A DNA stretch of 64,000 bases from Polynucleobacter sp. JS-JIR-II-50 (GTDB lineage Bacteria; Pseudomonadota; Gammaproteobacteria; Burkholderiales; Burkholderiaceae). Positions within the stretch are counted from its first letter, which is position 1; every line of letters starts with the position of its first letter. The DNA is taken from positions 434,001 through 498,000 of the forward strand of contig NZ_CP061307.1 in NCBI RefSeq assembly GCF_018687895.1, read 5' to 3'. Below, piece after piece: positions 1-64,000 of the stretch. The notes below the pieces were generated by a model. It was not told the DNA's origin, did not search any database, and saw only the letters and a list, made by a program, of their open reading frames with translations. The position numbers and the translations under genes are program-made.

Positions 1-49
1 CGGGAATAACAATGCTGAGTGTTGGGTTGGCAACTAAATTTGCAGTCAT
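1..49 (-). CDS. Glycosyltransferase family 2, N-terminal fragment (ArnC-like)
   Basis: Only the first 16 codons lie inside the window; the gene runs off the left edge. The ATG at 49-47 is followed by a short polar leader and then LSIVIP, the first beta strand typical of GT-A family 2 glycosyltransferases such as ArnC. It lies 41 bases downstream of the aminotransferase gene on the same strand, so it is probably the next gene of an Arn-like operon that makes and transfers a modified sugar on undecaprenyl phosphate. The family call rests on one short motif plus context. Confidence 0.55.
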   Translation of the reverse strand, partial: MTANLVANPTLSIVIP

Positions 50-90
50 GCTGCAATTTTGCCTGATTCTTTGGGTTTAACCCAGGAACG

Positions 91-1257
91 CTAGTTTTTG
101 CGGTATTTCTGCAAAATTCCGACCAATCCGCTGGCTATGCGGCCAATATCCTCATCGGTCATTGCAGGAAATAAGGGGAGGGTGAGAATGGATCGACCAA
201 TGCGTTCGGCGATTGGTGTGTCGGATATTTTGTAGCCTTGGTTTTTGTAAAGTGTGAACCCGGTAATTGTGGGGTAATGAACGCCAGTGCCAATACCAAG
301 ATCTTTTAGCTCCATCATCACTTGGGCCCGATCCGTATTGATCTGCTCGAGTGGCAAAACAACTTGAAACATATGCCAGTTGCTATCAGTGAAATTTTCT
401 ACTGGGAGTTCTAATTTCAAATCTTCCAATCCAGCAGATTTTAATTTGGCACGCAGCACAGCAAAGTATTGGTGCGCGAGTTCAGCACGACGTGCTTGAT
501 AAGAGGGAAGTTGCTTGAGCTGTTCAAGACCAATGGCTGCATTCACATCAGTCAAGTTATCTTTGCCACCCAATACGTCTACGTCCATGCCATCCATGCC
601 TTGACGAGTTAATCCTTGGAGGCGGAATTTTTCAGCGAGCTTTGCTTCATCGAGGTTATTGAGAACAAGGCAGCCACCCTCAACAGTAGTGAGGCTCTTG
701 TTGGCCTGGAAGCTAAAGCTCACCAGGTCACCAAAGCTGCCAATCTTCTTGCCTTGCCACTGTGAGCCAAAGGCCTGAGCTGCATCCTCAATCACGCGAA
801 GCTTGTGTTGTTCGGCTAGTACGTAGAGCTGATTCATGTCAACGGGAAGACCGGCCAAATAGACGGGCATGATCGCGCGTGTCTTAGGTGTGATTGCGGC
901 AGCAACTTTATTTAGATCAATATTGCGTGTAATGGGATCAATATCTACAAAGACTGGTTTGGCGCCAACACCCAAAATCACATTAGAAGTCGCTACCCAA
1001 GAAATTGGAGTGGTAATGACTTCATCGCCATCGCCAATACCGGCAACCTGCAAGGCAATTTTCATGGTTGCGGTGCCATTGGCAAAACAGCGTACCGGAC
1101 GACCGCCAAAGTATTTACTTAAAGCAGCTTCAAACTCGGCCAACTTCGGTCCGGATGTCACCCATCCTGAACGCAATACTTCTGAAACAGCATCGATGGT
1201 TTCTTGATTGAAGCTAGGGCGCGTAAAAGGAATGAATGGAGAATTGGTGTCTGACAT
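91..1257 (-). CDS. DegT/DnrJ/EryC1/StrS (ArnB-like) PLP-dependent sugar aminotransferase
   Basis: A 388-residue fold-type I aminotransferase of the DegT/DnrJ/EryC1/StrS family, which transfers an amino group to a nucleotide-linked keto-sugar. Visible family features are the N-terminal PFTRPS motif, the ANGTATMKIAL segment, EDAAQAFGS with Asp158 for the PLP ring nitrogen, and the Schiff-base lysine in SFQANKSLTTVEGG (Lys187). The length matches ArnB (about 380). It lies 11 bases downstream of an ArnT-like gene and upstream of a GT2 gene, which fits synthesis of 4-amino-4-deoxy-arabinose or a related amino sugar for lipid A. The exact sugar cannot be read from sequence, so the symbol arnB is withheld. 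Confidence 0.85.
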   Translation of the reverse strand: MSDTNSPFIPFTRPSFNQETIDAVSEVLRSGWVTSGPKLAEFEAALSKYFGGRPVRCFANGTATMKIALQVAGIGDGDEVITTPISWVATSNVILGVGAKPVFVDIDPITRNIDLNKVAAAITPKTRAIMPVYLAGLPVDMNQLYVLAEQHKLRVIEDAAQAFGSQWQGKKIGSFGDLVSFSFQANKSLTTVEGGCLVLNNLDEAKLAEKFRLQGLTRQGMDGMDVDVLGGKDNLTDVNAAIGLEQLKQLPSYQARRAELAHQYFAVLRAKLKSAGLEDLKLELPVENFTDSNWHMFQVVLPLEQINTDRAQVMMELKDLGIGTGVHYPTITGFTLYKNQGYKISDTPIAERIGRSILTLPLFPAMTDEDIGRIASGLVGILQKYRKN

Positions 1258-1268
1258 GGTGTTCTATA

Positions 1269-2960
1269 TTACCGCGCTGGGGTCGGTGTATCGGGATGTT
1301 TCACAATCACTCTGCGAGAGTCGCGATCGACTTCCTGCATGGGGAAGTTCTGGGCCTTTAACGTCTCAAATTGCTCTGGAACCATCATGGCATAGGCCGT
1401 TTGATCTTCTTGCCAGCGGGTAATAAAGGCTTCTAAGGTCGGCATCCAAAGCTCTGGCTCTTGATTGACTCCAAACTCGAGTTCATCAGGAGATTCCACC
1501 ATGATCATGGTTCTGCCTAAGTAGAAAGGCATGGTGTGATCTAAAAGACGCACTGAATAGAAATTCACTTTTTCTGGAATAGAGGCTTTGACTCGCTCTA
1601 CCAGGTCGATGCCCGATACAGCGCGACCCAAAGTCTCATGACCTGTTCCTGCGATGATGGCGCACAGAAAGAAACCACCAGCAAAACTCACAATACTTTG
1701 AATGCCATTGCGCTTGCTTTGCCATGCTGCGTAAGCGCTAAAACTGACAAGTGCTACTAATGCAGCAATCACCCAATAGGTATATTGCGCATAAGCTTCA
1801 ATCTCATCAGGTCTTGCTTGTTTGCCAATGGCATCTAAAAAGAAAAATCCAACACACCCCAAAATTGCAAAGCAAAGTGTCTGTAATTTCCATGGTAATG
1901 CCATAGTGTTGGTGTGACCAAGTAAGCGATCTAAACGATTACCAATAATTAAAGCGAGCGCTGGGAAAACGGGGATGATGTAGCCAGGCAATTTGGAGTG
2001 AGACATACTAAAGAATGCAAAGATCACAGCAAACCAGCAGACTAATAACCAGCTCGCTGAGAATTCGCGACGGCGCTCGCTCCATGCTTGTGCAAGTCCC
2101 CCGGGGACCTGAAGAATCCAGGGGAGCAGTCCGATCACGAGTAGCGGCGCAAAATAGTAAACGGGGCCAGTTCTGCTGTGATCATCTTGTGTGAAGCGCT
2201 GTAGATGCTCATGAATAAAGAAAAACTCTAGGAACTCAGGATTGCGTTGCGCTACCAATACAAACCAAGGAGCAGTGATAGCTAAGAATAAAATAGTTCC
2301 ACTAAATAAGCGTAAGCGCGTCCAGATTTTCCAGTCCCATGTACTAATGGAGTAAGCAATAAATACCATTGCAGGAATCGCTGCGCCAATAACGCCTTTG
2401 GATAGTGTTGCTAGCGCCATAAAAATCCAGCAAGCCCACATCCAGTTGCGACAGTTATTTTTGTTATGGGAAGTTTGTGCAAGTAAGAGGCTACATAGAG
2501 CTGCCACTAAAAATGAGGACAAGCCCATGTCGAGCGAATTGAAGTGACCACTAATAACCCACATCGGGCTTGATGCCAATACAACAGCAGCCAACCAGCC
2601 TGCTCTAGCGTTAAAGATGCGCGCACCAGTAAAGCCGACCAAAAGAATAGTTAGGAAACCCGTTAGCGCTGTCCAAAGGCGCGCTTGCCAATTGCCAATA
2701 CCAAAAGCTTGAAAAGCGGCGGCTGTTGCCCAGGCTTGAAGAGGGGGTTTTTCAAAATACTTGTAACCGTTGTAGCGAGGGGTTATCCAGTCACCGGTAA
2801 CCAGCATTTCTCGGGCTATCTCAGCATAGCGGCCTTCGTCGGATGGGATGAGGTGACGGTAATTAAGAGTGCCAAACCACAGCAGGGCATAAATGATGGC
2901 CAGCAGCAAAATCTTGCCTGGATGCAGGGCTGAAGACTGCCGGATGTGGCCAAATTGCAT
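1269..2960 (-). CDS. ArnT-like lipid A / polyprenyl-phosphate glycosyltransferase (GT83/PMT superfamily)
   Basis: A 563-residue polytopic inner-membrane protein with many hydrophobic segments through roughly residue 440 and a soluble C-terminal part. The first periplasmic loop carries PSDEGRYAEIAREML around residues 38-53, with the acidic DE pair that is catalytic in ArnT and PMT-type GT-C transferases, and FEKPPLQAW follows. ArnT moves aminoarabinose from undecaprenyl phosphate to lipid A in the periplasm. The start overlaps the stop of the upstream Mth938-like gene by one base (TAATG), so the two are probably translationally coupled. An aminotransferase and a GT2 gene follow on the same strand. 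The sugar donor and acceptor are inferred. Confidence 0.82.
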   Translation of the reverse strand: MQFGHIRQSSALHPGKILLLAIIYALLWFGTLNYRHLIPSDEGRYAEIAREMLVTGDWITPRYNGYKYFEKPPLQAWATAAAFQAFGIGNWQARLWTALTGFLTILLVGFTGARIFNARAGWLAAVVLASSPMWVISGHFNSLDMGLSSFLVAALCSLLLAQTSHNKNNCRNWMWACWIFMALATLSKGVIGAAIPAMVFIAYSISTWDWKIWTRLRLFSGTILFLAITAPWFVLVAQRNPEFLEFFFIHEHLQRFTQDDHSRTGPVYYFAPLLVIGLLPWILQVPGGLAQAWSERRREFSASWLLVCWFAVIFAFFSMSHSKLPGYIIPVFPALALIIGNRLDRLLGHTNTMALPWKLQTLCFAILGCVGFFFLDAIGKQARPDEIEAYAQYTYWVIAALVALVSFSAYAAWQSKRNGIQSIVSFAGGFFLCAIIAGTGHETLGRAVSGIDLVERVKASIPEKVNFYSVRLLDHTMPFYLGRTMIMVESPDELEFGVNQEPELWMPTLEAFITRWQEDQTAYAMMVPEQFETLKAQNFPMQEVDRDSRRVIVKHPDTPTPAR

Positions 2961-3337
2961 TAAGTGGGTTCCACAATCAGGGCTAGAACGACCTGACGGC
3001 CTTCGCCGACAAGGATGTTGTAGGTGCGGCAGGCAGCCTGGGAATCCATGATTTCAAAGCCAATTTTGGCCTCAATCAAAGATTTAAGGAGCTCTGGCTT
3101 GGGAAAGCGTTGGCGGCTACCGGTCCCAATCAGGATTAATTCTGGTTCTAAATCAACCATTTGCGCGAAATGACTGGCTTCTAAGCTGTCAAATGTTTGC
3201 GCAGACCAGTTAGAGATGGCGCCGTCGGAGCTGAGCAGGACCGCATGGTCGTAAGGGATCTTATTGATCTCTACGTAGCCATCGCCATAGCCAGTGATCG
3301 TATTTGCTCCGGAATGGGGGTCAGATTGAAGCTTCAA
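2960..3337 (-). CDS. Mth938-like (DUF498/NDUFAF3-like) domain protein
   Basis: A 125-residue single-domain protein of the Mth938-like family (Xcc1710-like/NDUFAF3). The family signature is visible as the LLSSDGAISNW segment and ELILIGTGSRQRFP, followed by GFEIMDSQAACRTYNILVGEGRQVVLALI, which ends in the usual hydrophobic strands. The bacterial members have no settled function. It is the first gene of a minus-strand operon leading into the ArnT-like gene, with 79 bases separating it from the divergent alaA. In related betaproteobacteria this small gene commonly sits beside unrelated genes, so the operon position gives little functional information. Confidence 0.8.
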   Translation of the reverse strand: MKLQSDPHSGANTITGYGDGYVEINKIPYDHAVLLSSDGAISNWSAQTFDSLEASHFAQMVDLEPELILIGTGSRQRFPKPELLKSLIEAKIGFEIMDSQAACRTYNILVGEGRQVVLALIVEPT

Positions 3338-3416
3338 GTGGACTCTCTGTCATAATTATGTGGATTATAGCTAGCTGTTTTTTCTCATATTTCAAGAACT
3401 TACCCTTAAATTTATT

Positions 3417-4673
3417 GTGAAACCGATCCTAAAGTCCCAAAAGCTCAATAACGTCTGTTACGACATACGTGGGCCGGTGCTTGAGCTTGCTCAGCGCATG
3501 GAGGAAGAGGGCCACAAAATCATCAAATTAAACATCGGAAACGTAGGGGTTTTCGGTTTTGATCCGCCTGAAGAGATTCAGTTGGACATGATTCGCAATT
3601 TAAGCAATGCCTCAGCTTATTCTGATTCCAAGGGAATCTTTGCTGCGCGCAAAGCCATCATGCAGTATTGCCAAGAAAAGGGCATTCAAGGCGTAACCTT
3701 GGATGATGTTTATACCGGTAATGGTGTATCTGAACTCATCGTTCTGTCGATGAACGCACTCTTAAATGATGGCGATGAGGTTTTAGTCCCAACTCCAGAT
3801 TATCCGCTTTGGACTGCTGCAGTTAGTTTATCGAGCGGCACACCGGTCCACTATCTTTGTGATGAATCCAAAGAGTGGGCGCCAGACTTAAACGATCTCC
3901 GTAAAAAAATTACACCGCGTACCAAAGCGATCGTGGTGATCAATCCAAACAATCCTACTGGTGCGATTTATTCCAAAGAAATACTGCTGGAATTAACGCA
4001 AATTGCTCGTGAGCATGGTTTGATTTTGTTTGCTGATGAAATCTACGACAAGATGTTGTACGACGGCGAGAAGCATCTCTCATTAGCCTCTTTGTCTACA
4101 GATGTAGTCATTATTACCTTCAATGGCCTTTCCAAGAATTACCGTTCCTGCGGCTACCGCGCTGGCTGGATGGTGGTTTCAGGCGATAAAGAAATGGTCC
4201 GAGACTATATCGAAGGCCTCAATATGCTGGCCTCAATGCGCTTGTGTGCGAACGTGCCAGGTCAGTATGCGATTCAAACTGCATTGGGCGGTTACCAAAG
4301 CATTAATGATTTAGTTAGTGAGGGTGGTCGCCTTGCAAAGCAACGTGATCTTGCGTGGAAGCTCATTACCGATATTCCAGGTGTCACTTGCGTGAAACCA
4401 AAATCCGCTTTGTATTTATTTCCAAAGCTAGATCCTGAGGTTTATCCAATTGAAGATGATCAGCAATTTGTAGCCGATCTTTTGAAAGAGGAAAAAGTAT
4501 TGTTAGTGCAGGGCTCTGGTTTCAACTGGGGCAAACCTGATCACTTCCGCGTAGTGTTCTTGCCTCACGAAGATGTGCTCAAGGAAGCTATTAGCCGCCT
4601 TGCCCGTTTTCTGGAGCGTTATCGTAATAAGCACAGCCGCAAGGCTTCTTCAACTGCAGCAAAGGCATCATGA
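3417..4673 (+). CDS. alaA: Glutamate-pyruvate (alanine) transaminase AlaA
   Basis: A 418-residue fold-type I PLP aminotransferase that reads nearly colinear with E. coli AlaA: NVCYDIRGPVLELA near the N-terminus, KLNIGNVGVFGF, YTGNGVSELIV, PTPDYPLWTAAVSLSSG, VINPNNPTGA, FADEIYDKMLYD and the Schiff-base lysine in NGLSKNY (Lys240). It makes alanine from pyruvate and glutamate. Translation starts at GTG 3417, as no in-frame ATG precedes the conserved N-terminus. Its stop overlaps the start of hom by four bases (ATGA), so alaA-hom-thrC is probably one transcript. The basic, Ser/Ala-rich C-terminal tail (about 15 residues) is not typical of the E. coli enzyme. Confidence 0.9.
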   Translation: MKPILKSQKLNNVCYDIRGPVLELAQRMEEEGHKIIKLNIGNVGVFGFDPPEEIQLDMIRNLSNASAYSDSKGIFAARKAIMQYCQEKGIQGVTLDDVYTGNGVSELIVLSMNALLNDGDEVLVPTPDYPLWTAAVSLSSGTPVHYLCDESKEWAPDLNDLRKKITPRTKAIVVINPNNPTGAIYSKEILLELTQIAREHGLILFADEIYDKMLYDGEKHLSLASLSTDVVIITFNGLSKNYRSCGYRAGWMVVSGDKEMVRDYIEGLNMLASMRLCANVPGQYAIQTALGGYQSINDLVSEGGRLAKQRDLAWKLITDIPGVTCVKPKSALYLFPKLDPEVYPIEDDQQFVADLLKEEKVLLVQGSGFNWGKPDHFRVVFLPHEDVLKEAISRLARFLERYRNKHSRKASSTAAKAS

Positions 4674-5980
4674 AACCGATTCAAGTAGGTCTGTTAGGTA
4701 TTGGCACTGTTGGTGGTGGCGTATTCACTGTTCTCGAGCGTAACCAAGATGAAATTACTCGTCGTGCAGGGCGCGGCATTCGCATTAATACAGTTGCTGA
4801 TTTAAATGTAGAGCGTGCCAAAGAATTGGTTAAAGACCGCGCACAAGTGGTGAGTGATGCCCGTGCCGTGATCAATAACCCAGAGATCGACATCGTTGTT
4901 GAGCTTATTGGTGGTTATGGCATTGCCAAAGACTTAGTTCTTGAAGCTATCGCTGCCGGTAAGCACGTGGTTACAGCTAATAAAGCATTGATTGCTGTTC
5001 ACGGTAACGAAATCTTTAAGGCGGCGCATGCTAAAGGCGTGATGGTTGCCTTTGAAGCTGCCGTAGCCGGTGGTATCCCCATTATTAAAGCCTTGCGTGA
5101 AGGCTTAACAGCAAACCGCATCGAATGGATTGCGGGCATCATTAATGGCACAACCAATTTTATCTTGTCAGAGATGCGCGACAAAGGTTTGGATTTCGCA
5201 ACAGTGCTTAAAGAGGCGCAACGCCTAGGCTATGCAGAAGCGGATCCTACTTTTGATATCGAAGGTGTTGATGCTGCTCATAAAGCGACCATCATGAGTG
5301 CGATTGCATTTGGCATCCCTATGCAGTTTGAAAAAGCACACATTGAAGGCATCACTAAATTAGATGCAATTGATATTAAGTATGCAGAGCAATTGGGCTA
5401 TCGCATTAAGCTACTTGGTATCGCAAAGAAAACTTCAACAGGCGTTGAGCTACGCGTGCACCCAACCTTAATTCCCTCTAAGCGCTTGATTGCCAACGTT
5501 GAAGGTGCCATGAATGCCGTGCAGGTATTTGGCGATGCCGTTGGAACAACTTTGTACTACGGAAAAGGTGCAGGCTCTGAGCCAACTGCTTCCGCAGTGA
5601 TTGCTGACTTAGTGGATATCACTCGTTTGCTAAGTGCTGACGCCGAACATCGCGTACCGTACTTGGCCTTCCAGCCAGATGCTGTGCATGACACACCAGT
5701 GCTCCCTATTGGTGAGATCACGACTAGTTACTATCTGCGCTTGCGTGTAGCTGATCAGGCCGGTGTATTGGCTGACATCACTAAGATTTTGGCATCGCAT
5801 GGCGTTTCCATTGATGCGCTCTTACAAAAAGAAGCTGATGAGGGTGAAAGTCAAACTGATTTGGTAGCTTTAACCCACGAGACCAAAGAAAAGAACATGC
5901 TTGCCGCGATTAAAGAGATTCAGAATCTCAAGACGGTTGCTGGTGAAGTTGTGAAGATCCGTTTAGAAAATCTGTCTTAA
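4670..5980 (+). CDS. hom: Homoserine dehydrogenase
   Basis: A 436-residue monofunctional homoserine dehydrogenase that reduces aspartate semialdehyde to homoserine in threonine and methionine synthesis. The Rossmann motif is at residues 9-16 (GxGxxG in LGIGTVGG), VTANKALIA follows, and GIINGTTNFILSEM and GYAEADPTFDIEGVDAAHK mark the catalytic domain. A C-terminal ACT domain (about residues 350-436, beginning LRVADQAGVLADITKIL) suggests feedback control by an amino acid, as in other ACT-bearing Hom proteins. It overlaps alaA by four bases and is followed by thrC after 19 bases. Confidence 0.96.
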   Translation: MKPIQVGLLGIGTVGGGVFTVLERNQDEITRRAGRGIRINTVADLNVERAKELVKDRAQVVSDARAVINNPEIDIVVELIGGYGIAKDLVLEAIAAGKHVVTANKALIAVHGNEIFKAAHAKGVMVAFEAAVAGGIPIIKALREGLTANRIEWIAGIINGTTNFILSEMRDKGLDFATVLKEAQRLGYAEADPTFDIEGVDAAHKATIMSAIAFGIPMQFEKAHIEGITKLDAIDIKYAEQLGYRIKLLGIAKKTSTGVELRVHPTLIPSKRLIANVEGAMNAVQVFGDAVGTTLYYGKGAGSEPTASAVIADLVDITRLLSADAEHRVPYLAFQPDAVHDTPVLPIGEITTSYYLRLRVADQAGVLADITKILASHGVSIDALLQKEADEGESQTDLVALTHETKEKNMLAAIKEIQNLKTVAGEVVKIRLENLS

Positions 5981-5999
5981 GTAAAACCCAGCAAAATAT

Positions 6000-7442
6000 A
6001 TGCGTTACCAATCTACTCGTGGCAATAGCCCGCAACAATCCTTCTTAGAAATTTTGCTAGGTGGATTGGCGCCTGATGGCGGCTTGTATTTGCCTACTCA
6101 GTACCCACAAGTCACTGCAGCCCAGCTAGATGCTTGGCGCAGCTTGTCATATGCCGACCTTGCTTATGAGGTATTGAGCCTATATTGCGACGATATTCCT
6201 GAGACAGATTTACGTGCAATCTTGCGTAAAACGTATACAGAGCAGGTTTACTGCAATGGTCGCGCACAAGATAATGCCAAAGACATTACGCCTTTGCATT
6301 GGTTGGGGGAAGAACAGGGAACCCGTATCGGTCTATTGAGTCTTTCAAATGGTCCAACCTTAGCTTTCAAAGATATGGCCATGCAATTGCTAGGTAATCT
6401 TTTTGAGTACGCCCTAAAGAAAAAAGGTCAGCAGCTTAATATTTTGGGTGCTACTTCTGGTGACACAGGTAGTGCTGCTGAATATGCGATGCGTGGCAAA
6501 GAGGGTGTGAAGGTATTTATGCTTTCACCGCGTGGCAAGATGAGCGCCTTTCAGTCAGCACAAATGTATTCTTTGCAAGATCCCAATATTTTTAACTTAG
6601 CAGTAGCTGGCGTCTTCGATGACTGCCAGGATATTGTTAAGGCAGTTAGCAATGATCATGCTTTTAAAGCGAAGAACCAAATTGGTACCGTGAACTCCAT
6701 TAACTGGGGTCGTGTAGTTGCTCAGGTGGTGTATTACTTCCAAGGCTACTTGCTAGCAACTAAGTCTAGTAATGAGAAAGTATCATTCACTGTTCCTTCG
6801 GGTAACTTTGGCAATATCTGCGCAGGCCATATTGCTCGCATGATGGGTTTACCTATTGAGCATTTGATTGCCGCAACAAACGAAAATGATGTGCTCGATG
6901 AGTTTTTCCGCACTGGTGTCTATCGTGCGCGTAAGTCTGCTGAGACGTTGCATACCTCTAGCCCATCAATGGACATCTCCAAAGCAAGTAACTTTGAGCG
7001 TTTTGTATTTGATTTCATGGGTAAAGATGGCAGGGCTACTGCAGCCATGTTTAAGCAAGTTGATGAAGCAGGCGGTTTTGACATCTCGAAAGATGCTGTC
7101 TTTAAAGAGCTTGGTAAATACGGCTTCCAATCTGGCCGTAGCACCCATGAGAATCGCCTAGAAACTATCCGCGATATTGATAAACGCTACGGCATCATGA
7201 TTGATACACATACCGCTGATGGCGTGAAAGTAGCTCGCGAGCATTTACAAGCCGGTATTCCAATGATTGTTCTCGAGACAGCCTTACCTATCAAGTTTGA
7301 AGAAACGATAGAAATTGCTTTAGGTCGTCCAGCAGAATGTCCGCCAGCATTTAAAGATATTAAATCTAAGCCACAGCGCGTAGAAAATATCGATGCCGAC
7401 GTGAATCAAGTTAAAGCATTTATTACTACACATCTAAGTTAA
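6000..7442 (+). CDS. thrC: Threonine synthase
   Basis: A 480-residue threonine synthase of the long bacterial/yeast type. It converts O-phosphohomoserine to threonine with PLP. It begins MRYQSTRGNSP, carries the PLP lysine in TLAFKDMAMQ (Lys124), the ATSGDTGSAAEYAM phosphate-binding loop and VPSGNFGNICAG. It lies 19 bases after hom, completing the last steps of threonine synthesis. No thrB is in the window, so homoserine kinase must be encoded elsewhere. A 9-base-arm hairpin overlaps the stop codon. Confidence 0.96.
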   Translation: MRYQSTRGNSPQQSFLEILLGGLAPDGGLYLPTQYPQVTAAQLDAWRSLSYADLAYEVLSLYCDDIPETDLRAILRKTYTEQVYCNGRAQDNAKDITPLHWLGEEQGTRIGLLSLSNGPTLAFKDMAMQLLGNLFEYALKKKGQQLNILGATSGDTGSAAEYAMRGKEGVKVFMLSPRGKMSAFQSAQMYSLQDPNIFNLAVAGVFDDCQDIVKAVSNDHAFKAKNQIGTVNSINWGRVVAQVVYYFQGYLLATKSSNEKVSFTVPSGNFGNICAGHIARMMGLPIEHLIAATNENDVLDEFFRTGVYRARKSAETLHTSSPSMDISKASNFERFVFDFMGKDGRATAAMFKQVDEAGGFDISKDAVFKELGKYGFQSGRSTHENRLETIRDIDKRYGIMIDTHTADGVKVAREHLQAGIPMIVLETALPIKFEETIEIALGRPAECPPAFKDIKSKPQRVENIDADVNQVKAFITTHLS

Positions 7443-7454
7443 TTCTTAACTTAG
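7434..7454. other. Perfect hairpin overlapping the thrC stop
   Basis: Arms CTAAGTTAA (7434-7442) and TTAACTTAG (7446-7454) are perfect inverted repeats around a 3-base loop. The left arm includes the thrC stop codon. There is no T-run after it (the next bases are AAAATTTAAG), so it is a weak terminator candidate at best; a 3'-end stabilising stem between thrC and moeA is equally possible. Confidence 0.4.
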
Positions 7455-7481
7455 AAAATTTAAGCAATAAATAATCACCCT

Positions 7482-8720
7482 ATGACAAAGCCACCGATGT
7501 TGACTGCGCAGCAGGCTTTAGATCACCTACTTTCCCATGCTCAAACTATTGGTGAGAGTGAGAAAGTTGCTATGCAGGCCGCTTTAGGCCGGGTGCTCGC
7601 TGAAAACGTCAATAGCCTTGTTGATGTACCTCCACTCGATAACACTGCGATGGATGGATATGCGGTTCGCTCTGCTGATGCCGCCACTCCAGGAAAGTCA
7701 CTCAAGATTGCTCAGCGCATTCCGGCTGGATCGATGGGAATCCCGTTGGAGTCTGGCACAGCCGCTAGAATTTTCACGGGAGCTCCTGTGCCTCCTGGTG
7801 CGGATGCAGTCGTGATGCAAGAGGATTGCACGCTAGAGGGTGAAGGCGGTCAAGTGACTATCAATATCGCTCCAACAGCGGGCCAGTGGATTCGTCGCAG
7901 AGGCGAAGATCTCACTGCTGGCAAAACTGCTCTTACTGCAGGTACTTTCTTGCGCCCACAAGAGTTAGGCGTAGCTGCTTCAGCGGGTTTGACTCACTTA
8001 AGCGTTAAACGTCGCGTCAGGGTGGCCGCCTTTTTCACTGGCGATGAATTGGCCCTGCCTGGTGAGTCATTAAAACCGGGCGGCATTTATAACTCCAATC
8101 GTGACACTTTATTAGCCTGCCTCAAATCTTTAGGTTGTGATGCAACAGACTTAGGCATCGTTCCAGATCGTCTGGATGCGACACGCGGTGCATTACGTAA
8201 AGCCAGTAAGGATCACGATTTAATTATTACCTCTGGCGGCGTCTCGGTTGGCGAAGAAGATCACATTAAGCCGGCAGTTACTGCTGAAGGAAGATTGGAT
8301 CTCTGGCAGATCGCGATTAAACCAGGTAAGCCATTGGCATTTGGCGCGGTCCGTAAATCAGATCAATCTAAAGATGGCGAAGCCTGGTTTATTGGGTTGC
8401 CTGGCAACCCTGTATCCAGCTTTGTTACCTTCTTATTATTCGTTCGCCCTTTTATTCTGAAGTTACAGGGCCGTGAGGCTAAGCAGCCCCATTCTTATCT
8501 CATGCGTGCAGATTTTGATTGGTCAAAAGCCGATCGTCGTAATGAGTTCTTACGTGTCAAGGTGAATGAGCAGGGCGGCTTAGATTTATTTCCTAACCAA
8601 AGCTCAGGTGTTCTTACTAGCGCCTCCTGGGGTGATGGCTTGGTAGATTGCCCACCAAACCAGCCAATTAAGGCTGGTGACCTTGTGAAGTACATCCCTT
8701 TTGATGCATTCCTCAAATAA
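7482..8720 (+). CDS. moeA: Molybdopterin molybdotransferase MoeA
   Basis: A 412-residue MoeA, which inserts molybdate into adenylylated molybdopterin to give active molybdenum cofactor. Family motifs present are VPPLDNTAMDGYAV near residue 50, ARIFTGAPVPPGADAVVMQED, RRRGEDLTAGKTAL, SNRDTLLACLKSLG, TSGGVSVGEEDHIK and GLPGNPVSSFVTF in the MogA-like domain. It starts a moeA-moaD-moaE cluster. The cofactor would serve molybdoenzymes such as the SoeA-like protein at 53205-56093. Confidence 0.95.
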   Translation: MTKPPMLTAQQALDHLLSHAQTIGESEKVAMQAALGRVLAENVNSLVDVPPLDNTAMDGYAVRSADAATPGKSLKIAQRIPAGSMGIPLESGTAARIFTGAPVPPGADAVVMQEDCTLEGEGGQVTINIAPTAGQWIRRRGEDLTAGKTALTAGTFLRPQELGVAASAGLTHLSVKRRVRVAAFFTGDELALPGESLKPGGIYNSNRDTLLACLKSLGCDATDLGIVPDRLDATRGALRKASKDHDLIITSGGVSVGEEDHIKPAVTAEGRLDLWQIAIKPGKPLAFGAVRKSDQSKDGEAWFIGLPGNPVSSFVTFLLFVRPFILKLQGREAKQPHSYLMRADFDWSKADRRNEFLRVKVNEQGGLDLFPNQSSGVLTSASWGDGLVDCPPNQPIKAGDLVKYIPFDAFLK

Positions 8721-8738
8721 TCGGTTTACGATTACTTT

Positions 8739-8996
8739 ATGAAGCTCGAATTACGATTCTTTGCCTCACTTCGTGAAGCGCTTGGTGTCTCGCAAGAGAG
8801 CATCACCATTCCTGCAACAGTCAAAACGATTGCTGAACTTAGGGCTCACCTTATCGAGCGCGGCAATCCCTGGGTTGAAGTATTGGCGGATGGCAAAGTC
8901 TTGCGTTGTGCGTTGAATCAGCACATGGTTGATGCAGGCACTCCATTGCAAGATGGTGCTGAAGTAGCCTTCTTTCCTCCGGTGACTGGGGGTTGA
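8739..8996 (+). CDS. moaD: Molybdopterin synthase sulfur-carrier subunit MoaD
   Basis: An 85-residue ubiquitin-fold protein beginning MKLELRFFASLREALG and ending PPVTGG. The terminal Gly-Gly is the site of thiocarboxylation by MoeB, and the sulfur is passed to precursor Z within the MoaD-MoaE complex. It lies 18 bases after moeA and one base before moaE, which encodes its partner subunit. Confidence 0.95.
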   Translation: MKLELRFFASLREALGVSQESITIPATVKTIAELRAHLIERGNPWVEVLADGKVLRCALNQHMVDAGTPLQDGAEVAFFPPVTGG

Positions 8997-8997
8997 T

Positions 8998-9453
8998 ATG
9001 CCAATCAAAATCCAAGAAAGCGATTTTGATGTCAGCGCGGAAATAGCGGCATTACGCAAAGGTGATCCACGAGTAGGTGCAGTAGTTACTTTCTTGGGCA
9101 CCGTGCGAGATATGAATGACGGTAGCCAAGTAAAGGGTATGACGCTTGAGCATTACCCTGGTATGACTGAGAAGGCGTTACAGGAAATTCTGGATCAAGC
9201 CAAAGCGCGCTGGGATATTTTCCAATCACTGGTGATTCATCGTATTGGGCCTTTATTGCCCGAAGATCAAATCGTATTAGTGGCAGTCACCAGCGCACAC
9301 AGAGGTGAAGCATTTTCTGCCTGTGAGTTCATCATGGACTACCTTAAGACGGCAGCCCCCTTCTGGAAAAAAGAAGACACCTCAGAAGGGGCTCGCTGGG
9401 TTGATGCCCGCGTTACCGATGAAGCTGCAATGGCTCGTTGGAAGTTGACCTAA
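8998..9453 (+). CDS. moaE: Molybdopterin synthase catalytic subunit MoaE
   Basis: A 151-residue MoaE, the large subunit of molybdopterin synthase that converts cyclic pyranopterin monophosphate to molybdopterin. Visible motifs are GAVVTFLGTVRDMNDG, LEHYPGMTEKAL, HRIGPLLPEDQIVLVAVTSAHRGEAF and the active-site lysine region TAAPFWKKE. It starts directly after moaD (one base gap). The intergenic stretch after it (9454-9635) has inverted repeats but no gene. Confidence 0.95.
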   Translation: MPIKIQESDFDVSAEIAALRKGDPRVGAVVTFLGTVRDMNDGSQVKGMTLEHYPGMTEKALQEILDQAKARWDIFQSLVIHRIGPLLPEDQIVLVAVTSAHRGEAFSACEFIMDYLKTAAPFWKKEDTSEGARWVDARVTDEAAMARWKLT

Positions 9454-9497
9454 TTTCTTTTTCTTTGCCAGATTGGGTCCTTATTTAAGGTTTTTAT

Positions 9498-9600
9498 TGG
9501 TGCATCAAGCCGCATCAAAATAAGCGTTTATGCACCATCCAAGGGAATTCCTTAGTAATTACCCGCAAATTTAGATCAAAATACATGTACAAAAGTATTT
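9498..9600. promoter_or_regulatory. Two inverted repeats upstream of the OFA-type MFS gene
   Basis: TGGTGCAT (9498-9505) and ATGCACCA (9530-9537) are perfect 8-base inverted repeats 24 bases apart. Closer to the gene, AAATAC (9579-9584) and GTATTT (9595-9600) form a second inverted repeat with a 10-base spacer. The first half-sites resemble the TGCACCA halves of NtrC sites, but I find no correctly spaced -24/-12 promoter. They are possible operators for the gene at 9636; the factor is unknown. Confidence 0.3.
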
Positions 9601-9635
9601 AGAAATTTTGATTAAACAATAAACGGGAGATTCAT

Positions 9636-10904
9636 ATGACTTCAGCTGTAATGGGTGCGGAAAGCACCAGTAAGAACCCCCTCAAGTCGAAGTGGGTGCA
9701 ATTGGCTTTGGGCGTGATTTGTATGATGTCCATTTCTAGTCCGCAATATGTATGGGCTTTATTTACCAAGCCAATCATGGGTCAGCTCGGCGTTACGTTG
9801 ACAGAGTTGCAAATAACATTTTCGATCTTGATTGTGTTGCAAACTTTCTTTTCGCCATTTCAGGGTTACTTAGTTGATAAATTTGGCCCTCGCCTTTTGT
9901 TATCCATTGGTACCATTCTGACGGGCGCAAGCTGGGTTCTTTCGGCTAACCTTACTACCGTATCTCATCTTTACATCACCTACGGCGTTTTAGGCGGCTT
10001 GGGTACCGGCATTGTTTACATCGGCGTTGTTGGTTTGATGGTTCGCTGGTTTCCAAATAATCGTGGATTCGCAGTTGGTATGGTTGCTGCTGGTTATGGC
10101 ATTGGTGCGTTGCTTACTACCTTCCCAATCTCTGCTAGTTTGACTGAGACAGGTATTCAGGGCACGTTGACATTCTTTGGTTACATCATTGGCGCTGTTG
10201 GACTATTGGCTGCGCAAGGGATCCGCGTGCCTCACGCTGATCGCGTGCAAACGGCTGATCAAAGAGAGGCCGCTGCAACAGGAGTTGCTCCAAAGACAAT
10301 GTTAAAGACACCAGTATTTTGGTTGATGTTTTTGATGATGTCCATGATGTCTACATCAGGTTTGATGGTGATCTCTCAAATGGGCGCATTTGCAAAAGAC
10401 TTTGGCATTACATCGGCTATGGTTTTTGGTATGGCCGCCTTACCTTTGGCCCTAACAATTGATCGCGTTACCAATGGCTTAACTCGACCAATATTTGGTT
10501 GGGTATCTGATCGTATCGGACGTGAATACACCATGACAATTGCTTTTGGTTTAGAAGCAGTTGCTATGTTTGCTTGGGTAATGACACGCTCAGATCCTGT
10601 CATGTTCGTATTACTCTCAGGTATTGTGTTCTTTGGTTGGGGTGAGATTTTCTCTTTATTTCCATCTACTTTGACTGATACTTTTGGTCAAAAGCATGCA
10701 ACTACAAACTATGGTTTCTTGTACATGGCTCAAGGCGTTGGTTCTATTATCGGCGCACCAGTTGCAGCCTATATTCATGGCGTGACTGAAAGCTGGATAC
10801 CAGTATTTGCCATCATGATCGTATTGGATGCTACTGCAGCTATCCTGGCATTCTTCGTGCTACGCCCAATGCGTGCTAAGTATTTGAAGACACGTACTGC
10901 ATAA
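9636..10904 (+). CDS. MFS transporter, oxalate/formate antiporter (OFA)-like
   Basis: A 422-residue major facilitator with about 12 hydrophobic segments. The N-terminal half shows the OFA-type pattern: SISSPQYVWALFTKPIMGQLGVTLTELQITFSILIVLQTFFSPFQGYLVDKFGPRLLL, a Gly-rich TYGVLGGLGTGIVYIGVVG helix and RWFPNNRGFAVGMVAAGYGIGAL. The second half has GWVSDRIGRE. OFA carriers exchange small mono- or dicarboxylates, for example oxalate for formate. The substrate here is not evident, because neighbours are Moco genes on one side and a gamma-glutamyltransferase-like gene on the other. The RBS is a GGGAGA 8-13 bases before the ATG. Confidence 0.8.
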   Translation: MTSAVMGAESTSKNPLKSKWVQLALGVICMMSISSPQYVWALFTKPIMGQLGVTLTELQITFSILIVLQTFFSPFQGYLVDKFGPRLLLSIGTILTGASWVLSANLTTVSHLYITYGVLGGLGTGIVYIGVVGLMVRWFPNNRGFAVGMVAAGYGIGALLTTFPISASLTETGIQGTLTFFGYIIGAVGLLAAQGIRVPHADRVQTADQREAAATGVAPKTMLKTPVFWLMFLMMSMMSTSGLMVISQMGAFAKDFGITSAMVFGMAALPLALTIDRVTNGLTRPIFGWVSDRIGREYTMTIAFGLEAVAMFAWVMTRSDPVMFVLLSGIVFFGWGEIFSLFPSTLTDTFGQKHATTNYGFLYMAQGVGSIIGAPVAAYIHGVTESWIPVFAIMIVLDATAAILAFFVLRPMRAKYLKTRTA

Positions 10905-10940
10905 GTGCTAACTCAGTGGTAATTTGAAATTCGAAGTTAG

Positions 10941-10971
10941 AAAAAAGGCTACCAACTTGGTAGCCTTTTTT
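10941..10971. terminator. Bidirectional rho-independent terminator
   Basis: A strong symmetrical hairpin: GGCTACC pairs with GGTAGCC, flanked by A6 on the left and T6 on the right. It therefore has a T-tract on both strands. It lies between two converging genes, the MFS gene ending at 10904 and the gamma-glutamyltransferase-like gene ending at 11005, and can stop both transcripts. Confidence 0.92.
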
Positions 10972-11004
10972 AATGCCGTCTAATTGTTACTAAATTGCCC
11001 AATA

Positions 11005-12603
11005 TTAGAATGAGCTCACAGCTCCATCACTTCTAGGATCCCATCCACCTTGTAGTGTTCCCGATGGATCGCGAATAATGCAGCCTGCATGACCAACGGT
11101 TTCATCAAAGGCGTCTAACATTTCAATTTCATGGCCTAAAGCATGAAGTTCTTTCGCGACTTCTGGACCAAAGCGTGATTCTAGTTTTAAGCTATCACTC
11201 GTTTGCCCCCAGGTGCGGCCAAGCAACCAGCGTGGGCGACTAATAGCATCCTGTGGATCGAGGCCATAAGTTGCTGTACGAGTAAATACTGCGCACTGGG
11301 TTTGTGGTTGACCATCTCCACCCATCGTTCCATAAACCATTGAGCGACCATCTTTAAATAAAGCCATCGCTGGGTTAAGAGTGTGGAAAGGCTTGCGATA
11401 CGGCTCAAGGTGATTGAGTGTATTTGGATCGAGAGAAAAACTGCAACCGCGGTTTTGCCAGTTGACACCTGAGGTGGGAAGCACAATGCCTGCGCCAAAC
11501 TCATGATAGATGCTTTGAATGAAAGAAACGCAATTGCCATCGCCATCAATCACGCCCATCCAAATAGTATCTGCAGGACCTTTGCCTTGGCCCCATGGAA
11601 GGGCTTTATTAGGGTCAATATTCTTGGCTAATTTTTTCAGGAATGCAGGTGACAAGAAAGATTGCGCATTCTTTGTCATATACGCAGGGTCTGTCACAAA
11701 CTGATCGCGAATCTTAAATGCTTGCTTAGTGGCTTCAACGCAGTGATGAACGTATTCTGGGCTATCTACTTTGAAGCGTTTTAAGTTCAGTTGATCCAAG
11801 ATGCCAATAATCATCAATGAGACTACGCCTTGTGTGGGCGGTGTCATGTTGTAGACATTACCCAAGCTATGTTTGAGCTCAAGAGGGTCTATGAGTTTTG
11901 CCTTGTGACGGTGCAGGTCATCCAATCTCAGTGGACTGCCTAACTCAGCGAGTTCTTTTGCTAGTGATTCAGCCAGTTCGCCACGGTAATAATCATCCGT
12001 CCCTTTTTCGGCAATCTGACGCAAGGTTTTGGCAAGACGCTCTTGCTTAAAGATGCTGCCGACCGCAGGTGCTTTGCCATTTACTAAAAAAGTCTCTGCG
12101 AAGCCTGGGATTGGGCTCAGTTCCTGACGCTTCTTTTCTGTAAGGCTGGATTGGCTAAAGGTAACCGGTGTGCCAGCTTCTGCATAGTGAATCGCATCAG
12201 CTAACAGGCGTGAAAGTGGTAGTTTGCCGCCTAGTCCTTGCTTGGAGAGTTGGTGTGCTGCGCCCCAACCAGAAATAGTCCCGGCAACGGTATTAGCCGC
12301 TACTGCACCGCGAAATGGAATGGCTTTAGTAATGCCGCGTTCTGCATACCATTGTTTAGTGGCCAATCCAGCAGCTGCACCACAGGCGTCAATTCCACCC
12401 ATGGCCTTTCCAGGAGAATGAACCACCCAGAAAGAATCTCCGCCTATGGAGTTCATATGAGGGTAGACCACAGCAATGGTTGCAGCAGCGGCAACCATTG
12501 CTTCTAGGGCATTGCCCCCTTCACGTAAAACAGCTAAAGCAGATTCTGATGCTAGAGAATGTGGCGCTACCGCCATTCCTCTGGTTCCCCATTTTGGTTG
12601 CAT
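11005..12603 (-). CDS. Gamma-glutamyltransferase family N-terminal-nucleophile hydrolase
   Basis: A 532-residue member of the gamma-glutamyltranspeptidase family, made as one chain that self-cleaves before a threonine nucleophile. The large-subunit part has the GMAVAPHSLASE start and SIGGDSFWVVHSP; the expected nucleophile is Thr346 in ADTIWMGVIDGDGNCVSFIQS, a YwrD-like DT context rather than the TTHxS of E. coli Ggt. GGDGQPQTQ near the C-terminal third is also typical. I see no convincing Sec signal peptide, so a cytoplasmic enzyme is likelier than the periplasmic glutathione-degrading Ggt. The substrate is open. It could feed the 5-oxoprolinase genes at 16942-19403, but they are not contiguous. 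Confidence 0.85.
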   Translation of the reverse strand: MQPKWGTRGMAVAPHSLASESALAVLREGGNALEAMVAAAATIAVVYPHMNSIGGDSFWVVHSPGKAMGGIDACGAAAGLATKQWYAERGITKAIPFRGAVAANTVAGTISGWGAAHQLSKQGLGGKLPLSRLLADAIHYAEAGTPVTFSQSSLTEKKRQELSPIPGFAETFLVNGKAPAVGSIFKQERLAKTLRQIAEKGTDDYYRGELAESLAKELAELGSPLRLDDLHRHKAKLIDPLELKHSLGNVYNMTPPTQGVVSLMIIGILDQLNLKRFKVDSPEYVHHCVEATKQAFKIRDQFVTDPAYMTKNAQSFLSPAFLKKLAKNIDPNKALPWGQGKGPADTIWMGVIDGDGNCVSFIQSIYHEFGAGIVLPTSGVNWQNRGCSFSLDPNTLNHLEPYRKPFHTLNPAMALFKDGRSMVYGTMGGDGQPQTQCAVFTRTATYGLDPQDAISRPRWLLGRTWGQTSDSLKLESRFGPEVAKELHALGHEIEMLDAFDETVGHAGCIIRDPSGTLQGGWDPRSDGAVSSF

Positions 12604-12673
12604 GATTGTTGTCCGGTTAAATAATTGGTTTTGTTATGGCTATATTGTATTGCTGGCTCATAGATTGCTCTGA

Positions 12674-12943
12674 CTAACTACGCCCAGTTTTGGTGGTGTT
12701 CTCAATCTCAAAAAAAGCGAGTTTTTTAGACCTAGGTAAACGCTTTAAGCGGAGTTCGGCTTTAGAGGCCTCAGAACGGTCGGAGTGCTCTTGTGTTGCT
12801 AAGAGGGCAACAGGTGTGCGGGACCTTGTGTAGCGCGCGCCTTGCCCTGAGTTATGGGCTTCCAGGCGATGCTCAAGGCGGTTCGTGATGCCAGCGTAAT
12901 AGCTGCCATCAGAGCACTCTAGAAGGTAAACAAGCCAGGTCAA
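12674..12943 (-). CDS. GIY-YIG domain protein (UPF0213/YhbQ-like)
   Basis: An 89-residue single GIY-YIG domain: WLVYLLECSDGSYYAGITNRLEHRLEAHN contains the two-strand core (the second motif is YAG rather than YIG), with a conserved arginine in the helix and Asn-Ser-Gly-Gln-Gly-Ala after it, then YTRSRTPVALL. It resembles YhbQ, a small stand-alone nuclease-fold protein of poorly defined role. The reading frame has no ATG between the upstream in-frame stop (12956-12958) and the domain, so the TTG at 12943-12941 is the most likely start. It diverges from clpB. Confidence 0.8.
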   Translation of the reverse strand: MTWLVYLLECSDGSYYAGITNRLEHRLEAHNSGQGARYTRSRTPVALLATQEHSDRSEASKAELRLKRLPRSKKLAFFEIENTTKTGRS

Positions 12944-12979
12944 AATAAGGTCGAATTAGGGTAAAAAGTGCGCTAGATG

Positions 12980-13006
12980 CTTGAAATTAGAAATATTGCC
13001 CTTATA
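12980..13006 (+). promoter_or_regulatory. Heat-shock (sigma-32) promoter of clpB
   Basis: CTTGAAA at 12980-12986 matches the sigma-32 -35 consensus exactly. After a 12-base spacer, CCCTTATA at 12999-13006 is close to the -10 consensus CCCCATnT. Transcription would begin around 13013-13015, some 33 bases before the clpB ATG. A heat-shock promoter is expected for this disaggregase, so sequence and gene function agree. Confidence 0.85.
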
Positions 13007-13046
13007 TTCTATAGATAGATATCCATGGAATACATGAGGCGTAAAA

Positions 13047-15650
13047 ATGAGAATAGATAAATTAACAACCAAATTTCAAGAGGCCTTAAGTGAGGCCCAA
13101 AGTATCGCTTTGGCTAAAGACAATCAATACATCGAGCCGGCCCATCTGCTGTTGGCAATGTTGCGTGATTCGGATGGTAGTGCGAAGAGTTTATTGACTC
13201 GAGCTGGAGTCAATGTTTCTGGCCTAGAAAAAGGCGCAGAAAAGATCATCAGCAATCTTCCTGAAGTGCAGGGTACCGGCGGAGACGTTCAGGTAGGCCG
13301 GGATTTAAGTAACTGGCTTAACCTATGTGAAAAAGAAGCTAATAAACGCAATGATCAATTTATTGCTGGCGAGTTGTTCTTACTAGTGGTGGCTGATGAC
13401 AAGGGTGAGCTCGGTAAAGTTGCTCGTGAAAATGGATTAAATCGTAAATCGTTAGAAGCGGCTATTGATTTAGTGCGCGGAGGAGAATCAGTGAATAGTG
13501 CAGATGCTGAAGGCCAACGTGAAGCCTTAAAGAAATACACAGTGGATTTAACTGAGCGTGCTCGTATGGGTAAGCTCGATCCAGTAATTGGGCGTGACGA
13601 TGAGATTCGTCGCACCATTCAAATTTTGCAACGTCGCGGTAAGAACAATCCGGTACTCATTGGTGAGCCTGGCGTGGGTAAGACCGCAATCGTTGAAGGT
13701 TTGGCGCAGCGCATCGTCAATGGCGAAGTTCCTGAGACATTGAAAAATAAGCGTGTCTTGGTCTTGGATATGGCCTTGTTATTGGCTGGTGCCAAGTACC
13801 GCGGTGAATTTGAGGAACGCCTCAAGGCTGTTCTTAGCGATGTCGCTAAAGATGAAGGTCAAACCATTATCTTTATCGACGAGATTCATACGATGGTTGG
13901 TGCAGGCAAGGGTGAGGGCGCGATGGATGCCGGCAATATGCTCAAGCCCGCCTTAGCTCGTGGTGAATTACATTGCATCGGCGCAACCACCTTAGATGAG
14001 TATCGTAAGTACATCGAAAAAGATCCTGCGCTGGAACGTCGTTTCCAAAAAGTGATGGTGGAGGAGCCTACCGTCGAGGCAACTATTGCCATCTTGCGCG
14101 GTCTTAAAGAGCGTTATGAACTGCATCATGGTATTGAAATTACTGATCCAGCGATTGTTGCAGCTGCTGAGTTATCGCATCGCTACATTACGGATCGTTT
14201 CTTGCCAGATAAGGCGATCGACCTGATTGATGAGGCGGGTTCGCGTATTCGGATGGAGATTGATTCCAAGCCTGAAGTGATGGATAGGCTGGAGCGTCGT
14301 TTGATTCAATTAAAGATTGAGCGCGAAGCCGTTAAGAAGGAGAAGGATGATGCTTCGCAAAAACGTCTAGGCCTTATTGAGGATGAAATTAAACGTCTGG
14401 GCGCTGAGTATGCTGATTTAGAAGAGGTTTGGAAAGCGGAGAAGGGTGCTGTATTGGGTGCAGCTCAGCTGAAAGAGGAAATTGAAAAAGTAAGAGTGGA
14501 TATTGCAAAGCTACAACGCGATGGCAAGTTAGAAAAGGTTGCGGAGTTGCAATATGGGAAGCTGCCTGAGTTAGAAGCTAAGTTGAAGTCTGCTGCTGCG
14601 GCAGAAGCTAAGGGCGATAAAGACGGCGTATTGAAGAACAAGTTACTTCGTACTCAAGTTGGCGCAGAAGAAATTGCGGAAGTAGTTTCTCGTGCGACAG
14701 GTATTCCGGTATCGAAGATGATGCAGGGTGAGCGCGATAAGTTGCTCAAGATGGAGGAGCTGCTGCATAAGCGTGTGGTTGGTCAAGAAGAGGCTATTCG
14801 CGCAGTATCAGATGCTATTCGTCGTTCTCGGGCTGGTTTGGCTGAAGAGAATCGCCCTTATGGATCCTTCTTATTCCTTGGGCCTACTGGAGTTGGTAAG
14901 ACTGAGCTCTGTAAGGCCCTCGCTGGCTTCTTGTTTGATAGTGAAGATCACCTCATTCGTATTGATATGAGTGAGTTTATGGAGAAGCATAGCGTGGCGC
15001 GTTTAATCGGTGCGCCTCCAGGTTATGTTGGTTACGAAGAGGGTGGTTATTTAACTGAACAAGTTCGTCGTCATCCATATAGCGTGATCTTGTTTGATGA
15101 AATCGAAAAAGCGCATCCAGACGTATTCAATGTGCTCCTGCAAGTGCTTGATGATGGCCGCCTCACTGATGGCCAAGGTCGTACCGTAGACTTTAAGAAC
15201 ACTGTCATTGTTATGACCAGTAACATTGGATCCCATTTGATTCAATCAATGGTAGATAAGAAGCAAGCAGAAATTAAAGAAGCAGTATTTGAGGAGTTGA
15301 AGAATCATTTCCGCCCTGAGTTCTTAAATCGTATTGATGAAATCGTGGTGTTCCATGGTTTGGACAAAGGCAACATTGCCAACATCGCCAAGATCTTACT
15401 CAAGAACTTGTCAGATCGTTTAGCAAAAGTGGATATGCAGCTTGAGGTGAGTGATGCCGCCTTGAATAAGATTGCTGAAGTGGGCTTTGATCCGGTTTTT
15501 GGAGCAAGGCCGCTGAAGCGGGCGATCCAGCAATATATTGAGAATCCCGTCTCCAAGATGATTTTGGAAGGCAAGTTCGGGCCCATGGATGTGGTGCCTG
15601 TCGATGTTGATAAATCAGGTGACTTTAGCTTTAGCCGTCAGGTTCATTAA
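13047..15650 (+). CDS. clpB: ATP-dependent disaggregase ClpB
   Basis: An 867-residue Hsp100 chaperone of usual length, which pulls polypeptides out of aggregates together with DnaK. Order of domains: Clp-N repeats (about 1-145), first AAA+ module with Walker A GEPGVGKT at 206-213, the long middle coiled coil (about 400-530, rich in Glu/Lys/Arg) that marks ClpB rather than ClpA/ClpC, and a second AAA+ module with [12 protein letters not shown] near 610 and [13 protein letters not shown] sigma-32-type promoter precedes it and a GAGG ribosome site lies upstream of the ATG. Confidence 0.98.
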
Positions 15651-15679
15651 GCGGTCTTAAGTAGCAAATACGTAGTTCA

Positions 15680-15695
15680 GCAGGAATATTCCTGC
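15680..15695. promoter_or_regulatory. Perfect 16-base palindrome before the MFS gene
   Basis: GCAGGAATATTCCTGC is a perfect 16-base palindrome located 30 bases after the clpB stop and 17 bases before the ATG at 15713. No T-tract follows, so it is not a standard terminator. An operator for the downstream transporter gene is plausible; the binding factor is unknown. Confidence 0.45.
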
Positions 15696-15712
15696 GCCAG
15701 TAAACTCGGTGC

Positions 15713-16945
15713 ATGACTGTCGCGCTTAGTGGGCGCGCCGGTGATGTCCGGGTTATTGGTCTCATTAGCCTGGCTCACGGCAGCTCTCATTTCTTTCATT
15801 TGGTGCTCCCTCCCATGTTCCCATGGTTGAAGGAAGCTTTTGCATTGAGTTATGCCGAACTCGGTTTGCTCATGTCGGTCTTCTTTGTCGTGTCTTGTAT
15901 AGCTCAGGCTACATCTGGTTTTTTAGTAGACCGTATTGGAGCTAGACCGGTTCTCTTCGGTGGCGTTGGCTTACTTGTACTTGCAGCACTGGTGTATTCC
16001 CAAAGCAATGGTTACACCATGTTGTTACTAGGAGCGGTTATTGCTGGTTGCGGTAATGGTATTTTTCATCCCGTTGATTACACACTCATTAATCATAAGG
16101 TGTCTCCACCCAATCTTCCATACGCCTATTCTATGCATGGCGTCACAGGGTATTTAGGTTGGGCAGCTGCGCCAGCCTTCATGGTAGCGATTGCTCAACT
16201 TGCCGATTGGCGTATTGCTTTCTTATCTGCAGCCCTTCTAGAGGCTTGTGTCTTGGTGATACTTTGGGTCAATAAAAATGCCCTCTTAGACAATGTTAAA
16301 GAGCGTCATGAGAATACGCATGCGAGTACCCAGGCGACCAATCCTGGTGTTGCTCAGGAGAGTCCATTTGCATTCTTGCGATTGCCGGCGGTTTGGCTGT
16401 GTTGGGTCTTCTTTTTCTTTAGTATGGCCTCCACCTCTAGCTTGCAATCTTTTGCACCAAGCGCGCTCTTTAGTATTTATGAGATTCCTTTAAATGTAGG
16501 CAGTTACTACATCACGCTTTTGGCGTTAGGGAGCGCTGGAGGAGTTTTGTTTGGGGGCTACTTGGCGGCGAAGTTGCAGGCACCGGAAAGAATTGTCTCC
16601 GCATGCCTGTCTATTACGGTAGTAATGTGTTTGCTGTTATCCACAGGATTTATTTCAATTGATCTCATTCCCATCATTTTCTTTGCTCTGGGATTTGGGT
16701 ATGGAGTAGTGGCGCCTTCACGAGATCTATTAGTGAAAAAGGCAACGCCACAAGGTGTAGCTGGGCGTGTTTACGGAATCGTCTATTCAGGAATTGATTT
16801 GGGCGCGGCAGTGGGCCCATTTATTTTTGGTTTCTTTATGGATGCTGGTTTGCCCAAAGCCTTATTCCTAGGAATCGTCGTATTCCAGCTGATGATTATT
16901 CCAACCATTTTTCAGGTGAAATCAAAAAGCCGGCAAGCCGTCTAA
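15713..16945 (+). CDS. MFS transporter (fosmidomycin-resistance/Fsr-like group)
   Basis: A 410-residue major facilitator with about 12 hydrophobic segments. The start ISLAHGSSHFFHLVLPPMFPWLKEAFALSYAELGLL is the pattern of the Fsr-like branch, whose members start with a conserved HxxxH region; GFLVDRIGARPVLFGG is the loop 2-3 MFS motif, and FHPVDYTLIN and RVYGIVYSGIDLGAAVGPF are in later helices. Fsr exports fosmidomycin, but many relatives are uncharacterised. Its stop overlaps the stop end of pxpA by four bases tail to tail, so the two transcripts converge. No RBS of note is visible before the ATG. Confidence 0.78.
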   Translation: MTVALSGRAGDVRVIGLISLAHGSSHFFHLVLPPMFPWLKEAFALSYAELGLLMSVFFVVSCIAQATSGFLVDRIGARPVLFGGVGLLVLAALVYSQSNGYTMLLLGAVIAGCGNGIFHPVDYTLINHKVSPPNLPYAYSMHGVTGYLGWAAAPAFMVAIAQLADWRIAFLSAALLEACVLVILWVNKNALLDNVKERHENTHASTQATNPGVAQESPFAFLRLPAVWLCWVFFFFSMASTSSLQSFAPSALFSIYEIPLNVGSYYITLLALGSAGGVLFGGYLAAKLQAPERIVSACLSITVVMCLLLSTGFISIDLIPIIFFALGFGYGVVAPSRDLLVKKATPQGVAGRVYGIVYSGIDLGAAVGPFIFGFFMDAGLPKALFLGIVVFQLMIIPTIFQVKSKSRQAV

Positions 16946-17661
16946 ATTAATGCGGCTTTAATCTTTTTCGCAAACTCAACTGCATGCGGATTGTCGCCAT
17001 GAATACACAGTGTATCGGCCTGGATTTTGATTTCACTGCCATCAATTGCAGTCACTTTCCCATTCCTTGACATATCGATCGCTTGATTGAGTGCTTCGGA
17101 TTCATTCTCAATGACAGCGCCCGCCTGACTTCGCGGAACTAGAAAACCTTCTTTAGTGTATTTGCGATCTGCGAATACCTCTTGCCATACCGGCACATTC
17201 AATTCTTTTGCAGCATCGATCATGCAGCTTCCCGCTAAACCATACAAAATAACTTCCGGGCCTAAATCTTTTACTGCCCGCGCTATTCCTCTAGCAAGTT
17301 TCATGTCTCTGGCTGCCTGGTTATATAGGGCTCCATGCGGTTTGACATGATGTAGCTTCTTTCCGATTGCATTCACAAAAGCTTTTAATGCGCCAGCTTG
17401 GTAAAGAACATAGTTATAGGCATCCTCTTCGGATATAGCCATCTCACGTCGCCCAAACCCTTCTAGATCTGGAAGGCCTGGATGTGCGCCAATATGAACC
17501 CCTTTTTTGCTTGCCATTTCAACCAACTTTTTCATACGTGCTGGATCGCCAGCGTGCCACCCACAGGCAATGTTGGTCGATGTAATGTAGTCAAGCAATA
17601 ATGCATCGTTGCCCATTTCCCAGGCGCCAAAGCCTTCGCCCATATCGCTATTAATATCCAT
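16942..17661 (-). CDS. pxpA: 5-oxoprolinase subunit PxpA (LamB/YcsF family)
   Basis: A 239-residue LamB/YcsF protein. PxpA, with PxpB and PxpC, opens 5-oxoproline to glutamate using ATP. It begins MDINSDMGEGFGAW, followed by TNIACGWHAGDPARM, GAHPGLPDLEGFGRREM, VKPHGALYN and CIHGDNPHAV, the metal/substrate motifs of the family. It is the second gene after the pxpB-pxpC fusion, which it overlaps by one base (TAATG), so subunits are probably made in a coupled way. Length is close to the usual 240-250. Confidence 0.93.
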   Translation of the reverse strand: MDINSDMGEGFGAWEMGNDALLLDYITSTNIACGWHAGDPARMKKLVEMASKKGVHIGAHPGLPDLEGFGRREMAISEEDAYNYVLYQAGALKAFVNAIGKKLHHVKPHGALYNQAARDMKLARGIARAVKDLGPEVILYGLAGSCMIDAAKELNVPVWQEVFADRKYTKEGFLVPRSQAGAVIENESEALNQAIDMSRNGKVTAIDGSEIKIQADTLCIHGDNPHAVEFAKKIKAALI

Positions 17662-19403
17662 TACGAATTTCCACTGGTTTGAATAATTGTTTGAATTGAG
17701 TTGATTGTTGATTCTTGTAACTTTAACGCTTCCGCATTTAAACGGTCTGCCTCTTCAATATCTATCGGAATGAATCGTATTTTTGAGTCCGGTTTAACTT
17801 GTGCCAATTTAATGAGGTCGGAATGAATGACTTCGGCTAAGCGCGGGTATCCGCCAGTAGTTTGATGCTCTGCAAGCATCACAATAGGCTCATGTGAGGG
17901 TGGGTATTGCACAGTTCCAAACGTAATTGCTTGTGATGGAATATTGGGTAAATTCTTTTTGACCTTGAACTCACCTTGTAGACGGAGACCCATGCGATTG
18001 CTTTGGTTGCTCACGGTCCAAACGGTCGACCAAAATAACTCTCGCTCTTTAATGGATAAAAAGGATAGGTGAGGGCCTGCCAAGCAATGGATTGGTGTGA
18101 TTGTTTCTAGGGGTGTGAAGGGTGACTTGATGTGCCATTTTGCAAAAGATGGCAATGCATCTTCTTTAAGGAGTGATTTTAAGAAAGGTGAGTGCAAAGG
18201 TAATTGAGGATTGATGAGCGATAAGATCTCCCCCTTTTCAAGTCGTTTTGGTCCAATATCAGCGCTGATGTGTGAGCCTGAGCAGCCCAAGATCTTAGGC
18301 AATTCCAGTCCACCTCCGATTGCTAGTAGCGTTCGAAACCCAGGATTCAGTAGCGAGAATTTGAGCGTACTGCCTTTTGCCAGCCATACAGGTCGATTGC
18401 CTGGAATGCGTCGACCATCAACAATGCCGTCACAGTGTGCGCCAACCCAGGCTACACAAGTTGCTTGATGAAAAAGAAGGCTTGGACCACTGGAGGTCAT
18501 CTCTATAGCAGCCATCTCTAATGAGTTGCCTACTAAAGCATTTGCTAAATGAAGTGATGATAAGTCGCAGGCTCCACCAGGACCAACCGCCCAATGAGAA
18601 AGGCCGGATCTTGGCTTATCCTGAATAGTGCTAAAGGTTCCAGACTGCAATACTTCAATAGCTGCTTTGTTATTAGTTTTATCTAATGCGTGAATAATTT
18701 CTTGGTGAGCGTTTCTTTGATCTTGTAAATAAAACTCATCCAATGTAATTTCTTCAATCTGCATTTGATCTCCGGCCATAAATAATCCTGGCGGTTTATG
18801 TTGGATGTCAAACATTTGATTGGGTGAGCGACCAATCAGATTCCATCCGCCTGGCGTAGTTCGGGGATAAATTGCAGTTTGTAATTCTGCAATCGCAACA
18901 CTACCTTTAGGCACTGCTGGTCGAGGAGAGGATAGGCGAGGTAGGCGCAATTTAGGGTTAAGGCCACTGAAGTATGCAAACCCAGGCATAAAGCCCAAAA
19001 TATCTGCCGTATAAAGATTTTTCTTGTGAAGATGAATCGTCTCTTCAATAGACAATTGACAAGCCTTGGCAATGGCGTGCAGATCTAATGCGACATCTGG
19101 GTGATAACAAACTTGAATGCGGTGAATCTTAGCCGGATAAGTTGAGCGCCCCTTCTGTTTTGCTAATTGCCGCTGAATTTTTTCTAGCTCTGCAAAAGCT
19201 TGTTGACGCGTTAGGCTCGGGCCTTCATGCGTATATTGCAGTTGGATGACTAGAGAATCTAGGCCGGGAACGATTTCAGCTGCCCATAAGGGTTTGTTGG
19301 TCAACAGTAGCTTGCTTAGCTCATGAATATCTTTTAAGGCATCTGATGATTTGGAGAAATCAATCAATATGCTGTGGTCGCCAATTAGTGTGCAATGCAT
19401 CAT
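17661..19403 (-). CDS. 5-oxoprolinase subunits PxpB and PxpC fused in one protein
   Basis: A 580-residue fusion. Residues 1 to about 230 are PxpB/KipI-like, with DILGFMPGFAYFSGL, LPRLSSPRPAVPKGSVAIA and TPGGWNLIGRSP. Residues from about 245 to 580 are PxpC/KipA-like, starting IEVLQSGTFSTIQDKPRSG, then HLANALVGN, GGGLELPKILGC and EHQTTGGYPRLA. In E. coli and B. subtilis these are two genes. Together with PxpA, which overlaps it by one base, it should form the complete ATP-dependent 5-oxoprolinase. The start could be either of two adjacent ATGs (19403 or 19400). The domain order equals that of the C-terminal part of urea amidolyase, but no biotin carboxylase is present. Confidence 0.9.
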   Translation of the reverse strand: MMHCTLIGDHSILIDFSKSSDALKDIHELSKLLLTNKPLWAAEIVPGLDSLVIQLQYTHEGPSLTRQQAFAELEKIQRQLAKQKGRSTYPAKIHRIQVCYHPDVALDLHAIAKACQLSIEETIHLHKKNLYTADILGFMPGFAYFSGLNPKLRLPRLSSPRPAVPKGSVAIAELQTAIYPRTTPGGWNLIGRSPNQMFDIQHKPPGLFMAGDQMQIEEITLDEFYLQDQRNAHQEIIHALDKTNNKAAIEVLQSGTFSTIQDKPRSGLSHWAVGPGGACDLSSLHLANALVGNSLEMAAIEMTSSGPSLLFHQATCVAWVGAHCDGIVDGRRIPGNRPVWLAKGSTLKFSLLNPGFRTLLAIGGGLELPKILGCSGSHISADIGPKRLEKGEILSLINPQLPLHSPFLKSLLKEDALPSFAKWHIKSPFTPLETITPIHCLAGPHLSFLSIKERELFWSTVWTVSNQSNRMGLRLQGEFKVKKNLPNIPSQAITFGTVQYPPSHEPIVMLAEHQTTGGYPRLAEVIHSDLIKLAQVKPDSKIRFIPIDIEEADRLNAEALKLQESTINSIQTIIQTSGNS

Positions 19404-19510
19404 GATGGAGTGTTAAGGGTTTTCTCTAGTTTGTGCTTTAGCAGGAATAATTGGGTTATAAAGATATTACTCATTCATTAATTTAAAGCCTAAAAAATAA
19501 AGGAGACAAA

Positions 19511-20773
19511 ATGAGTCAACAACCGGATACCAGTCTGACTGGTTTTTATAAGGTCATGAGCCCCAAAGAAAAGAAAACTTTTTGGGGTTGTTTCTTAGGC
19601 TGGGCATTAGACGGCATGGACTTCATGATTTACCCCTTGGTGATTGGAACCATTATTGCAGTATGGCAGGTCGATCGGGGCATGGCTGGTCTTGCGGTAA
19701 CGGGTACTTTATTGGCTTCTGCATTTGGTGGATGGTTTGCAGGTTATTTAGCTGATCGTATTGGTCGCGTACGCACGCTTCAGTTCACGATTCTTTGGTT
19801 CTCTAGCTTCAGTTTGATTTGTGCATTCACACAAGACTTTAATCAGCTCATGATTGCTCGCGCACTCTTGGGTTTTGGTTTCGGTGGTGAGTGGGCTGCT
19901 GGTGCTGTATTGATGGGTGAAACGATTCGCGCTGAATATCGTGGCCGCGCTGTTGGTAGTGTGCAATCCGCTTGGGCGGTAGGTTGGGGTGCTGCTGTGC
20001 TTCTGCAGGCCATTATGTTTAGCTTGCTCCCTGCTGATATGGCATGGCGCGCAATGTTTGTTGTGGGCTTTTTCCCAGCATTACTCCTGCTCTACATCCG
20101 TCGTAATGTAGAGGAGCCTGAGATTGCGAAGATTGCTCGTGAAAAAGTTGCGGCAGCTGGTGACTCACCATCAATCTTTGAAATTTTCAAACCGGGTATC
20201 TTGAAAACTACCATCTTGGCTTCTTTGTTGACCATGGGTGCGCAAGGTGGTTATTACGCGATTACAACTTGGGTGCCAACCTTCCTAAAGGCTGAGCGTA
20301 AATTAACAGTCGTTGGCTCTACCGGTTACTTGGCATTCCTGATTGTTGGCAGCTTTGTTGGTTACCTGGTTGGCGCTTGGATGGCTGACCGCTTTGGCCG
20401 TCGGAAACTCTTTATGACTTTCTCGCTGGGCGCAATTGTTTTAGTCTTGGCATACACCCAGTTAGAAATCACGAATGAGATGATGATGTGGCTTGGCTTC
20501 CCCCTCGGTTTTTTTGCTAGCGGTTATTTCTCAGGCATGGGCGCATTCTTGACTGAACTTTTCCCAACTCGTTTGCGTGGATCCGGTCAGGGCTTTTGCT
20601 ATAACTTTGGCCGCGGTATTGGTGCTTTATTCCCTGCTTTAGTTGGTTATTTCTCAGCTCAATATGGGTTGGCTATGGCGATTGCGATCTTTGCTGTGAT
20701 TGCTTATGGTGTTTTCTTTATAGCTGCAGTAATTCTTCCTGAAACCAAGGGGCGCGAATTGAAGGCTAACTAA
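19511..20773 (+). CDS. MFS transporter, aromatic-acid/proton symporter (AAHS)-like
   Basis: A 420-residue major facilitator with about 12 hydrophobic segments. FLGWALDGMDFMIYPLVIG in the first helix, with its acidic pair, is the hallmark of the AAHS and sialate/shikimate branch. GYLADRIGRVRTLQ is the loop 2-3 motif, GFGFGGEWAAGAVLMGE follows, and WMADRFGRRKLF is the matching motif in the second half. Such carriers bring in aromatic or other organic acids with protons. A clear AGGAGA lies 4-9 bases before the ATG. The amidohydrolase gene starts 10 bases later, so carrier and enzyme likely act on the same compound. Confidence 0.82.
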   Translation: MSQQPDTSLTGFYKVMSPKEKKTFWGCFLGWALDGMDFMIYPLVIGTIIAVWQVDRGMAGLAVTGTLLASAFGGWFAGYLADRIGRVRTLQFTILWFSSFSLICAFTQDFNQLMIARALLGFGFGGEWAAGAVLMGETIRAEYRGRAVGSVQSAWAVGWGAAVLLQAIMFSLLPADMAWRAMFVVGFFPALLLLYIRRNVEEPEIAKIAREKVAAAGDSPSIFEIFKPGILKTTILASLLTMGAQGGYYAITTWVPTFLKAERKLTVVGSTGYLAFLIVGSFVGYLVGAWMADRFGRRKLFMTFSLGAIVLVLAYTQLEITNEMMMWLGFPLGFFASGYFSGMGAFLTELFPTRLRGSGQGFCYNFGRGIGALFPALVGYFSAQYGLAMAIAIFAVIAYGVFFIAAVILPETKGRELKAN

Positions 20774-20783
20774 CGGCTTATCT

Positions 20784-21650
20784 GTGTCACAAAAAGAAAT
20801 TCCGTTTTGCCCAGGACCGCCCGATCATCAGGGTGGTCCTTTTCCTTTTCAGATGCCTATTGGCGCAGTGGATACACATGCGCATGTCATTAGTGCGGCC
20901 AGTTTTGTGCCTGATCGTTCCTACACTTCTCCAGAGGCAACCGAGGAGCAATACATTCGAATGCTTGATGAGGTTGGGATGACTTATGGTGTCCTAATTC
21001 AAGTCAGCGTGAATGGCCAAGATAATGAGCCAATGCTAAAGGCGTTAAGAAATCATCCGCAACGCTTGCGTGGGGTTGCTGTGCCGCTACTTGGTCAAGT
21101 AGATTCTTATTATCAAAAGATGAGGGATACTGGTGTAGTTGGCATTCGCATGAACCTTATGTTCTCTGGAGGCGGCTTAGATATTTCGAAGCTTGAGGAG
21201 TGTGATGCTTTAGCAAGGGATTGGGGGTGGCATATTCAATTTTTGTTAGATGCAAATGATCTCCCGGTATTAATGCCGCGCATGCAGAAGTTAAAGTCCA
21301 CACTAGTGATTGATCATATGGGCTACTTAAGAACTTCTGTTGGTCTGGATTCCCCTGGTTTTAATGCGCTTGTTGATTTAGTGAGAGAGAGGGCGTGGGT
21401 CAAGGTGTCGGGTGCATACCGATTAACTGATCAAGCACCCCCTTATCCAGATGTGGTCCCTTATGCAACAGTATTAATTGATGCCGCACCTGATCGTTGT
21501 GTCTGGGGTTCTGATTGGCCGCATGTGGCCAATTGGGGTGTGATGCCAACAGTGGCCCAGATGCTTGAAAGCCTCGCTTTGTATGCGCCAGACGAGTCCA
21601 TACGCCATCGCATCCTCTGCGCCAATCCGCAGAAGCTTTACTTTTCATAA
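20784..21650 (+). CDS. Amidohydrolase-2 family, 2-pyrone-4,6-dicarboxylate lactonase-like hydrolase
   Basis: A 288-residue TIM-barrel amidohydrolase of the LigI-like group. VDTHAHVI (HxH motif after strand 1), DHMGY (strand 6), and SDWPH (strand 8 Asp-Trp-Pro-His) are seen, as in 2-pyrone-4,6-dicarboxylate lactonase, which hydrolyses a lactone in lignin-derived aromatic breakdown. It begins with GTG at 20784, 10 bases after the AAHS-type carrier, giving a two-gene uptake-and-hydrolysis unit. No other lig genes are nearby, so the natural substrate may be a different lactone or dicarboxylate. Confidence 0.8.
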   Translation: MSQKEIPFCPGPPDHQGGPFPFQMPIGAVDTHAHVISAASFVPDRSYTSPEATEEQYIRMLDEVGMTYGVLIQVSVNGQDNEPMLKALRNHPQRLRGVAVPLLGQVDSYYQKMRDTGVVGIRMNLMFSGGGLDISKLEECDALARDWGWHIQFLLDANDLPVLMPRMQKLKSTLVIDHMGYLRTSVGLDSPGFNALVDLVRERAWVKVSGAYRLTDQAPPYPDVVPYATVLIDAAPDRCVWGSDWPHVANWGVMPTVAQMLESLALYAPDESIRHRILCANPQKLYFS

Positions 21651-21830
21651 TGTGAAATTCCATTACGCTGCGTAAAATGTAGTGCAGCAAGTTACTCCTT
21701 GTTTTATTGCAAACAGTGGATGTGCGTTCCACATTGTAAAAATAAGAACATAAGTTATTGAATTTAAATAACTAAATATTTTAAAAAATATCTCAAATTC
21801 CCCTTGCCTGCTTTTTCTAACTGTCTAAAC

Positions 21831-21864
21831 TCTTATATAAGACATAAGACTTGAATAGGTCTTA
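21831..21864. promoter_or_regulatory. Operator-like palindrome cluster upstream of aceA
   Basis: TCTTATATAAGA at 21831-21842 is a perfect 12-base palindrome. ATAAGAC occurs twice in tandem at 21837-21843 and 21844-21850. The second copy forms an inverted repeat TAAGAC-N8-GTCTTA (21845-21864). Such overlapping symmetric elements 47-80 bases before a glyoxylate-shunt gene suggest a regulator site. The factor cannot be named from sequence alone. Confidence 0.55.
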
Positions 21865-21910
21865 AAGGTCCTTAAATTTTGAAGTACTTGTTTAACTTAG
21901 GGAGAAAAAC

Positions 21911-23209
21911 ATGGCAGATCGCAAAGCAGAAATCGCAGCACTACAAAAAGACTGGGATACCAATCCACGCTGGAAAGGTATTACTCGTGGCTATACGGCT
22001 GAGGACGTAGTACGTCTTCGTGGTTCATTGAAGATTGAGCACACTTTAGCTAAACATGGTGCTGAGCGCCTCTGGGAATTGGTAAACAACGAAGCTTACG
22101 TTAACTGTTTGGGCGCTTTGACCGGTGGTCAAGCAATGCAACAGGTTAAAGCTGGCGTTCAAGCAATTTACTTGTCAGGCTGGCAAGTTGCCGCTGATGG
22201 TAACTCTTATGCAGCTATGTATCCTGACCAATCTTTATATCCAGTAGATTCTGTTCCTAAGATGGTTGAACGCATTAATAACTCATTCCAACGCGCTGAT
22301 GAAATTCAAACAGCCAAAGGTATCAACAAGGGCGATGCAGGCTACATCGAGTATTTCGCTCCAATCGTTGCCGATGCTGAAGCAGGTTTTGGTGGTGTAT
22401 TAAATGCATTTGAATTAAGCAAGGCATTGATTAAGCAGGGTGCCGCTGGCGTTCACTTTGAAGATCAACTGTCTTCTGTTAAGAAGTGCGGTCACTTGGG
22501 CGGTAAAGTATTGTTGCCTACTGCCGAGTCAGTCCAGAAGTTGATTTCTGCACGTTTGGCTGCTGACGTGATGGGTGTTTCTACTATCATCTTGGCCCGT
22601 ACCGATGCTGAAGCTGCTGATTTGTTGACATCTGACTACGATGCAAATGACAAGCCATTCTTGACGGGCGAGCGTACTCCAGAAGGCTTCTACAAAACAC
22701 GTAAAGGCTTGGATCAAGCGATCTCACGTGGTTTGGCTTACGCTGCTTATGCTGATATGGTTTGGTGTGAAACTGGTACTCCTGACCTCGAGTTTGCTCG
22801 CCAGTTTGCGGAAGCGATTCGTGCGAAGTTCCCAGGTAAGATGTTGGCATACAACTGCTCACCATCTTTCAACTGGAAGAAAAACTTGGATGACGCAACG
22901 ATTGCTAAATTCCAACGTGAATTAGGCGCAATGGGTTACAAGTATCAGTTCATCACATTGGCTGGTATCCACTCTATGTGGTACAACATGTTCGACTTGG
23001 CTCAAGACTACATGCAGCGCGGTATGACTGCATATATCGAGAAAGTACAAGAGCCAGAATTTGCTGCCCGTGACCGTGGTTACACGTTCGTTTCACATCA
23101 GCAAGAAGTTGGTACTGGATACTTCGACGACGTCACTACCGTTATCCAAGGTGGCAAGTCTTCTGTAACAGCGTTGACTGGTTCTACTGAAGAAGAGCAG
23201 TTCCACTAA
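21911..23209 (+). CDS. aceA: Isocitrate lyase
   Basis: A 432-residue isocitrate lyase, close in length to the E. coli enzyme (434). It cleaves isocitrate to glyoxylate and succinate so that acetyl units can be used for growth. The catalytic signature KKCGH is at residues 191-195 with Cys193, preceded by [17 protein letters not shown] and [15 protein letters not shown] ribosome site precedes the ATG. The gene stands alone between its own promoter region and a strong terminator. Acetyl-CoA from sulfonate breakdown (xsc, pta) or from PHA would need this shunt. Malate synthase is not in the window. Confidence 0.97.
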
Positions 23210-23261
23210 TCTTTAATAGATCCCTAAGTAGTACGTTGTAAGCAGCAGCACCATACTGCCG

Positions 23262-23304
23262 CGGCACCTAAATGACCCCACAAGGGTGACTTAGGTGCCG
23301 TTTT
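23262..23304 (+). terminator. Rho-independent terminator of aceA
   Basis: A long hairpin: CGGCACCTAA (from 23262) pairs with TTAGGTGCCG ending at 23300, extended inward by ACCC/GGGT with two mismatches, then TTTT. It lies 52 bases after the aceA stop and just before the HIT gene, so it separates the two units. Confidence 0.9.
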
Positions 23305-23320
23305 CGTTTACATTCTTCAA

Positions 23321-23761
23321 ATGACTAATTGCGTACTTTGTAAAGACGAACTCAAGCCTGAAGAGGGGCAACTCATATGGCGCGGAGATGACTGTCGAGT
23401 CGTTCTGGTCAGCGACCCCGATCTGCCTGGCTTCTGTAGAGTGATTTGGAATCGTCACGTGGCTGAGATGACGGACCTTACCCATAGTGAGCGCGAGCAT
23501 TTGATGGCTCTAGTATTCGCTGTTGAAGAGGCCATGCGCCACGTTATGCACCCAGATAAAGTCAATATTGCCGCCTTAGGCAATATGGTTCCGCATATCC
23601 ATTGGCATGTCATCCCTAGATTTAAGGATGACGCATACTTCCCTGGATCGGCTTGGTCCAAAAAAACACAAGAAACAAAAGAAGCCGTATTAGAGACTAG
23701 AAGAAAAAAAGCTCAAGAATTACATGCGGCAATCAAGGATGTAATTGCAAATTTATCCTAG
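23321..23761 (+). CDS. HIT family protein
   Basis: A 146-residue histidine-triad protein. The triad is NMVPHIHWHVIPR, near residues 89-101, with the HxHxH core. The N-terminal CVLCKDE could bind metal, as in many HIT hydrolases. HIT proteins hydrolyse nucleoside phosphoramidates, dinucleoside polyphosphates or similar; the specific substrate is not shown. It follows the aceA terminator and lies 7 bases upstream of the next gene's ATG. Confidence 0.9.
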   Translation: MTNCVLCKDELKPEEGQLIWRGDDCRVVLVSDPDLPGFCRVIWNRHVAEMTDLTHSEREHLMALVFAVEEAMRHVMHPDKVNIAALGNMVPHIHWHVIPRFKDDAYFPGSAWSKKTQETKEAVLETRRKKAQELHAAIKDVIANLS

Positions 23762-23768
23762 GTATTTA

Positions 23769-24554
23769 ATGCGCAATCTATTTTTTACTTTTTTATTGCT
23801 CGCAACTAATGTATTGCAAGTTAACCATTCTTATGCGGCTGACATTCAGGTGATTACCTCTGGAGCCTTTGCTGAAGCTCTAAAGGAGTTAGCCCCTGAG
23901 TATGAAAAACAATCTCCTAATAAAGTCATTATTTCTTATGGCTCATCAATGGGCGCTGCACCGGACTCCATTCCTTCTAGATTAGCGAAAGGTCAGCAGT
24001 TTGATGTATTAATCCTGGCTGTACCAGCTTTAGAGGGGTTTATCAAGAGCGGAGATCTTCAATCTGGGACGCGAGTTGATTTGGTTGCTTCGGTAATGGG
24101 TGCGGTAGTAAAGGCAGGTGCACCAAAGCCTGATATCAGCACAATGAATGGATTGAAATTGGCTTTATTAAATGCAAAGTCAGTTGCATATTCAGCAAGT
24201 GCTAGCGGCGTTTACTTATCAACTGAACTTTTCCCCAAAATGGGAATTGCAGAGCAGATGGATAAAACTGCAAGAAAAATTTATAGCGAGCGAGTCGCTT
24301 CTGTTGTAGCTAGAGGGGATGCGGAATTAGGTTTTCAGCAAGTGAGTGAGTTGCTTCCTATTCCTGGGGTAGAGTTTATTGGTGAGTTGCCGCCTGAGGC
24401 GCAAAAGACAGTGCTATTTTCTGCGGGCATTACTAGTGATACACAAAATCTCGCTGCATCAAAAGACTTGATTGAGTATTTAGCCTCAACAAAAGCTGTT
24501 GCAACGATTCAAAGGGCTGGATTAAAGCCAGTATTGCCGGCCTTGCCTTGGTAG
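23769..24554 (+). CDS. ModA-like periplasmic substrate-binding protein (SBP_bac_11)
   Basis: A 261-residue exported binding protein starting at ATG 23769. A longer reading from TTG 23745 would run into the HIT gene and would place hydrophilic residues before the signal peptide, so I reject it. The signal peptide is MRNLFFTFLLLATNVLQVNHSYA, cleaved before DIQVITSGAF. The mature part has ALKELAPEYEKQSPNKVIISYGSSMG and FDVLILAVPALEGFIKSGDL, typical of the molybdate/tungstate-binding-like fold. No ABC permease or ATPase is adjacent. It is a stand-alone member whose ligand may not be molybdate; the next gene is also a binding protein. Confidence 0.78.
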   Translation: MRNLFFTFLLLATNVLQVNHSYAADIQVITSGAFAEALKELAPEYEKQSPNKVIISYGSSMGAAPDSIPSRLAKGQQFDVLILAVPALEGFIKSGDLQSGTRVDLVASVMGAVVKAGAPKPDISTMNGLKLALLNAKSVAYSASASGVYLSTELFPKMGIAEQMDKTARKIYSERVASVVARGDAELGFQQVSELLPIPGVEFIGELPPEAQKTVLFSAGITSDTQNLAASKDLIEYLASTKAVATIQRAGLKPVLPALPW

Positions 24555-24573
24555 GATAAAAAGGAAAATAGAA

Positions 24574-25536
24574 ATGAAGTTTTTCACCAAAGCCGTATTA
24601 ATTACATTTTTAAGCTTCACATTTGGACCGGCGTTTGCTGCTGACCCTTGGCCTAATCACCCCATTAAATTTGTTGTTGGGTTTGGTCCTGGCGGCGCTA
24701 ACGATACTGTTGCCAGGGTGGTTGCTGAAGCTGCCTCAAAGCAATTGGGTCAACCCATTATTGTTGAAAATAAACCAGGCGCTGGTTCTGTATTGGGTGC
24801 AGATTTTGTAGCAAAGAGTGCGCCAGATGGGTACACCTTCTTTGTTAGTGCTGGTGGAATTATTACTAACCCAATGATTAAGTCATCCATGCCATATAAG
24901 GAAGGCGATTTAGTGCCCGTTGGGATGCTCGCTATAAGCCCATCCATTATTGTTGTTTCAGCCGATTCAAAAATTAATAATATGAAGGATCTGCTTGTTC
25001 TTGCCAAAGATCCCAAGGGGCTTAACTTCTCGACCGCTGGTACTGGGAGTACTCCACACTTCGTAGCGGAGATGTTGAAAGTAAAAGCAGGCGGTAAATA
25101 TGAAATTATTCCCTATAAGAGTGGTTCCGAAGGAATGGTGGCTGTTATCTCTAATCAAGTTGACGCAACCTCAGAGGCAAGCGTTGTAGTAATTCCGCAA
25201 ATCCAAGGCGGCAAATTAAAAGCAGTTGCTTCCACCTGGAATAAAAGAATTGCCGCTCTGCCTGATGTTCCAACAACTAAAGAGCAGGGGTATCCTGAAG
25301 TATTCATTGGTCACTGGGCGGGTGTCTTTGCGCCTAAGGGAACGCCTGATGCTATCTTGGAGAAAATGAATCAAGCAATTAATGCAGGCCTTAAGACTGC
25401 CGCCGTTCAAAGCCGTCTAACGCCTCAAGGTATAGAGCCGTCACCTGGAACAAGAGCTTCATTTGCTAAATTCTTGGCTGATGAAAAGGCAAGGTTAGAG
25501 CCAATAGTGAAGCGCGCCAATATGAAAGAGGATTGA
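24574..25536 (+). CDS. Bug/TctC-type tripartite tricarboxylate transporter binding protein
   Basis: A 320-residue periplasmic Bug protein. The signal peptide ends FGPAFA, before ADPWPNHPIKFVVGFGPGGANDTVARVVAEA, the family N-terminal signature (P-I-x-x-V-V-x-x-x-P-G-G-x-x-D). ENKPGAGSVLGADFVAKSAPDGYTFF and IPYKSGSEGMVAV follow. It should bind a carboxylate or related anion for a TctAB permease, not encoded here. It is 19 bases after the ModA-like gene. It is one of four Bug genes in the window. Confidence 0.9.
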   Translation: MKFFTKAVLITFLSFTFGPAFAADPWPNHPIKFVVGFGPGGANDTVARVVAEAASKQLGQPIIVENKPGAGSVLGADFVAKSAPDGYTFFVSAGGIITNPMIKSSMPYKEGDLVPVGMLAISPSIIVVSADSKINNMKDLLVLAKDPKGLNFSTAGTGSTPHFVAEMLKVKAGGKYEIIPYKSGSEGMVAVISNQVDATSEASVVVIPQIQGGKLKAVASTWNKRIAALPDVPTTKEQGYPEVFIGHWAGVFAPKGTPDAILEKMNQAINAGLKTAAVQSRLTPQGIEPSPGTRASFAKFLADEKARLEPIVKRANMKED

Positions 25537-25584
25537 GTTGACTTCATCAATGGGTCAATCGAAGTCATTCAAATAACGTAGACT

Positions 25585-27306
25585 CTATTTTAATTTTAGG
25601 TAAATATCTTCAATCAATTTAGAAAAATGCACAGAAAAGAATTTAGGGTCTCCTAAGGGGCTGTTGGAAATCCGCTTTCTCATTGTCGTGCGCAAATGTG
25701 ATAGCTTGTCCAGATCATTGGATAGTCTTTTTGCTTGCTCTACAAACCCATCAATACTGTTTGTAACACATTCACCAAGATTAATTTCATGAAGGATGCT
25801 TGCTGATTGGTTGGATGCTGGGGTTATGCCGGTTCTGGTTATAACGGGAAGACCCATCCAAAGGGCCTCACAACTTGTAGTTGCTCCAGAAAATGGGTAT
25901 GTATCTAATGCTATATCTGCCTCATTATAAAAGTGGAACAGTGACTCATGATCGCAGTCCGCATAAAGCTCAACTCTTGAATTGGTAACCCCATAAGACA
26001 AAAACAATTCTCTAATATGATTTCTGAGTTGGTGATCACGTAAGGTTTTCCATCTTAATTGAATTCTAGAATGCGGTATTGCCATTAAAGTTTTTGACCA
26101 CATCTCTATACATTCATTATTAATTTTTGATGTACTGCTAAAGCTGCAAAATGTGATGCTACCGTTTGCAATAGCGGGCAGTGGATTAAGTTGCGGTACA
26201 TAAGGTGGGGGCGTATAGCAAAAACGTGAACAGGGTAATTTGTAGATGGCCTCTGAAAAAAAATCATCCGACACATTATGCAAATGCCATTCATCAAAGA
26301 TAACCCCATCCATTTGTAGTGCATGGGTTGATGCAAAGTAGCCTAAATAACTTAGCTGTATAGGTGCAATTCGTTGGTTAAAGATCGATATTCTGCTATT
26401 AGCTGTATGACCAGATAGATCAATTAAGACATCTATCTTATCGGACTGAATCTGATTAATTAAATCGCCATCCGTTAAACTTTCTACAAAAGAAAATCCT
26501 GAGACGATAGAAATAAGTTCATTTGTTAATTGATCTGTTTTATGGCCTGTATAGTAAATTGAAATTGAGTAATTTTTACTTAATTCCCGTAAGAGCCCAA
26601 GAGAAAACCATCCAACCGGATGTTGATTCATGTCTCCCGAAACAAAACCAATCTTTGGAAGACTATTTTTTGATTGAGATAATTTTTGAGGTCTGATTTT
26701 TTTAGAAATTTTCCTTATTCCTACTTTGGCAATCTGAATATATTTTCCAGGTTCAGCTTCGTAATTGGATAGCATTAATAAGTTCGAGATTGTGCTCTGA
26801 TCATAATTATTTATCACAATGCGATCGCCCAATATTTCCAGCGCTTCAGGTGTTTCCATTCGCTCACAAAGGCTGATTGCTAAGTTATTGGCATCACCAA
26901 TACTTAATTTCTCTCTGGCAAGATCAAGAAATAATGCTATGGCCTTGCTTGGTAAGCCTAGACCAATATAGGCTCCAGATAGAGGGGTTCTGGCACGATC
27001 TTCGCAGGGCCCTGGAATTAAGCCTTGCAGAATTTGAATAGATTCTAAAAAACGACCCTGAGCAAGATAAATGTTGCCTTTTTGTAGTTGAACTTCATCT
27101 TTGAAGCTTGATTCGATGTGCTCTATCTGCTTTACCACTACTAATGCCTCATCAAATTTTTGCAAACCCATTAGCGCCGATGAAAGCTCAAGATAAAGAA
27201 TGTAATTAGTCGGGTCGGCAGAAATAAGCTCCTGATATTGAGTGGCAGCTAAATAAAAGTTTTTTGCCCTTAATATATTGCGGGCGGACTGAATGTCAAT
27301 TTTCAT
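25585..27306 (-). CDS. SPINDLY/OGT-like TPR glycosyltransferase (GT41)
   Basis: A 573-residue protein. Residues 1 to about 180 form degenerate TPR helices (AATQYQELISADPTNYILYLELSSALMGL and others). From about 217 it is the bacterial GT41 catalytic region: PKIGFVSGDMNQHPVGWFS with the conserved His229, DVLIDLSGHTANSRISIFNQRIAPIQLSYLGYFAST, FCSFSSTSKIN with the lysine expected to bind nucleotide phosphate, and ADIALDTYPFSGATTSCEALWMGLPVIT. GT41 enzymes put GlcNAc or fucose on Ser/Thr of cytoplasmic protein acceptors. It lies 2 bases downstream of the radical-SAM gene on the same strand. Its base composition is clearly more AT-rich than that of flanking housekeeping genes. Confidence 0.88.
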   Translation of the reverse strand: MKIDIQSARNILRAKNFYLAATQYQELISADPTNYILYLELSSALMGLQKFDEALVVVKQIEHIESSFKDEVQLQKGNIYLAQGRFLESIQILQGLIPGPCEDRARTPLSGAYIGLGLPSKAIALFLDLAREKLSIGDANNLAISLCERMETPEALEILGDRIVINNYDQSTISNLLMLSNYEAEPGKYIQIAKVGIRKISKKIRPQKLSQSKNSLPKIGFVSGDMNQHPVGWFSLGLLRELSKNYSISIYYTGHKTDQLTNELISIVSGFSFVESLTDGDLINQIQSDKIDVLIDLSGHTANSRISIFNQRIAPIQLSYLGYFASTHALQMDGVIFDEWHLHNVSDDFFSEAIYKLPCSRFCYTPPPYVPQLNPLPAIANGSITFCSFSSTSKINNECIEMWSKTLMAIPHSRIQLRWKTLRDHQLRNHIRELFLSYGVTNSRVELYADCDHESLFHFYNEADIALDTYPFSGATTSCEALWMGLPVITRTGITPASNQSASILHEINLGECVTNSIDGFVEQAKRLSNDLDKLSHLRTTMRKRISNSPLGDPKFFSVHFSKLIEDIYLKLK

Positions 27307-27308
27307 AC

Positions 27309-28649
27309 CTAAACATCCTGAATGGTGAGGTGCAGATTATTTTCCATACAAGTAGAGCAAAAAGAATGCTTGTATTTCAAGCTCTCAATTTCAGAAGCGC
27401 TATTCTCTAAAAAATAGGTTTTCTTGCCAATTTCATCTGATAGATTTTTAGTGGTACCACAACACAGCGAAATCGACCCATCATAATTAATTGCAGTCAT
27501 ATTAAAGCGTAATTCGCAATCCATCGATCCCGATCTTCTCGATTTAATATTTTCAGCTATTGTTTTCGGGTGAAAGAAAAGCTGTTCTTCAATGTCTGAC
27601 TCAATTCCATTGATGCTCTTAAGTAAGGCATGAGCCTTTTCAATTGGCGCCATGATTGCATATGAAGGTCTATAGCCAAAACCGTAATGATTGGCAAGAG
27701 CTTTTATTTGATCCATCTCGTTAATAGTATTTTTATAAAGGTGATGCCCAATCCATATTTCAGTTGTAGATTGGTGGCTATCCCTTGCTTGTGCCAACTT
27801 CTCAAAATTCTGAATGACTGTTTGAATATCTCCACGGTCATGAGTTACCCCATATATCTCTTGCTGTAGGCTAGAAATAGATACCTTAAATCTATCGGGA
27901 TTAGCCTCTATCACTGCATCAATTCGATCTGAGATATTTAAATTACTCGAAATGAACGAAGTTAAGTTAGCCTTACGAATTTCTTTGATGAAATCTGGTA
28001 AATGTTGGTTAAGCAGGGGTTCACTCCAATTAAAAAGCCAAATATCTGGCTTATGAGCTGGATTTTCTTCGCATATTTTTTTGAGTATTTTGGAGAATAA
28101 TTCTGGCCCCATGATCCCCTTCGGCATTTCTTTTTGGTTGCCAATAGGGCAGGTTGGGCAACGTAAATTACATCCACCGACAACATCAACTGCATAAACA
28201 TATGAAGAGGATTCGATCGGATGATATCGCTCTAATGACTTCTTTTCCGTAGGGATGTAAATTATTTTTTCTAAATGGGCTGGGATCTCAATTTGTCTCT
28301 TGAGCTCACTTAAAGTTGGGAATGTTAGCTGATTAAGCTCAGCATATCTCAGCCATTTCTGAGCATGCTTTTTATATGTATTTGAAAGATGTATTTGTAT
28401 TACAAGCTCAACAGCTTTTTTTTGATCTATTTCGTTCGCTAAATCTTGCCGAAAAGAGTCTTTAACAAGTTGATCGCCTTGGAGATCAGCCCTTCGCAAT
28501 AAAAGTGTTCCTAGGTTAAATAAGGCGCCTGCTTGATTGGGGTTTATCTGTAGCGCTGCTCTATAGAGACTTTCGGCCTTTTCTGTTAAATTAAGTCGAT
28601 AGCACTCAGAGGCTTCTGAAAGTAGTTGGTTTAATGTTTGGGCGCTCAT
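27309..28649 (-). CDS. TPR-radical SAM/SPASM protein of unknown substrate
   Basis: A 446-residue protein. Residues 1-100 hold TPR-like helices (ASECYRLNLTEKAESLYRAALQINPNQAGALFNLGTLL). The radical SAM core starts at about 150, with the [4Fe-4S] cysteines C160, C164 and C167 in GGCNLRCPTCPIGN. NWSEPLL at 207-213 stands where SAM is bound (GGEP-like). The C-terminal SPASM-like region has C378, C396/C397, C431 and C434, enough for an auxiliary cluster. SPASM proteins usually modify peptides or sugars. The gene is the first of a two-gene operon with the GT41 gene, and starts only 23 bases from the divergent barrel-protein gene. Function is not known; modification of the neighbouring protein or of a glycan are both possible. 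Confidence 0.82.
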   Translation of the reverse strand: MSAQTLNQLLSEASECYRLNLTEKAESLYRAALQINPNQAGALFNLGTLLLRRADLQGDQLVKDSFRQDLANEIDQKKAVELVIQIHLSNTYKKHAQKWLRYAELNQLTFPTLSELKRQIEIPAHLEKIIYIPTEKKSLERYHPIESSSYVYAVDVVGGCNLRCPTCPIGNQKEMPKGIMGPELFSKILKKICEENPAHKPDIWLFNWSEPLLNQHLPDFIKEIRKANLTSFISSNLNISDRIDAVIEANPDRFKVSISSLQQEIYGVTHDRGDIQTVIQNFEKLAQARDSHQSTTEIWIGHHLYKNTINEMDQIKALANHYGFGYRPSYAIMAPIEKAHALLKSINGIESDIEEQLFFHPKTIAENIKSRRSGSMDCELRFNMTAINYDGSISLCCGTTKNLSDEIGKKTYFLENSASEIESLKYKHSFCSTCMENNLHLTIQDV

Positions 28650-28672
28650 TCTATTAATTTACTGCTAACCCT

Positions 28673-30127
28673 ATGAAATCGTCTAAATCTTCCTCGCTCA
28701 GCCTCTTTCTTGTTGCAATGTCTGCCTCAAGTGGAGCCATGGCTGCTTTATCCTGCGGCGTCGGTACTTATAGCTCCACTGGTCTAGATAGCGCCCCCGG
28801 TGGCTGTATTGATGCATCTCCTGGGTCCTATGTAAATTTTACTGGATCAACTGCCGCCACCTTGGCTGCGCCCGGTTTCTATCAGCCGAATCCTGGACAG
28901 TCTTCCGCTCTAGTGGCGAGTCCTGGTTATTACGTTCCAATACAGGGGGCTACAGCCGCCCTTCCGGCGCCCATCGGCTCCTATGTGGCTAATTCTGGAT
29001 CTTCTTCAGCCACTCCAGCTCCTGCCGGATACTTTGTTGCCAATACAGGTGCAACATCTGCTACGCCAGCGCTACCGGGAACTTATGTAGCATCCACTGG
29101 TCAAGCATCAGCAACGCAGGTTTCACCAGGTTTCTACACATATGCTCCTGGCGCCTCGAGTCAGGTACCTGCAGGCCTGATGGCGGGCCCGCTGAACTCA
29201 ACCATTCGGGCTAACGAAGCGAGTATTCGAGATGCGACTTCGATGATTGATGCTGAAGGTGATGCAACTATCAAGTCCTCTTTCTACTACCAGGGTGGTT
29301 CGGTAGATCAACTCGGGCAATCCTCAGGGGCTAGACAAAATATTTCTTTTTGGGGATTAAATCTCTCGGGTAATATTTTTGGTAGCAAGGATGAGCCTGC
29401 TGGAGTTTTGGCGAATGTGACGTCAGCTAATTATTCAGCTGGTTCAGATGGAAGTGGTAACGGCCTTGGTTTGAGTATTGGGCTGTTTAAAAAGCTACAG
29501 ATCGAAACAGCCAAATTTGTTGGCACATTGCTCTTTGGTAACTATAACTACAACAGCACTCGACAGAATCTTAGTCAGGGTACCGTTTCTGGCACATCTT
29601 CAAACATCCAATCTGCTACCGGAAATACTAACGTCAATACCTATGGAGTTAATGTCATGGGATCACTTCCGTTAGCGGCCGCCTTACCAAATCTTGATGG
29701 TTTTTTAAATGTTGCAGTGACTAACTATGCCTACAAAGGTATGAATGAGTCTGTAAGTGGTTCAGGCAGTAATCCAAGTGCTGGACTCAATACATCATCG
29801 ATGAATTATGTTTCCATACCTACTACACTTGGTTTGAGATACTCGCTCATGGATTCATCTAATAAGGTCAGTCTTGGGGCAATATCCGTAGGCTATAAGT
29901 ATGACTTTGGAAAATCTACAACTATGAATATGTCAACTCAATCAAGTCCGAGCTACCAGTTCGGATTGCCGATAGCCTTGACCAACGCACGTGCTACCGT
30001 GATTGAAATTTCCTCCGCTAATTATGAGTTGCAAAAAGATTTAAGCTTATCGGCAGCAATTTCTACAGAGTTTTCTAGCGCTTATTCGTTTTATCAGGGC
30101 AGCTTAAGACTTCGCAAATCGTTCTAA
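28673..30127 (+). CDS. Exported beta-barrel protein with seven 17-residue Ser/Thr-rich repeats
   Basis: A 484-residue protein not recognised as a named family. A Sec signal peptide of about 24 residues ends SSGAMA. Residues 28-49 contain Cys28 and Cys44 in a related, non-standard unit. Residues 50-168 are seven exact-length 17-residue repeats, for example AGYFVANTGATSATPAL. Gly2 and Gly9 are invariant, position 4 is Tyr/Phe and positions 11-12 are Ser/Thr/Ala. They resemble cysteine-free GCC2/GCC3-type repeats. From about 200 to the end, alternating Gly/Asn/Ser-rich strands finish in SLRLRKSF, whose terminal Phe is typical of an outer-membrane barrel. So it is probably an outer-membrane protein displaying a repeat stalk. 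No strong RBS is seen before the ATG. Confidence 0.8.
   Translation: MKSSKSSSLSLFLVAMSASSGAMAALSCGVGTYSSTGLDSAPGGCIDASPGSYVNFTGSTAATLAAPGFYQPNPGQSSALVASPGYYVPIQGATAALPAPIGSYVANSGSSSATPAPAGYFVANTGATSATPALPGTYVASTGQASATQVSPGFYTYAPGASSQVPAGLMAGPLNSTIRANEASIRDATSMIDAEGDATIKSSFYYQGGSVDQLGQSSGARQNISFWGLNLSGNIFGSKDEPAGVLANVTSANYSAGSDGSGNGLGLSIGLFKKLQIETAKFVGTLLFGNYNYNSTRQNLSQGTVSGTSSNIQSATGNTNVNTYGVNVMGSLPLAAALPNLDGFLNVAVTNYAYKGMNESVSGSGSNPSAGLNTSSMNYVSIPTTLGLRYSLMDSSNKVSLGAISVGYKYDFGKSTTMNMSTQSSPSYQFGLPIALTNARATVIEISSANYELQKDLSLSAAISTEFSSAYSFYQGSLRLRKSF
28820..29176 (+). repeat. Seven tandem 51-base coding repeats
   Basis: 357 bases encoding seven 17-residue units, in register and without insertions, beginning at residues 50, 67, 84, 101, 118, 135 and 152 of the barrel protein. 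The protein pattern is P-G-x-Y-x4-G-x-[ST]-[SA]-A-x-x-A-x. DNA copies have diverged at many codon positions, so the array is old rather than newly amplified. Confidence 0.9.
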
Positions 30128-30199
30128 TGGGAAGGTATCTTAGCGAGCTTTGATCGGCTGAATTAATGTGTCTAGGATCAAAGACTGGTTTTGTAATAA

Positions 30200-30631
30200 T
30201 TAGGCCAACTTTTTCAAAGCCTCCAGATACCTCTCTGGATTAAGTGGCTGCCCTTCACGCTGCGCTTCCCACATCACTTGCCCTAGGCATTCCATCATCA
30301 CGTGTTGTGCTTCATGCATTGAGCCTAACTTCAGAGAGAGCTTATCTGCGATCTCTTTAATGCCGGGCGGCTGATTGATTGAGATCTGCTCGCTAATGGA
30401 GAGATGCATTGATAGATGCAGGAATGGATTCGTTTCTCCCCGCTCTGGTGTGTAGTCCTGAGCTAGAGCGCCCTCTGGATCTTTGAGTAAGTCGTGGTAT
30501 TCGGGATGCTCAACCATCCAATCACTGGCCAACGTCTCCATTGGATCGAGAATATGATTCTCGGTCTTCTTTTTCCAGGCGTCACAGAAAAAGCGCCGCA
30601 CTTCTTCACGGGTTGGATTAAATATCGCCAC
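30200..30631 (-). CDS. DUF1841 family protein
   Basis: A 143-residue protein beginning MAIFNPTREEVRRFFCDAWKKK, the start typical of DUF1841, with the conserved ETNPFLHLSMHLSISEQISINQPPGI segment and HEAQHVMMECLGQVMWEAQREG near the C-terminus. Its function is unknown; the conserved His-rich helices could be structural or metal-binding, which cannot be settled here. It overlaps nth by 14 bases and is the last gene of the rnfB-like/nth/DUF1841 operon, an arrangement also known in other betaproteobacteria. Confidence 0.88.
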   Translation of the reverse strand: MAIFNPTREEVRRFFCDAWKKKTENHILDPMETLASDWMVEHPEYHDLLKDPEGALAQDYTPERGETNPFLHLSMHLSISEQISINQPPGIKEIADKLSLKLGSMHEAQHVMMECLGQVMWEAQREGQPLNPERYLEALKKLA

Positions 30632-31277
30632 GAACTTTTCCTTTGCTAGTTTTTTGTTTAAAGCCGCATAGTGGCTCTACTATGCATTGCGCACAATCTG
30701 GGTTGCGCGCCTTGCAGGTATATCGACCATGCAGAATAAGCCAGTGATGGGCATCTAGCAGATATTCTTTTGGCACGCGCTTGAGTAATTGCTCTTCCAC
30801 TTTCACTACATCTTTGCCGGGTGCTAGGCCAGTCCGATTGGAGACTCTAAAGATGTGAGTATCAACAGCCATGGCGATTTGTCCAAAGGCAGTATTCAGA
30901 ATGACGTTGGCTGTTTTTCTGCCTACGCCGGGTAGAGCTTCTAATTCTTCGCGAGTCTGCGGCACTTCTCCGCCATGCTTCTCAAGCAGAAGCCGACATG
31001 TTTCCTGTATATGCTTGCCTTTGGAATTAAATAAGCCAATATGCTGAATATAGGGTCTCACACCTTCCTCACCAAGGTCTAATAGGGCTTGCGGGGTATT
31101 GGCAACTTTATAGAGTTTGCGTGTTCCCTTATTAACTGAGACATCGGTTGCTTGTGCTGATAGCAATACTGCAATTAATAACTCAAATGGGGAGCTATAT
31201 TCCAGCTCAGTTTCTGGCTTGGGATTATTGGCTTTGAGCTGCTCAAAAAAAGCACGACGCTTTTCTAGATTCATCAT
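30618..31277 (-). CDS. nth: Endonuclease III (Nth)
   Basis: A 219-residue DNA glycosylase/AP lyase for oxidised pyrimidines. The helix-hairpin-helix LPGVGRKTANVILN contains the catalytic lysine, AVDTHIFRVSNR the catalytic aspartate, and the C-terminal [4Fe-4S] loop is CKARNPDCAQCIVEPLC. Length is close to that of E. coli (211). It overlaps the rnfB-like gene upstream by four bases. The rnf/nth linkage is also seen in E. coli (rsx-nth). Confidence 0.96.
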   Translation of the reverse strand: MMNLEKRRAFFEQLKANNPKPETELEYSSPFELLIAVLLSAQATDVSVNKGTRKLYKVANTPQALLDLGEEGVRPYIQHIGLFNSKGKHIQETCRLLLEKHGGEVPQTREELEALPGVGRKTANVILNTAFGQIAMAVDTHIFRVSNRTGLAPGKDVVKVEEQLLKRVPKEYLLDAHHWLILHGRYTCKARNPDCAQCIVEPLCGFKQKTSKGKVRGDI

Positions 31278-31978
31278 TTCTTTTGCTGGGCTCGTGCAAT
31301 GGCTGCTGCAATGATGGCGCGTTTGCGCTCTTGTTCTTGAAGTTCATCTGCAGAAGATGGGCTTTCAGCATTGACCGCAGCTAATTTAGTTGCAGCCTTT
31401 TTGGCTAAGCGATCATCATTATCTTTTTGCTCTCTATCGAGTCGTTTTTCACGATCGTGATAACGTTGGCGGGAGATGTCTGCCAAGTCTTGAGACCAGG
31501 CATCCCAGCCAGTTTTATTTTCAGTGACATCAATCATGCTGATGCAATCTACTGGGCATGGCGGAATACATAGGTCACAACCAGTGCACCACTTAGTCAG
31601 AACCACATGCATTTGTTTAGAGGCGCCAACAATTGCATCGACAGGACATGCCTGAATGCAGAGTGTGCAGCCAATACATTTCTGTGGATCAATAAACGCT
31701 ACTGGCCTGGGGCGTTCTACGCCACACTCTGGATCGATAGTGGGATGAAGCTCAAAGGCATCTTGGGGGTAGATGGGTATCAAAGCCTTACTTAGGCGCT
31801 CAATACCCTCAACCCCACCAGGTGGGCAGCGATTTGGTAGCGCATCACCAGAGGCCATTGCCTCTGCGTATCCACGGCAATCTGGATAGCCGCATTTAGT
31901 GCATTGGGTTTGCGGAAGAATATCCTCAAGTTGATCAATGAGGTTATTTGCTAGGCTCATGGAAATTGCTTTTCGCAT
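31274..31978 (-). CDS. RnfB/RsxB-like ferredoxin subunit without the rest of an Rnf complex
   Basis: A 234-residue iron-sulfur protein. It has the Rnf-type four-cysteine motif (CTKCGYPDCRGYAEAM, then NRCPPGG) and two bacterial ferredoxin motifs, CIGCTLCIQACPVDAI and CTGCDLCIPPCPVDCI, each able to hold a [4Fe-4S] cluster. The E. coli RsxB N-terminal membrane anchor is missing. No rnfA, C, D, G or E is adjacent. It may act as a soluble electron carrier, for example for Nth or SoxR cluster upkeep. The start is either ATG 31978 or ATG 31960, six codons later, which gives a more typical N-terminus. Confidence 0.85.
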   Translation of the reverse strand: MRKAISMSLANNLIDQLEDILPQTQCTKCGYPDCRGYAEAMASGDALPNRCPPGGVEGIERLSKALIPIYPQDAFELHPTIDPECGVERPRPVAFIDPQKCIGCTLCIQACPVDAIVGASKQMHVVLTKWCTGCDLCIPPCPVDCISMIDVTENKTGWDAWSQDLADISRQRYHDREKRLDREQKDNDDRLAKKAATKLAAVNAESPSSADELQEQERKRAIIAAAIARAQQKK

Positions 31979-31986
31979 TCTTCTTA

Positions 31987-32016
31987 AAATTAAAGGCCCC
32001 GAAGAGCCCTTAATTT
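31987..32016 (-). terminator. Rho-independent terminator of phaZ
   Basis: Read on the minus strand, AAATTAAGGGC (32016-32006) pairs with GCCTTTAATTT (31997-31987) with one mismatch around a TCTTCGGG loop, and the 3' arm is T-rich. The upstream arm overlaps the phaZ stop codon. It separates phaZ from the rnfB-like gene. Confidence 0.7.
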
Positions 32017-33295
32017 ATGCAGACTTGGTAGTCCGTGTAGCAGTTTTCTTCGTATTCTGGTGCTCACGAATGAACGTCTTAATCTTTGGATAAACTTTCT
32101 CACGCCAACGACGACCAGCGAAAATGCCGTAGTGACCAGCACCCGCAACTTCGTAGTGGTCTTTATTACCTTTTGGAATGCCAGAGCATAGACCATGTGC
32201 TGAGCGTGTTTGACCGCTTCCAGAGATGTCGTCAAGCTCACCTTCAATGGTGAGTAGAGCAGTCTTTTTAATATCTTGCGGCTTCACGAGTTCGCCGGCA
32301 ACTTCCCAGGTGCCGTTTGGCAGTGAGTAGTCTTGGAAAACAGTCTTGATGGTGTCTAAATAGAACTTAGAGTCCAAATCCAATACCGCGTTGTACTCGT
32401 CGTAAAAGCGAATATGTGATTCAGCATCTTGTTCGTCGCCACGAACTAAGTTTTGGAAGTAATCCCAATGAGATTGCAAGTGGTTCTGTGGGTTCATGGC
32501 GATAAAGCCAGTGTGTTGTAAGAAGCCTGGGTAAACTTTACGGCCAGCGCCTGGATAGTTAGGCGGAACGCTATAAATTACATGGCTCTCGAACCACTCG
32601 AATGATTTTTGATCTGCAAGGTTATTTACTGCAGTCGGTGACTTGCGTGCATCAATTGGGCCGCCCATCATGATCATAGAGGCTGGCGTTGCTTCGCCGG
32701 CAGAGGCCATTAATGAGATTGCGCCCAAAGTTGGAACGGTAGGTTGGCAAACAGAGATCACATGTAAATCTTTAGCGCCAATAGTGCGAATGAATTCTTG
32801 TACGTAATGAACATAGTCATCAAGACCAAATTCACCATCTTCTACCGGTACTAAACGAGCATCGATCCAATCGGTGATGTAAACCTTATGGTCTTGCAAG
32901 AGGGTACGTACTGTGTCACGTAGTAAGGTGGAGTGGTGTCCAGATAATGGAGCCACCACTAATACTGTTGGATCTTCTTTGAGTTTCTTGATGACCTCAA
33001 CATCATCGGAAAAGCGCTTAAAGCGGACTAAGTTACAAAATGGCTTTGCAACTGCAGTTCTTTCATGAATGGCAACTTCTTTGCCATGCGCCGTGACTGA
33101 GCGAATACCAAACTCTGGCTTCTTGTAGTTCTTACCTAAGCGATAGAGGAGTTCATAACTAGCAGCCAATCGATCCGATCCCGGAACCTTGGAGGCGGGA
33201 TTTGAGGCATTGATAAAAGCTTCTGAAGCAGCGCGTGCCCAAGAACTAACTGGTTGAAGTAAGGCTTTTTGAAACTCATGTAACTGATATAGCAT
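32015..33295 (-). CDS. phaZ: Intracellular polyhydroxyalkanoate depolymerase PhaZ
   Basis: A 426-residue intracellular PHB depolymerase (PhaZ1-like), which mobilises storage polyester. The alpha/beta-hydrolase nucleophile elbow is SVCQP with Cys183, the same residue number as in the Ralstonia/Cupriavidus PhaZ1 (a cysteine replaces the usual serine). MLYQLHEFQKALLQPVSSWA is the family start, and GELDDISGSGQT and GAGHYGIFAGRRWREKVYP hold the Asp and His of the triad. It implies that the cell stores PHA, although phaC is not in the window. A rho-independent terminator overlaps its stop. Confidence 0.95.
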   Translation of the reverse strand: MLYQLHEFQKALLQPVSSWARAASEAFINASNPASKVPGSDRLAASYELLYRLGKNYKKPEFGIRSVTAHGKEVAIHERTAVAKPFCNLVRFKRFSDDVEVIKKLKEDPTVLVVAPLSGHHSTLLRDTVRTLLQDHKVYITDWIDARLVPVEDGEFGLDDYVHYVQEFIRTIGAKDLHVISVCQPTVPTLGAISLMASAGEATPASMIMMGGPIDARKSPTAVNNLADQKSFEWFESHVIYSVPPNYPGAGRKVYPGFLQHTGFIAMNPQNHLQSHWDYFQNLVRGDEQDAESHIRFYDEYNAVLDLDSKFYLDTIKTVFQDYSLPNGTWEVAGELVKPQDIKKTALLTIEGELDDISGSGQTRSAHGLCSGIPKGNKDHYEVAGAGHYGIFAGRRWREKVYPKIKTFIREHQNTKKTATRTTKSA

Positions 33296-33326
33296 GGTAC
33301 CTCCGGTAATTCAGTGTATCCGCTTA

Positions 33327-34526
33327 TTACGCCAATACGCGGGCAATTGCTTTAGCCACTTTATCAATGTTTTTGGTATTGAGGGCTGCAACACAAATGC
33401 GTCCAGTCGAGAGAGCATAAATGCCATCCTCTTTCTGTAAGCGATCAACTTGCTCAGCCGTTAAGCCTGAGTAAGAAAACATGCCACGCTGCTTCTCGAT
33501 AAAAGCAAAATCTTGCTTTACTCCAGCGGCAGCGAGTTTTTCAACCAAGCCATGACGCATTGCTTTAATACGGTCACGCATTTCTGCCAGCTCATCTTCC
33601 CAGAGCTTACGTAATTCTGGTGAATTCAAAACGGCAGCAGCAATAGCAGCGCCGTGAGTCGGAGGATTGGAATAGTTTGTGCGAATGACGCGCTTCAATT
33701 GTGAAAGTACGCGAGTAGATTCATCTTTGCTTTGGGTCACGATGGATAATGCACCAACACGCTCACCATAGAGGGAGAATGATTTAGAGAAAGAGCTTGA
33801 TACAAAGAAAGACATGCCCGAGTCAGCAAAGAGACGAACTGCAATACCGTCTTTCTCAATCCCATCAGCAAAGCCTTGGTAGGCCATATCCAAGAAGGGG
33901 ATGAGGCCTTTGTTCTTGCAGATGTCAATCACTTGGCGCCATTGCGCTTCAGTAATATCTGCACCGGTTGGGTTGTGGCAACAAGCGTGCAACAACACGG
34001 TAGTGTTCTTTGGGAAAGACTCTAAAGACTTCACCATGCCGTCAAAATCTACGCCACGAGTTTTGCCGTCGAAATAGGTGTACTCAACGACATCAAAGCC
34101 AGCAGATTCAAAAATGCCGCGATGGTTTTCCCAGGTTGGGTTACTAATCGCGCATGGTGCATTGAGGTTCAAGCGCTTGATGAAATCTGCGCCAACGCGC
34201 AATGCACCGGTACCACCGAGACACTCAGCAGTTACAACGCGACCATCTTTAATGAGCGCAGAGTCAGCACCAAACAATAAATTTTGCACTGCACTGTTGT
34301 AGGGGTTTGGACCTTCAATTGGAATGTAGCTACGTGGTGAGTGCTTTGCAACAATCGCTTCCTCAGCTTTAATCACGGCCTTAAGAAGTGGCACTTTGCC
34401 TTCGTCTGTGTAATACACGCCAACACCTAAATTCACTTTGTCAGCGCGCTGGTCTGCAACGTAGGCTTCTGTGAGGCCAAAAATAGGATCTTTAGGGGCT
34501 AGCTGGACTGAGGCAAACAGGGTCAT
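33327..34526 (-). CDS. Aspartate/aromatic amino acid aminotransferase (class I)
   Basis: A 399-residue class I aminotransferase of the AspC/TyrB group. MTLFASVQLAPKDPIFGLTEAYVADQRADKVNLGVGVYY is the usual N-terminus; LHACCHNPTGADITEAQW, the PLP lysine in VSSSFSKSFSLYGERVGAL and SNPPTHGAAI follow. It transfers amino groups between glutamate and aspartate or aromatic amino acids. Choice between aspC and tyrB cannot be made from sequence alone. It is followed 31 bases later by phaZ on the same strand, and diverges from uvrB with a 169-base gap. Confidence 0.93.
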   Translation of the reverse strand: MTLFASVQLAPKDPIFGLTEAYVADQRADKVNLGVGVYYTDEGKVPLLKAVIKAEEAIVAKHSPRSYIPIEGPNPYNSAVQNLLFGADSALIKDGRVVTAECLGGTGALRVGADFIKRLNLNAPCAISNPTWENHRGIFESAGFDVVEYTYFDGKTRGVDFDGMVKSLESFPKNTTVLLHACCHNPTGADITEAQWRQVIDICKNKGLIPFLDMAYQGFADGIEKDGIAVRLFADSGMSFFVSSSFSKSFSLYGERVGALSIVTQSKDESTRVLSQLKRVIRTNYSNPPTHGAAIAAAVLNSPELRKLWEDELAEMRDRIKAMRHGLVEKLAAAGVKQDFAFIEKQRGMFSYSGLTAEQVDRLQKEDGIYALSTGRICVAALNTKNIDKVAKAIARVLA

Positions 34527-34695
34527 TTGAGGTCGAAAGTGGTAGTTAGGGGGTAATTAAGGGTGGTTTTGTTTGTCGCTGCCGTTAAATTCAGTTTAAT
34601 TGTCGGTTTTTGAAGTCAGAATCAACTATTTCCTAAGAAAAACGGCAAAATCATTGTTTGTACAAAATTCGCTGTGAAGAACTCTCACAGGTGAA

Positions 34696-36849
34696 ATGAT
34701 AGCCGAGATGCCCCCTAAGTTGCCCAAAACTGGTCCAAAAGCCGAAGTAAAAGAATTGCAAAAAACCCCTGCGGCAGATCCCTTGGGTGAGGCGGGCCAC
34801 GACCTGGATCCGGCCAAGTTTGTATCCTTCCCGGACTCCCCTTATCAGCTCTATCAGCCATTTCCTCCTGCTGGGGACCAACCCCAGGCCATTGATGCCC
34901 TGGTTGAGGGTATTCAGGATGGATTGACCTTCCAGACGCTTTTAGGGGTTACTGGCTCTGGAAAGACCTTCACGATGGCTAATGTCATTGCTAGAACAGG
35001 CCGTCCTGCCATCATTTTTGCCCCGAATAAGACCCTAGCTGCCCAGCTTTATAGTGAATTTAGAGAGTTTTTTCCGAGAAACGCTGTTGAGTACTTCGTC
35101 AGCTACTACGATTACTACCAGCCAGAGGCTTATGTACCTCAGCGCGACCTTTTTATCGAAAAAGATTCCTCTATTAACGAGCACATCGAACAGATGCGTT
35201 TGTCGGCAACCAAGAGTTTGTTAGAGCGTCGAGACGTCATTATTGTTGCGACCGTATCTGCAATTTACGGCATTGGTAATCCTGGCGACTATCACAGTAT
35301 GGTGATGACATTACGTCCCGGTGACAAGATGAGTCAGCGTGATATTTTGATGCGCCTCATTGCGATGCAATACGATCGCAACGAAACGGATTTCAAGCGC
35401 GGTGTATTTCGAGTGCGTGGTGACACCATTGATATTTTCCCGGCCGAACATAATGAGTTAGCAGTTCGGGTGGAGTTGTTTGATGATGTCGTGGAGAGTT
35501 TGCAATTCTTCGATCCTCTCACTGGCAAGATTCGTCAAAAGATTCCACGCTTTACTGTGTACCCAAGCTCACATTACGTCACACCTCGTGATACTGTTTT
35601 GAAAGCAATCGAAACCATCAAAACAGAATTGCGTACTCGCTTAGATGAGTTTGTGAAGGATGGAAAACTGGTTGAGGCGCAACGCCTCGAGCAACGAACG
35701 CGATTTGATTTAGAGATGCTGAATGAGTTGGGCTTCTGCAAGGGTATTGAGAACTACTCGCGCCACCTTTCCGGCGCCGCTCCAGGGGATGCCCCACCAA
35801 CACTAGTAGACTATTTGCCTAACGACGCCTTGATGTTCCTAGATGAGAGTCATGTTCTGATTGGTCAGTTGAATGCGATGTATAACGGGGATAAATCTCG
35901 TAAACACACTTTGGTGGAATTTGGCTTCCGTTTGCCTTCAGCAATGGATAACCGCCCACTGAAATTTACTGAGTTTGAAACCAAAATGCGTCAAACCATT
36001 TTCGTTTCTGCAACACCGGCTGATTATGAGAAAACACATCAAGGACAAGTTGTCGAGCAAGTAGCTAGACCAACCGGTTTAGTTGATCCAGAAATTGAAG
36101 TGTTGCCAGCAAGCACCCAGGTCGATGATTTGTTAGATCAAATTCATGCACGCGTCAAAGTGCATGAGCGAGTTCTGGTGACTGTGTTGACTAAACGGAT
36201 GGCGGAGCAATTAACAGACTATCTTTCCGATAACGGTGTGAAGGTACGTTATGTTCACTCTGATATCGATACGGTTGAGCGTGTAGAAATATTGCGTGAC
36301 TTACGTTTGGGTGTCTTCGACGTGTTGGTCGGCATTAATTTATTACGCGAGGGCTTGGATATTCCTGAAGTTTCTCTAGTAGCCATTTTGGATGCCGATA
36401 AAGAAGGCTTTTTACGTTCAGAACGCAGTTTGATTCAAACCATTGGCCGTGCCGCTCGTAACGTTCGGGGCAAAGCCATTTTGTATGCTGATCGCATTAC
36501 CGACTCTATGAAGTGCGCAATGGGCGAGACTGAAAGACGGCGAACCAAGCAAATTGCCTTCAATAAGCTTCATGGAATTGAGCCTAAAGGGGTCAAAAAG
36601 CGCATTAAGGACATTATTGATGGTGTCTATGACGTTAAAGAGAAGCGTCAGGAGATGCAGGTTGAGCAGGAGCGGGCCCACTATGAAGATATGGGCGAGA
36701 AGGACTTGGCGGCTGAAATTAAGCGCCTAGAGAAGCAAATGAACGCTGAGGCCAAAAACTTGGAGTTTGAAAAGGCTGCCAATACTAGGGATAGGCTCAC
36801 TAAGGTTAAAGAAATGGCTTTTGGGGCTAGGTCTAGGGACTCTGTCTAA
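34696..36849 (+). CDS. uvrB: UvrABC system protein B
   Basis: A 717-residue UvrB, the damage-verifying helicase of nucleotide excision repair. Walker A GVTGSGKT is at 84-91, the beta-hairpin region is [38 protein letters not shown] marks the DEAD-like box, [14 protein letters not shown] and QTIGRAARN mark helicase motifs V and VI, and a UVR motif ends the protein. There is a Lys/Pro-rich N-terminal extension of about 45 residues against E. coli UvrB (673). An AGGTGA ribosome site 2-7 bases before ATG 34696 supports this start. That site sits in an inverted repeat CTGTGA-N7-TCACAG (34672-34690). Confidence 0.97.
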
Positions 36850-36925
36850 CAATTGATTGGCTAATTCCTGGCTTGTATTGAGGTTTTTTGGGATAATTCC
36901 CGAGCAATTTGATGGGGAATATGGT

Positions 36926-36950
36926 AAAGTTGAGTGGAATGGTCGGGTAT
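36926..36950 (+). promoter_or_regulatory. IscR type-1 binding site of the isc operon
   Basis: The 25 bases match 21 positions of the enterobacterial type-1 IscR consensus (ATASYYGACTRWWWYAGTCRRSTAT). The right half is GGTCGGGTAT (9 of 10) and the left part AAAGTTGAGTGGAAT (12 of 15). It lies 50 bases before the iscR ATG, where [2Fe-2S]-IscR would repress its own operon. A nearby CGGGTA/TACCCG hairpin overlaps its right end. Confidence 0.75.
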
Positions 36951-37000
36951 TACCCGCCCGACTGTTAGCTGTCCATAACAATCCATTACCAAGGTGACAT

Positions 37001-37570
37001 ATGAGACTTACAACCAAAGGTCGTTTTGCAGTAACCGCAATGATTGATTTAGCCCTGCGTGAAACGCATGGCCCCGTAACTTTGGCCGGAATTAGCCAAA
37101 GACAAAAAATATCCCTTTCTTATCTCGAGCAATTGTTCGGCAAATTACGCCGTTTCAATATCGTGGAGAGTACTCGTGGTCCTGGTGGTGGTTACACCTT
37201 GGCACGTCCGTCCTCTGAGGTGAGTGTGGCTGACATTATTGTTGCCGTCGATGAACCTCTCGATGCAACTCAATGTGGCGGTAAGGGCAACTGTCATACC
37301 GATGAAGAAAATCATGGCCGTTGTATGACGCATGATCTCTGGAGTAATCTCAATTCAAAAATGGTTGAGTACCTGAGTTCGGTGAGCTTAAAAGATTTGG
37401 TTCATCAGCAAGAAGGGCGCGGCATTGTGATTCAAGATATGCGTCAAAAGAAAATTAAAGTTGAAAGTACTAAAGCGGATAAGCCTGCTACAGCACTTGC
37501 AGCTAAAAAAGAAGTAGCGCCTAAAGCGCCATTAGTGAATTCTGTATTCAATTTGGCGCGCCAAAGTTAA
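37001..37570 (+). CDS. iscR: Fe-S cluster assembly transcriptional regulator IscR
   Basis: A 189-residue Rrf2-family regulator that senses [2Fe-2S] status and represses the isc operon. The winged helix is MRLTTKGRFAVTAMIDLAL to GGGYTLARPSSEVSVADII. The cluster ligands are Cys92, Cys98 and Cys108 with His111 following. In E. coli they are Cys92, 98, 104 and His107, so four extra residues separate the last two cysteines here. The Lys/Ala-rich C-terminal tail after about 145 is longer than in E. coli. An AAGGTGA site precedes the ATG, and a type-1 site lies upstream. Confidence 0.95.
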   Translation: MRLTTKGRFAVTAMIDLALRETHGPVTLAGISQRQKISLSYLEQLFGKLRRFNIVESTRGPGGGYTLARPSSEVSVADIIVAVDEPLDATQCGGKGNCHTDEENHGRCMTHDLWSNLNSKMVEYLSSVSLKDLVHQQEGRGIVIQDMRQKKIKVESTKADKPATALAAKKEVAPKAPLVNSVFNLARQS

Positions 37571-37598
37571 TAACGTATTACCTACCGATAAATAAACC

Positions 37599-38858
37599 AT
37601 GAACGCACCACAAGACCTTCCAAAGCAACCGGTTCCAATGTTTAGTCCTAAGCACTTCCCGGTGTATATGGACTATTCAGCTACAACGCCGATTGATCCG
37701 CGCGTGGTTGACAAAATGTTGCCTTATTTGCGCGAGCAGTTTGGAAACGCCGCCTCTCGTAGTCATGCTTATGGTTGGGCTGCAGAAGAAGCGGTTGAGT
37801 GGGCGCGTTCAGAGGTTGCTCAATTAGTACATGCTGATCCAAGAGAGATTGTGTTTACTAGCGGTGCTACTGAAAGTATTAACCTGGCATTAAAAGGCGC
37901 AGCACATTTTTACAAAGATCGCGGTAATCACATCATCACCGTTAAGACCGAGCACAAGGCAACTTTAGATACTTGTCGTGAGCTTGAGCGCGAAGGTTTT
38001 GAAGTGACTTATTTAGATGTTTTGCCTAATGGCCTGATTGATTTTGCACAGCTTGAAGTTGCAATGAAGCCGGGTACGATTTTGGCTTCGGTGATGTATG
38101 TCAATAATGAAATCGGTGTTGTGCAAGATATTCCTGCCATTGGTGAGTTGTGCCGTTCGCGTGGTGTGATTTTTCATGTGGATGCAGCGCAAGCAACTGG
38201 CAAAGTGGATATTGATTTAGAGAAGATCAAAGTGGACTTGATGAGCTTTTCTGCACACAAGACTTATGGTCCTAAAGGTATTGGCGCTTTGTTTGTGCGT
38301 CGTAAGCCACGTATTCGTATTGAGGCACAGATTCATGGCGGTGGCCATGAGCGCGGTATGCGTTCTGGAACTCTTGCAGTTCACCAGATCGTAGGTATGG
38401 GTGAGGCTTTCCGCATTGCTCGTGTTGAGATGATCGAAGAGAATAAGCGTATTCGCGGACTACGTGACCGCCTACTCAATGGCTTGAAAGATATTGAAGA
38501 AGTCTACGTCAACGGCGATATGGATGATCGTGTTCCGCATAACCTCAACATTAGCTTTAATTATGTTGAAGGCGAGTCTATGTTGATGGCGTTGAAAGAC
38601 TTGGCGATTTCTTCTGGTTCAGCATGTACCTCAGCATCGTTAGAGCCTTCTTATGTATTGCGTGCCTTGGGTCGCAACGATGAGTTGGCGCATAGCTCCA
38701 TTCGCTTTACCTTGGGTCGCTTTACGACTGAGGAAGAAGTGGACTTCACCATCAAGTTGGTAAAAGAGAAGATTGCCAAGTTGCGTGAGTTATCTCCGCT
38801 CTGGGAAATGTACAAAGACGGAATCGACATCAGCACGATTCAGTGGGCTGCACACTAA
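37599..38858 (+). CDS. iscS: Cysteine desulfurase IscS
   Basis: A 419-residue class V PLP enzyme that provides sulfur from cysteine for Fe-S clusters and thiolated molecules. The PLP lysine is Lys221 in [12 protein letters not shown]; the persulfide-forming cysteine is Cys343 in [21 protein letters not shown]. Compared with E. coli IscS (404) it has about 15 extra N-terminal residues, [15 protein letters not shown], before the conserved [11 protein letters not shown]. It lies 28 bases after iscR. Confidence 0.97.
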
Positions 38859-38896
38859 AAGATATTTAAAGATAAAGAAATTAAAGAGGAAATACC

Positions 38897-39283
38897 ATGG
38901 CATATAGCGAAAAGGTCATCGACCACTACGAAAATCCCCGTAACGTTGGCTCATTTGAGAAGGGCGACGACAGTGTAGGTACTGGTATGGTTGGAGCCCC
39001 AGCCTGCGGTGACGTGATGAAGTTGCAAATTCGCGTGAATGATCAAGGCGTAATCGAAGATGCAAAGTTCAAGACTTATGGTTGCGGTTCAGCTATTGCT
39101 TCATCTTCCCTGGTAACCGAATGGGTTAAGGGTAAGACTTTGGATCAAGCGCTGGAGATTAAGAATTCACTCATCGCTGAAGAGTTGGCTTTGCCCCCTG
39201 TAAAGATTCACTGCTCTATCTTGGCGGAAGATGCTATTAAGGCAGCAGTAGCGGATTACAAAGAAAAACATCCAGCGAAATAA
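38897..39283 (+). CDS. iscU: Fe-S cluster scaffold IscU
   Basis: A 128-residue scaffold on which clusters are assembled. It has the three ligand cysteines in GAPACGDVMKLQ, YGCGSAIASSS and VKIHCSILAEDAI, the cluster-stabilising Asp of CGD, and the LPPVK motif recognised by HscA. Length equals E. coli IscU (128). A GAGG ribosome site precedes the ATG. It is preceded by iscS (38 bases) and followed by iscA (12 bases). Confidence 0.98.
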   Translation: MAYSEKVIDHYENPRNVGSFEKGDDSVGTGMVGAPACGDVMKLQIRVNDQGVIEDAKFKTYGCGSAIASSSLVTEWVKGKTLDQALEIKNSLIAEELALPPVKIHCSILAEDAIKAAVADYKEKHPAK

Positions 39284-39295
39284 GCAGATAAAACT

Positions 39296-39619
39296 ATGGC
39301 AATTACCTTAACCGACAAAGCAGCTGCACACGTAAACCGCAATCTTGAGAAGCGCGGCAAAGGTTGTGGCTTGCGCTTGGGTGTTCGCACAACAGGTTGC
39401 TCTGGCTTGGCATATCAGCTTGAGTATGTAGATGAGCCTGCCGCTGAAGATCAGGTATTTGAGTCCAATGGCATTAAGGTATTCATAGATCCAAAAAGCT
39501 TGGCTTACTTGGACGGTACAGAGTTAGACTTTGTGCGTGAGGGTTTGAACGAGGGATTTAAGTTTCAAAATCCAAACGTAAAAGATGAGTGTGGTTGTGG
39601 CGAATCCTTCCGCGTCTGA
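39296..39619 (+). CDS. iscA: A-type Fe-S carrier IscA
   Basis: A 107-residue A-type carrier that passes clusters or iron to target proteins. The conserved cysteines are in [14 protein letters not shown] and the C-terminal CGCGESF. Length equals E. coli IscA (107). The last 35 bases overlap the hscB reading frame if hscB starts at its first ATG. Confidence 0.97.
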
Positions 39620-40124
39620 CGATTACTTCCGCTTCTTTGGATTAAATCAGCAATTCAAAATCGATTTGCCTGCTCTAGATCAGGCATACCTCGCGATTCA
39701 GAAGGAGGTGCATCCCGATCGCCATGCGCGTGGTAGCGATGCTGAACAGCGCCTTGCCATGCAGATGGCTACCTTTGCTAACACTGCTGTGCAAACACTG
39801 AAGAATCCTATTCAACGCGGCCTCTATATTTGCCAGCTTCATGGCGTTGATGCCAAGTTAGAAACCAATACCGCCATGCCTGCTGCTTTTCTGATGAAGC
39901 AGATGGAGTGGCGAGAGAGTTTAGATGAGCAAGCGGAAGATTTGACGGCGCTTGAAGCCTTGATGGCTGAAGTAGAGCAATCAAAACAAGAGACGCTTGC
40001 AGAAATCGTCCAAGCCATTGATGGCGCCAAAAACTATGTACGTGCCGCAGAGCTACTTCGCGGCTTGCTCTTCATCAATAAGTTTGCGGTTGAGCTTGAT
40101 GACAGCATTGCAGCCTTAATTTAG
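39585..40124 (+). CDS. hscB: Co-chaperone HscB
   Basis: A 179-residue J-domain co-chaperone that brings IscU to HscA and stimulates its ATPase. It has [38 protein letters not shown] with the HPD motif, then a C-terminal three-helix bundle that binds IscU. ATG 39585 gives a start that overlaps iscA by 35 bases. The GTG at 39597-39599, four codons in, is a possible alternative, since HscB proteins usually begin just before DYF. Confidence 0.95.
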
Positions 40125-40152
40125 TCCTCACTCAAGCTAAACTCTATCTCCT

Positions 40153-42018
40153 ATGGCCTTATTACAAATCTCTGAACCCGGTAAATCGCTGGCGCCCCAT
40201 CAGCGCCGTATTGCCGTGGGTATTGATTTGGGAACCACTAATTCTTTAGTAGCCATTGTGCGTGATGCCTTGCCTAAGGTTCTGCCTGATGCACAAGGGC
40301 GCGAGCTACTTCCTTCCGTTATTCGTTATTTACCTAATGGCAGAACTCAAGCCGGCTTTGAAGCGCTTGAGAGCGCAGTGATTGACCCAAAAAACACTAT
40401 TGTTTCAGTAAAGCGTTTCATGGGTCGGGGCTTGCTGGATGTTGAGAATATTGAAAGCGCCCCATACGACTTTGTTGATCAACCCGGTATGCTTAAACTC
40501 AGAACAGTTGCTGGGGATAAGAGTCCAATTGAAGTCTCCGCAGAAATCTTGGCGCGCTTGCGCCAACTAGCGGAAGACTCTGTATCTGATGAGATTGTTG
40601 GCGCTGTGATCACAGTGCCCGCTTATTTTGATGATGCGCAACGTCAAGCAACCAAAGATGCCGCTAAGTTAGCTGGCATTGAGATACTACGCTTATTGAA
40701 TGAGCCGACTGCTGCTGCGATTGCCTACGGATTGGATAATGCCTCTGAAGGTATTTATGCCGTTTACGATTTAGGTGGTGGCACCTTTGATATTTCCATA
40801 CTACGCATGAGTCGCGGTGTGTTTGAGGTGCTTGCTACTGGCGGTGATTCTGCTTTAGGTGGTGATGATTTTGATCATCGCTTGTATTGCTGGGTCATTG
40901 AGCAAGCCAAGCTTCCTCCTTTATCTATTCACGATCATCGTACGCTCCTGCAAGCCTGTAAGCATGCCAAAGAACTGCTGAGTCACAATCCTCTAGCTCG
41001 TGTGCACGAGACTCTAGCGGATGGTACGGTGGTTAATGTTGGCGTTAGTCAGGCGCAGCTCTTTGAGATAACCCAAAATCTAGTGACTAAGACCTTGATG
41101 GCTTGCAAAAAAGCATTGCGTGATGCCGGTCTTAAAGCTGAAGATGTTAAGGGTGTAGTAATGGTGGGCGGTTCAACCCGTATGCCAAATGTACAGCGCG
41201 CTGTTGGTGAGCTCTTTGGAACCCAGCCATTGAATAATCTGAATCCTGATCAAGTAGTCGCACTGGGTGCGGCGATGCAGGCTGACTTATTAGCCGGTAA
41301 TCAAAGTAAAGATGATGAGTGGCTACTTTTAGATGTTATCCCGCTATCGCTTGGTATTGAAACCATGGGCGGCTTAGTGGAAAAAATCATTCCACGTAAT
41401 ACACCTATACCAGTAGCTAGAGCGCAAGACTTCACAACCTTTAAAGATGGACAGACTGCATTGGCCATTCAGGTAGTGCAGGGTGAGCGCGAACTTGCTC
41501 AAGACTGTCGCTCATTAGGTAAGTTTGAATTACGCGGCATACCAGCAATGGCTGCAGGCGCAGCCCGTATCCGTGTCACCTTCCAGGTGGATGCGGATGG
41601 CTTATTGTCTGTAAGCGCCGTAGAGCAAGGCTCTGGCGTAAAAGCATCAATTGATATCAAGCCCTCTTACGGCCTAACTGATGCAGAGATTACACGCATG
41701 CTGCAAGACGGTTTTGCATCTGCCAAAGAGGATTTGCTTTCGAGGTCATTGCGTGAAGAGCAAGTGAATGCGCAGCGTCTATTAGATGCAGTACAAACCG
41801 CGTTAGCGAGTGATCGCTCTTTACTGAATGCGGAAGAGCAGAAAGCAGTTGATCAAGAGATGGCAACTCTACAAAAAATCTTAAATGAAGAAACTGATAG
41901 CGCCATTGTTCGCAAGGCCGTTGATCATGCCGCTAAAGCTACCGATGACTTTGCACAAAAACGCATGAACGCTAGTATTCAAAAGGCTTTATCTGGCAAG
42001 AATGTTGCTGAAATTTAA
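40153..42018 (+). CDS. hscA: Fe-S assembly Hsp70 chaperone HscA
   Basis: A 621-residue specialised Hsp70 that releases clusters from IscU. The ATPase domain has [14 protein letters not shown] near the N-terminus, [50 protein letters not shown] and [12 protein letters not shown]. The peptide-binding domain begins [14 protein letters not shown]. Length is close to E. coli HscA (616). It is in the standard position between hscB and fdx. Confidence 0.97.
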
Positions 42019-42057
42019 GTAAACAAAATACAAACCGAATACCCATAGAAAAGAATC

Positions 42058-42396
42058 ATGACTCAAATCGTTGTACTACCGCATAGTGAATACTGTCCTG
42101 AAGGTGCAGTTGTTGAGGTTGCCCCAGGCACTTCGATTTGCGAAGCCCTGTTAGAGAATGACATTCCCATTGAACATGCTTGCGATATGGTGTGCGCTTG
42201 CACTACCTGCCATGTAATCGTTAAAGAGGGGTTTCAAAGCTTGAACCCGCCCGATGAAAATGAAGAGGATATGCTTGATCGTGCGTGGGGTCTAAACCCC
42301 CAGTCCCGTTTATCTTGCCAAGCTATCGTTGCCAAACAGGATTTAGTGATTGAAATTCCTAAATATTCAATCAATCATGCCAAAGAAAACCATTAA
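42058..42396 (+). CDS. fdx: [2Fe-2S] ferredoxin Fdx of the isc operon
   Basis: A 112-residue adrenodoxin-type ferredoxin that supplies electrons for cluster assembly. Ligands are in HACDMVCACTTCHVIV (C-x5-C-x2-C) with the fourth cysteine in SRLSCQAIV. It is the last gene of the isc operon. I do not see iscX behind it: a UUCG-loop terminator follows 120 bases later. Confidence 0.96.
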   Translation: MTQIVVLPHSEYCPEGAVVEVAPGTSICEALLENDIPIEHACDMVCACTTCHVIVKEGFQSLNPPDENEEDMLDRAWGLNPQSRLSCQAIVAKQDLVIEIPKYSINHAKENH

Positions 42397-42515
42397 TGCA
42401 CCAAAATAATGCATTAATGCCTAGAATCATGCATACCTAATACTGAAAAATTTCTGGTGGGACCAATATGAAGTTGTAGTTCATTCTTTAGGTAGTACCT
42501 CCAAAAAAATCTTTT

Positions 42516-42541
42516 AAGCCATCCTTCGGGGTGGCTTTTTC
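42516..42541 (+). terminator. UUCG-tetraloop terminator after fdx
   Basis: AAGCCATCC (42516-42524) pairs with GGGTGGCTT (42529-42537, one G-T pair) around a TTCG loop closed by C-G, followed by TTTTT. It ends the isc transcript. The region 42397-42515 before it holds only TGCATTAATGCA-like symmetric AT-rich sequence and no gene. Confidence 0.93.
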
Positions 42542-42557
42542 TTTGACGGATTTTAAA

Positions 42558-43550
42558 TTATTGCGTAGGAATATTTCTTGCCTTGATTACCTTTTCCCAG
42601 TTTGCAGATTCGACCTGTATTTTGGTATCTACATCCTTGCTCTTCATCATCATTGGTGTCAAGCCGTTGGTATCCATATTGGCAAGTAGAGACGGCGCCT
42701 TAAATGATTTCTCAGTTGCAACATAAATTTTGTCAATGATGGATTGTGGTGTGCCTGCTGGGACTGCTAAGGCATACCAACCAGTATTTTCAAATCCAGG
42801 GATACCCGCTTCAGAAACAGTGGGAACATTAGGGAGCTGCTTCAACCTTTTGCTGCTGGTAACGGCAAGCGCTTTAACTTGGCCTGCTTTTGCAAATCCT
42901 CCAGTTGCTGGAAAATTACCAGCCATAAAATCAATTTGCCCAGCGATTAAATCATTTAATGCAGGGTTCTCGCCTTTATAGGGTACATGCGTCGCATGAA
43001 TTCCTGCAGAGTACAGAAAATTCTCGTTGGCCATATGTATCTGGCTGCCGATACCAGCCGATCCAAAGTTCAACTCTTTTGTTTTGGCTAGAGCGATTAG
43101 TTCGGAAAGTGTATTAACTGGTAGTTTTGGGCTTACTGCAATCACCATTGGAACGGTTGCTATGGCGGTGATGTAAGTTAAGTCCTTTATATAGTTAATA
43201 GAGGACTTTTTGTAGATGAAAGGGTTGACGGTCATCATACTGCCAGAGGCTAGAAGGATGGTATAGCCATCTGCCGGGGATTTAGCAACCATTTCTGCGC
43301 CAATATTGCCGCCAGCACCCCCACGGTTTTCAACAATCACGTTTTGACCAAGATTCTTAGCTAGCTCTTGGGAAAGTATTCTTCCTAAAATATCTGCGCT
43401 TCCACCAGCAGCAAACGGAACAATCATTTTGATGGGCTTATCGGGCCACGTCTGAGCGGCAAGATTGGTAGAGCCAAATATGCCTAGAGTAGCGCAAAGC
43501 GCAAGAATAATTTTATTTTTTTTGGTGAAGACTCTATTTAAAAGTTGCAT
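42558..43550 (-). CDS. Bug/TctC-type tripartite tricarboxylate transporter binding protein
   Basis: A 330-residue periplasmic Bug protein starting at ATG 43550. The in-frame TTG at 43565 lies in the GGAG ribosome site itself and is rejected. A signal peptide ends NLAAQT before WPDKPIKMIVPFAAGGSADILGRILSQEL, the family signature; NRGGAGGNIGAEMVAKSPADGYTILLASG, GSAGIGSQIHMANENF and HVPYKGENPALNDLIAGQIDFM follow. No TctAB is present. It is 23 bases downstream of the CobT-like gene on the same strand and thus part of a cobS-cobT-bug unit at the edge of the sulfonate region; its ligand is unknown. Confidence 0.9.
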   Translation of the reverse strand: MQLLNRVFTKKNKIILALCATLGIFGSTNLAAQTWPDKPIKMIVPFAAGGSADILGRILSQELAKNLGQNVIVENRGGAGGNIGAEMVAKSPADGYTILLASGSMMTVNPFIYKKSSINYIKDLTYITAIATVPMVIAVSPKLPVNTLSELIALAKTKELNFGSAGIGSQIHMANENFLYSAGIHATHVPYKGENPALNDLIAGQIDFMAGNFPATGGFAKAGQVKALAVTSSKRLKQLPNVPTVSEAGIPGFENTGWYALAVPAGTPQSIIDKIYVATEKSFKAPSLLANMDTNGLTPMMMKSKDVDTKIQVESANWEKVIKARNIPTQ

Positions 43551-43573
43551 GATATTTTTCTCCAACTACTGTG

Positions 43574-45322
43574 TTATGAATATTTTTTATTGATAAAAGA
43601 TGATGCCTTAAATTCACTTGCCCAATTTTTTAAAGTACTTGCCACATTATCGGGATCCTCATCCCAGCTAAGGCGGTGTTGAAAGGCAGACCGAAGTTCA
43701 GATCCAATGCCGCAACCCCATAATTGAATATGGGGTTGCTGTTCGCACCAAGAAATAGCCTGCAGAAGATGTTCTTTTAAAAATTCTTCACCGTTCGCCT
43801 CAATCGTTGCGCGATCCATTGGGCAACCATCAGAGAAGAGAACAAGTGTTTTGGTGGAATGCCTACTGCTACTAGAGTGTTGCAAGCGCTCTACAGCCCA
43901 AATGAGTGCCTCACCATCAACGCTTTCGCAATAGATTTCTGGACGCAATAACGCAGCTATGCCAGCGCGAGATCTTCTCCAGCTAGTATCAAAGTCTTTA
44001 AAAATCCAATGCGCTCGTTCATTAAGACGTCCGGGATTAGGGGGTTGGCCATTTTTGCGCCACTCTTTAAAAGGTTTTCCGCCTTGCCAGGTGTTGGTGC
44101 TATATCCAAGCACCTCCGTTTTAATGCCGGCTTGCTCAAGTATTCTCACTAAAGAATCTATGCAAGTAGCAATTTTGATCCGCTGCTCCTTCATGGAGCC
44201 AGAGCAATCCACCAAAAGGGTAACTCTCGCGTTTACTTGGCTACTGGGGATTAGCTTTTTGTATAGCGCAGGCTGAAGTGGGGAGGTTAATGCACGAGTA
44301 AGGTAGCGTCGATCAAGAACTGCCTCAGCTTCAGTGTTTTGCCACTGAATTGGTGAATGGCTTGAAAATAATTGCTGGTACATGCGAATGAGCTTTGCCC
44401 AAGGAATATTTTGTTTGGCTATTTCAGTATTCAACTGATCTTGATATACGGCCAACTGAGCCAATCTAATTTTTTTCTTGGCCTCAACCTCAGTGTCATA
44501 ACTTGAGTTGTAAATGACATATTTATTAAGTGATGTCTTGAGCTGGTATCGCTTCTCACTCCAAGATATTGCCGGGCTCTTAAAATCCACTGCAATTTTT
44601 CCAGCATGTGGTGGTACCCACTCAATTTTTAGTTGTGTAGCGCCTTGGCTTTTACGTTTAGTGCGAATGCTGGGGTTATTGCGGTACTCCTTGGCAATCA
44701 ACCCGGATACCAGATTGATTACTTCATGCGAGGTTTTCCCATACCCCTCTTGGTCCTTGCGGCTAGCCTTTAGTTTTACTAAAAGAGGTCCCATACTTGC
44801 AGCCAATCCAGCTCTAGTGGCTTCTACGATATCTTGCATTAACTGCGGAATGGACTGGCTATTGAGTTTCATCCAAACCGTTGAAAAGATGGTGATGAGT
44901 AAAAGACCAATACTTCCCTCCACTCCGCCACTCGCAATGAATTGTTGCATCCAAGCAATAAATTGCATCCGAACATTTTGCTGGCTGCCTTTGAGCTCAT
45001 CAGGACAATTGCTCTCCACTCGAATTTGCTCTAAGACTTCAAATATCAGCGATTCAATCATGCCTTCAGGTGTTAGCGACGCATGTAGGTCTGCATCTGA
45101 ATGTCGTAGGCGCAATGCGATGCCATCTAGCACGCCACGCGGATAGGACCACGATGCATTTAGGTTCTCAAGACTGAGATGTGGAGCAATGGAATCGACG
45201 GGCGCTGAGTTATGAAATAGTTGCCAATCCCGAATTTGCGCGCTAGCCTCACCAGACAATGAGCGAATCATTGCACCGTATTGTTGCTGCTGCTCGAAGT
45301 CTTGGTGGGTTTGGGTTTGCAA
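43574..45322 (-). CDS. CobT-like VWA-domain protein
   Basis: A 582-residue protein of the cobaltochelatase CobT type. The C-terminal von Willebrand A domain has a MIDAS motif, DCSGSM at 372-377, and LVLFSDGCPMDRA. The N-terminal part (about 1-270) is helical. It partners with a MoxR/CobS AAA+ protein 23 bases upstream. In B12 synthesis CobN, CobS and CobT together insert cobalt, but no cobN or other cob gene is here, and I see no long acidic stretch of the kind described for classical CobT. It may be a metal-insertion or remodelling factor for another enzyme. The divergent gene is xsc; the downstream gene is a Bug protein. Confidence 0.85.
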   Translation of the reverse strand: MQTQTHQDFEQQQQYGAMIRSLSGEASAQIRDWQLFHNSAPVDSIAPHLSLENLNASWSYPRGVLDGIALRLRHSDADLHASLTPEGMIESLIFEVLEQIRVESNCPDELKGSQQNVRMQFIAWMQQFIASGGVEGSIGLLLITIFSTVWMKLNSQSIPQLMQDIVEATRAGLAASMGPLLVKLKASRKDQEGYGKTSHEVINLVSGLIAKEYRNNPSIRTKRKSQGATQLKIEWVPPHAGKIAVDFKSPAISWSEKRYQLKTSLNKYVIYNSSYDTEVEAKKKIRLAQLAVYQDQLNTEIAKQNIPWAKLIRMYQQLFSSHSPIQWQNTEAEAVLDRRYLTRALTSPLQPALYKKLIPSSQVNARVTLLVDCSGSMKEQRIKIATCIDSLVRILEQAGIKTEVLGYSTNTWQGGKPFKEWRKNGQPPNPGRLNERAHWIFKDFDTSWRRSRAGIAALLRPEIYCESVDGEALIWAVERLQHSSSSRHSTKTLVLFSDGCPMDRATIEANGEEFLKEHLLQAISWCEQQPHIQLWGCGIGSELRSAFQHRLSWDEDPDNVASTLKNWASEFKASSFINKKYS

Positions 45323-45345
45323 GGTGACTGTAATAGCGCCTAAAT

Positions 45346-46323
45346 TTACTTCTTGTTCACATCAAGTTCGCTAGCGAAGCAGCGTTGATAGTATTCAGCC
45401 ACCAATACCTTTTCTTCAGATTCGCATTTATTTAAAAATGCCAGAGCAAATGCAATCTGCAAGTCCTTAAAAATGCGCCAATTTTCTCCCCAGGTAATGA
45501 GTGTTCTTGTTGACATTAATGTCGAAATGTCTCCGGCTGCAAAGCTGCTTCTAGTCAGGTTCGCAAGGCTAATCATCGCTTTTGCTTGGGCATCAGAAAG
45601 CTCTGGTACTTTTGCCATCAAAATCTTTTGCTCTTCGCTGGGCTCAAGATAGTTAAGCGCAGCGACGATATCCCAACGATCCATTTGGCCGTGGTTTAGT
45701 AATTGTGTTCCTTGATATAACCCATTCCAATTTCCTAGTCCAGCCGTGTTGCTGGTAGCAAAGATGCGAAAGGCGGGATTGGGATTAATGACCCTATTTT
45801 GATCGAGTAGAGTAAGACGACCTTCGCGCTCCAACATTCTCTGAATGACAAACATGACATCTGGTTGACCGGCATCGTATTCATCTAGGATGAGTGCAAC
45901 AGGGCGTTGCAGACTCCAAGGTATGAGGCCTTCTTGAAAGCGGGTAATTTGCTTTCCGTCTTCTAGGCCAATGACATCTTTGCCAATCAGATCCATGCGA
46001 GTAATTTGGCCATCTAAGTTGATGCGTAAGCACGGCCAATTTAAACGTGCTGCAACTTGTTCTATATGAGTGGATTTACCAGTACCGTGCATGCCCTGAA
46101 GCATTACTCTGCGATTAAAGGCGAATCCAGCCAGAATGGCTAAAGTAGCCTCTGAATTAAGTTGATAACTAGGGTCGACAGCGGGAACAAGCTCGCTGGG
46201 CTTATTAAAGGCGGGAATTTCAAAATCTGCAAAGCCCCCGCACTCTGGGAAGGCGGAGTGCAAAGAAACCCTCGTTTCAGGCTGTAAACCCATTAAATCG
46301 ATTGAAGATGTGCTTTCAGCCAT
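45346..46323 (-). CDS. CobS-like MoxR-family AAA+ ATPase
   Basis: A 325-residue AAA+ ATPase close to CobS in length (about 330). Walker A is GMHGTGKST at 77-85, Walker B is ALILDEYDAGQP, the sensor region is RIFATSNTAGLGN, and GLYQGTQLLNHGQMDRWDIV is the CobS-like stretch after it. MoxR-type ATPases work with VWA proteins to activate or metallate other proteins. It is the first gene of the cobS-cobT-bug unit and shares a 142-base divergent region with xsc. No CobN is in the window, so cobalt chelation is not assured. Confidence 0.87.
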   Translation of the reverse strand: MAESTSSIDLMGLQPETRVSLHSAFPECGGFADFEIPAFNKPSELVPAVDPSYQLNSEATLAILAGFAFNRRVMLQGMHGTGKSTHIEQVAARLNWPCLRINLDGQITRMDLIGKDVIGLEDGKQITRFQEGLIPWSLQRPVALILDEYDAGQPDVMFVIQRMLEREGRLTLLDQNRVINPNPAFRIFATSNTAGLGNWNGLYQGTQLLNHGQMDRWDIVAALNYLEPSEEQKILMAKVPELSDAQAKAMISLANLTRSSFAAGDISTLMSTRTLITWGENWRIFKDLQIAFALAFLNKCESEEKVLVAEYYQRCFASELDVNKK

Positions 46324-46384
46324 TTCCTTGCCCTTAAAAGTCTTAATGTGTTGTCAAATATATTCCAGATTGGGGTTTATATGC

Positions 46385-46445
46385 TTGACTTTCTTAAAAA
46401 TACGCTATTATTATTCATATTGTAGAACAAAATGTTCCGTTTAAT
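46385..46445 (+). promoter_or_regulatory. xsc promoter with IclR-type operator candidate
   Basis: TTGACT (46385-46390) and TATTAT (46409-46414), 18 bases apart, form a fair sigma-70 promoter. Directly downstream, GAACA-AAA-TGTTC (46425-46437) is a perfect palindrome, running into CCGTTTAAT. The 13 bases TGTTCCGTTTAAT (46433-46445) recur exactly before the sau genes at 57955-57967. Position just after the -10 suggests control by a repressor, most likely the IclR protein of this region. Confidence 0.65.
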
Positions 46446-46465
46446 TGAATACCTAGGAGAGCTTT

Positions 46466-48274
46466 ATGTCTAAGTCTGGCACTAATTTACCCACTGGCCC
46501 GCAGAAAATGACCCCTTCCGAAGCGTTTGTGGAGACCATGGTCGCTAACAAGGTGAAAGATATTTTTGGAATCATGGGCTCTGCCTTTATGGATGCGATG
46601 GACATTTTTGCTCCAGCAGGCATTCGCTTGATTCCAGTGGTGCATGAACAAGGTGCTGCACACATGGCCGATGGTTATGCTCGCGTTAGTGGAAGTCACG
46701 GTGTTGTGATTGGACAAAATGGCCCTGGCATTAGTAACTGCGTTACTGCAATTGCGGCGGCATATTGGGCACATAGCCCTGTGGTGATCATTACTCCTGA
46801 GACAGGAACAATGGGTATGGGTTTAGGCGGCTTCCAAGAGGCCAACCAATTGCCAATGTTTGAAGAGTTCACAAAGTATCAAGGTCACGTTAACAATCCA
46901 AAGCGTATGGCTGAATTTACTGGCCGCTGTTTTGATCGCGCATTGTCTGAAATGGGTCCAACCCAACTCAATATTCCACGTGATTATTTCTATGGTGAGA
47001 TTGAAGTAGAAATTCCACAACCAAATCGTCTTGATCGTGGGCCTGGCGGTGAGAAGAGCTTGGATGAGGCTGCTGAACTCTTGGCTAATGCTAAGTTCCC
47101 CGTGATTATTTCTGGTGGTGGTGTCGTGATGGGTGATGCTGTAGAGGAGTGCAAAGCCTTTGCAGAGCGCTTGGGTGCCCCAGTAGTTAATAGCTACCTA
47201 CATAACGATTCATTCCCTGCAAGCCATCCTTTATGGTGTGGCCCCCTAGGTTATCAAGGCTCCAAGGCTGCAATGAAGTTGATGGCTCAGGCTGACGTAG
47301 TTGTTGCGCTGGGTTCACGTCTTGGGCCATTCGGAACATTGCCACAGCATGGTATGGATTACTGGCCAAAAAATGCCAAGATTATTCAGATCGATGCAGA
47401 TAACAAGATGCTCGGCTTAGTGAAGAAGATTTCAGTAGGCATTTGTGGTGATGCTAAGGCAGCTGCAGTAGCATTAACTAAGCGTTTAGAAGGTAAGAAA
47501 TTAGCTTGTGATGCCACTAAAGCAGAACGCGCTAAAACGATTGCTGCAGAAAAAGCCGCATGGGAAAAAGAGTTGGATGAGTGGACTCATGAAAAAGATG
47601 CATTTAGTCTTGACATGATTGAAGAACAGAAAAAAGAAGTGACTCCAACAGGCGGTCATTACTTGCACCCGCGTCAGGTTTTGCGTGAGCTTGAAAAGGC
47701 TATGCCTGCTGATGTAATGGTGTCTACCGATATTGGCAATATCAACTCCGTTGCTAATAGCTATCTCCGCTTTGAAAAGCCACGTAGCTTCTTTGCCCCA
47801 ATGAGTTTTGGTAATTGTGGCTATGCACTACCAACCATTATTGGAGCTAAAGCAGCCGCTCCTGATCGTCCGGCGGTTGCTTACGCTGGCGATGGCGCTT
47901 GGGCAATGAGCATGGTCGAGATTCTGACGGCTGTTCGTCACGATATTCCAGTTACAGCGGTTGTGTTCCACAACCGTCAGTGGGGTGCCGAGAAAAAGAA
48001 CCAAGTGGACTTCTATAACCGTCGCTTTGTGGCTGGTGAGTTAGAGAGCCCAAGCTTTGCCGGTATTGCGCAATCCATGGGCGCCGAGGGAATTGTGGTT
48101 GATCAGCTTGATCAGGTTGGACCAGCCCTCAAGAAAGCAATTGATATGCAGATGAAGGAAGGTAAGACCTGTGTAATCGAGATCATGTGTACTCGTGAGC
48201 TTGGTGATCCATTCCGCCGTGATGCTTTATCTAAGCCAGTGCGCTTCTTGGATAAATATAAAGATTACGTATAA
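46466..48274 (+). CDS. xsc: Sulfoacetaldehyde acetyltransferase Xsc
   Basis: A 602-residue thiamine-diphosphate enzyme that phosphorolyses sulfoacetaldehyde to acetyl phosphate and sulfite, the desulfonating step for taurine, isethionate and sulfoacetate. It has the ThDP Glu in VVHEQGAAHMADGYARVSG, the FAD-fold-like middle domain, and the cofactor motif GDGAWAMSMVEILTAVRHDIPVTAVVFHNRQWGAEKKNQ. The N-terminal TPSEAFVETMVANKVKDIFGIMGSAFMDAMDIF is characteristic of Xsc rather than acetolactate synthase. Length is the usual about 600. An AGGAGAG site precedes the ATG. A terminator follows, so xsc is probably transcribed alone. Confidence 0.95.
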   Translation: MSKSGTNLPTGPQKMTPSEAFVETMVANKVKDIFGIMGSAFMDAMDIFAPAGIRLIPVVHEQGAAHMADGYARVSGSHGVVIGQNGPGISNCVTAIAAAYWAHSPVVIITPETGTMGMGLGGFQEANQLPMFEEFTKYQGHVNNPKRMAEFTGRCFDRALSEMGPTQLNIPRDYFYGEIEVEIPQPNRLDRGPGGEKSLDEAAELLANAKFPVIISGGGVVMGDAVEECKAFAERLGAPVVNSYLHNDSFPASHPLWCGPLGYQGSKAAMKLMAQADVVVALGSRLGPFGTLPQHGMDYWPKNAKIIQIDADNKMLGLVKKISVGICGDAKAAAVALTKRLEGKKLACDATKAERAKTIAAEKAAWEKELDEWTHEKDAFSLDMIEEQKKEVTPTGGHYLHPRQVLRELEKAMPADVMVSTDIGNINSVANSYLRFEKPRSFFAPMSFGNCGYALPTIIGAKAAAPDRPAVAYAGDGAWAMSMVEILTAVRHDIPVTAVVFHNRQWGAEKKNQVDFYNRRFVAGELESPSFAGIAQSMGAEGIVVDQLDQVGPALKKAIDMQMKEGKTCVIEIMCTRELGDPFRRDALSKPVRFLDKYKDYV

Positions 48275-48292
48275 GCTGTCATGAGTATAGGG

Positions 48293-48320
48293 AAAAGGTC
48301 CGGTTCAACTGGACTTTTTC
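48293..48320 (+). terminator. Rho-independent terminator of xsc
   Basis: AAGGTCCGGTT (48295-48305) pairs with AACTGGACTT (from 48307) with one bulged G and one G-A mismatch, and is followed by TTTTTCTTTT. It lies 18 bases after the xsc stop and about 47 bases before the next ATG. Confidence 0.75.
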
Positions 48321-48367
48321 TTTTGCACTAGACTAATTCCATCCGCATTTTGCTGAGGTCTGTTTAT

Positions 48368-49351
48368 ATGAATAGCCTAGTAATAAAAGGTTTTAAATAT
48401 TTCTTAACTTGCTTTGGCTTGATTTTGCTTTCAAGCAATGTGATAGCGGATGTCTATCCGAGCAAACCTATCAGGCTAATTGTTCCCTTTCCACCGGGAG
48501 GACCAACTGATATTGTTGCTAGGCCGTTAGCAGTCCTCCTCGGTGATCGCCTTAAAGAACAAATCATTATTGAGAATAAGGGCGGTGCTGGCGGATCGAT
48601 TGGCGCCGATCTCGTTGCCAAGTCAGCACCAGATGGCTATACCTTATTTATGGGTACTGTAGGAACGAATGCAATCAATGGCAGTTTGTATAAACAGCTG
48701 CCATATGACATGACTAGAGATTTCACACCAATTGCTTTGGTTGCCACCGCTCCTGTTGTCATTGTGGTTAATTCAAGTGATCGTATTAAAACGCTTGCCG
48801 AGTTAATTGCTGAGGCCCGTTCAAAGCCCGATACGATTGCATATGGAACAGCTGGAAATGGTACCCCAGGACATTTGACTGCGGCCTTATTTGAATCCAC
48901 CACTCAGATCAAACTCAAACATATTCCCTACAAGGGGAGTGCACCCGCAGTAACAGATCTCATTGGCAATCAAATTCCATTAGTCTTTGATCCAATTCAA
49001 TCCGTATTGCCGCACATCACTTCAGGAAAACTGCGTGCTTTAGCTGTAACTAGTAAGACGCGTTCACCTCTATTGCCTAACGTACCAACGGTTGCAGAAT
49101 TGGGATACCCCCAGTTTGAGTCAACTGCTTGGTGGGCTTTATTTGGTCCAGCGAAATTGCCAGATTCAATCACCAAAAAATTAAGAGTCGATACAGAGAG
49201 GGTGGCTCAATCAGCTGCGTTCAAAGAGCGCTTGGGTAACTTGGGTGTCCAACCAAATACAGACTTCAAAGAGAGTTTGGCTAATTTCCAGACTAGTGAG
49301 ATTGCGAAATGGGCCAGGGTGGTTAGGGATTCTGGTGCCACTATTGATTGA
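48368..49351 (+). CDS. Bug/TctC-type tripartite tricarboxylate transporter binding protein
   Basis: A 327-residue periplasmic Bug protein from ATG 48368. A TTG six codons earlier (48350) adds nothing useful before the signal peptide. The signal peptide ends SSNVIA before DVYPSKPIRLIVPFPPGGPTDIVARPLA. ENKGGAGGSIGADLVAKSAPDGYTLFMGT and HIPYKGSAPAVTDLIGNQIPLVFD are family signatures. It is directly followed by the two aconitase-X genes, so it probably binds the substrate, or a precursor, of that dehydratase. Confidence 0.9.
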   Translation: MNSLVIKGFKYFLTCFGLILLSSNVIADVYPSKPIRLIVPFPPGGPTDIVARPLAVLLGDRLKEQIIIENKGGAGGSIGADLVAKSAPDGYTLFMGTVGTNAINGSLYKQLPYDMTRDFTPIALVATAPVVIVVNSSDRIKTLAELIAEARSKPDTIAYGTAGNGTPGHLTAALFESTTQIKLKHIPYKGSAPAVTDLIGNQIPLVFDPIQSVLPHITSGKLRALAVTSKTRSPLLPNVPTVAELGYPQFESTAWWALFGPAKLPDSITKKLRVDTERVAQSAAFKERLGNLGVQPNTDFKESLANFQTSEIAKWARVVRDSGATID

Positions 49352-49384
49352 TGGTAGATGAATGAGAATTGGGAAGAGAACAAG

Positions 49385-50617
49385 ATGAAGTTAAATCAAG
49401 AAGAAAAGGCTATGCTTGCTGGTGAATTAGGTCCAGTAAGACAAACAGCTATCGCACATCAAATTAAAGTAGGCGAGTTCTTTGGTGCTAAAGATTTAGT
49501 ACCTGTATCCCAGGCGCACATCATGGCTGATACCGAGAGCTTGGGTGAAGCTGGTGTTGAATGGCTCGAAGGTCTAGCTAAGAATTCGATTGAGGACCGA
49601 TCGGTTCGCATTCCGACGATTACTGATCCAAGGGGCACTGACTTCAGCAAAGCAAAGCAATTAGGTCAAACTGAAAAAATGCTTGAGCTTGAAAAACGCG
49701 CTATTGATGCCTTTGTAAAAATGGGCGTGTCTATGACGGATACTTGCATTAATTACCAAACTATTATGGCGCCCGTATTTGGAGAGCATTTAGCATTTGG
49801 TGACACCGGAGTGGTTATTTATTCCAATAGCGTCTGTGGTGCTAGATCAAATTTTGAGGGAGGCCCTTCTGCATTGGCGGCAGGTTTGACTGGCAGAACC
49901 CCTCGCTACGGTTATCACCTCGATGAACACCGTAAGCCTACGCATCGCTTTAAAACTTCATGGACACCTCAAACGCTCAATGAGTGGGGCGCTTTAGGGG
50001 GTCTGATTGGTAAGAAATCAGGGAACTATTGGTCGGTTCCTATTTTGGATGGCATCGAAGGTCATCCAGGCTCTGATGCTATGAAACACTTCGGCGCAGC
50101 AATGGCGAGTTTTGGATCTACTGCGCTATTTCACGTATTGGGTGTTACGCCTGAAGCTCTTCGCGCTCGAGATTTGGAGTACTTACATCTTCCAGAGGTT
50201 CCCATTACCAAGGAAGAGGTAATGGGATTGCAGAATTCTTATCGTATTGCTGAAGAAATTGACGTCGTGGTATTTTCTGCGCCGCAGCTAAGTCTCATGG
50301 AGATGAAGAGTATTGCAGAGCTATGTAAAGGCAAGAAATTCATTAAGCCTTTGCTGGCTATGACTAGCCCGCAAGTAAAACCAGACTCAGATCGCATGGG
50401 GTATACGGAAATGATTGAAAGTGCAGGCGGTACAGTATTTTCTGGCATGTGCTTCTATCAATCTTATGCAAGAGAAATAGCAGAGACGAATGGGTGGAAG
50501 GTATTAGCAACCAATAGTGCAAAAATTGTGAATATTTTGGGTGGCTATGGTTATACGCCGATGCTGGCCTCCATGGAAGACTGTGTGCAAGCTGCTGTAA
50601 CGGGGAGACTAAAGTGA
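49385..50617 (+). CDS. Aconitase X catalytic (large) subunit
   Basis: A 410-residue AcnX large subunit (DUF521). I choose ATG 49385, since a GGAAGAG ribosome site lies 6 to 12 bases upstream and the AcnX N-terminus MKLNQEEKAMLAGE begins here; the ATG 27 bases earlier (49358) adds nine unusual residues. Motifs include SQAHIMADTESLGEAG, MTDTCINYQTIMAPVFGEHLAFGDTGVVIYSNSVCGARSNFEGGPSALAAGLTGRTPRYGYHLDEHR and KKFIKPLLAMTSPQ. Known AcnX proteins dehydrate cis-3-hydroxy-L-proline or mevalonate 5-phosphate with an Fe-S cofactor. The substrate here is not known. It overlaps the small subunit by four bases (GTGA). Confidence 0.9.
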   Translation: MKLNQEEKAMLAGELGPVRQTAIAHQIKVGEFFGAKDLVPVSQAHIMADTESLGEAGVEWLEGLAKNSIEDRSVRIPTITDPRGTDFSKAKQLGQTEKMLELEKRAIDAFVKMGVSMTDTCINYQTIMAPVFGEHLAFGDTGVVIYSNSVCGARSNFEGGPSALAAGLTGRTPRYGYHLDEHRKPTHRFKTSWTPQTLNEWGALGGLIGKKSGNYWSVPILDGIEGHPGSDAMKHFGAAMASFGSTALFHVLGVTPEALRARDLEYLHLPEVPITKEEVMGLQNSYRIAEEIDVVVFSAPQLSLMEMKSIAELCKGKKFIKPLLAMTSPQVKPDSDRMGYTEMIESAGGTVFSGMCFYQSYAREIAETNGWKVLATNSAKIVNILGGYGYTPMLASMEDCVQAAVTGRLK

Positions 50618-51021
50618 GTGGAAAAATTTATAAGGCTAAACATGCCCAAGGCGAGAGTATCGAAGGCGAATGTCTGAGTGCATCCGATGGATTTTCAGCC
50701 CGCTATGATTTGGATCGCATAAAAGGGGTTTTCTCACGCCCGGCACATAAGCTTTTTGGCCAATCATATAAAGATAAGATTTTAGTTCTAGATGCCGCTA
50801 AAGGCGGGGTGGCAAGTGCATGGATGCTCTATGAGATGAAGTCGAGAAACCTTTGCCCTGCTGCCATTATTTTTAATGCAGCCAATCCAATCCTAGCCCA
50901 AGGCGCTGCTCATGCGGGCATTCCGATGTTGAGCGGCTTTGATTGTGATATTACTCAGGCAATTGTAAGTGGTGCTAAATTACGAATCGACACTGAAAAC
51001 CAAACAGTGGAAGTGCTGTAG
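50614..51021 (+). CDS. Aconitase X swivel-domain (small) subunit
   Basis: A 135-residue small subunit (DUF126), starting at GTG 50614 and overlapping the large subunit gene by four bases, so equal expression is expected. It has GECLSASDGFSARYDLDRIKGVFSRPAHKLFGQSYKDKI, the GGVAS loop in the place of the catalytic serine, and FNAANPILAQGAAHAGIPMLSGFD. The separate genes make this a two-subunit AcnX. It ends just before a converging nitroreductase gene, with seven bases between the stops. Confidence 0.9.
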   Translation: MSGKIYKAKHAQGESIEGECLSASDGFSARYDLDRIKGVFSRPAHKLFGQSYKDKILVLDAAKGGVASAWMLYEMKSRNLCPAAIIFNAANPILAQGAAHAGIPMLSGFDCDITQAIVSGAKLRIDTENQTVEVL

Positions 51022-51028
51022 TAATTAA

Positions 51029-51604
51029 TTAAAAAATAGAGTGATACTCAGATAAGCACGGCCGAATACGACTGGGCTTATTTTTTTGGACGGTACCAAT
51101 CGTAATGAAGCAAATCGGTTCCTCATCCTTTGTGAGTTGGAATAACTCCCGGATACGATCACTTTGCAAAGCTCTGCCGCTCGATAGTCCAGATCCATAT
51201 CCGAAGGCATAAGCGCTCAGCAGAATGTTCTGAATGGCGCACCCAAGGGAAACCAGCTTTTCTTGTTTGCTAATATCGTCATTTGCATCTCGGTAGTTGG
51301 CAATGGCTAGTAGCAGTAGTGGGCCACGGGATGCTTTCTCGCGCGCTTCTTGTTGTTGTATCGAGGTAGCGTTCTGATCGCGATCTAACAGGCACTGATG
51401 GAATACTTCTCCTAGGGCGGGGCGACTGCTTTCCTGGATCTCAATGAAGCGCCATGGAACCATTCTGCCGTGATCAGGAGCGGCATTAGCTGCCAAGAGA
51501 ATGGTTTCTTTCTGTGCGTGGCTTGGGCCTGGATCCCCTAATCTTTTGGGCGATATATGGGTTCTGCCATGAATCAGTTGTTCGGCAAATTGATCCATAG
51601 GCAT
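51029..51604 (-). CDS. Nitroreductase family FMN protein (YdjA-like)
   Basis: A 191-residue nitroreductase-fold protein. LLAANAAPDHGRMVPWRFIEI is the FMN-binding start of the YdjA group, followed by SLGCAIQNILLSAYAFGYGSGLSSG and CFITIGTVQKNKPSRIRP. It is the last gene of the pta-soeABC strand, nine bases after soeC. Such proteins use NAD(P)H to reduce nitro or other compounds, but a defined role in sulfite metabolism is not known to me. The position may be incidental. Confidence 0.85.
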   Translation of the reverse strand: MPMDQFAEQLIHGRTHISPKRLGDPGPSHAQKETILLAANAAPDHGRMVPWRFIEIQESSRPALGEVFHQCLLDRDQNATSIQQQEAREKASRGPLLLLAIANYRDANDDISKQEKLVSLGCAIQNILLSAYAFGYGSGLSSGRALQSDRIRELFQLTKDEEPICFITIGTVQKNKPSRIRPCLSEYHSIF

Positions 51605-51613
51605 TAGGCGTAC

Positions 51614-52549
51614 TTAAGAGACTCTTTGGTAATACAGGTTCTGTGGATGATTAGCTTCTGCAAAGAACATCCATCTTTCAGCAAGCAAGCCTAGGTAATT
51701 GATCAGTAATGCCAAGGCAATCATCAAGATGCTTGGAATAGTAATGGTGTATGCCATCAATATCATTGGTATTACATAGGCACACAGCAAGATAATTTTA
51801 CGGAGATTGGCAATAACGCGATCAGTTTGGTGATGAAAGAATTCGCGGGTATTAAAACTGCCGCCCATTAAACCCATTGAGGTTTGACGAATATTGCTAC
51901 CTTTGATGCCTGTTGCTGAAGAAAGATTAGACTTCGGTTTTAGGCCTTGATTGCGCTTCCAAATCCAAAGCTTTAGATTAAAAGACAGGAATAGTAGCAA
52001 GAGGGCAAGCATTGATAGTGGCGCATCAATGATCTGTGTAGCAGAGTCACCCCATAAAGCAATTAGCAACTCCAACAAAATCAATCCAGATGTCAATCCA
52101 AGGAGAATGAAGTTTGTCAGGGTGGAGGGGTGCGACCATTCTTGGATAAAACGAATGCATTGATAAATCTTTGCAGTGCAGATCCAAAGCGCAATCGTAG
52201 TAACTAGAAGGGCAATCCATAACCATTGTGGCACCACACTAATACAGGCATAAAAGTAAGTTGCTGCAGTCACTGCCATGAGTGCTGGCAAGGCAATTAC
52301 TTCTCTGGATAACCAAGAGGTCCTCCACATCATGGCAGCGCGCCATGCTCGCTCAGGGTGGCCCAAGTGGAAGAATGAGGCCACCAATCCTAAGGCCAGA
52401 AGTACAAAGGCAACCGGCAGAGCAAGATTGGTGAGGAATGCATTGGGGGTTGCTTGGCTATATAGGTTTGATAAGGCCAGGAAAAATAAAAGACCCTGTG
52501 CCATTCCGGCTAGGGTGGTAAAGAAGATGATTGAAAATTGTGGTCGCAT
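51614..52549 (-). CDS. soeC: SoeC-like membrane anchor of sulfite:quinone oxidoreductase
   Basis: A 311-residue polytopic membrane subunit of the DmsC family with about eight hydrophobic helices. ASFFHLGHPERAWRAAMMWRTSWLSREV is the conserved DmsC/SoeC loop containing His and Arg residues. It passes electrons from the iron-sulfur subunit to quinone. Its ATG overlaps the soeB stop by one base. With an A subunit lacking a Tat signal and genes for sulfite formation around it, SoeC fits better than DmsC. The assignment remains by homology and context. Confidence 0.82.
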   Translation of the reverse strand: MRPQFSIIFFTTLAGMAQGLLFFLALSNLYSQATPNAFLTNLALPVAFVLLALGLVASFFHLGHPERAWRAAMMWRTSWLSREVIALPALMAVTAATYFYACISVVPQWLWIALLVTTIALWICTAKIYQCIRFIQEWSHPSTLTNFILLGLTSGLILLELLIALWGDSATQIIDAPLSMLALLLLFLSFNLKLWIWKRNQGLKPKSNLSSATGIKGSNIRQTSMGLMGGSFNTREFFHHQTDRVIANLRKIILLCAYVIPMILMAYTITIPSILMIALALLINYLGLLAERWMFFAEANHPQNLYYQRVS

Positions 52550-53208
52550 TATTTGTCATTCCTTGCTGCATCAATCGTTTCCATAATGGAGCGCGGTAAA
52601 TAGTGATTAGCAGGTTGAGTCTCCCATTCAGGCATGAGTGCATATCCTGAGCGTTCTTCTATTGCTTTGCTGGCAGCGGATTCTGGATCATGAACATCGC
52701 CAAAGATACGTGCGCTAGTGGGGCAGGCGAGAACGCAAGCAGGCTTTTTCTCGGACTCTGGCAAAGTCTCGCTATAGATGCGATCCACACAGAGTGTGCA
52801 CTTGGTCATAACCTGACGTTCTTGATCTAGCTCTCGAGCGCCATAAGGACAAGCCCAGGAGCAGTAGCTGCAACCGATGCATTTGTCGTAATCCACCAGC
52901 ACAATTCCATCCTCTTTGCGCTTATAACTCGCACCAGTAGGGCAAACGGGAACACACGGCGGCTCTTCGCAATGTAAGCATGATTTTGGAAAGTGAACTG
53001 TTTGAGTATTCGGGAAGGTTCCCGCCTCAAAAGTTTGTACTCGATTAAAAAAAGTGCCGCTTGGACTTGCACCATAGGCGTTCAGATCAGTAAGCGGGCC
53101 TGCTGAGCCGGATGTATTCCACTCTTTACATGAGGTTACACAGGCATGACATCCTACACAAACATTAAGATCAATAACGAGAGCGAGTTGTTTATTTTTT
53201 TTGCTCAT
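52549..53208 (-). CDS. soeB: SoeB-like four-cluster ferredoxin subunit
   Basis: A 219-residue DmsB/SoeB-type subunit with four [4Fe-4S] motifs: CVGCHACVTSCKEWN near residue 17, CLHCEEPPCVPVCPTGA, CIGCSYCSWACPYGA, and CTLCVDRI with ACVLACPTSA. It relays electrons from the molybdenum subunit to the membrane anchor. It overlaps soeA by four bases and soeC by one, so the three subunits are tightly coupled. Confidence 0.87.
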   Translation of the reverse strand: MSKKNKQLALVIDLNVCVGCHACVTSCKEWNTSGSAGPLTDLNAYGASPSGTFFNRVQTFEAGTFPNTQTVHFPKSCLHCEEPPCVPVCPTGASYKRKEDGIVLVDYDKCIGCSYCSWACPYGARELDQERQVMTKCTLCVDRIYSETLPESEKKPACVLACPTSARIFGDVHDPESAASKAIEERSGYALMPEWETQPANHYLPRSIMETIDAARNDK

Positions 53209-56093
53209 TTTGTCTCCCCCGATTTTTTGAGGGCCATTCCAGGAACTTCAAATGCCTTTACTTGTGGCCAGGTTTCTTTAGGTTCATTTTCATCTGCAGG
53301 TGCCAGTCGTACTCTAACGTCATACCAGCCAGCTTGGCCAGTAATTGGATCAGAGTTGCTAACGGTAAAGCCTCCCAAGGGAAGTTCCTCTGAGATGAGG
53401 TGATTCAATAAAAAGCCTTTTTTAGATTCATCTGCATCACTAGTCAAACTCCAAGCTGACTCTGCTTTACCAATAGCATTCCAGGTCCATACTGTTCCAG
53501 GATCAACGGCTTCCGAGTGTCTTGCCATACATCTGACCTTACCCCACTGCGATTCGATCCACATCCAGGCGCCATCTGCAATACCGCTCTTGAGTGCAGT
53601 CGCAGTATTGACATATAGATAGTTATGGCTATGAATTTGTCTTAGCCACGCATTTTGTGAATCCCATGAGTGGTACATCGCCATCGGGCGTTGGGTAATT
53701 GCATTGAGGGTAAATTTAGTGAGATCTGTAGCTTCATCCTCAAGTGGTGGGTACCAGAAAGGCAGTGGATCAAAATATTTGTAGATGCGTGCCTTCAGAT
53801 GCTCTGGCGGTTGCGCGCCAGGACGTTTGCCGGTTGCCGCCAAGCGAAAACGTTGCAATATGTCTGAGTAGATCGCGATCATGATCGGATCATTCTTCTG
53901 GCGTAGAGCGTTGTCTTTCGAGAAGTCTAAATACCCCTTGTTCCAGTTACGCATGTACTGATGCTCAGGAGGCATGTGATATTGGTGAACGCAATTGTTC
54001 TCAGCATATTTTTGCCATTGGTTCGGATTGGGTTCGCCGCGCAATGATTTGTCACCATCTTTACCGCGCCATCCGCTTAAGAAGCCAATGCCTGAATCTA
54101 GGGTGGTCTGGAAGCGAGTAATAAAGTCAGGATAATCCTTAAACTTACGATCCCCTTCTGGCGTGGTGAATGCAGGGAACTTTAAGCGGGATGCCAGCTC
54201 AATCAAGACTTCCTGGAATGGCTTACATTCTCCTAATGGCTCAAGAACGGGAATGCGAACTGAATCAACGGGGCCATCAAATTCAGAAATGGGTCTGTCG
54301 AGCATACTCATGACATCGTGACGCTCTAGATAGGTAGTATCTGGGAGCACTAAGTCAGCTAAGTCGACCATCTCCGACTGGAATGCATCGCATACTACTA
54401 AGAATGGAATCTTAAATTCGCCATCATCATTTTTAGCATTGAGATGTTCGCGAACTTCCATCGTATTCATGGTGGAGTTCCAGGACATATTTGCCATGAA
54501 GATCATGAGCGTATCAATAGAGTAGGGGTCGCCCTTCACTGCATTGGTAATCACGTTGTGCATTAATCCATGGGCTGCTAAAGGGTGCTCCCATGAATAA
54601 GCCTTATCAATGCGTAATGGCTTGCCATCGGAATCTAATGCCAAATCTTCTGGTTGTGTTGGCCATCCGAGCGGAGGTTTGGCCAAAGGAGTATTGGGTT
54701 TAATGTCATTCTCAGAAGACGGTGGTTTTGCATTCGGCGGAACTTGACGTGGGTAAGGTGCTTTATGTCTAAACCCGCCTGGGCGATCAATGGTTCCCAA
54801 TAAAGACATCAGTACTGCTAAGCCACGCGTGGTTTGGAATCCATTGGAGTGTGCTGAGAGACCACGCATTGCATGGAAAGCAACGGGTCTGCCAGTTACA
54901 GACTCATGCTTTTCGCCCCAAGAGTCTGTCCACTGAATGGGTAACTCAAATTCTTGACCAAATGCAGTATCGGCCATCTCCAGAGCAAGCTTGCGAATCC
55001 GTTCGGCCGAAATGCTAGTAATGGCTGCAGCCCACTCTGGTGTAGTTTCACTCACTTGTCGCTTAAGAAGCTCAAATGAAGGAACCACTTTCTTCCCTTG
55101 ATGTGGTCCTGGGCCCATGACATATTCACCCAGAAGAGCGGGTGAGGTGCCTTGAGCAAAACAAGGTTTCGCACTTTGGGATTTTTCATCCCAAATATAT
55201 TTGTTGTGAGGTAAATCCAAGTTAAGCGGATCGGAGTCAGGGTCATACAAGAACAAACCCTCTTCTGGGCCTGAGTCCATGCATACCAATTGCGCTGAAT
55301 TACTAAAACGTTTTAAGAAGGGGGCATCGTACTTTTCAAGGCGAATCAGCTCATGCATCAAAGCCATGAAGAGCGCCCCATCAGTACCGGGTTTGATTGG
55401 AATCCATTCATCTGCAATCGCAGAGTACCCAGTTCTTACTGGGTTGATTGAGATAAAGCGACCACCAGCCCGTTTAAATTTGGACAAAGCAATCTTCATT
55501 GGGTTGCTATGGTGATCTTCAGCAGTACCAATCATCACAAACAACTTCGCCTGATCTAAATCCGGACCACCAAACTCCCAAAAGCTTCCACCAATGGTGT
55601 AAATCATGCCGGCGGCCATATTGACTGAGCAGAAACCACCATGAGCTGCATAGTTGGGCGTACCAAACTGTCTTGCAAACAAGCCAGTGAGTGCTTGCAT
55701 TTGGTCGCGGCCCGTAAAGAGGGCGAATTTCTTTGGATCAGTAGCGCGAATTTTGGCAAGACGCTCAGTCAGGATATCAAATGCCTTTTCCCAGCTGATA
55801 GGTTCAAACTCGCCATTGCCTCTTTCACTGCCCGCTTTTCGCAACAGTGGTTGCGTAATGCGTGCAGGAGAATTCTGTTTCATGATTCCTGAGGAACCTT
55901 TGGCACAAATGACGCCTTGATTCAATGGATGCTCAGGATTGCCATCGATATATACCAATTTACCATCGCGTAAGTGTGCCCGAATGCCACAACGACAAGC
56001 GCACATGTAGCAGGTGGTCTTTTTTATCTCCGTTGCTGGCGCTTGTTTATTGACAGGGTCATGCACTGGGTCACTAGAAAATATTTTGAACAT
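53205..56093 (-). CDS. soeA: SoeA-like molybdopterin sulfite dehydrogenase, cytoplasmic
   Basis: A 962-residue molybdopterin oxidoreductase of the DMSO-reductase superfamily. The [4Fe-4S] ligands are Cys28, Cys31, Cys35 and Cys63 (C-x2-C-x3-C-x27-C), with an additional Cys33. There is no twin-arginine signal, so it faces the cytoplasm, as SoeA does and DmsA does not. Length is like Allochromatium SoeA (about 960). It lies 11 bases after pta and overlaps soeB. In a sulfonate cluster, the natural task is to oxidise the sulfite released by Xsc to sulfate and pass electrons to quinone. Polysulfide or thiosulfate reductase activity is less likely but not ruled out. Confidence 0.85.
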   Translation of the reverse strand: MFKIFSSDPVHDPVNKQAPATEIKKTTCYMCACRCGIRAHLRDGKLVYIDGNPEHPLNQGVICAKGSSGIMKQNSPARITQPLLRKAGSERGNGEFEPISWEKAFDILTERLAKIRATDPKKFALFTGRDQMQALTGLFARQFGTPNYAAHGGFCSVNMAAGMIYTIGGSFWEFGGPDLDQAKLFVMIGTAEDHHSNPMKIALSKFKRAGGRFISINPVRTGYSAIADEWIPIKPGTDGALFMALMHELIRLEKYDAPFLKRFSNSAQLVCMDSGPEEGLFLYDPDSDPLNLDLPHNKYIWDEKSQSAKPCFAQGTSPALLGEYVMGPGPHQGKKVVPSFELLKRQVSETTPEWAAAITSISAERIRKLALEMADTAFGQEFELPIQWTDSWGEKHESVTGRPVAFHAMRGLSAHSNGFQTTRGLAVLMSLLGTIDRPGGFRHKAPYPRQVPPNAKPPSSENDIKPNTPLAKPPLGWPTQPEDLALDSDGKPLRIDKAYSWEHPLAAHGLMHNVITNAVKGDPYSIDTLMIFMANMSWNSTMNTMEVREHLNAKNDDGEFKIPFLVVCDAFQSEMVDLADLVLPDTTYLERHDVMSMLDRPISEFDGPVDSVRIPVLEPLGECKPFQEVLIELASRLKFPAFTTPEGDRKFKDYPDFITRFQTTLDSGIGFLSGWRGKDGDKSLRGEPNPNQWQKYAENNCVHQYHMPPEHQYMRNWNKGYLDFSKDNALRQKNDPIMIAIYSDILQRFRLAATGKRPGAQPPEHLKARIYKYFDPLPFWYPPLEDEATDLTKFTLNAITQRPMAMYHSWDSQNAWLRQIHSHNYLYVNTATALKSGIADGAWMWIESQWGKVRCMARHSEAVDPGTVWTWNAIGKAESAWSLTSDADESKKGFLLNHLISEELPLGGFTVSNSDPITGQAGWYDVRVRLAPADENEPKETWPQVKAFEVPGMALKKSGETK

Positions 56094-56104
56094 AGCTTTC
56101 TCAA

Positions 56105-57013
56105 CTATTGAGGATTTTTAGCAAGAAGAATGGCCATTGCTGTAGAGGCCACTCTAGAAAAAACAGAATCAGATCTGGATGTCAGGGTGATAGGCACTTG
56201 AGCACCTAAGATGGTTCCAGCACATTCGGCACCAGCCATATAAACAAAGGACTTATAGAGAATATTGCCAACCTGTAAATCAGGCATCAACAAGAGATCT
56301 GGATCCCCAGCAACCTTGGAATAAATGCCCTTAGTTCTTGCCGACTGAGCTGAAATCGCGTTATCAAATCCAAAAGGGCCTTCAATGATGGTGTCTGGAA
56401 AAATAGGGTGAGCAATATGCTCATCGACAATTTCTTTCGCATCCGTAGTTGATGGCATTGCTGGGTTGATGACTTCAGTGGCGGCAATAATGGCTACTTT
56501 GACATTGCTGATGCTTAATCTTTTTAAGGCGTCTAAGCTGTTGGCAAGAATTTCTCTTTTGAGTTGAGCGTTAGGCGCAATATTTACCACTGCGTCTGTG
56601 ACGCCCAGTAGCTTGTGATAACGAGCAAGTTCAAATAAGAAAAGATGGCTGACTCGTTTATCAGTTCGCAGTCCATCACGACTCACAATTGGCCCCATCA
56701 GATCTTCGGTATGTAAAGATCCCTTCATTAGAACGGCCAACTTCCCTTCTTTAACCATCTCAACAGCCTTCTTCGTTGCTAAGATGGGGTCTTTGGGCGT
56801 ATCGACAATTTGTATACCATCTAGAGAGAGTCCTTCAATGGCAGCTAGCTCTTCAATATCTTTTTTAGGGCCTATTAAGATGGGTGTGCACAACTGTCTT
56901 TTGATGAGATCAAAAACAGTTTCCAGTGCTGGCGCGCTAAGTGGGTAGACTACTCCAAGAGGTAAATCACTCTTAGCCTCATCAATCATTTTTTCTAAGA
57001 GCGGGTATTTCAC
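56105..57013 (-). CDS. pta: Phosphate acetyltransferase (Pta/Ptb family)
   Basis: A 302-residue short PTA/PTB-family enzyme, about the size of the Pta catalytic domain alone. VDTPKDPILATKKAVEMVKEGKLAVLMKGSLHTEDLMGP and GPFGFDNAISAQSARTKGI are family motifs, with NILYKSFVYMAGAECAGTILGAQVPITLTSRSD at the end. It would convert the acetyl phosphate made by Xsc to acetyl-CoA, and such pta genes often accompany xsc. The start is GTG 57013, with the ribosome site AGGA inside a hairpin shared with the iclR stop. It leads the soeABC genes. A butyryltransferase is the alternative. Confidence 0.85.
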   Translation of the reverse strand: MKYPLLEKMIDEAKSDLPLGVVYPLSAPALETVFDLIKRQLCTPILIGPKKDIEELAAIEGLSLDGIQIVDTPKDPILATKKAVEMVKEGKLAVLMKGSLHTEDLMGPIVSRDGLRTDKRVSHLFLFELARYHKLLGVTDAVVNIAPNAQLKREILANSLDALKRLSISNVKVAIIAATEVINPAMPSTTDAKEIVDEHIAHPIFPDTIIEGPFGFDNAISAQSARTKGIYSKVAGDPDLLLMPDLQVGNILYKSFVYMAGAECAGTILGAQVPITLTSRSDSVFSRVASTAMAILLAKNPQ

Positions 57014-57022
57014 GTTGAGATT

Positions 57023-57060
57023 TTTCCTAAGTGTTCCGTGATGCGGTACTGATTAGGAAA
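57023..57060 (-). promoter_or_regulatory. Hairpin linking iclR stop to pta ribosome site, with inner palindrome
   Basis: Outer arms TTTCCTAA and TTAGGAAA (57053-57060 and 57023-57030) are perfect inverted repeats. In the minus-strand transcript the first arm carries the iclR stop codon UAA and the second carries the AGGA ribosome site of pta. Nested inside, GTTCCG-N5-CGGTAC (57033-57049) is a near-perfect palindrome related to the TGTTCCGT elements before xsc and sau. It may be both an RNA switch for translational coupling and an operator. Confidence 0.6.
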
Positions 57061-57853
57061 GAGTTTGAGAGATGCGCTCAGACGCTTCTTTTAGCTTAGG
57101 AATATGCTCCATCGCTTGATTTAATGGGAGTCTTGCGGTTGCTGCATGGACAGCAATTGCTGCCACAACCTCGCCAATAGAGTCTCTTACCGGCACAGCC
57201 ACACAAGAAACTCCTAATACATACTCTTCGTTATCAACTGCATAACCAGTGCTGACAATTCTCTCCATTTCGGATTCCAACAAGTGGCGATCTGTAATGG
57301 TTCTATGAGTAAATTGCTCAAGCGGAAGATTTTCTAAAATCTTAGTACGTTCCTCTACAGGCTTGTAGGCGAGCAGTAATTTTCCGCTGGCACTGCAATG
57401 TGGCGGCAGCACTGTTCCGGGGGGGAGGTGCAGACGTAAGGCCCAATTTGCCTCAACACGATCCAAATAAAAAAGTTCGCCACGCCTTAAGACTGCGAGG
57501 TTGCAAGTTTCACCAAGATCAGCCACTAAGCCGCGAAGAATGGTGTGACGTATGGCTGAGACAGTGTCGTGCGTTAGTGTCGACATTGCTAAATGTGAAA
57601 GGCGCTCACCAGGAGCGTAGGTACGCCCCCCAGGCTCTCGTGCTACCAAGCCCGCCTCTTCGAAAATAGCCAATGTTCTATGCAGAGATGCTTTTGGCAT
57701 GCCGGTAATTTGCATGAGTTGGGCTAAGGTCGCGGGCTGTTGCAATCCGGCCAAGGCCTCCAAAATCACCACACCCTTCAGCATGGAGGAGTTTTCGCTC
57801 GAGTTATCTCTTTTGGCGGTATCTAGCTGTTCGATAGGATCTAATTCAAGCAT
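57053..57853 (-). CDS. IclR-family regulator of the sulfonate region
   Basis: A 266-residue IclR-type regulator. The N-terminal winged helix-turn-helix runs from about 24 to 85 (LKGVVILEALAGLQQPATLAQLMQITGMPKASLHRTLAIFEEAGLVAR). The effector domain has LPPHCSASGKLLLAY, YAVDNEEYVLGVSCVAVPVRD and VVAAIAVHAATARL. It is divergent from the bug-sauS-sauT genes and upstream of pta-soeABC, so it likely controls both, with xsc, in answer to a sulfonate or its CoA ester. It corresponds in position to sauR of Cupriavidus; I cannot confirm orthology. Confidence 0.9.
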   Translation of the reverse strand: MLELDPIEQLDTAKRDNSSENSSMLKGVVILEALAGLQQPATLAQLMQITGMPKASLHRTLAIFEEAGLVAREPGGRTYAPGERLSHLAMSTLTHDTVSAIRHTILRGLVADLGETCNLAVLRRGELFYLDRVEANWALRLHLPPGTVLPPHCSASGKLLLAYKPVEERTKILENLPLEQFTHRTITDRHLLESEMERIVSTGYAVDNEEYVLGVSCVAVPVRDSIGEVVAAIAVHAATARLPLNQAMEHIPKLKEASERISQTLS

Positions 57854-57882
57854 AAGTGTTAAATCTCATGAAATGTGTCGTT

Positions 57883-57967
57883 TTGTTCATTCTAATAGAA
57901 CAAGGTTGTAATTTCTAGGAAAAATGTTAGTATTTTTACTTATACGAAACAACTTGTTCCGTTTAAT
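57883..57967 (+). promoter_or_regulatory. sau operon promoter region with two operator candidates
   Basis: Site A, TTGTTC-N9-GAACAA (57883-57903), lies 30 bases from the iclR start. TTGTAA (57906-57911) and TAGTAT (57928-57933), 16 bases apart, could be the promoter towards sau. Site B, GAAACA-ACT-TGTTCC (57946-57960), runs into GTTTAAT, so that TGTTCCGTTTAAT (57955-57967) equals the xsc element exactly. The layout, operator just after the -10, matches that before xsc. Confidence 0.62.
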
Positions 57968-58043
57968 AAGATCATTTATGCTTCAAGAGATAGCAAATAA
58001 GGGCTAAGATAGGCCCAAAAGCAGTTTTAACAGGAGATTGGGT

Positions 58044-59030
58044 ATGCGTAGAAGCAATCTATTAGTCGCTGTTCTGTCGATGGTCCTAGCCTTAACAGGC
58101 TCGCTTGGTTTGGCGCAGTTTGCTCAAGCACAAGCTTGGCCAACCAAACCTATTAAATTTATCGTTCCTTATCCACCGGGTGGGGGTACTGATGTTATTG
58201 CCCGCATCATGCAAGAACCCTTGAGTCAGGCCCTTGGCCAGCAGATCATCATTGATAATCGCGGTGGCGCTGGCGGCTCAATTGGAACGGACATTGCTGC
58301 AAAATCTGCAGCTGATGGTTATACCGTCTTGTTTACTCTCTCTTCCCACACTATTAATCCTGCCATCTATCCAAAGTTGGCATTTGATACTGAAAAAGAT
58401 TTTTTGTCGGTATCTTTGGTCGCTTCACTGCCGCAAATATTGGTAGCCAATCCCGATTTCCCAGTGAAGTCAGTTAAGGATGTGATTCAAATGGCGAAGG
58501 CTAAACCTGATGCAGTTTCTTATGCTTCAGTGGGCAATGGTTCTCCTGGTCATTTGGCTGGTGCAATGATGGCAGGCTCTGCTGGCGTAACCATGATGCA
58601 CATACCTTATCGTGGTGGTGGCCCTGCAATTACTGATGTGATTGCTGGACAAGTTCCTTTGTTGTGGGTTTCTATTCCAGCTGCTGCTAACTACGTTAAG
58701 ACCGGAAAACTCAGGGCTTTAGCGGTATCCACTGTAAAGCGTTCGCCAATGTTTCCGGATGTTCCAACTATGGTTGAGCTTGGGTTTAAGGACTACGAAG
58801 TCGATTCTTGGTATGCCATATTCGTGCCTGCAGGAACACCAAGTGCCATTGTTGAGACTCTCAATAAGGCCACTATCAAAGTATTGGCTGAGCCAGCTAT
58901 CAAAGAAAAATTATTAGGTCAAGGCGCCGAAGCGGTGGGTAGTACTCCTGCGCAATTAGGTGCAATTGTGAAAGCAGAATTGGTTAAGTGGAAAAAAGTA
59001 ACGAAGGATGCCAGCATTAAGGCTGAATAA
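58044..59030 (+). CDS. Bug/TctC-type binding protein of the sau operon
   Basis: A 328-residue periplasmic Bug protein from ATG 58044, with AGGAGA at 58032-58037; the TTG at 58038 is rejected. The signal peptide ends QFAQAQA, before WPTKPIKFIVPYPPGGGTDVIARIMQEPL. DNRGGAGGSIGTDIAAKSAADGYTVLFTLSS and HIPYRGGGPAITDVIAGQVPLLW are family motifs. It is the first gene of a bug-sauS-sauT operon, 50 bases before sauS. It may capture sulfoacetate in the periplasm. In Cupriavidus the equivalent uptake gene, sauU, encodes an MFS carrier, so import differs here. TctAB must be elsewhere. Confidence 0.9.
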   Translation: MRRSNLLVAVLSMVLALTGSLGLAQFAQAQAWPTKPIKFIVPYPPGGGTDVIARIMQEPLSQALGQQIIIDNRGGAGGSIGTDIAAKSAADGYTVLFTLSSHTINPAIYPKLAFDTEKDFLSVSLVASLPQILVANPDFPVKSVKDVIQMAKAKPDAVSYASVGNGSPGHLAGAMMAGSAGVTMMHIPYRGGGPAITDVIAGQVPLLWVSIPAAANYVKTGKLRALAVSTVKRSPMFPDVPTMVELGFKDYEVDSWYAIFVPAGTPSAIVETLNKATIKVLAEPAIKEKLLGQGAEAVGSTPAQLGAIVKAELVKWKKVTKDASIKAE

Positions 59031-59080
59031 GTTGCAGTAAATCTGAAGATGCAAATTAATAATTAAAGATAAAAAGATAA

Positions 59081-60490
59081 ATGATGACGCCAGTAGAAGC
59101 TATTGTTGAGCGCGGACGTGCGGCTCAAAAAATATACGAGCAATATACGCAAGCACAAGTCAATTTAGTGGTTGAGGCTGTAGCTTGGTCAATATTGGAG
59201 CCAAAGCGCAATCAAGAGTTGGCAGAGCTGGCTGTCAAAGATACTGGTCTTGGGGATGTAGCTGATAAGTTTAAAAAGAACTTTAGAAAAACCCTAGGCT
59301 TGGTACGAGACTTAAGTTATGCCAAAACGGTGGGGATTATTTCTGAAGATTTAAAAACAGGGCTTACAGAATATGCTCGCCCAGTTGGTGTGGTTGCGGC
59401 CATCACGCCTTCAACCAACCCTGGCGCAACCCCAATTAACAAAATTTTGAATGCCTTAAAGTGCCGTAATGCAGTAGTTATTGCGCCCTCTCCAAAAGGG
59501 CAATCAACCTGCGCACGTTTGTTGGAGTTTGTTCATCAGCAATTGGATCAAGTAAAAGCGCCTCGTGATTTAGTGCAGATGTTGCCATCACCAATCACCA
59601 AAGACTCCACGAATGAATTAATGCGATTAGCTGATCTGGTTGTTGCAACAGGCTCTCAATCTAATATCCGCGCTGCATATACTTGCGGTACACCTGCTTT
59701 TGGGGTCGGCGCAGGCAATGTGTTGGTGATTATTGATGAACATGCTGATCTTGCTGGTGCTGCTAACAAAATACTGCAGTCCAAAACATTTGACAACGCT
59801 ACCAGTTGTTCCAGCGAGAATGGGACGGTCATTTGCGCTCAGGTTTACGACAAAGCCATTGGTGCTCTTGAGGCGGTAGGCGGCTTGATGTTGGATGAGG
59901 CTGACAAGAAGAGGCTTGAGGATGTGATGTTCCATCATGGCAAGCTGACATCAACACTGACAGCTCAGAATCCAGCGGTCATTGCTGAGCGCGCTCAATT
60001 ACAGAATCCAAAAGCAAAATCAGCCAAATTTTTTATGGTTGAAGAGCAGGGTTATGGCCCAGATGCACCATTTTCTGGTGAAAAACTGAGTCCAGTTTTA
60101 ACCGTTTGGAAGGCTGCAGATTTTGAGGCAGCCAAACAATTAATTGCCAATGTTTATGCCTATCAAGGGGCTGGACATTCTGTTGGCTTTCATACCGCGC
60201 AAAGCGGTGACATACAAGCTGCTAGGGCTGCAGCACTAGCGCAGCAATTGCCGGTAGCTAGAATTATTGTGAATCAGGCTCATGCGATTGCAACGGGTGG
60301 TAGCTTTGAAAATGGCCTACCTTTTTCTTTATCCATGGGATGTGGTACCTGGGGAAAAAATAATTTCTCTGAGAATATGAATTACCGCCACTACATGAAC
60401 ATCACAAGAGTGGTTAGACCAATCCCTGAGCATGTGCCCAAGGTAGAGGATTTGTTGAAAGAATATTTCAGCCGCTTTCCACAGGCCTAG
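59081..60490 (+). CDS. sauS: Sulfoacetaldehyde dehydrogenase (acylating), SauS-like
   Basis: A 469-residue acylating aldehyde dehydrogenase of the EutE/AdhE-like group. TEYARPVGVVAAITPSTNPGATPINKILNALKCRNAVVIAPSP is the NAD-binding part, GVGAGNVLVIIDEHAD follows, and the catalytic cysteine is in DNATSCSSENGTVI. It would reduce sulfoacetyl-CoA to sulfoacetaldehyde, the Xsc substrate. It stands between the Bug gene and the CoA ligase gene, with the ligase 7 bases later. The start is one of two adjacent ATGs. The substrate is inferred from the xsc/sauT context; the family also includes acetaldehyde and succinate semialdehyde enzymes. Confidence 0.83.
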   Translation: MMTPVEAIVERGRAAQKIYEQYTQAQVNLVVEAVAWSILEPKRNQELAELAVKDTGLGDVADKFKKNFRKTLGLVRDLSYAKTVGIISEDLKTGLTEYARPVGVVAAITPSTNPGATPINKILNALKCRNAVVIAPSPKGQSTCARLLEFVHQQLDQVKAPRDLVQMLPSPITKDSTNELMRLADLVVATGSQSNIRAAYTCGTPAFGVGAGNVLVIIDEHADLAGAANKILQSKTFDNATSCSSENGTVICAQVYDKAIGALEAVGGLMLDEADKKRLEDVMFHHGKLTSTLTAQNPAVIAERAQLQNPKAKSAKFFMVEEQGYGPDAPFSGEKLSPVLTVWKAADFEAAKQLIANVYAYQGAGHSVGFHTAQSGDIQAARAAALAQQLPVARIIVNQAHAIATGGSFENGLPFSLSMGCGTWGKNNFSENMNYRHYMNITRVVRPIPEHVPKVEDLLKEYFSRFPQA

Positions 60491-60497
60491 TTTAAAG

Positions 60498-62033
60498 ATG
60501 ACTGCAGCTTGCAAGAGTTTGGGCGAAGTACTGGTGCACTGGGAGGCAGTGCAGCCTGAAAAACCATTTCTATTTGCACCTGAGATTGGGTTTTCTCTAA
60601 CTTATGGGCAGCTCGCAAAAGAAGCGCGTCACTTTTCAACCTGGTTAGAGCAACAAGGTATTAGTGAGCAGGGCCACGTTGGCTTATTTATGCAAAACGG
60701 GCGCCAGACCAGCACAGTATTTTTGGCAACCATGTCTTGCGGTCGAGTCATCACACCTTTAAACCTATTGGCCCCCACGGATCAGTTGGCCTGGGTCTTG
60801 GATCATAGCGACATTGAAGTTTTGTTTTACTCGCCCGACAAGAAGCAAAGTCTATTTTTGGCCATTGAGAAAACCAAAAGAAAGTTCCTGTTAGTAGAGC
60901 TTGACCCAGATGCCGCCGCAGGCCCTTTTATGCAATGCGCCCCTGGAATATTGCCTGCGGTAGAGTCTTCACGACCTGCACTTTTAATGTATACCTCAGG
61001 TACAACAGGTACGCCTAAGGGCGTCTTATTAACTCACGCCAATTTATTGCATGCAGCTCGATCCATGGCTGCATGGCATTCATTGACGCAAGCAGATGTT
61101 GTATTGAGCTCTTTGCCGATTTATCACATTAATGGCCAGGTAATTTCTACTATTACTCCGTTTGTATCTGGCGGATCTGTTGTGGCCCCACATTCATTCT
61201 CTGTAAAGAATTGGTGGAGCTTGGCCATTCAATACCACTGCACGTGGATCAATATGGTCCCAACCATCATTGCGTATTTAATTAATGCTGCCAAGAGTGG
61301 GGGTGCATTGCCAAGTCGCGAGGAGTTGAAATCGATTCGTTTTGGTCGATCTGCTTCTGCTCCCTTACCCCCCGAGCATCATCGTGAATTCGAGGCGCTC
61401 TTTGGAATAACGGTGATCGAAGGCATGGGTATGACAGAGTCAGCATCCATGGTTTTTTGTAACCCCCATGATGAAAGCCGGCGCTATGGCAGCCCAGGTC
61501 AACCTTGTGGGGTAGAGGCAAAGGTGATCGATCCAGAAGGTAACCTTCAGGGCAATAATACTGTTGGTGAGATTTGCCTACGTGGCGGTAATGTTCTGAA
61601 TGCTTATTACAAAGCAGAAGCAGAAACTGCAAAGGCTTTCGATAGTGAGGGATGGCTTAAGACGGGTGATCTTGGAATGCGTGACGACGATGGTTTTTAT
61701 TTCATCACCGGACGCCTTAAGGAACTCATTATTAAAGGCGGAGAAAATATTGCCCCCCGAGAAATCGATGAGGCTGTCCTAAAGCATCCTGCAGTATTGG
61801 ATGCGGCGGCAGTTGGTATTCCAGATAGCAACTATGGCCAAGAAATTATGGTTTGCATTGTTCTCAAACCAGGCGCCGCTTGTTCCGAAGAAGAGATGCG
61901 CCAGTTTTGCCTAAAAGAATTGGGCAAATTCAGAACGCCGAAGATTATTCTCTTTATGGAAGATCTGCCGCGTGGACCATCTGGCAAGGTTCAGCGCTTA
62001 AAGCTGATGGATGTTATTCCTAAAGTGGCTTAG
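60498..62033 (+). CDS. sauT: Sulfoacetate-CoA ligase (AMP-forming), SauT-like
   Basis: A 511-residue acyl-adenylate-forming CoA ligase. The P-loop-like motif is LLMYTSGTTGTPKGVLLTH, the second core motif is GMGMTESASMVF, YGSPGQPCGVEAKVID and WLKTGDLGMRDDDGFYFITGRLKELIIKGGENIAPREID follow, and the C-terminal catalytic lysine is in PRGPSGKVQRLKL. It would activate sulfoacetate to sulfoacetyl-CoA with ATP for SauS. The order sauS-sauT matches the known Cupriavidus necator operon. Convergent tauE-like gene ends 10 bases beyond. Other small-acid ligase functions, such as oxalate or malonate, remain possible. Confidence 0.82.
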   Translation: MTAACKSLGEVLVHWEAVQPEKPFLFAPEIGFSLTYGQLAKEARHFSTWLEQQGISEQGHVGLFMQNGRQTSTVFLATMSCGRVITPLNLLAPTDQLAWVLDHSDIEVLFYSPDKKQSLFLAIEKTKRKFLLVELDPDAAAGPFMQCAPGILPAVESSRPALLMYTSGTTGTPKGVLLTHANLLHAARSMAAWHSLTQADVVLSSLPIYHINGQVISTITPFVSGGSVVAPHSFSVKNWWSLAIQYHCTWINMVPTIIAYLINAAKSGGALPSREELKSIRFGRSASAPLPPEHHREFEALFGITVIEGMGMTESASMVFCNPHDESRRYGSPGQPCGVEAKVIDPEGNLQGNNTVGEICLRGGNVLNAYYKAEAETAKAFDSEGWLKTGDLGMRDDDGFYFITGRLKELIIKGGENIAPREIDEAVLKHPAVLDAAAVGIPDSNYGQEIMVCIVLKPGAACSEEEMRQFCLKELGKFRTPKIILFMEDLPRGPSGKVQRLKLMDVIPKVA

Positions 62034-62043
62034 ATTTTAAGAT

Positions 62044-62847
62044 TTAGCTAAGAGAGCGGGCAATTACCCAGATGCCCAGACTTACGAGGTAGCACCCTAG
62101 TAAGCGCTGCCTTAAGCCATCCTTCATTCTGACTAATTTTCCTGCTGCCAGAGTCTGCGTCAATGCGGCGCTTATCCCTAGAATGAGTATCAAAATTAAG
62201 ATTGTGCTGTCGATGCTATCTGCCCCATGAATTCCCACCCATGCTGAACTGAGGGTAGTAAGACTCACGATGGAAGTTGCCGATACAAATAGAATCGAAA
62301 TATCAACACAAATAGCAATCGGCAATCCTACCCACATTGTTAAGAGCGGCATCAAGAGGGTTGCGCCACCAAGACCAAATAATGCTGATGAAATTCCAGA
62401 AATAGCCCCTACGGCAATGAGTTTATAAGTGCTGGGTTTGATGGGGGTGGGAGCTGATTTGCTCGACGGATTTTTGCCAAAGAGAGTCCATAGCCCAATT
62501 AAAACAATCGTCCCAGAAAACCCTAGGCGCAACGCTTGATCAGCCAATTGAGTGGCTGCTAGGCTGGCTAGCAATATGAATGGTAGCGCACTGAGTATTA
62601 ATAGCCTTGCAATACCACGTTCATTTTTATCGCCAATTAAAACTTTAATAGCGCGGGGTAGGGATCCTATAACAATGGTGCATAAGCTACCAATCACTAT
62701 TAGTTGAAAAGGCGGATGAGCAGAATTGGGCACTGCTAAAAAGGCAGCATCTAATGCCGGAACAATAAATGCACCGCCACCAATACCAAAAAGGGCCATT
62801 AGTAAGCCTGTCATCACTCCAATTAAGGAAAAGATAAGGTAATGCAT
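62044..62847 (-). CDS. TauE/SafE-family anion (sulfite) exporter
   Basis: A 267-residue TauE/SafE membrane protein with about eight hydrophobic segments and the duplicated family motif: GLLMALFGIGGGAFIVPAL near the N-terminus and GISSALFGLGGATLLMPLL near residue 155. Members next to xsc are thought to export sulfite, sulfate or sulfoacetate. It overlaps the GMC oxidoreductase gene by one base (TAATG), so is made with it. The C-terminal LAAGKLVRMKDGLRQRLLG is the usual end of the family. Confidence 0.88.
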   Translation of the reverse strand: MHYLIFSLIGVMTGLLMALFGIGGGAFIVPALDAAFLAVPNSAHPPFQLIVIGSLCTIVIGSLPRAIKVLIGDKNERGIARLLILSALPFILLASLAATQLADQALRLGFSGTIVLIGLWTLFGKNPSSKSAPTPIKPSTYKLIAVGAISGISSALFGLGGATLLMPLLTMWVGLPIAICVDISILFVSATSIVSLTTLSSAWVGIHGADSIDSTILILILILGISAALTQTLAAGKLVRMKDGLRQRLLGCYLVSLGIWVIARSLS

Positions 62848-64000
62848 TAGTGAGATTGAATCTTTCCTAGAATAAGGTCTGAGGCTCTCTCAGCGAGCAT
62901 CACTGCTGGCCAATTGGTATTGCCTGAGGGAAGTGTTGGCATGGCAGAGCAATCAACCACTCTCAAACCTTGTACACCTCTAACTCTTAAAGAGGAGTCA
63001 AGCACTGCCATTGGATCAGTATCTGGACCCATTTGACATGTGCCAGTAGGGTGGAAAATCGTTGCACCATTATTGCGGCAAAACTCTAAGATTTCTTCAT
63101 CTGATTGGGGGTTATTGGGCTTGACCTCTCTGACCACAAGAGATCGCAGTGGTTCAGTCTGCGCAATTTTTCTGGCGTACTTGACTGCGGCAATATTGAT
63201 ATCGCGGTCGTATGGTGTCGACATGTAGTTGGCAAACATTTTTGGCGGCACGAGTGGGTCCGAAGATTGAATGCGGACATGACCTCGAGATTCTGGTCGT
63301 AATTGACATACTGACATGGTGAATCCAGAAAAAGGATGCACCTTGCCCCCAGCCATTTCAGCGGAAAGTGTTGCCAAGTGAAATTGAATATCAGGCGTTT
63401 TGGAATCTTTCATCACTCGTGTAAAGAGGCCGCCTTGATTGATGCCGATCGATAATGGGCCACCGCGGAAGAGCAGCCAATCCAAACCCATTTTTAATTG
63501 CCCAAACCAAGATGAGAGTTGGTCGTTGGTGGAGATGGGTTGGTTTAGCTCATAAATAAGACGGTGTTGCAGATGGTCTTGTAGGTTTTCACCGACCCCT
63601 GGCAAATCAACCACAACAGGAATATTAAATTCCTGAAGGAGTTTTGCGGGACCTACTCCTGATAATTGCAGGAGCTGCGGGCTTAGGATGGCGCCAGCGC
63701 TGAGAATGACTTCTTTATTCGCGCGAACTTCACTCTTAATGCCATTGCGAATAATCTCGACTCCAACGGCTTTTTTATTTTCAAAAATAACTTTGCAAGC
63801 CTGGCTATCTGTCAAGATCTGTAAGTTACTGCGTTTCTTAGCAGGCTTTAAGTAAGCAACTGCAGTGCTGCAGCGAAAGCCTTTGTAGGTGGTGAGTTGA
63901 TAGTAACCAACGCCTTCCTGCGTTAGGTTATTAAAGTCATCTGTCTCTGGCACTCCTAAAGTATTAGCTGTCTTTTTAAATGCCTCAACTAAGGGATGCT
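62847..64000 (-). CDS. GMC-family flavoprotein oxidoreductase, N-terminus beyond window
   Basis: The C-terminal 383 residues of a glucose-methanol-choline oxidoreductase. The frame stays open to the right edge, reading HPLVEAFKKTANTLGVPETDDFN before the GTG at 63953, so that GTG is not the start and the FAD-binding N-terminus lies outside. AGAILSPQLLQLSGVGP, DLPGVGENLQDHLQHR, and the active-site end IFHPTGTCQMG with SGNTNWPAVMLAERASDLI are diagnostic. It is coupled to the tauE-like gene. In Cupriavidus the isethionate dehydrogenase IseJ is a GMC enzyme forming sulfoacetaldehyde, so this could supply Xsc; choline or other alcohol oxidation is the alternative. Confidence 0.87.
   Translation of the reverse strand, partial: HPLVEAFKKTANTLGVPETDDFNNLTQEGVGYYQLTTYKGFRCSTAVAYLKPAKKRSNLQILTDSQACKVIFENKKAVGVEIIRNGIKSEVRANKEVILSAGAILSPQLLQLSGVGPAKLLQEFNIPVVVDLPGVGENLQDHLQHRLIYELNQPISTNDQLSSWFGQLKMGLDWLLFRGGPLSIGINQGGLFTRVMKDSKTPDIQFHLATLSAEMAGGKVHPFSGFTMSVCQLRPESRGHVRIQSSDPLVPPKMFANYMSTPYDRDINIAAVKYARKIAQTEPLRSLVVREVKPNNPQSDEEILEFCRNNGATIFHPTGTCQMGPDTDPMAVLDSSLRVRGVQGLRVVDCSAMPTLPSGNTNWPAVMLAERASDLILGKIQSH

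What the first reader, a model, noticed from the sequence alone, without database searches (positions are those of the whole stretch)
25585..30127. Three-gene island: OGT/SPINDLY transferase, TPR radical-SAM/SPASM protein and a repeat-bearing outer-membrane barrel
Seen: a GT41 gene 2 bases downstream of a TPR radical-SAM gene, and, 23 bases away and divergent, an exported barrel protein whose passenger region is seven 17-residue units with Ser/Thr at fixed places and an invariant G-x-[YF]. Known: GT41 enzymes glycosylate Ser/Thr of proteins and SPASM radical SAM enzymes mostly modify peptides. Inference: the two TPR enzymes may modify the repeat region before secretion, forming a surface-protein maturation system I do not recognise. 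Rival: the enzymes modify a pilin, flagellin or glycan encoded elsewhere and the barrel is a bystander.
Basis: partly seen in the sequence, partly recalled or inferred. Interest (0 to 1): 0.8.

Follow-up and report, generated by a model that had tools for sequence, protein, structure and literature searches.

The report
Mobile repeat-protein modification cassette
Three neighbouring genes that move together between bacteria appear to make a surface protein built of repeated 17-residue units and two enzymes, a sugar-adding one and a radical one, that probably decorate those units before the protein leaves the cell.

Summary
The three genes are as described and form a conserved, mobile unit. TPR radical-SAM relatives form one clade; the repeat protein is beside 24 of its 28 members (window included), and the other 4 contigs are cut on the side where relatives carry it. 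GT41 is seen in 18 of those 24; in the other 6 the contig ends inside the repeat gene. Eight gene arrangements occur. None of 51 more distant radical-SAM loci shows the repeat protein. In samples of 369 and 398 genomes, repeat and clade enzyme occur in the same 2 and 4 genomes. Three sister genomes show an empty site for the 4.66 kb island. The 17-residue repeat is constant while the anchoring end varies (autotransporter barrel, PEP-CTERM, Ig-like), so the repeat is the likely substrate. Corrections: the radical enzyme has a one-cluster twitch domain, not SPASM; its outside relatives lie partly in sugar loci, so a sugar target is at least as likely as a peptide; the barrel is an autotransporter translocator by predicted fold. 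GT41 keeps its catalytic residues and a bulky donor gate, suggesting a small hexose. No modification has been shown; mass spectrometry would decide.

The parts
25538..30198 (.). Inserted 4.66 kb island holding only the three genes; absent at this place in sister genomes
   Evidence: G007 (L168) and G004 (L169): window 25537 joins 30199; G002 (L171): 25534 joins 30199; flanks 81-91% identical; GC of the two enzyme genes 0.377 and 0.379 against flanks 0.455 and 0.468
25585..27306 (-). GT41 (OGT/SPINDLY-like) glycosyltransferase with N-terminal TPR
   Evidence: PF13844 117 bits, TPR_19 30.9 bits; best solved relatives T. terrenum 5djs 1e-54 and SPINDLY 7y4i 1.9e-51
26620..26622 (-). H229, equivalent of SPINDLY H495
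   Evidence: my count on the alignment, with PMC9715652 passages; H in 19 of 19 cassette GT41s
26125..26127 (-). K394, equivalent of essential SPINDLY K665
   Evidence: my count on the alignment; K in 19 of 19 cassette GT41s
25891..25893 (-). F472, donor-size gate (SPINDLY Y744 / OGT C917 / HMW1C F517)
   Evidence: F in 18 of 19 cassette GT41s, Y in 1; role as written in PMC9715652 section 12
27309..28649 (-). TPR radical-SAM enzyme with twitch domain
   Evidence: PF04055 39.1 bits; model pLDDT 92.3
28284..28649 (-). N-terminal TPR-like helical repeat region (residues 1-122)
28149..28172 (-). CxxxCxxC radical-SAM cluster motif (C160, C164, C167)
   Evidence: 28 of 28 clade rows and 30 of 30 outside rows
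27348..27518 (-). Twitch auxiliary-cluster cysteines C378-x12-G-x4-C396 C397 ... C431-x2-C434
   Evidence: C378, C396, C397 in 28 of 28 clade rows, C431 and C434 in 27 of 28
28673..28744 (+). Likely Sec signal peptide (residues 1-24, ends AMA)
   Evidence: my reading of the sequence, no predictor run; pLDDT below 50 over residues 1-25
28751..28810 (+). First, Cys-capped unit (C28, C45), Ephrin_rec_like-type
   Evidence: unit printed; weak PF07699 match of the protein elsewhere in the array
28811..29167 (+). Seven Cys-free 17-residue units; family consensus xAxxGx[YF]Vxxx[GA][AQ][ST]xxT
29174..29251 (+). Linker helix (residues 168-193)
   Evidence: model
29270..30124 (+). Autotransporter translocator-type beta-barrel (residues 200-484)

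Best explanation
A mobile three-gene cassette that makes a covalently modified surface repeat protein. The repeat protein is made with a Sec signal. In the cytoplasm the GT41 enzyme, holding the repeat array with its TPR, puts a small sugar (hexose or deoxyhexose) on Ser/Thr of the 17-residue units, most likely the nearly constant Ser/Thr at unit position 14. The TPR-fused twitch radical-SAM enzyme docks on the same array and carries out a second, radical step, slightly more likely on the attached sugar (oxidation or rearrangement, as BtrN, BlsE and DesII do on free sugars or sugar-like substrates) than on the peptide. The modified protein is then exported and held on the surface by whatever anchor its C-terminus supplies: an autotransporter barrel here. 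Shown: gene linkage, reciprocal presence, movement as a block, conserved catalytic residues, anchor swapping around a constant repeat. Inferred: that the repeat is the substrate, the order of steps, the sugar, the site and the radical reaction.
For: Linkage: 24 of 28 rows of one rSAM clade have the repeat protein, the other 4 being cut contigs; 0 of 51 other rSAM loci show it. All three genes are seen in 18 loci (17 fetched, two of them with identical enzymes, plus the window); in the 6 further clade loci with the repeat protein the contig ends inside the repeat gene, and for one of them the next contig shows GT41 right after it. Eight arrangements (my count). Reciprocal presence in samples of 369 and 398 genomes. 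No fourth family recurs in the neighbourhoods. rSAM and GT41 distances agree, r 0.89 over 18 loci, 0 of 10,000 permutations as high; the 19 cassette GT41s fall in one clade, 98*, with 4 other Polynucleobacter GT41s. Empty site. Anchors differ. GT41 residues. Ser/Thr14 is more frequent in 21 linked repeat proteins than in 13 Cys-type ones without a matched rSAM, p 0.0016.
Confidence: 0.7

Rival explanations
1. Same dedicated system, but the radical-SAM enzyme modifies the peptide itself (for example an oxidation or cross-link at the conserved Tyr/Phe, Val or Ala of each unit), and GT41 acts independently on Ser/Thr.
For: Val8 and Ala2 are nearly invariant in Cys-free units, and Tyr/Phe7 is constant though by the search definition; SkfB and SuiB, both peptide enzymes, are tied for best fold match; twitch enzymes include the sactisynthase SkfB (PMC6231123, passages).
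Against: The catalytic core is shared with relatives that mostly lack the N-terminal extension and lie in part in sugar loci; the first nine Foldseek matches are BlsE, DesII, MoaA and BtrN. Gly, Tyr/Phe and turn residues are also typical of PF07699 repeats for structural reasons.
Confidence: 0.35
2. The enzyme pair acts on another protein (flagellin, pilin) or a glycan, and the repeat protein is a linked passenger or uses the product.
For: The sister rSAM L061 sits with five GT41s, flagellin and FliD and no repeat protein; GT41s of the cassette clade in four Polynucleobacter genomes lie by other large exported-looking proteins.
Against: Reciprocal presence and linkage kept through eight arrangements. 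A flagellin motif was found in ORFs of L061, L085 and L095 only, in none of the clade loci; pilins were not searched for. No fourth family recurs beside the cassette, and its outer neighbours are of mixed families in the 25 of 62 shown.
Confidence: 0.12
3. The TPR enzymes serve as chaperones or export factors for the repeat protein, with catalysis secondary.
For: TPR domains on both enzymes; HMW1C has been discussed as a possible chaperone (PMC3983070, passages).
Against: GT41 H and K are kept in 19 of 19; the radical-SAM cluster motif in 28 of 28 and the auxiliary-cluster cysteines in 27 or 28 of 28 clade rows.
Confidence: 0.06

Closest known systems
BAHT autotransporter heptosyltransferases (TibC/Aah) with TibA/AIDA-I
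   Different: enzyme family is GT41, not BAHT; a radical-SAM partner is part of the cassette; the repeat is of the Ephrin_rec_like kind; the anchor is often not a barrel
HMW1C with HMW1 adhesin (GT41, two-partner secretion)
   Same: GT41 enzyme encoded with a surface protein, glycosylation in the cytoplasm before Sec export (PMC3983070, passages); Phe at the donor gate
   Different: HMW1C is N-linking and has an AAD domain instead of TPR; NCBIfam N-glucosyltransferase model 41 bits against cut-off 1000; no radical-SAM partner is mentioned in the passages seen
SPINDLY / bacterial OGT-like GT41
   Same: TPR plus GT41 catalytic domain, catalytic H and K
   Different: SPINDLY acts on many intracellular proteins (recalled); here one linked exported substrate is likely; SPINDLY's base-stacking H728 aligns with Ser here (my reading)
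Twitch and sugar-acting radical-SAM enzymes BtrN, BlsE, DesII
   Same: fold; for BtrN a single auxiliary cluster held by four Cys (PMC6231123 and PMC9012708, passages)
   Different: 10-17% identity; no TPR and small sugar or sugar-nucleotide substrates (BlsE and DesII recalled, BtrN)
SPASM/twitch RiPP maturases (SkfB, SuiB, CteB)
   Same: radical-SAM core plus C-terminal cluster domain acting on a gene-encoded peptide
   Different: TPR at the N-terminus where those have a peptide-binding RRE; the substrate would be a long surface repeat protein
Flagellin glycosylation islands
   Same: L061, sister enzyme, in a flagellin locus with GT41s
   Different: here the neighbour is a repeat protein, in all 24 clade members whose contig is not cut on that side

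Membership tests
GT41 glycosyltransferases | PF13844 catalytic domain above curated cut-off | tested here: met
   117 bits, cut-off 25
GT41 glycosyltransferases | catalytic His and Lys (SPINDLY H495, K665) | tested here: met
   H229, K394; 19 of 19 cassette members
GT41 glycosyltransferases | transfer of a sugar to Ser/Thr | not testable with these tools
   needs enzymology
HMW1C-type N-glycosyltransferase | NCBIfam NF049992 equivalog cut-off | tested here: not met
   41 bits against 1000
Radical SAM superfamily | PF04055 and CxxxCxxC | tested here: met
   39.1 bits, cut-off 29.5; 28 of 28 clade rows
SPASM domain | seven-Cys motif CX9-15GX4C-gap-CX2CX5CX3C-gap-C (PMC6231123, passages) | tested here: not met
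   only C-x12-G-x4-C and CxxC, no Cys after C434; PF13186 12.1 bits, cut-off 21.5
Twitch domain | truncated SPASM: the first four Cys, one auxiliary cluster | tested here: met
   C-x-G-x4-C motif in 29 of 29 rows and final CxxC in 28 of 29, exception L037; one extra Cys, C397, in 28 of 28 clade rows; the cluster itself was not observed
Ephrin_rec_like (PF07699) | curated cut-off 23.1 bits | tested here: not met
   window protein 15.7 bits; of 11 other cassette repeat proteins scanned, L039, L043, L046, L047, L055 (at the cut-off), L059 and L060 reach it, L037, L051, L052 and L153 do not
Classical (type Va) autotransporter | PF03797 profile | tested here: not met
   no such hit in the window protein; the G674 homologue has it, 94.8 bits
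Classical (type Va) autotransporter | translocator barrel after a passenger and a linker helix | tested here: met
BAHT/TibC system | heptosyltransferase of the BAHT family | tested here: not met
   the glycosyltransferase matches GT41
RiPP biosynthetic cluster | short precursor with leader and core, RRE | not tested
   no small-ORF or RRE search was made; one search used ORFs of 120 aa or more only

The most novel reading that the evidence does not exclude
The cassette installs a two-step, array-wide modification on a surface repeat protein: GT41 glycosylates one Ser/Thr per 17-residue unit, and a TPR-docked twitch radical-SAM enzyme then remodels the protein-bound sugar or the unit itself, many times per chain, giving a chemically altered surface fibre from a mostly Cys-free form of an ephrin-receptor-like repeat. 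A radical-SAM enzyme acting on a long, surface-displayed repeat protein in fixed partnership with an OGT-like enzyme would be a kind of protein maturation that my literature searches did not find.
Probability: 0.5. Interest if true: 0.9.

Novelty: new variant of a known kind. Interest (0 to 1): 0.78.

Why it matters
Glycosyltransferases dedicated to one surface protein are known (TibC-TibA, HMW1C-HMW1). A partnership of an OGT/SPINDLY-like enzyme with a radical-SAM enzyme around one repeat did not turn up in the papers I could search (open-access PMC only, of 82 papers with two or more of the terms, the 25 listed hold no 'radical SAM'). It gives bacterial OGT-like GT41 enzymes, whose targets are to my knowledge mostly unknown, a concrete candidate substrate and site. 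It offers a small system (two enzymes, one short unit) for asking how TPR enzymes process repeat arrays, and a possible route to new radical chemistry on glycoproteins.

Tried and rejected
Bystander barrel: kept for the barrel, which is exchanged between lineages, rejected for the repeat. SPASM label: rejected on the cysteine pattern. 'The modification replaces the disulfides of Cys-type repeats': considered, not adopted, because five linked proteins keep Cys units. Plasmid-borne spread: no plasmid record held a clade enzyme; 2 records matched 65% of the query at 29-31% identity. Viral spread: 6 weak partial matches in viral contigs, 25-28% identity. First neighbour scan of outside radical-SAM loci (96 proteins from 24 loci) mixed in loci whose enzymes lack the C-x-G-x4-CC pattern; repeated with 76 of the 96, from 19 loci, sugar-enzyme counts fell (Epimerase 9 to 5, dTDP-sugar isomerase 4 to none listed), so I use the weaker result. 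The contrast of 72 outer neighbours of 18 cassette loci (1 Epimerase) includes some shadow ORFs, only the first 25 families of each scan are listed, and the difference was not tested. Fold search of the radical-SAM model did not separate sugar from peptide enzymes. Of 224 relatives found only the best 80 were returned, so 144 were not seen, and many of the 51 loci without the repeat protein lie on short contigs: 0 of 51 is a soft zero. The GT41 donor cannot be named: the gate residue suggests only a small sugar. P0130 and P0134 were not resolved. Dropped rows: L036 from the logo, and L035, L036 and L042 from the Ser/Thr count; 16 Cys-free and 5 Cys-type linked proteins were used there out of 24.
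Full report
WHAT IS THERE. Pfam supports GT41 (117 bits, cut-off 25) and radical SAM (39.1, cut-off 29.5); SPASM is below its cut-off. The repeat protein has a signal-like N-terminus, a first unit with two Cys, seven Cys-free units of exactly 17 residues, a helix and a barrel. Shuffling the protein 20,000 times never gave an exact-17 chain above 3, against 7 observed. The genome is 2.07 Mb; the named relatives of the proteins are Polynucleobacter, so the window is probably from that genus.

THE TRIO IS A CONSERVED UNIT. An alignment of the window enzyme and 36 relatives (A1) was used to scan 84,980 species genomes: 224 relatives, best 80 kept, 79 loci. A motif test (at least four G-x-[YF] spaced 15-20) and profile searches gave: of 28 loci with a radical-SAM score above 415 bits, 23 have the repeat protein and 19 a GT41; of the other 51, none shows the repeat protein. 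In the tree, 27 of these 28 loci plus the window form one clade (97*, 28 rows): 24 with the repeat protein, 4 without (L040, L044, L050, L054); the 28th locus, L061, is the sister. Each of the 4 contigs ends on the side where its nearest relatives carry the repeat gene. All three genes are seen in 17 fetched loci and in the window; the 6 clade loci with the repeat protein but no GT41 (L045, L048, L051, L056, L057, L066) are contigs that end inside the repeat gene. For L066 (P. cosmopolitanus, seen as G674) another contig continues the repeat gene and then has GT41. L041 and L042 carry identical radical-SAM proteins, and L035 is a Bacteroidota-labelled MAG whose enzyme is 71% identical to the window's, so the loci are not all independent.

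RECIPROCAL TEST. Profiles of the enzyme (A1) and of the Cys-free repeat (A3) were run on the same sampled genomes. Class sample, 369 genomes: repeat in 2 (G000, G360) at E up to 1e-10, clade-level enzyme in the same 2; a third genome, G319, has only distant enzymes, 321 bits or less. Family sample, 398 genomes: repeat in 4 (G000, G599, G674, G709), clade-level enzyme (above 500 bits) in the same 4; G016 has a distant enzyme (170 bits) and no repeat. In a sample of 121 genomes of the genus the window repeat protein as a query was found only in its own genome and the enzyme elsewhere only as two distant forms (25-28% identity), while GT41 genes of other kinds are common: 86 of 121 genomes, the own one included.

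IT MOVES AS A BLOCK. In sister genomes G007 and G004 window base 25537 continues directly at 30199, in G002 base 25534 does, with flanks 81-91% identical; the island 25538-30198 holds only the three genes. G024 and G013 also lack it at this place, with further differences on the left side. In G709 (contig of 2,090,447 bases, the length listed for P. arcticus) the same three genes, 72% identical in DNA, lie at another site, beside DNA homologous to window 3.3-9.4 kb. GC of the enzyme genes is 0.377-0.379, of the repeat gene 0.467, of the flanks 0.455-0.468. I count eight arrangements of order and strand, spans 4.3-8.0 kb (my count corrects stop-to-stop starts in L043 and L049). Clustering of ORFs of at least 120 aa in the 28 loci gives no other family present in most loci (a cluster of 10 loci looks to me like shadow frames of the cassette genes).

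COEVOLUTION. All 19 cassette GT41s lie in one clade (98*) together with four other Polynucleobacter GT41s, which sit beside large exported-looking proteins, and in two of the four also near HlyD/TolC-like type I secretion genes (my reading); no clade-level rSAM was found in those four genomes. Distances of radical-SAM and GT41 correlate across 18 loci, r 0.89, 0 of 10,000 permutations as high.

THE REPEAT IS CONSTANT, THE ANCHOR IS NOT. The C-terminal parts of the repeat proteins differ: barrels in the window group and, by eye, in L037 and L038; a PF03797 autotransporter domain in G674 (94.8 bits); PEP-CTERM in L052 (22.7 bits, cut-off 20.7) and, by eye or below cut-off, in L041-L043, L049, L053, L055 and L058; Ig-like domains with M10-C in L051; Calx-beta and a GlyGly-like tail in L060; a dockerin-like end in L039 (dockerin and GlyGly are my reading, without a Pfam hit). 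Unit consensus over 18 Cys-free proteins, each weighted 1: Ala2 0.98, Gly5 1.0 and Tyr/Phe7 1.0 (both by the search definition), Val8 0.91, Gly/Ala12 0.97, Ser/Thr14 0.87, Thr17 0.66; 268 of 306 unit lengths are 17 (one zero-length artefact left out). Ser/Thr14 is more frequent in 21 linked proteins than in 13 Cys-type proteins without a matched enzyme (p 0.0016), but four unmatched Cys-free proteins have it just as often. The family is a divergent, mostly Cys-free Ephrin_rec_like repeat.

BARREL. The model of the window protein (pLDDT 85.7) has short paired strands in the repeat units, a helix 168-193 and a barrel 200-484; best matches are autotransporter translocators NalP 30.3, EstA 30.1, AIDA-I 27.3. 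So the repeat is probably the passenger of an autotransporter, the layout of the glycosylated AIDA-I/TibA adhesins (PMC4358343, abstract and digest).

PRECEDENT AND NOVELTY. HMW1C glycosylates HMW1 in the cytoplasm before Sec export (PMC3983070, passages), so cytoplasmic modification of an exported protein by a GT41 enzyme is established. A radical-SAM partner of a GT41 enzyme was not found; there I saw listings and abstract starts only. Five papers were opened, each in part: PMC9715652 (passages, section 12), PMC6231123, PMC9012708 and PMC3983070 (passages), PMC4358343 (abstract and digest). The library lacks most subscription papers, so absence here is weak evidence of novelty.

Noticed in passing
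L061:1-21389: Sister of the cassette enzyme in a flagellin locus: TPR radical-SAM enzyme, five GT41 genes, flagellin, FliD and a DegT aminotransferase, no repeat protein; suggests a flagellin version of the same pairing.
   Followed up: partly
L085:2163-13021: Outside radical-SAM enzyme without the N-terminal extension (242 bits) with two flagellin genes within 10 kb in a Methylococcaceae MAG.
   Followed up: no
L120:8220-9824, L121:485-2080, L122:15068-15862, L123:1915-3477: Four Polynucleobacter-group GT41s of the cassette clade beside long exported-looking proteins, in two cases near type I secretion genes, without a radical-SAM partner: possibly another substrate class of the same GT41 subfamily.
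   Followed up: partly
L090, L092, L094, L096, L098, L103, L107-L112: Arrays of two to four radical-SAM genes close together in Desulfobacterota and others, without the auxiliary-cluster pattern in most copies.
   Followed up: no
   Followed up: partly
L035: A MAG named Cryomorphaceae (Bacteroidota) holds a cassette whose enzyme is 71% identical to the window's; probably a binning error.
   Followed up: no
L125:1-1314 and L125:6011-7891: Two further GT41-type genes elsewhere in the window's own genome.
   Followed up: no
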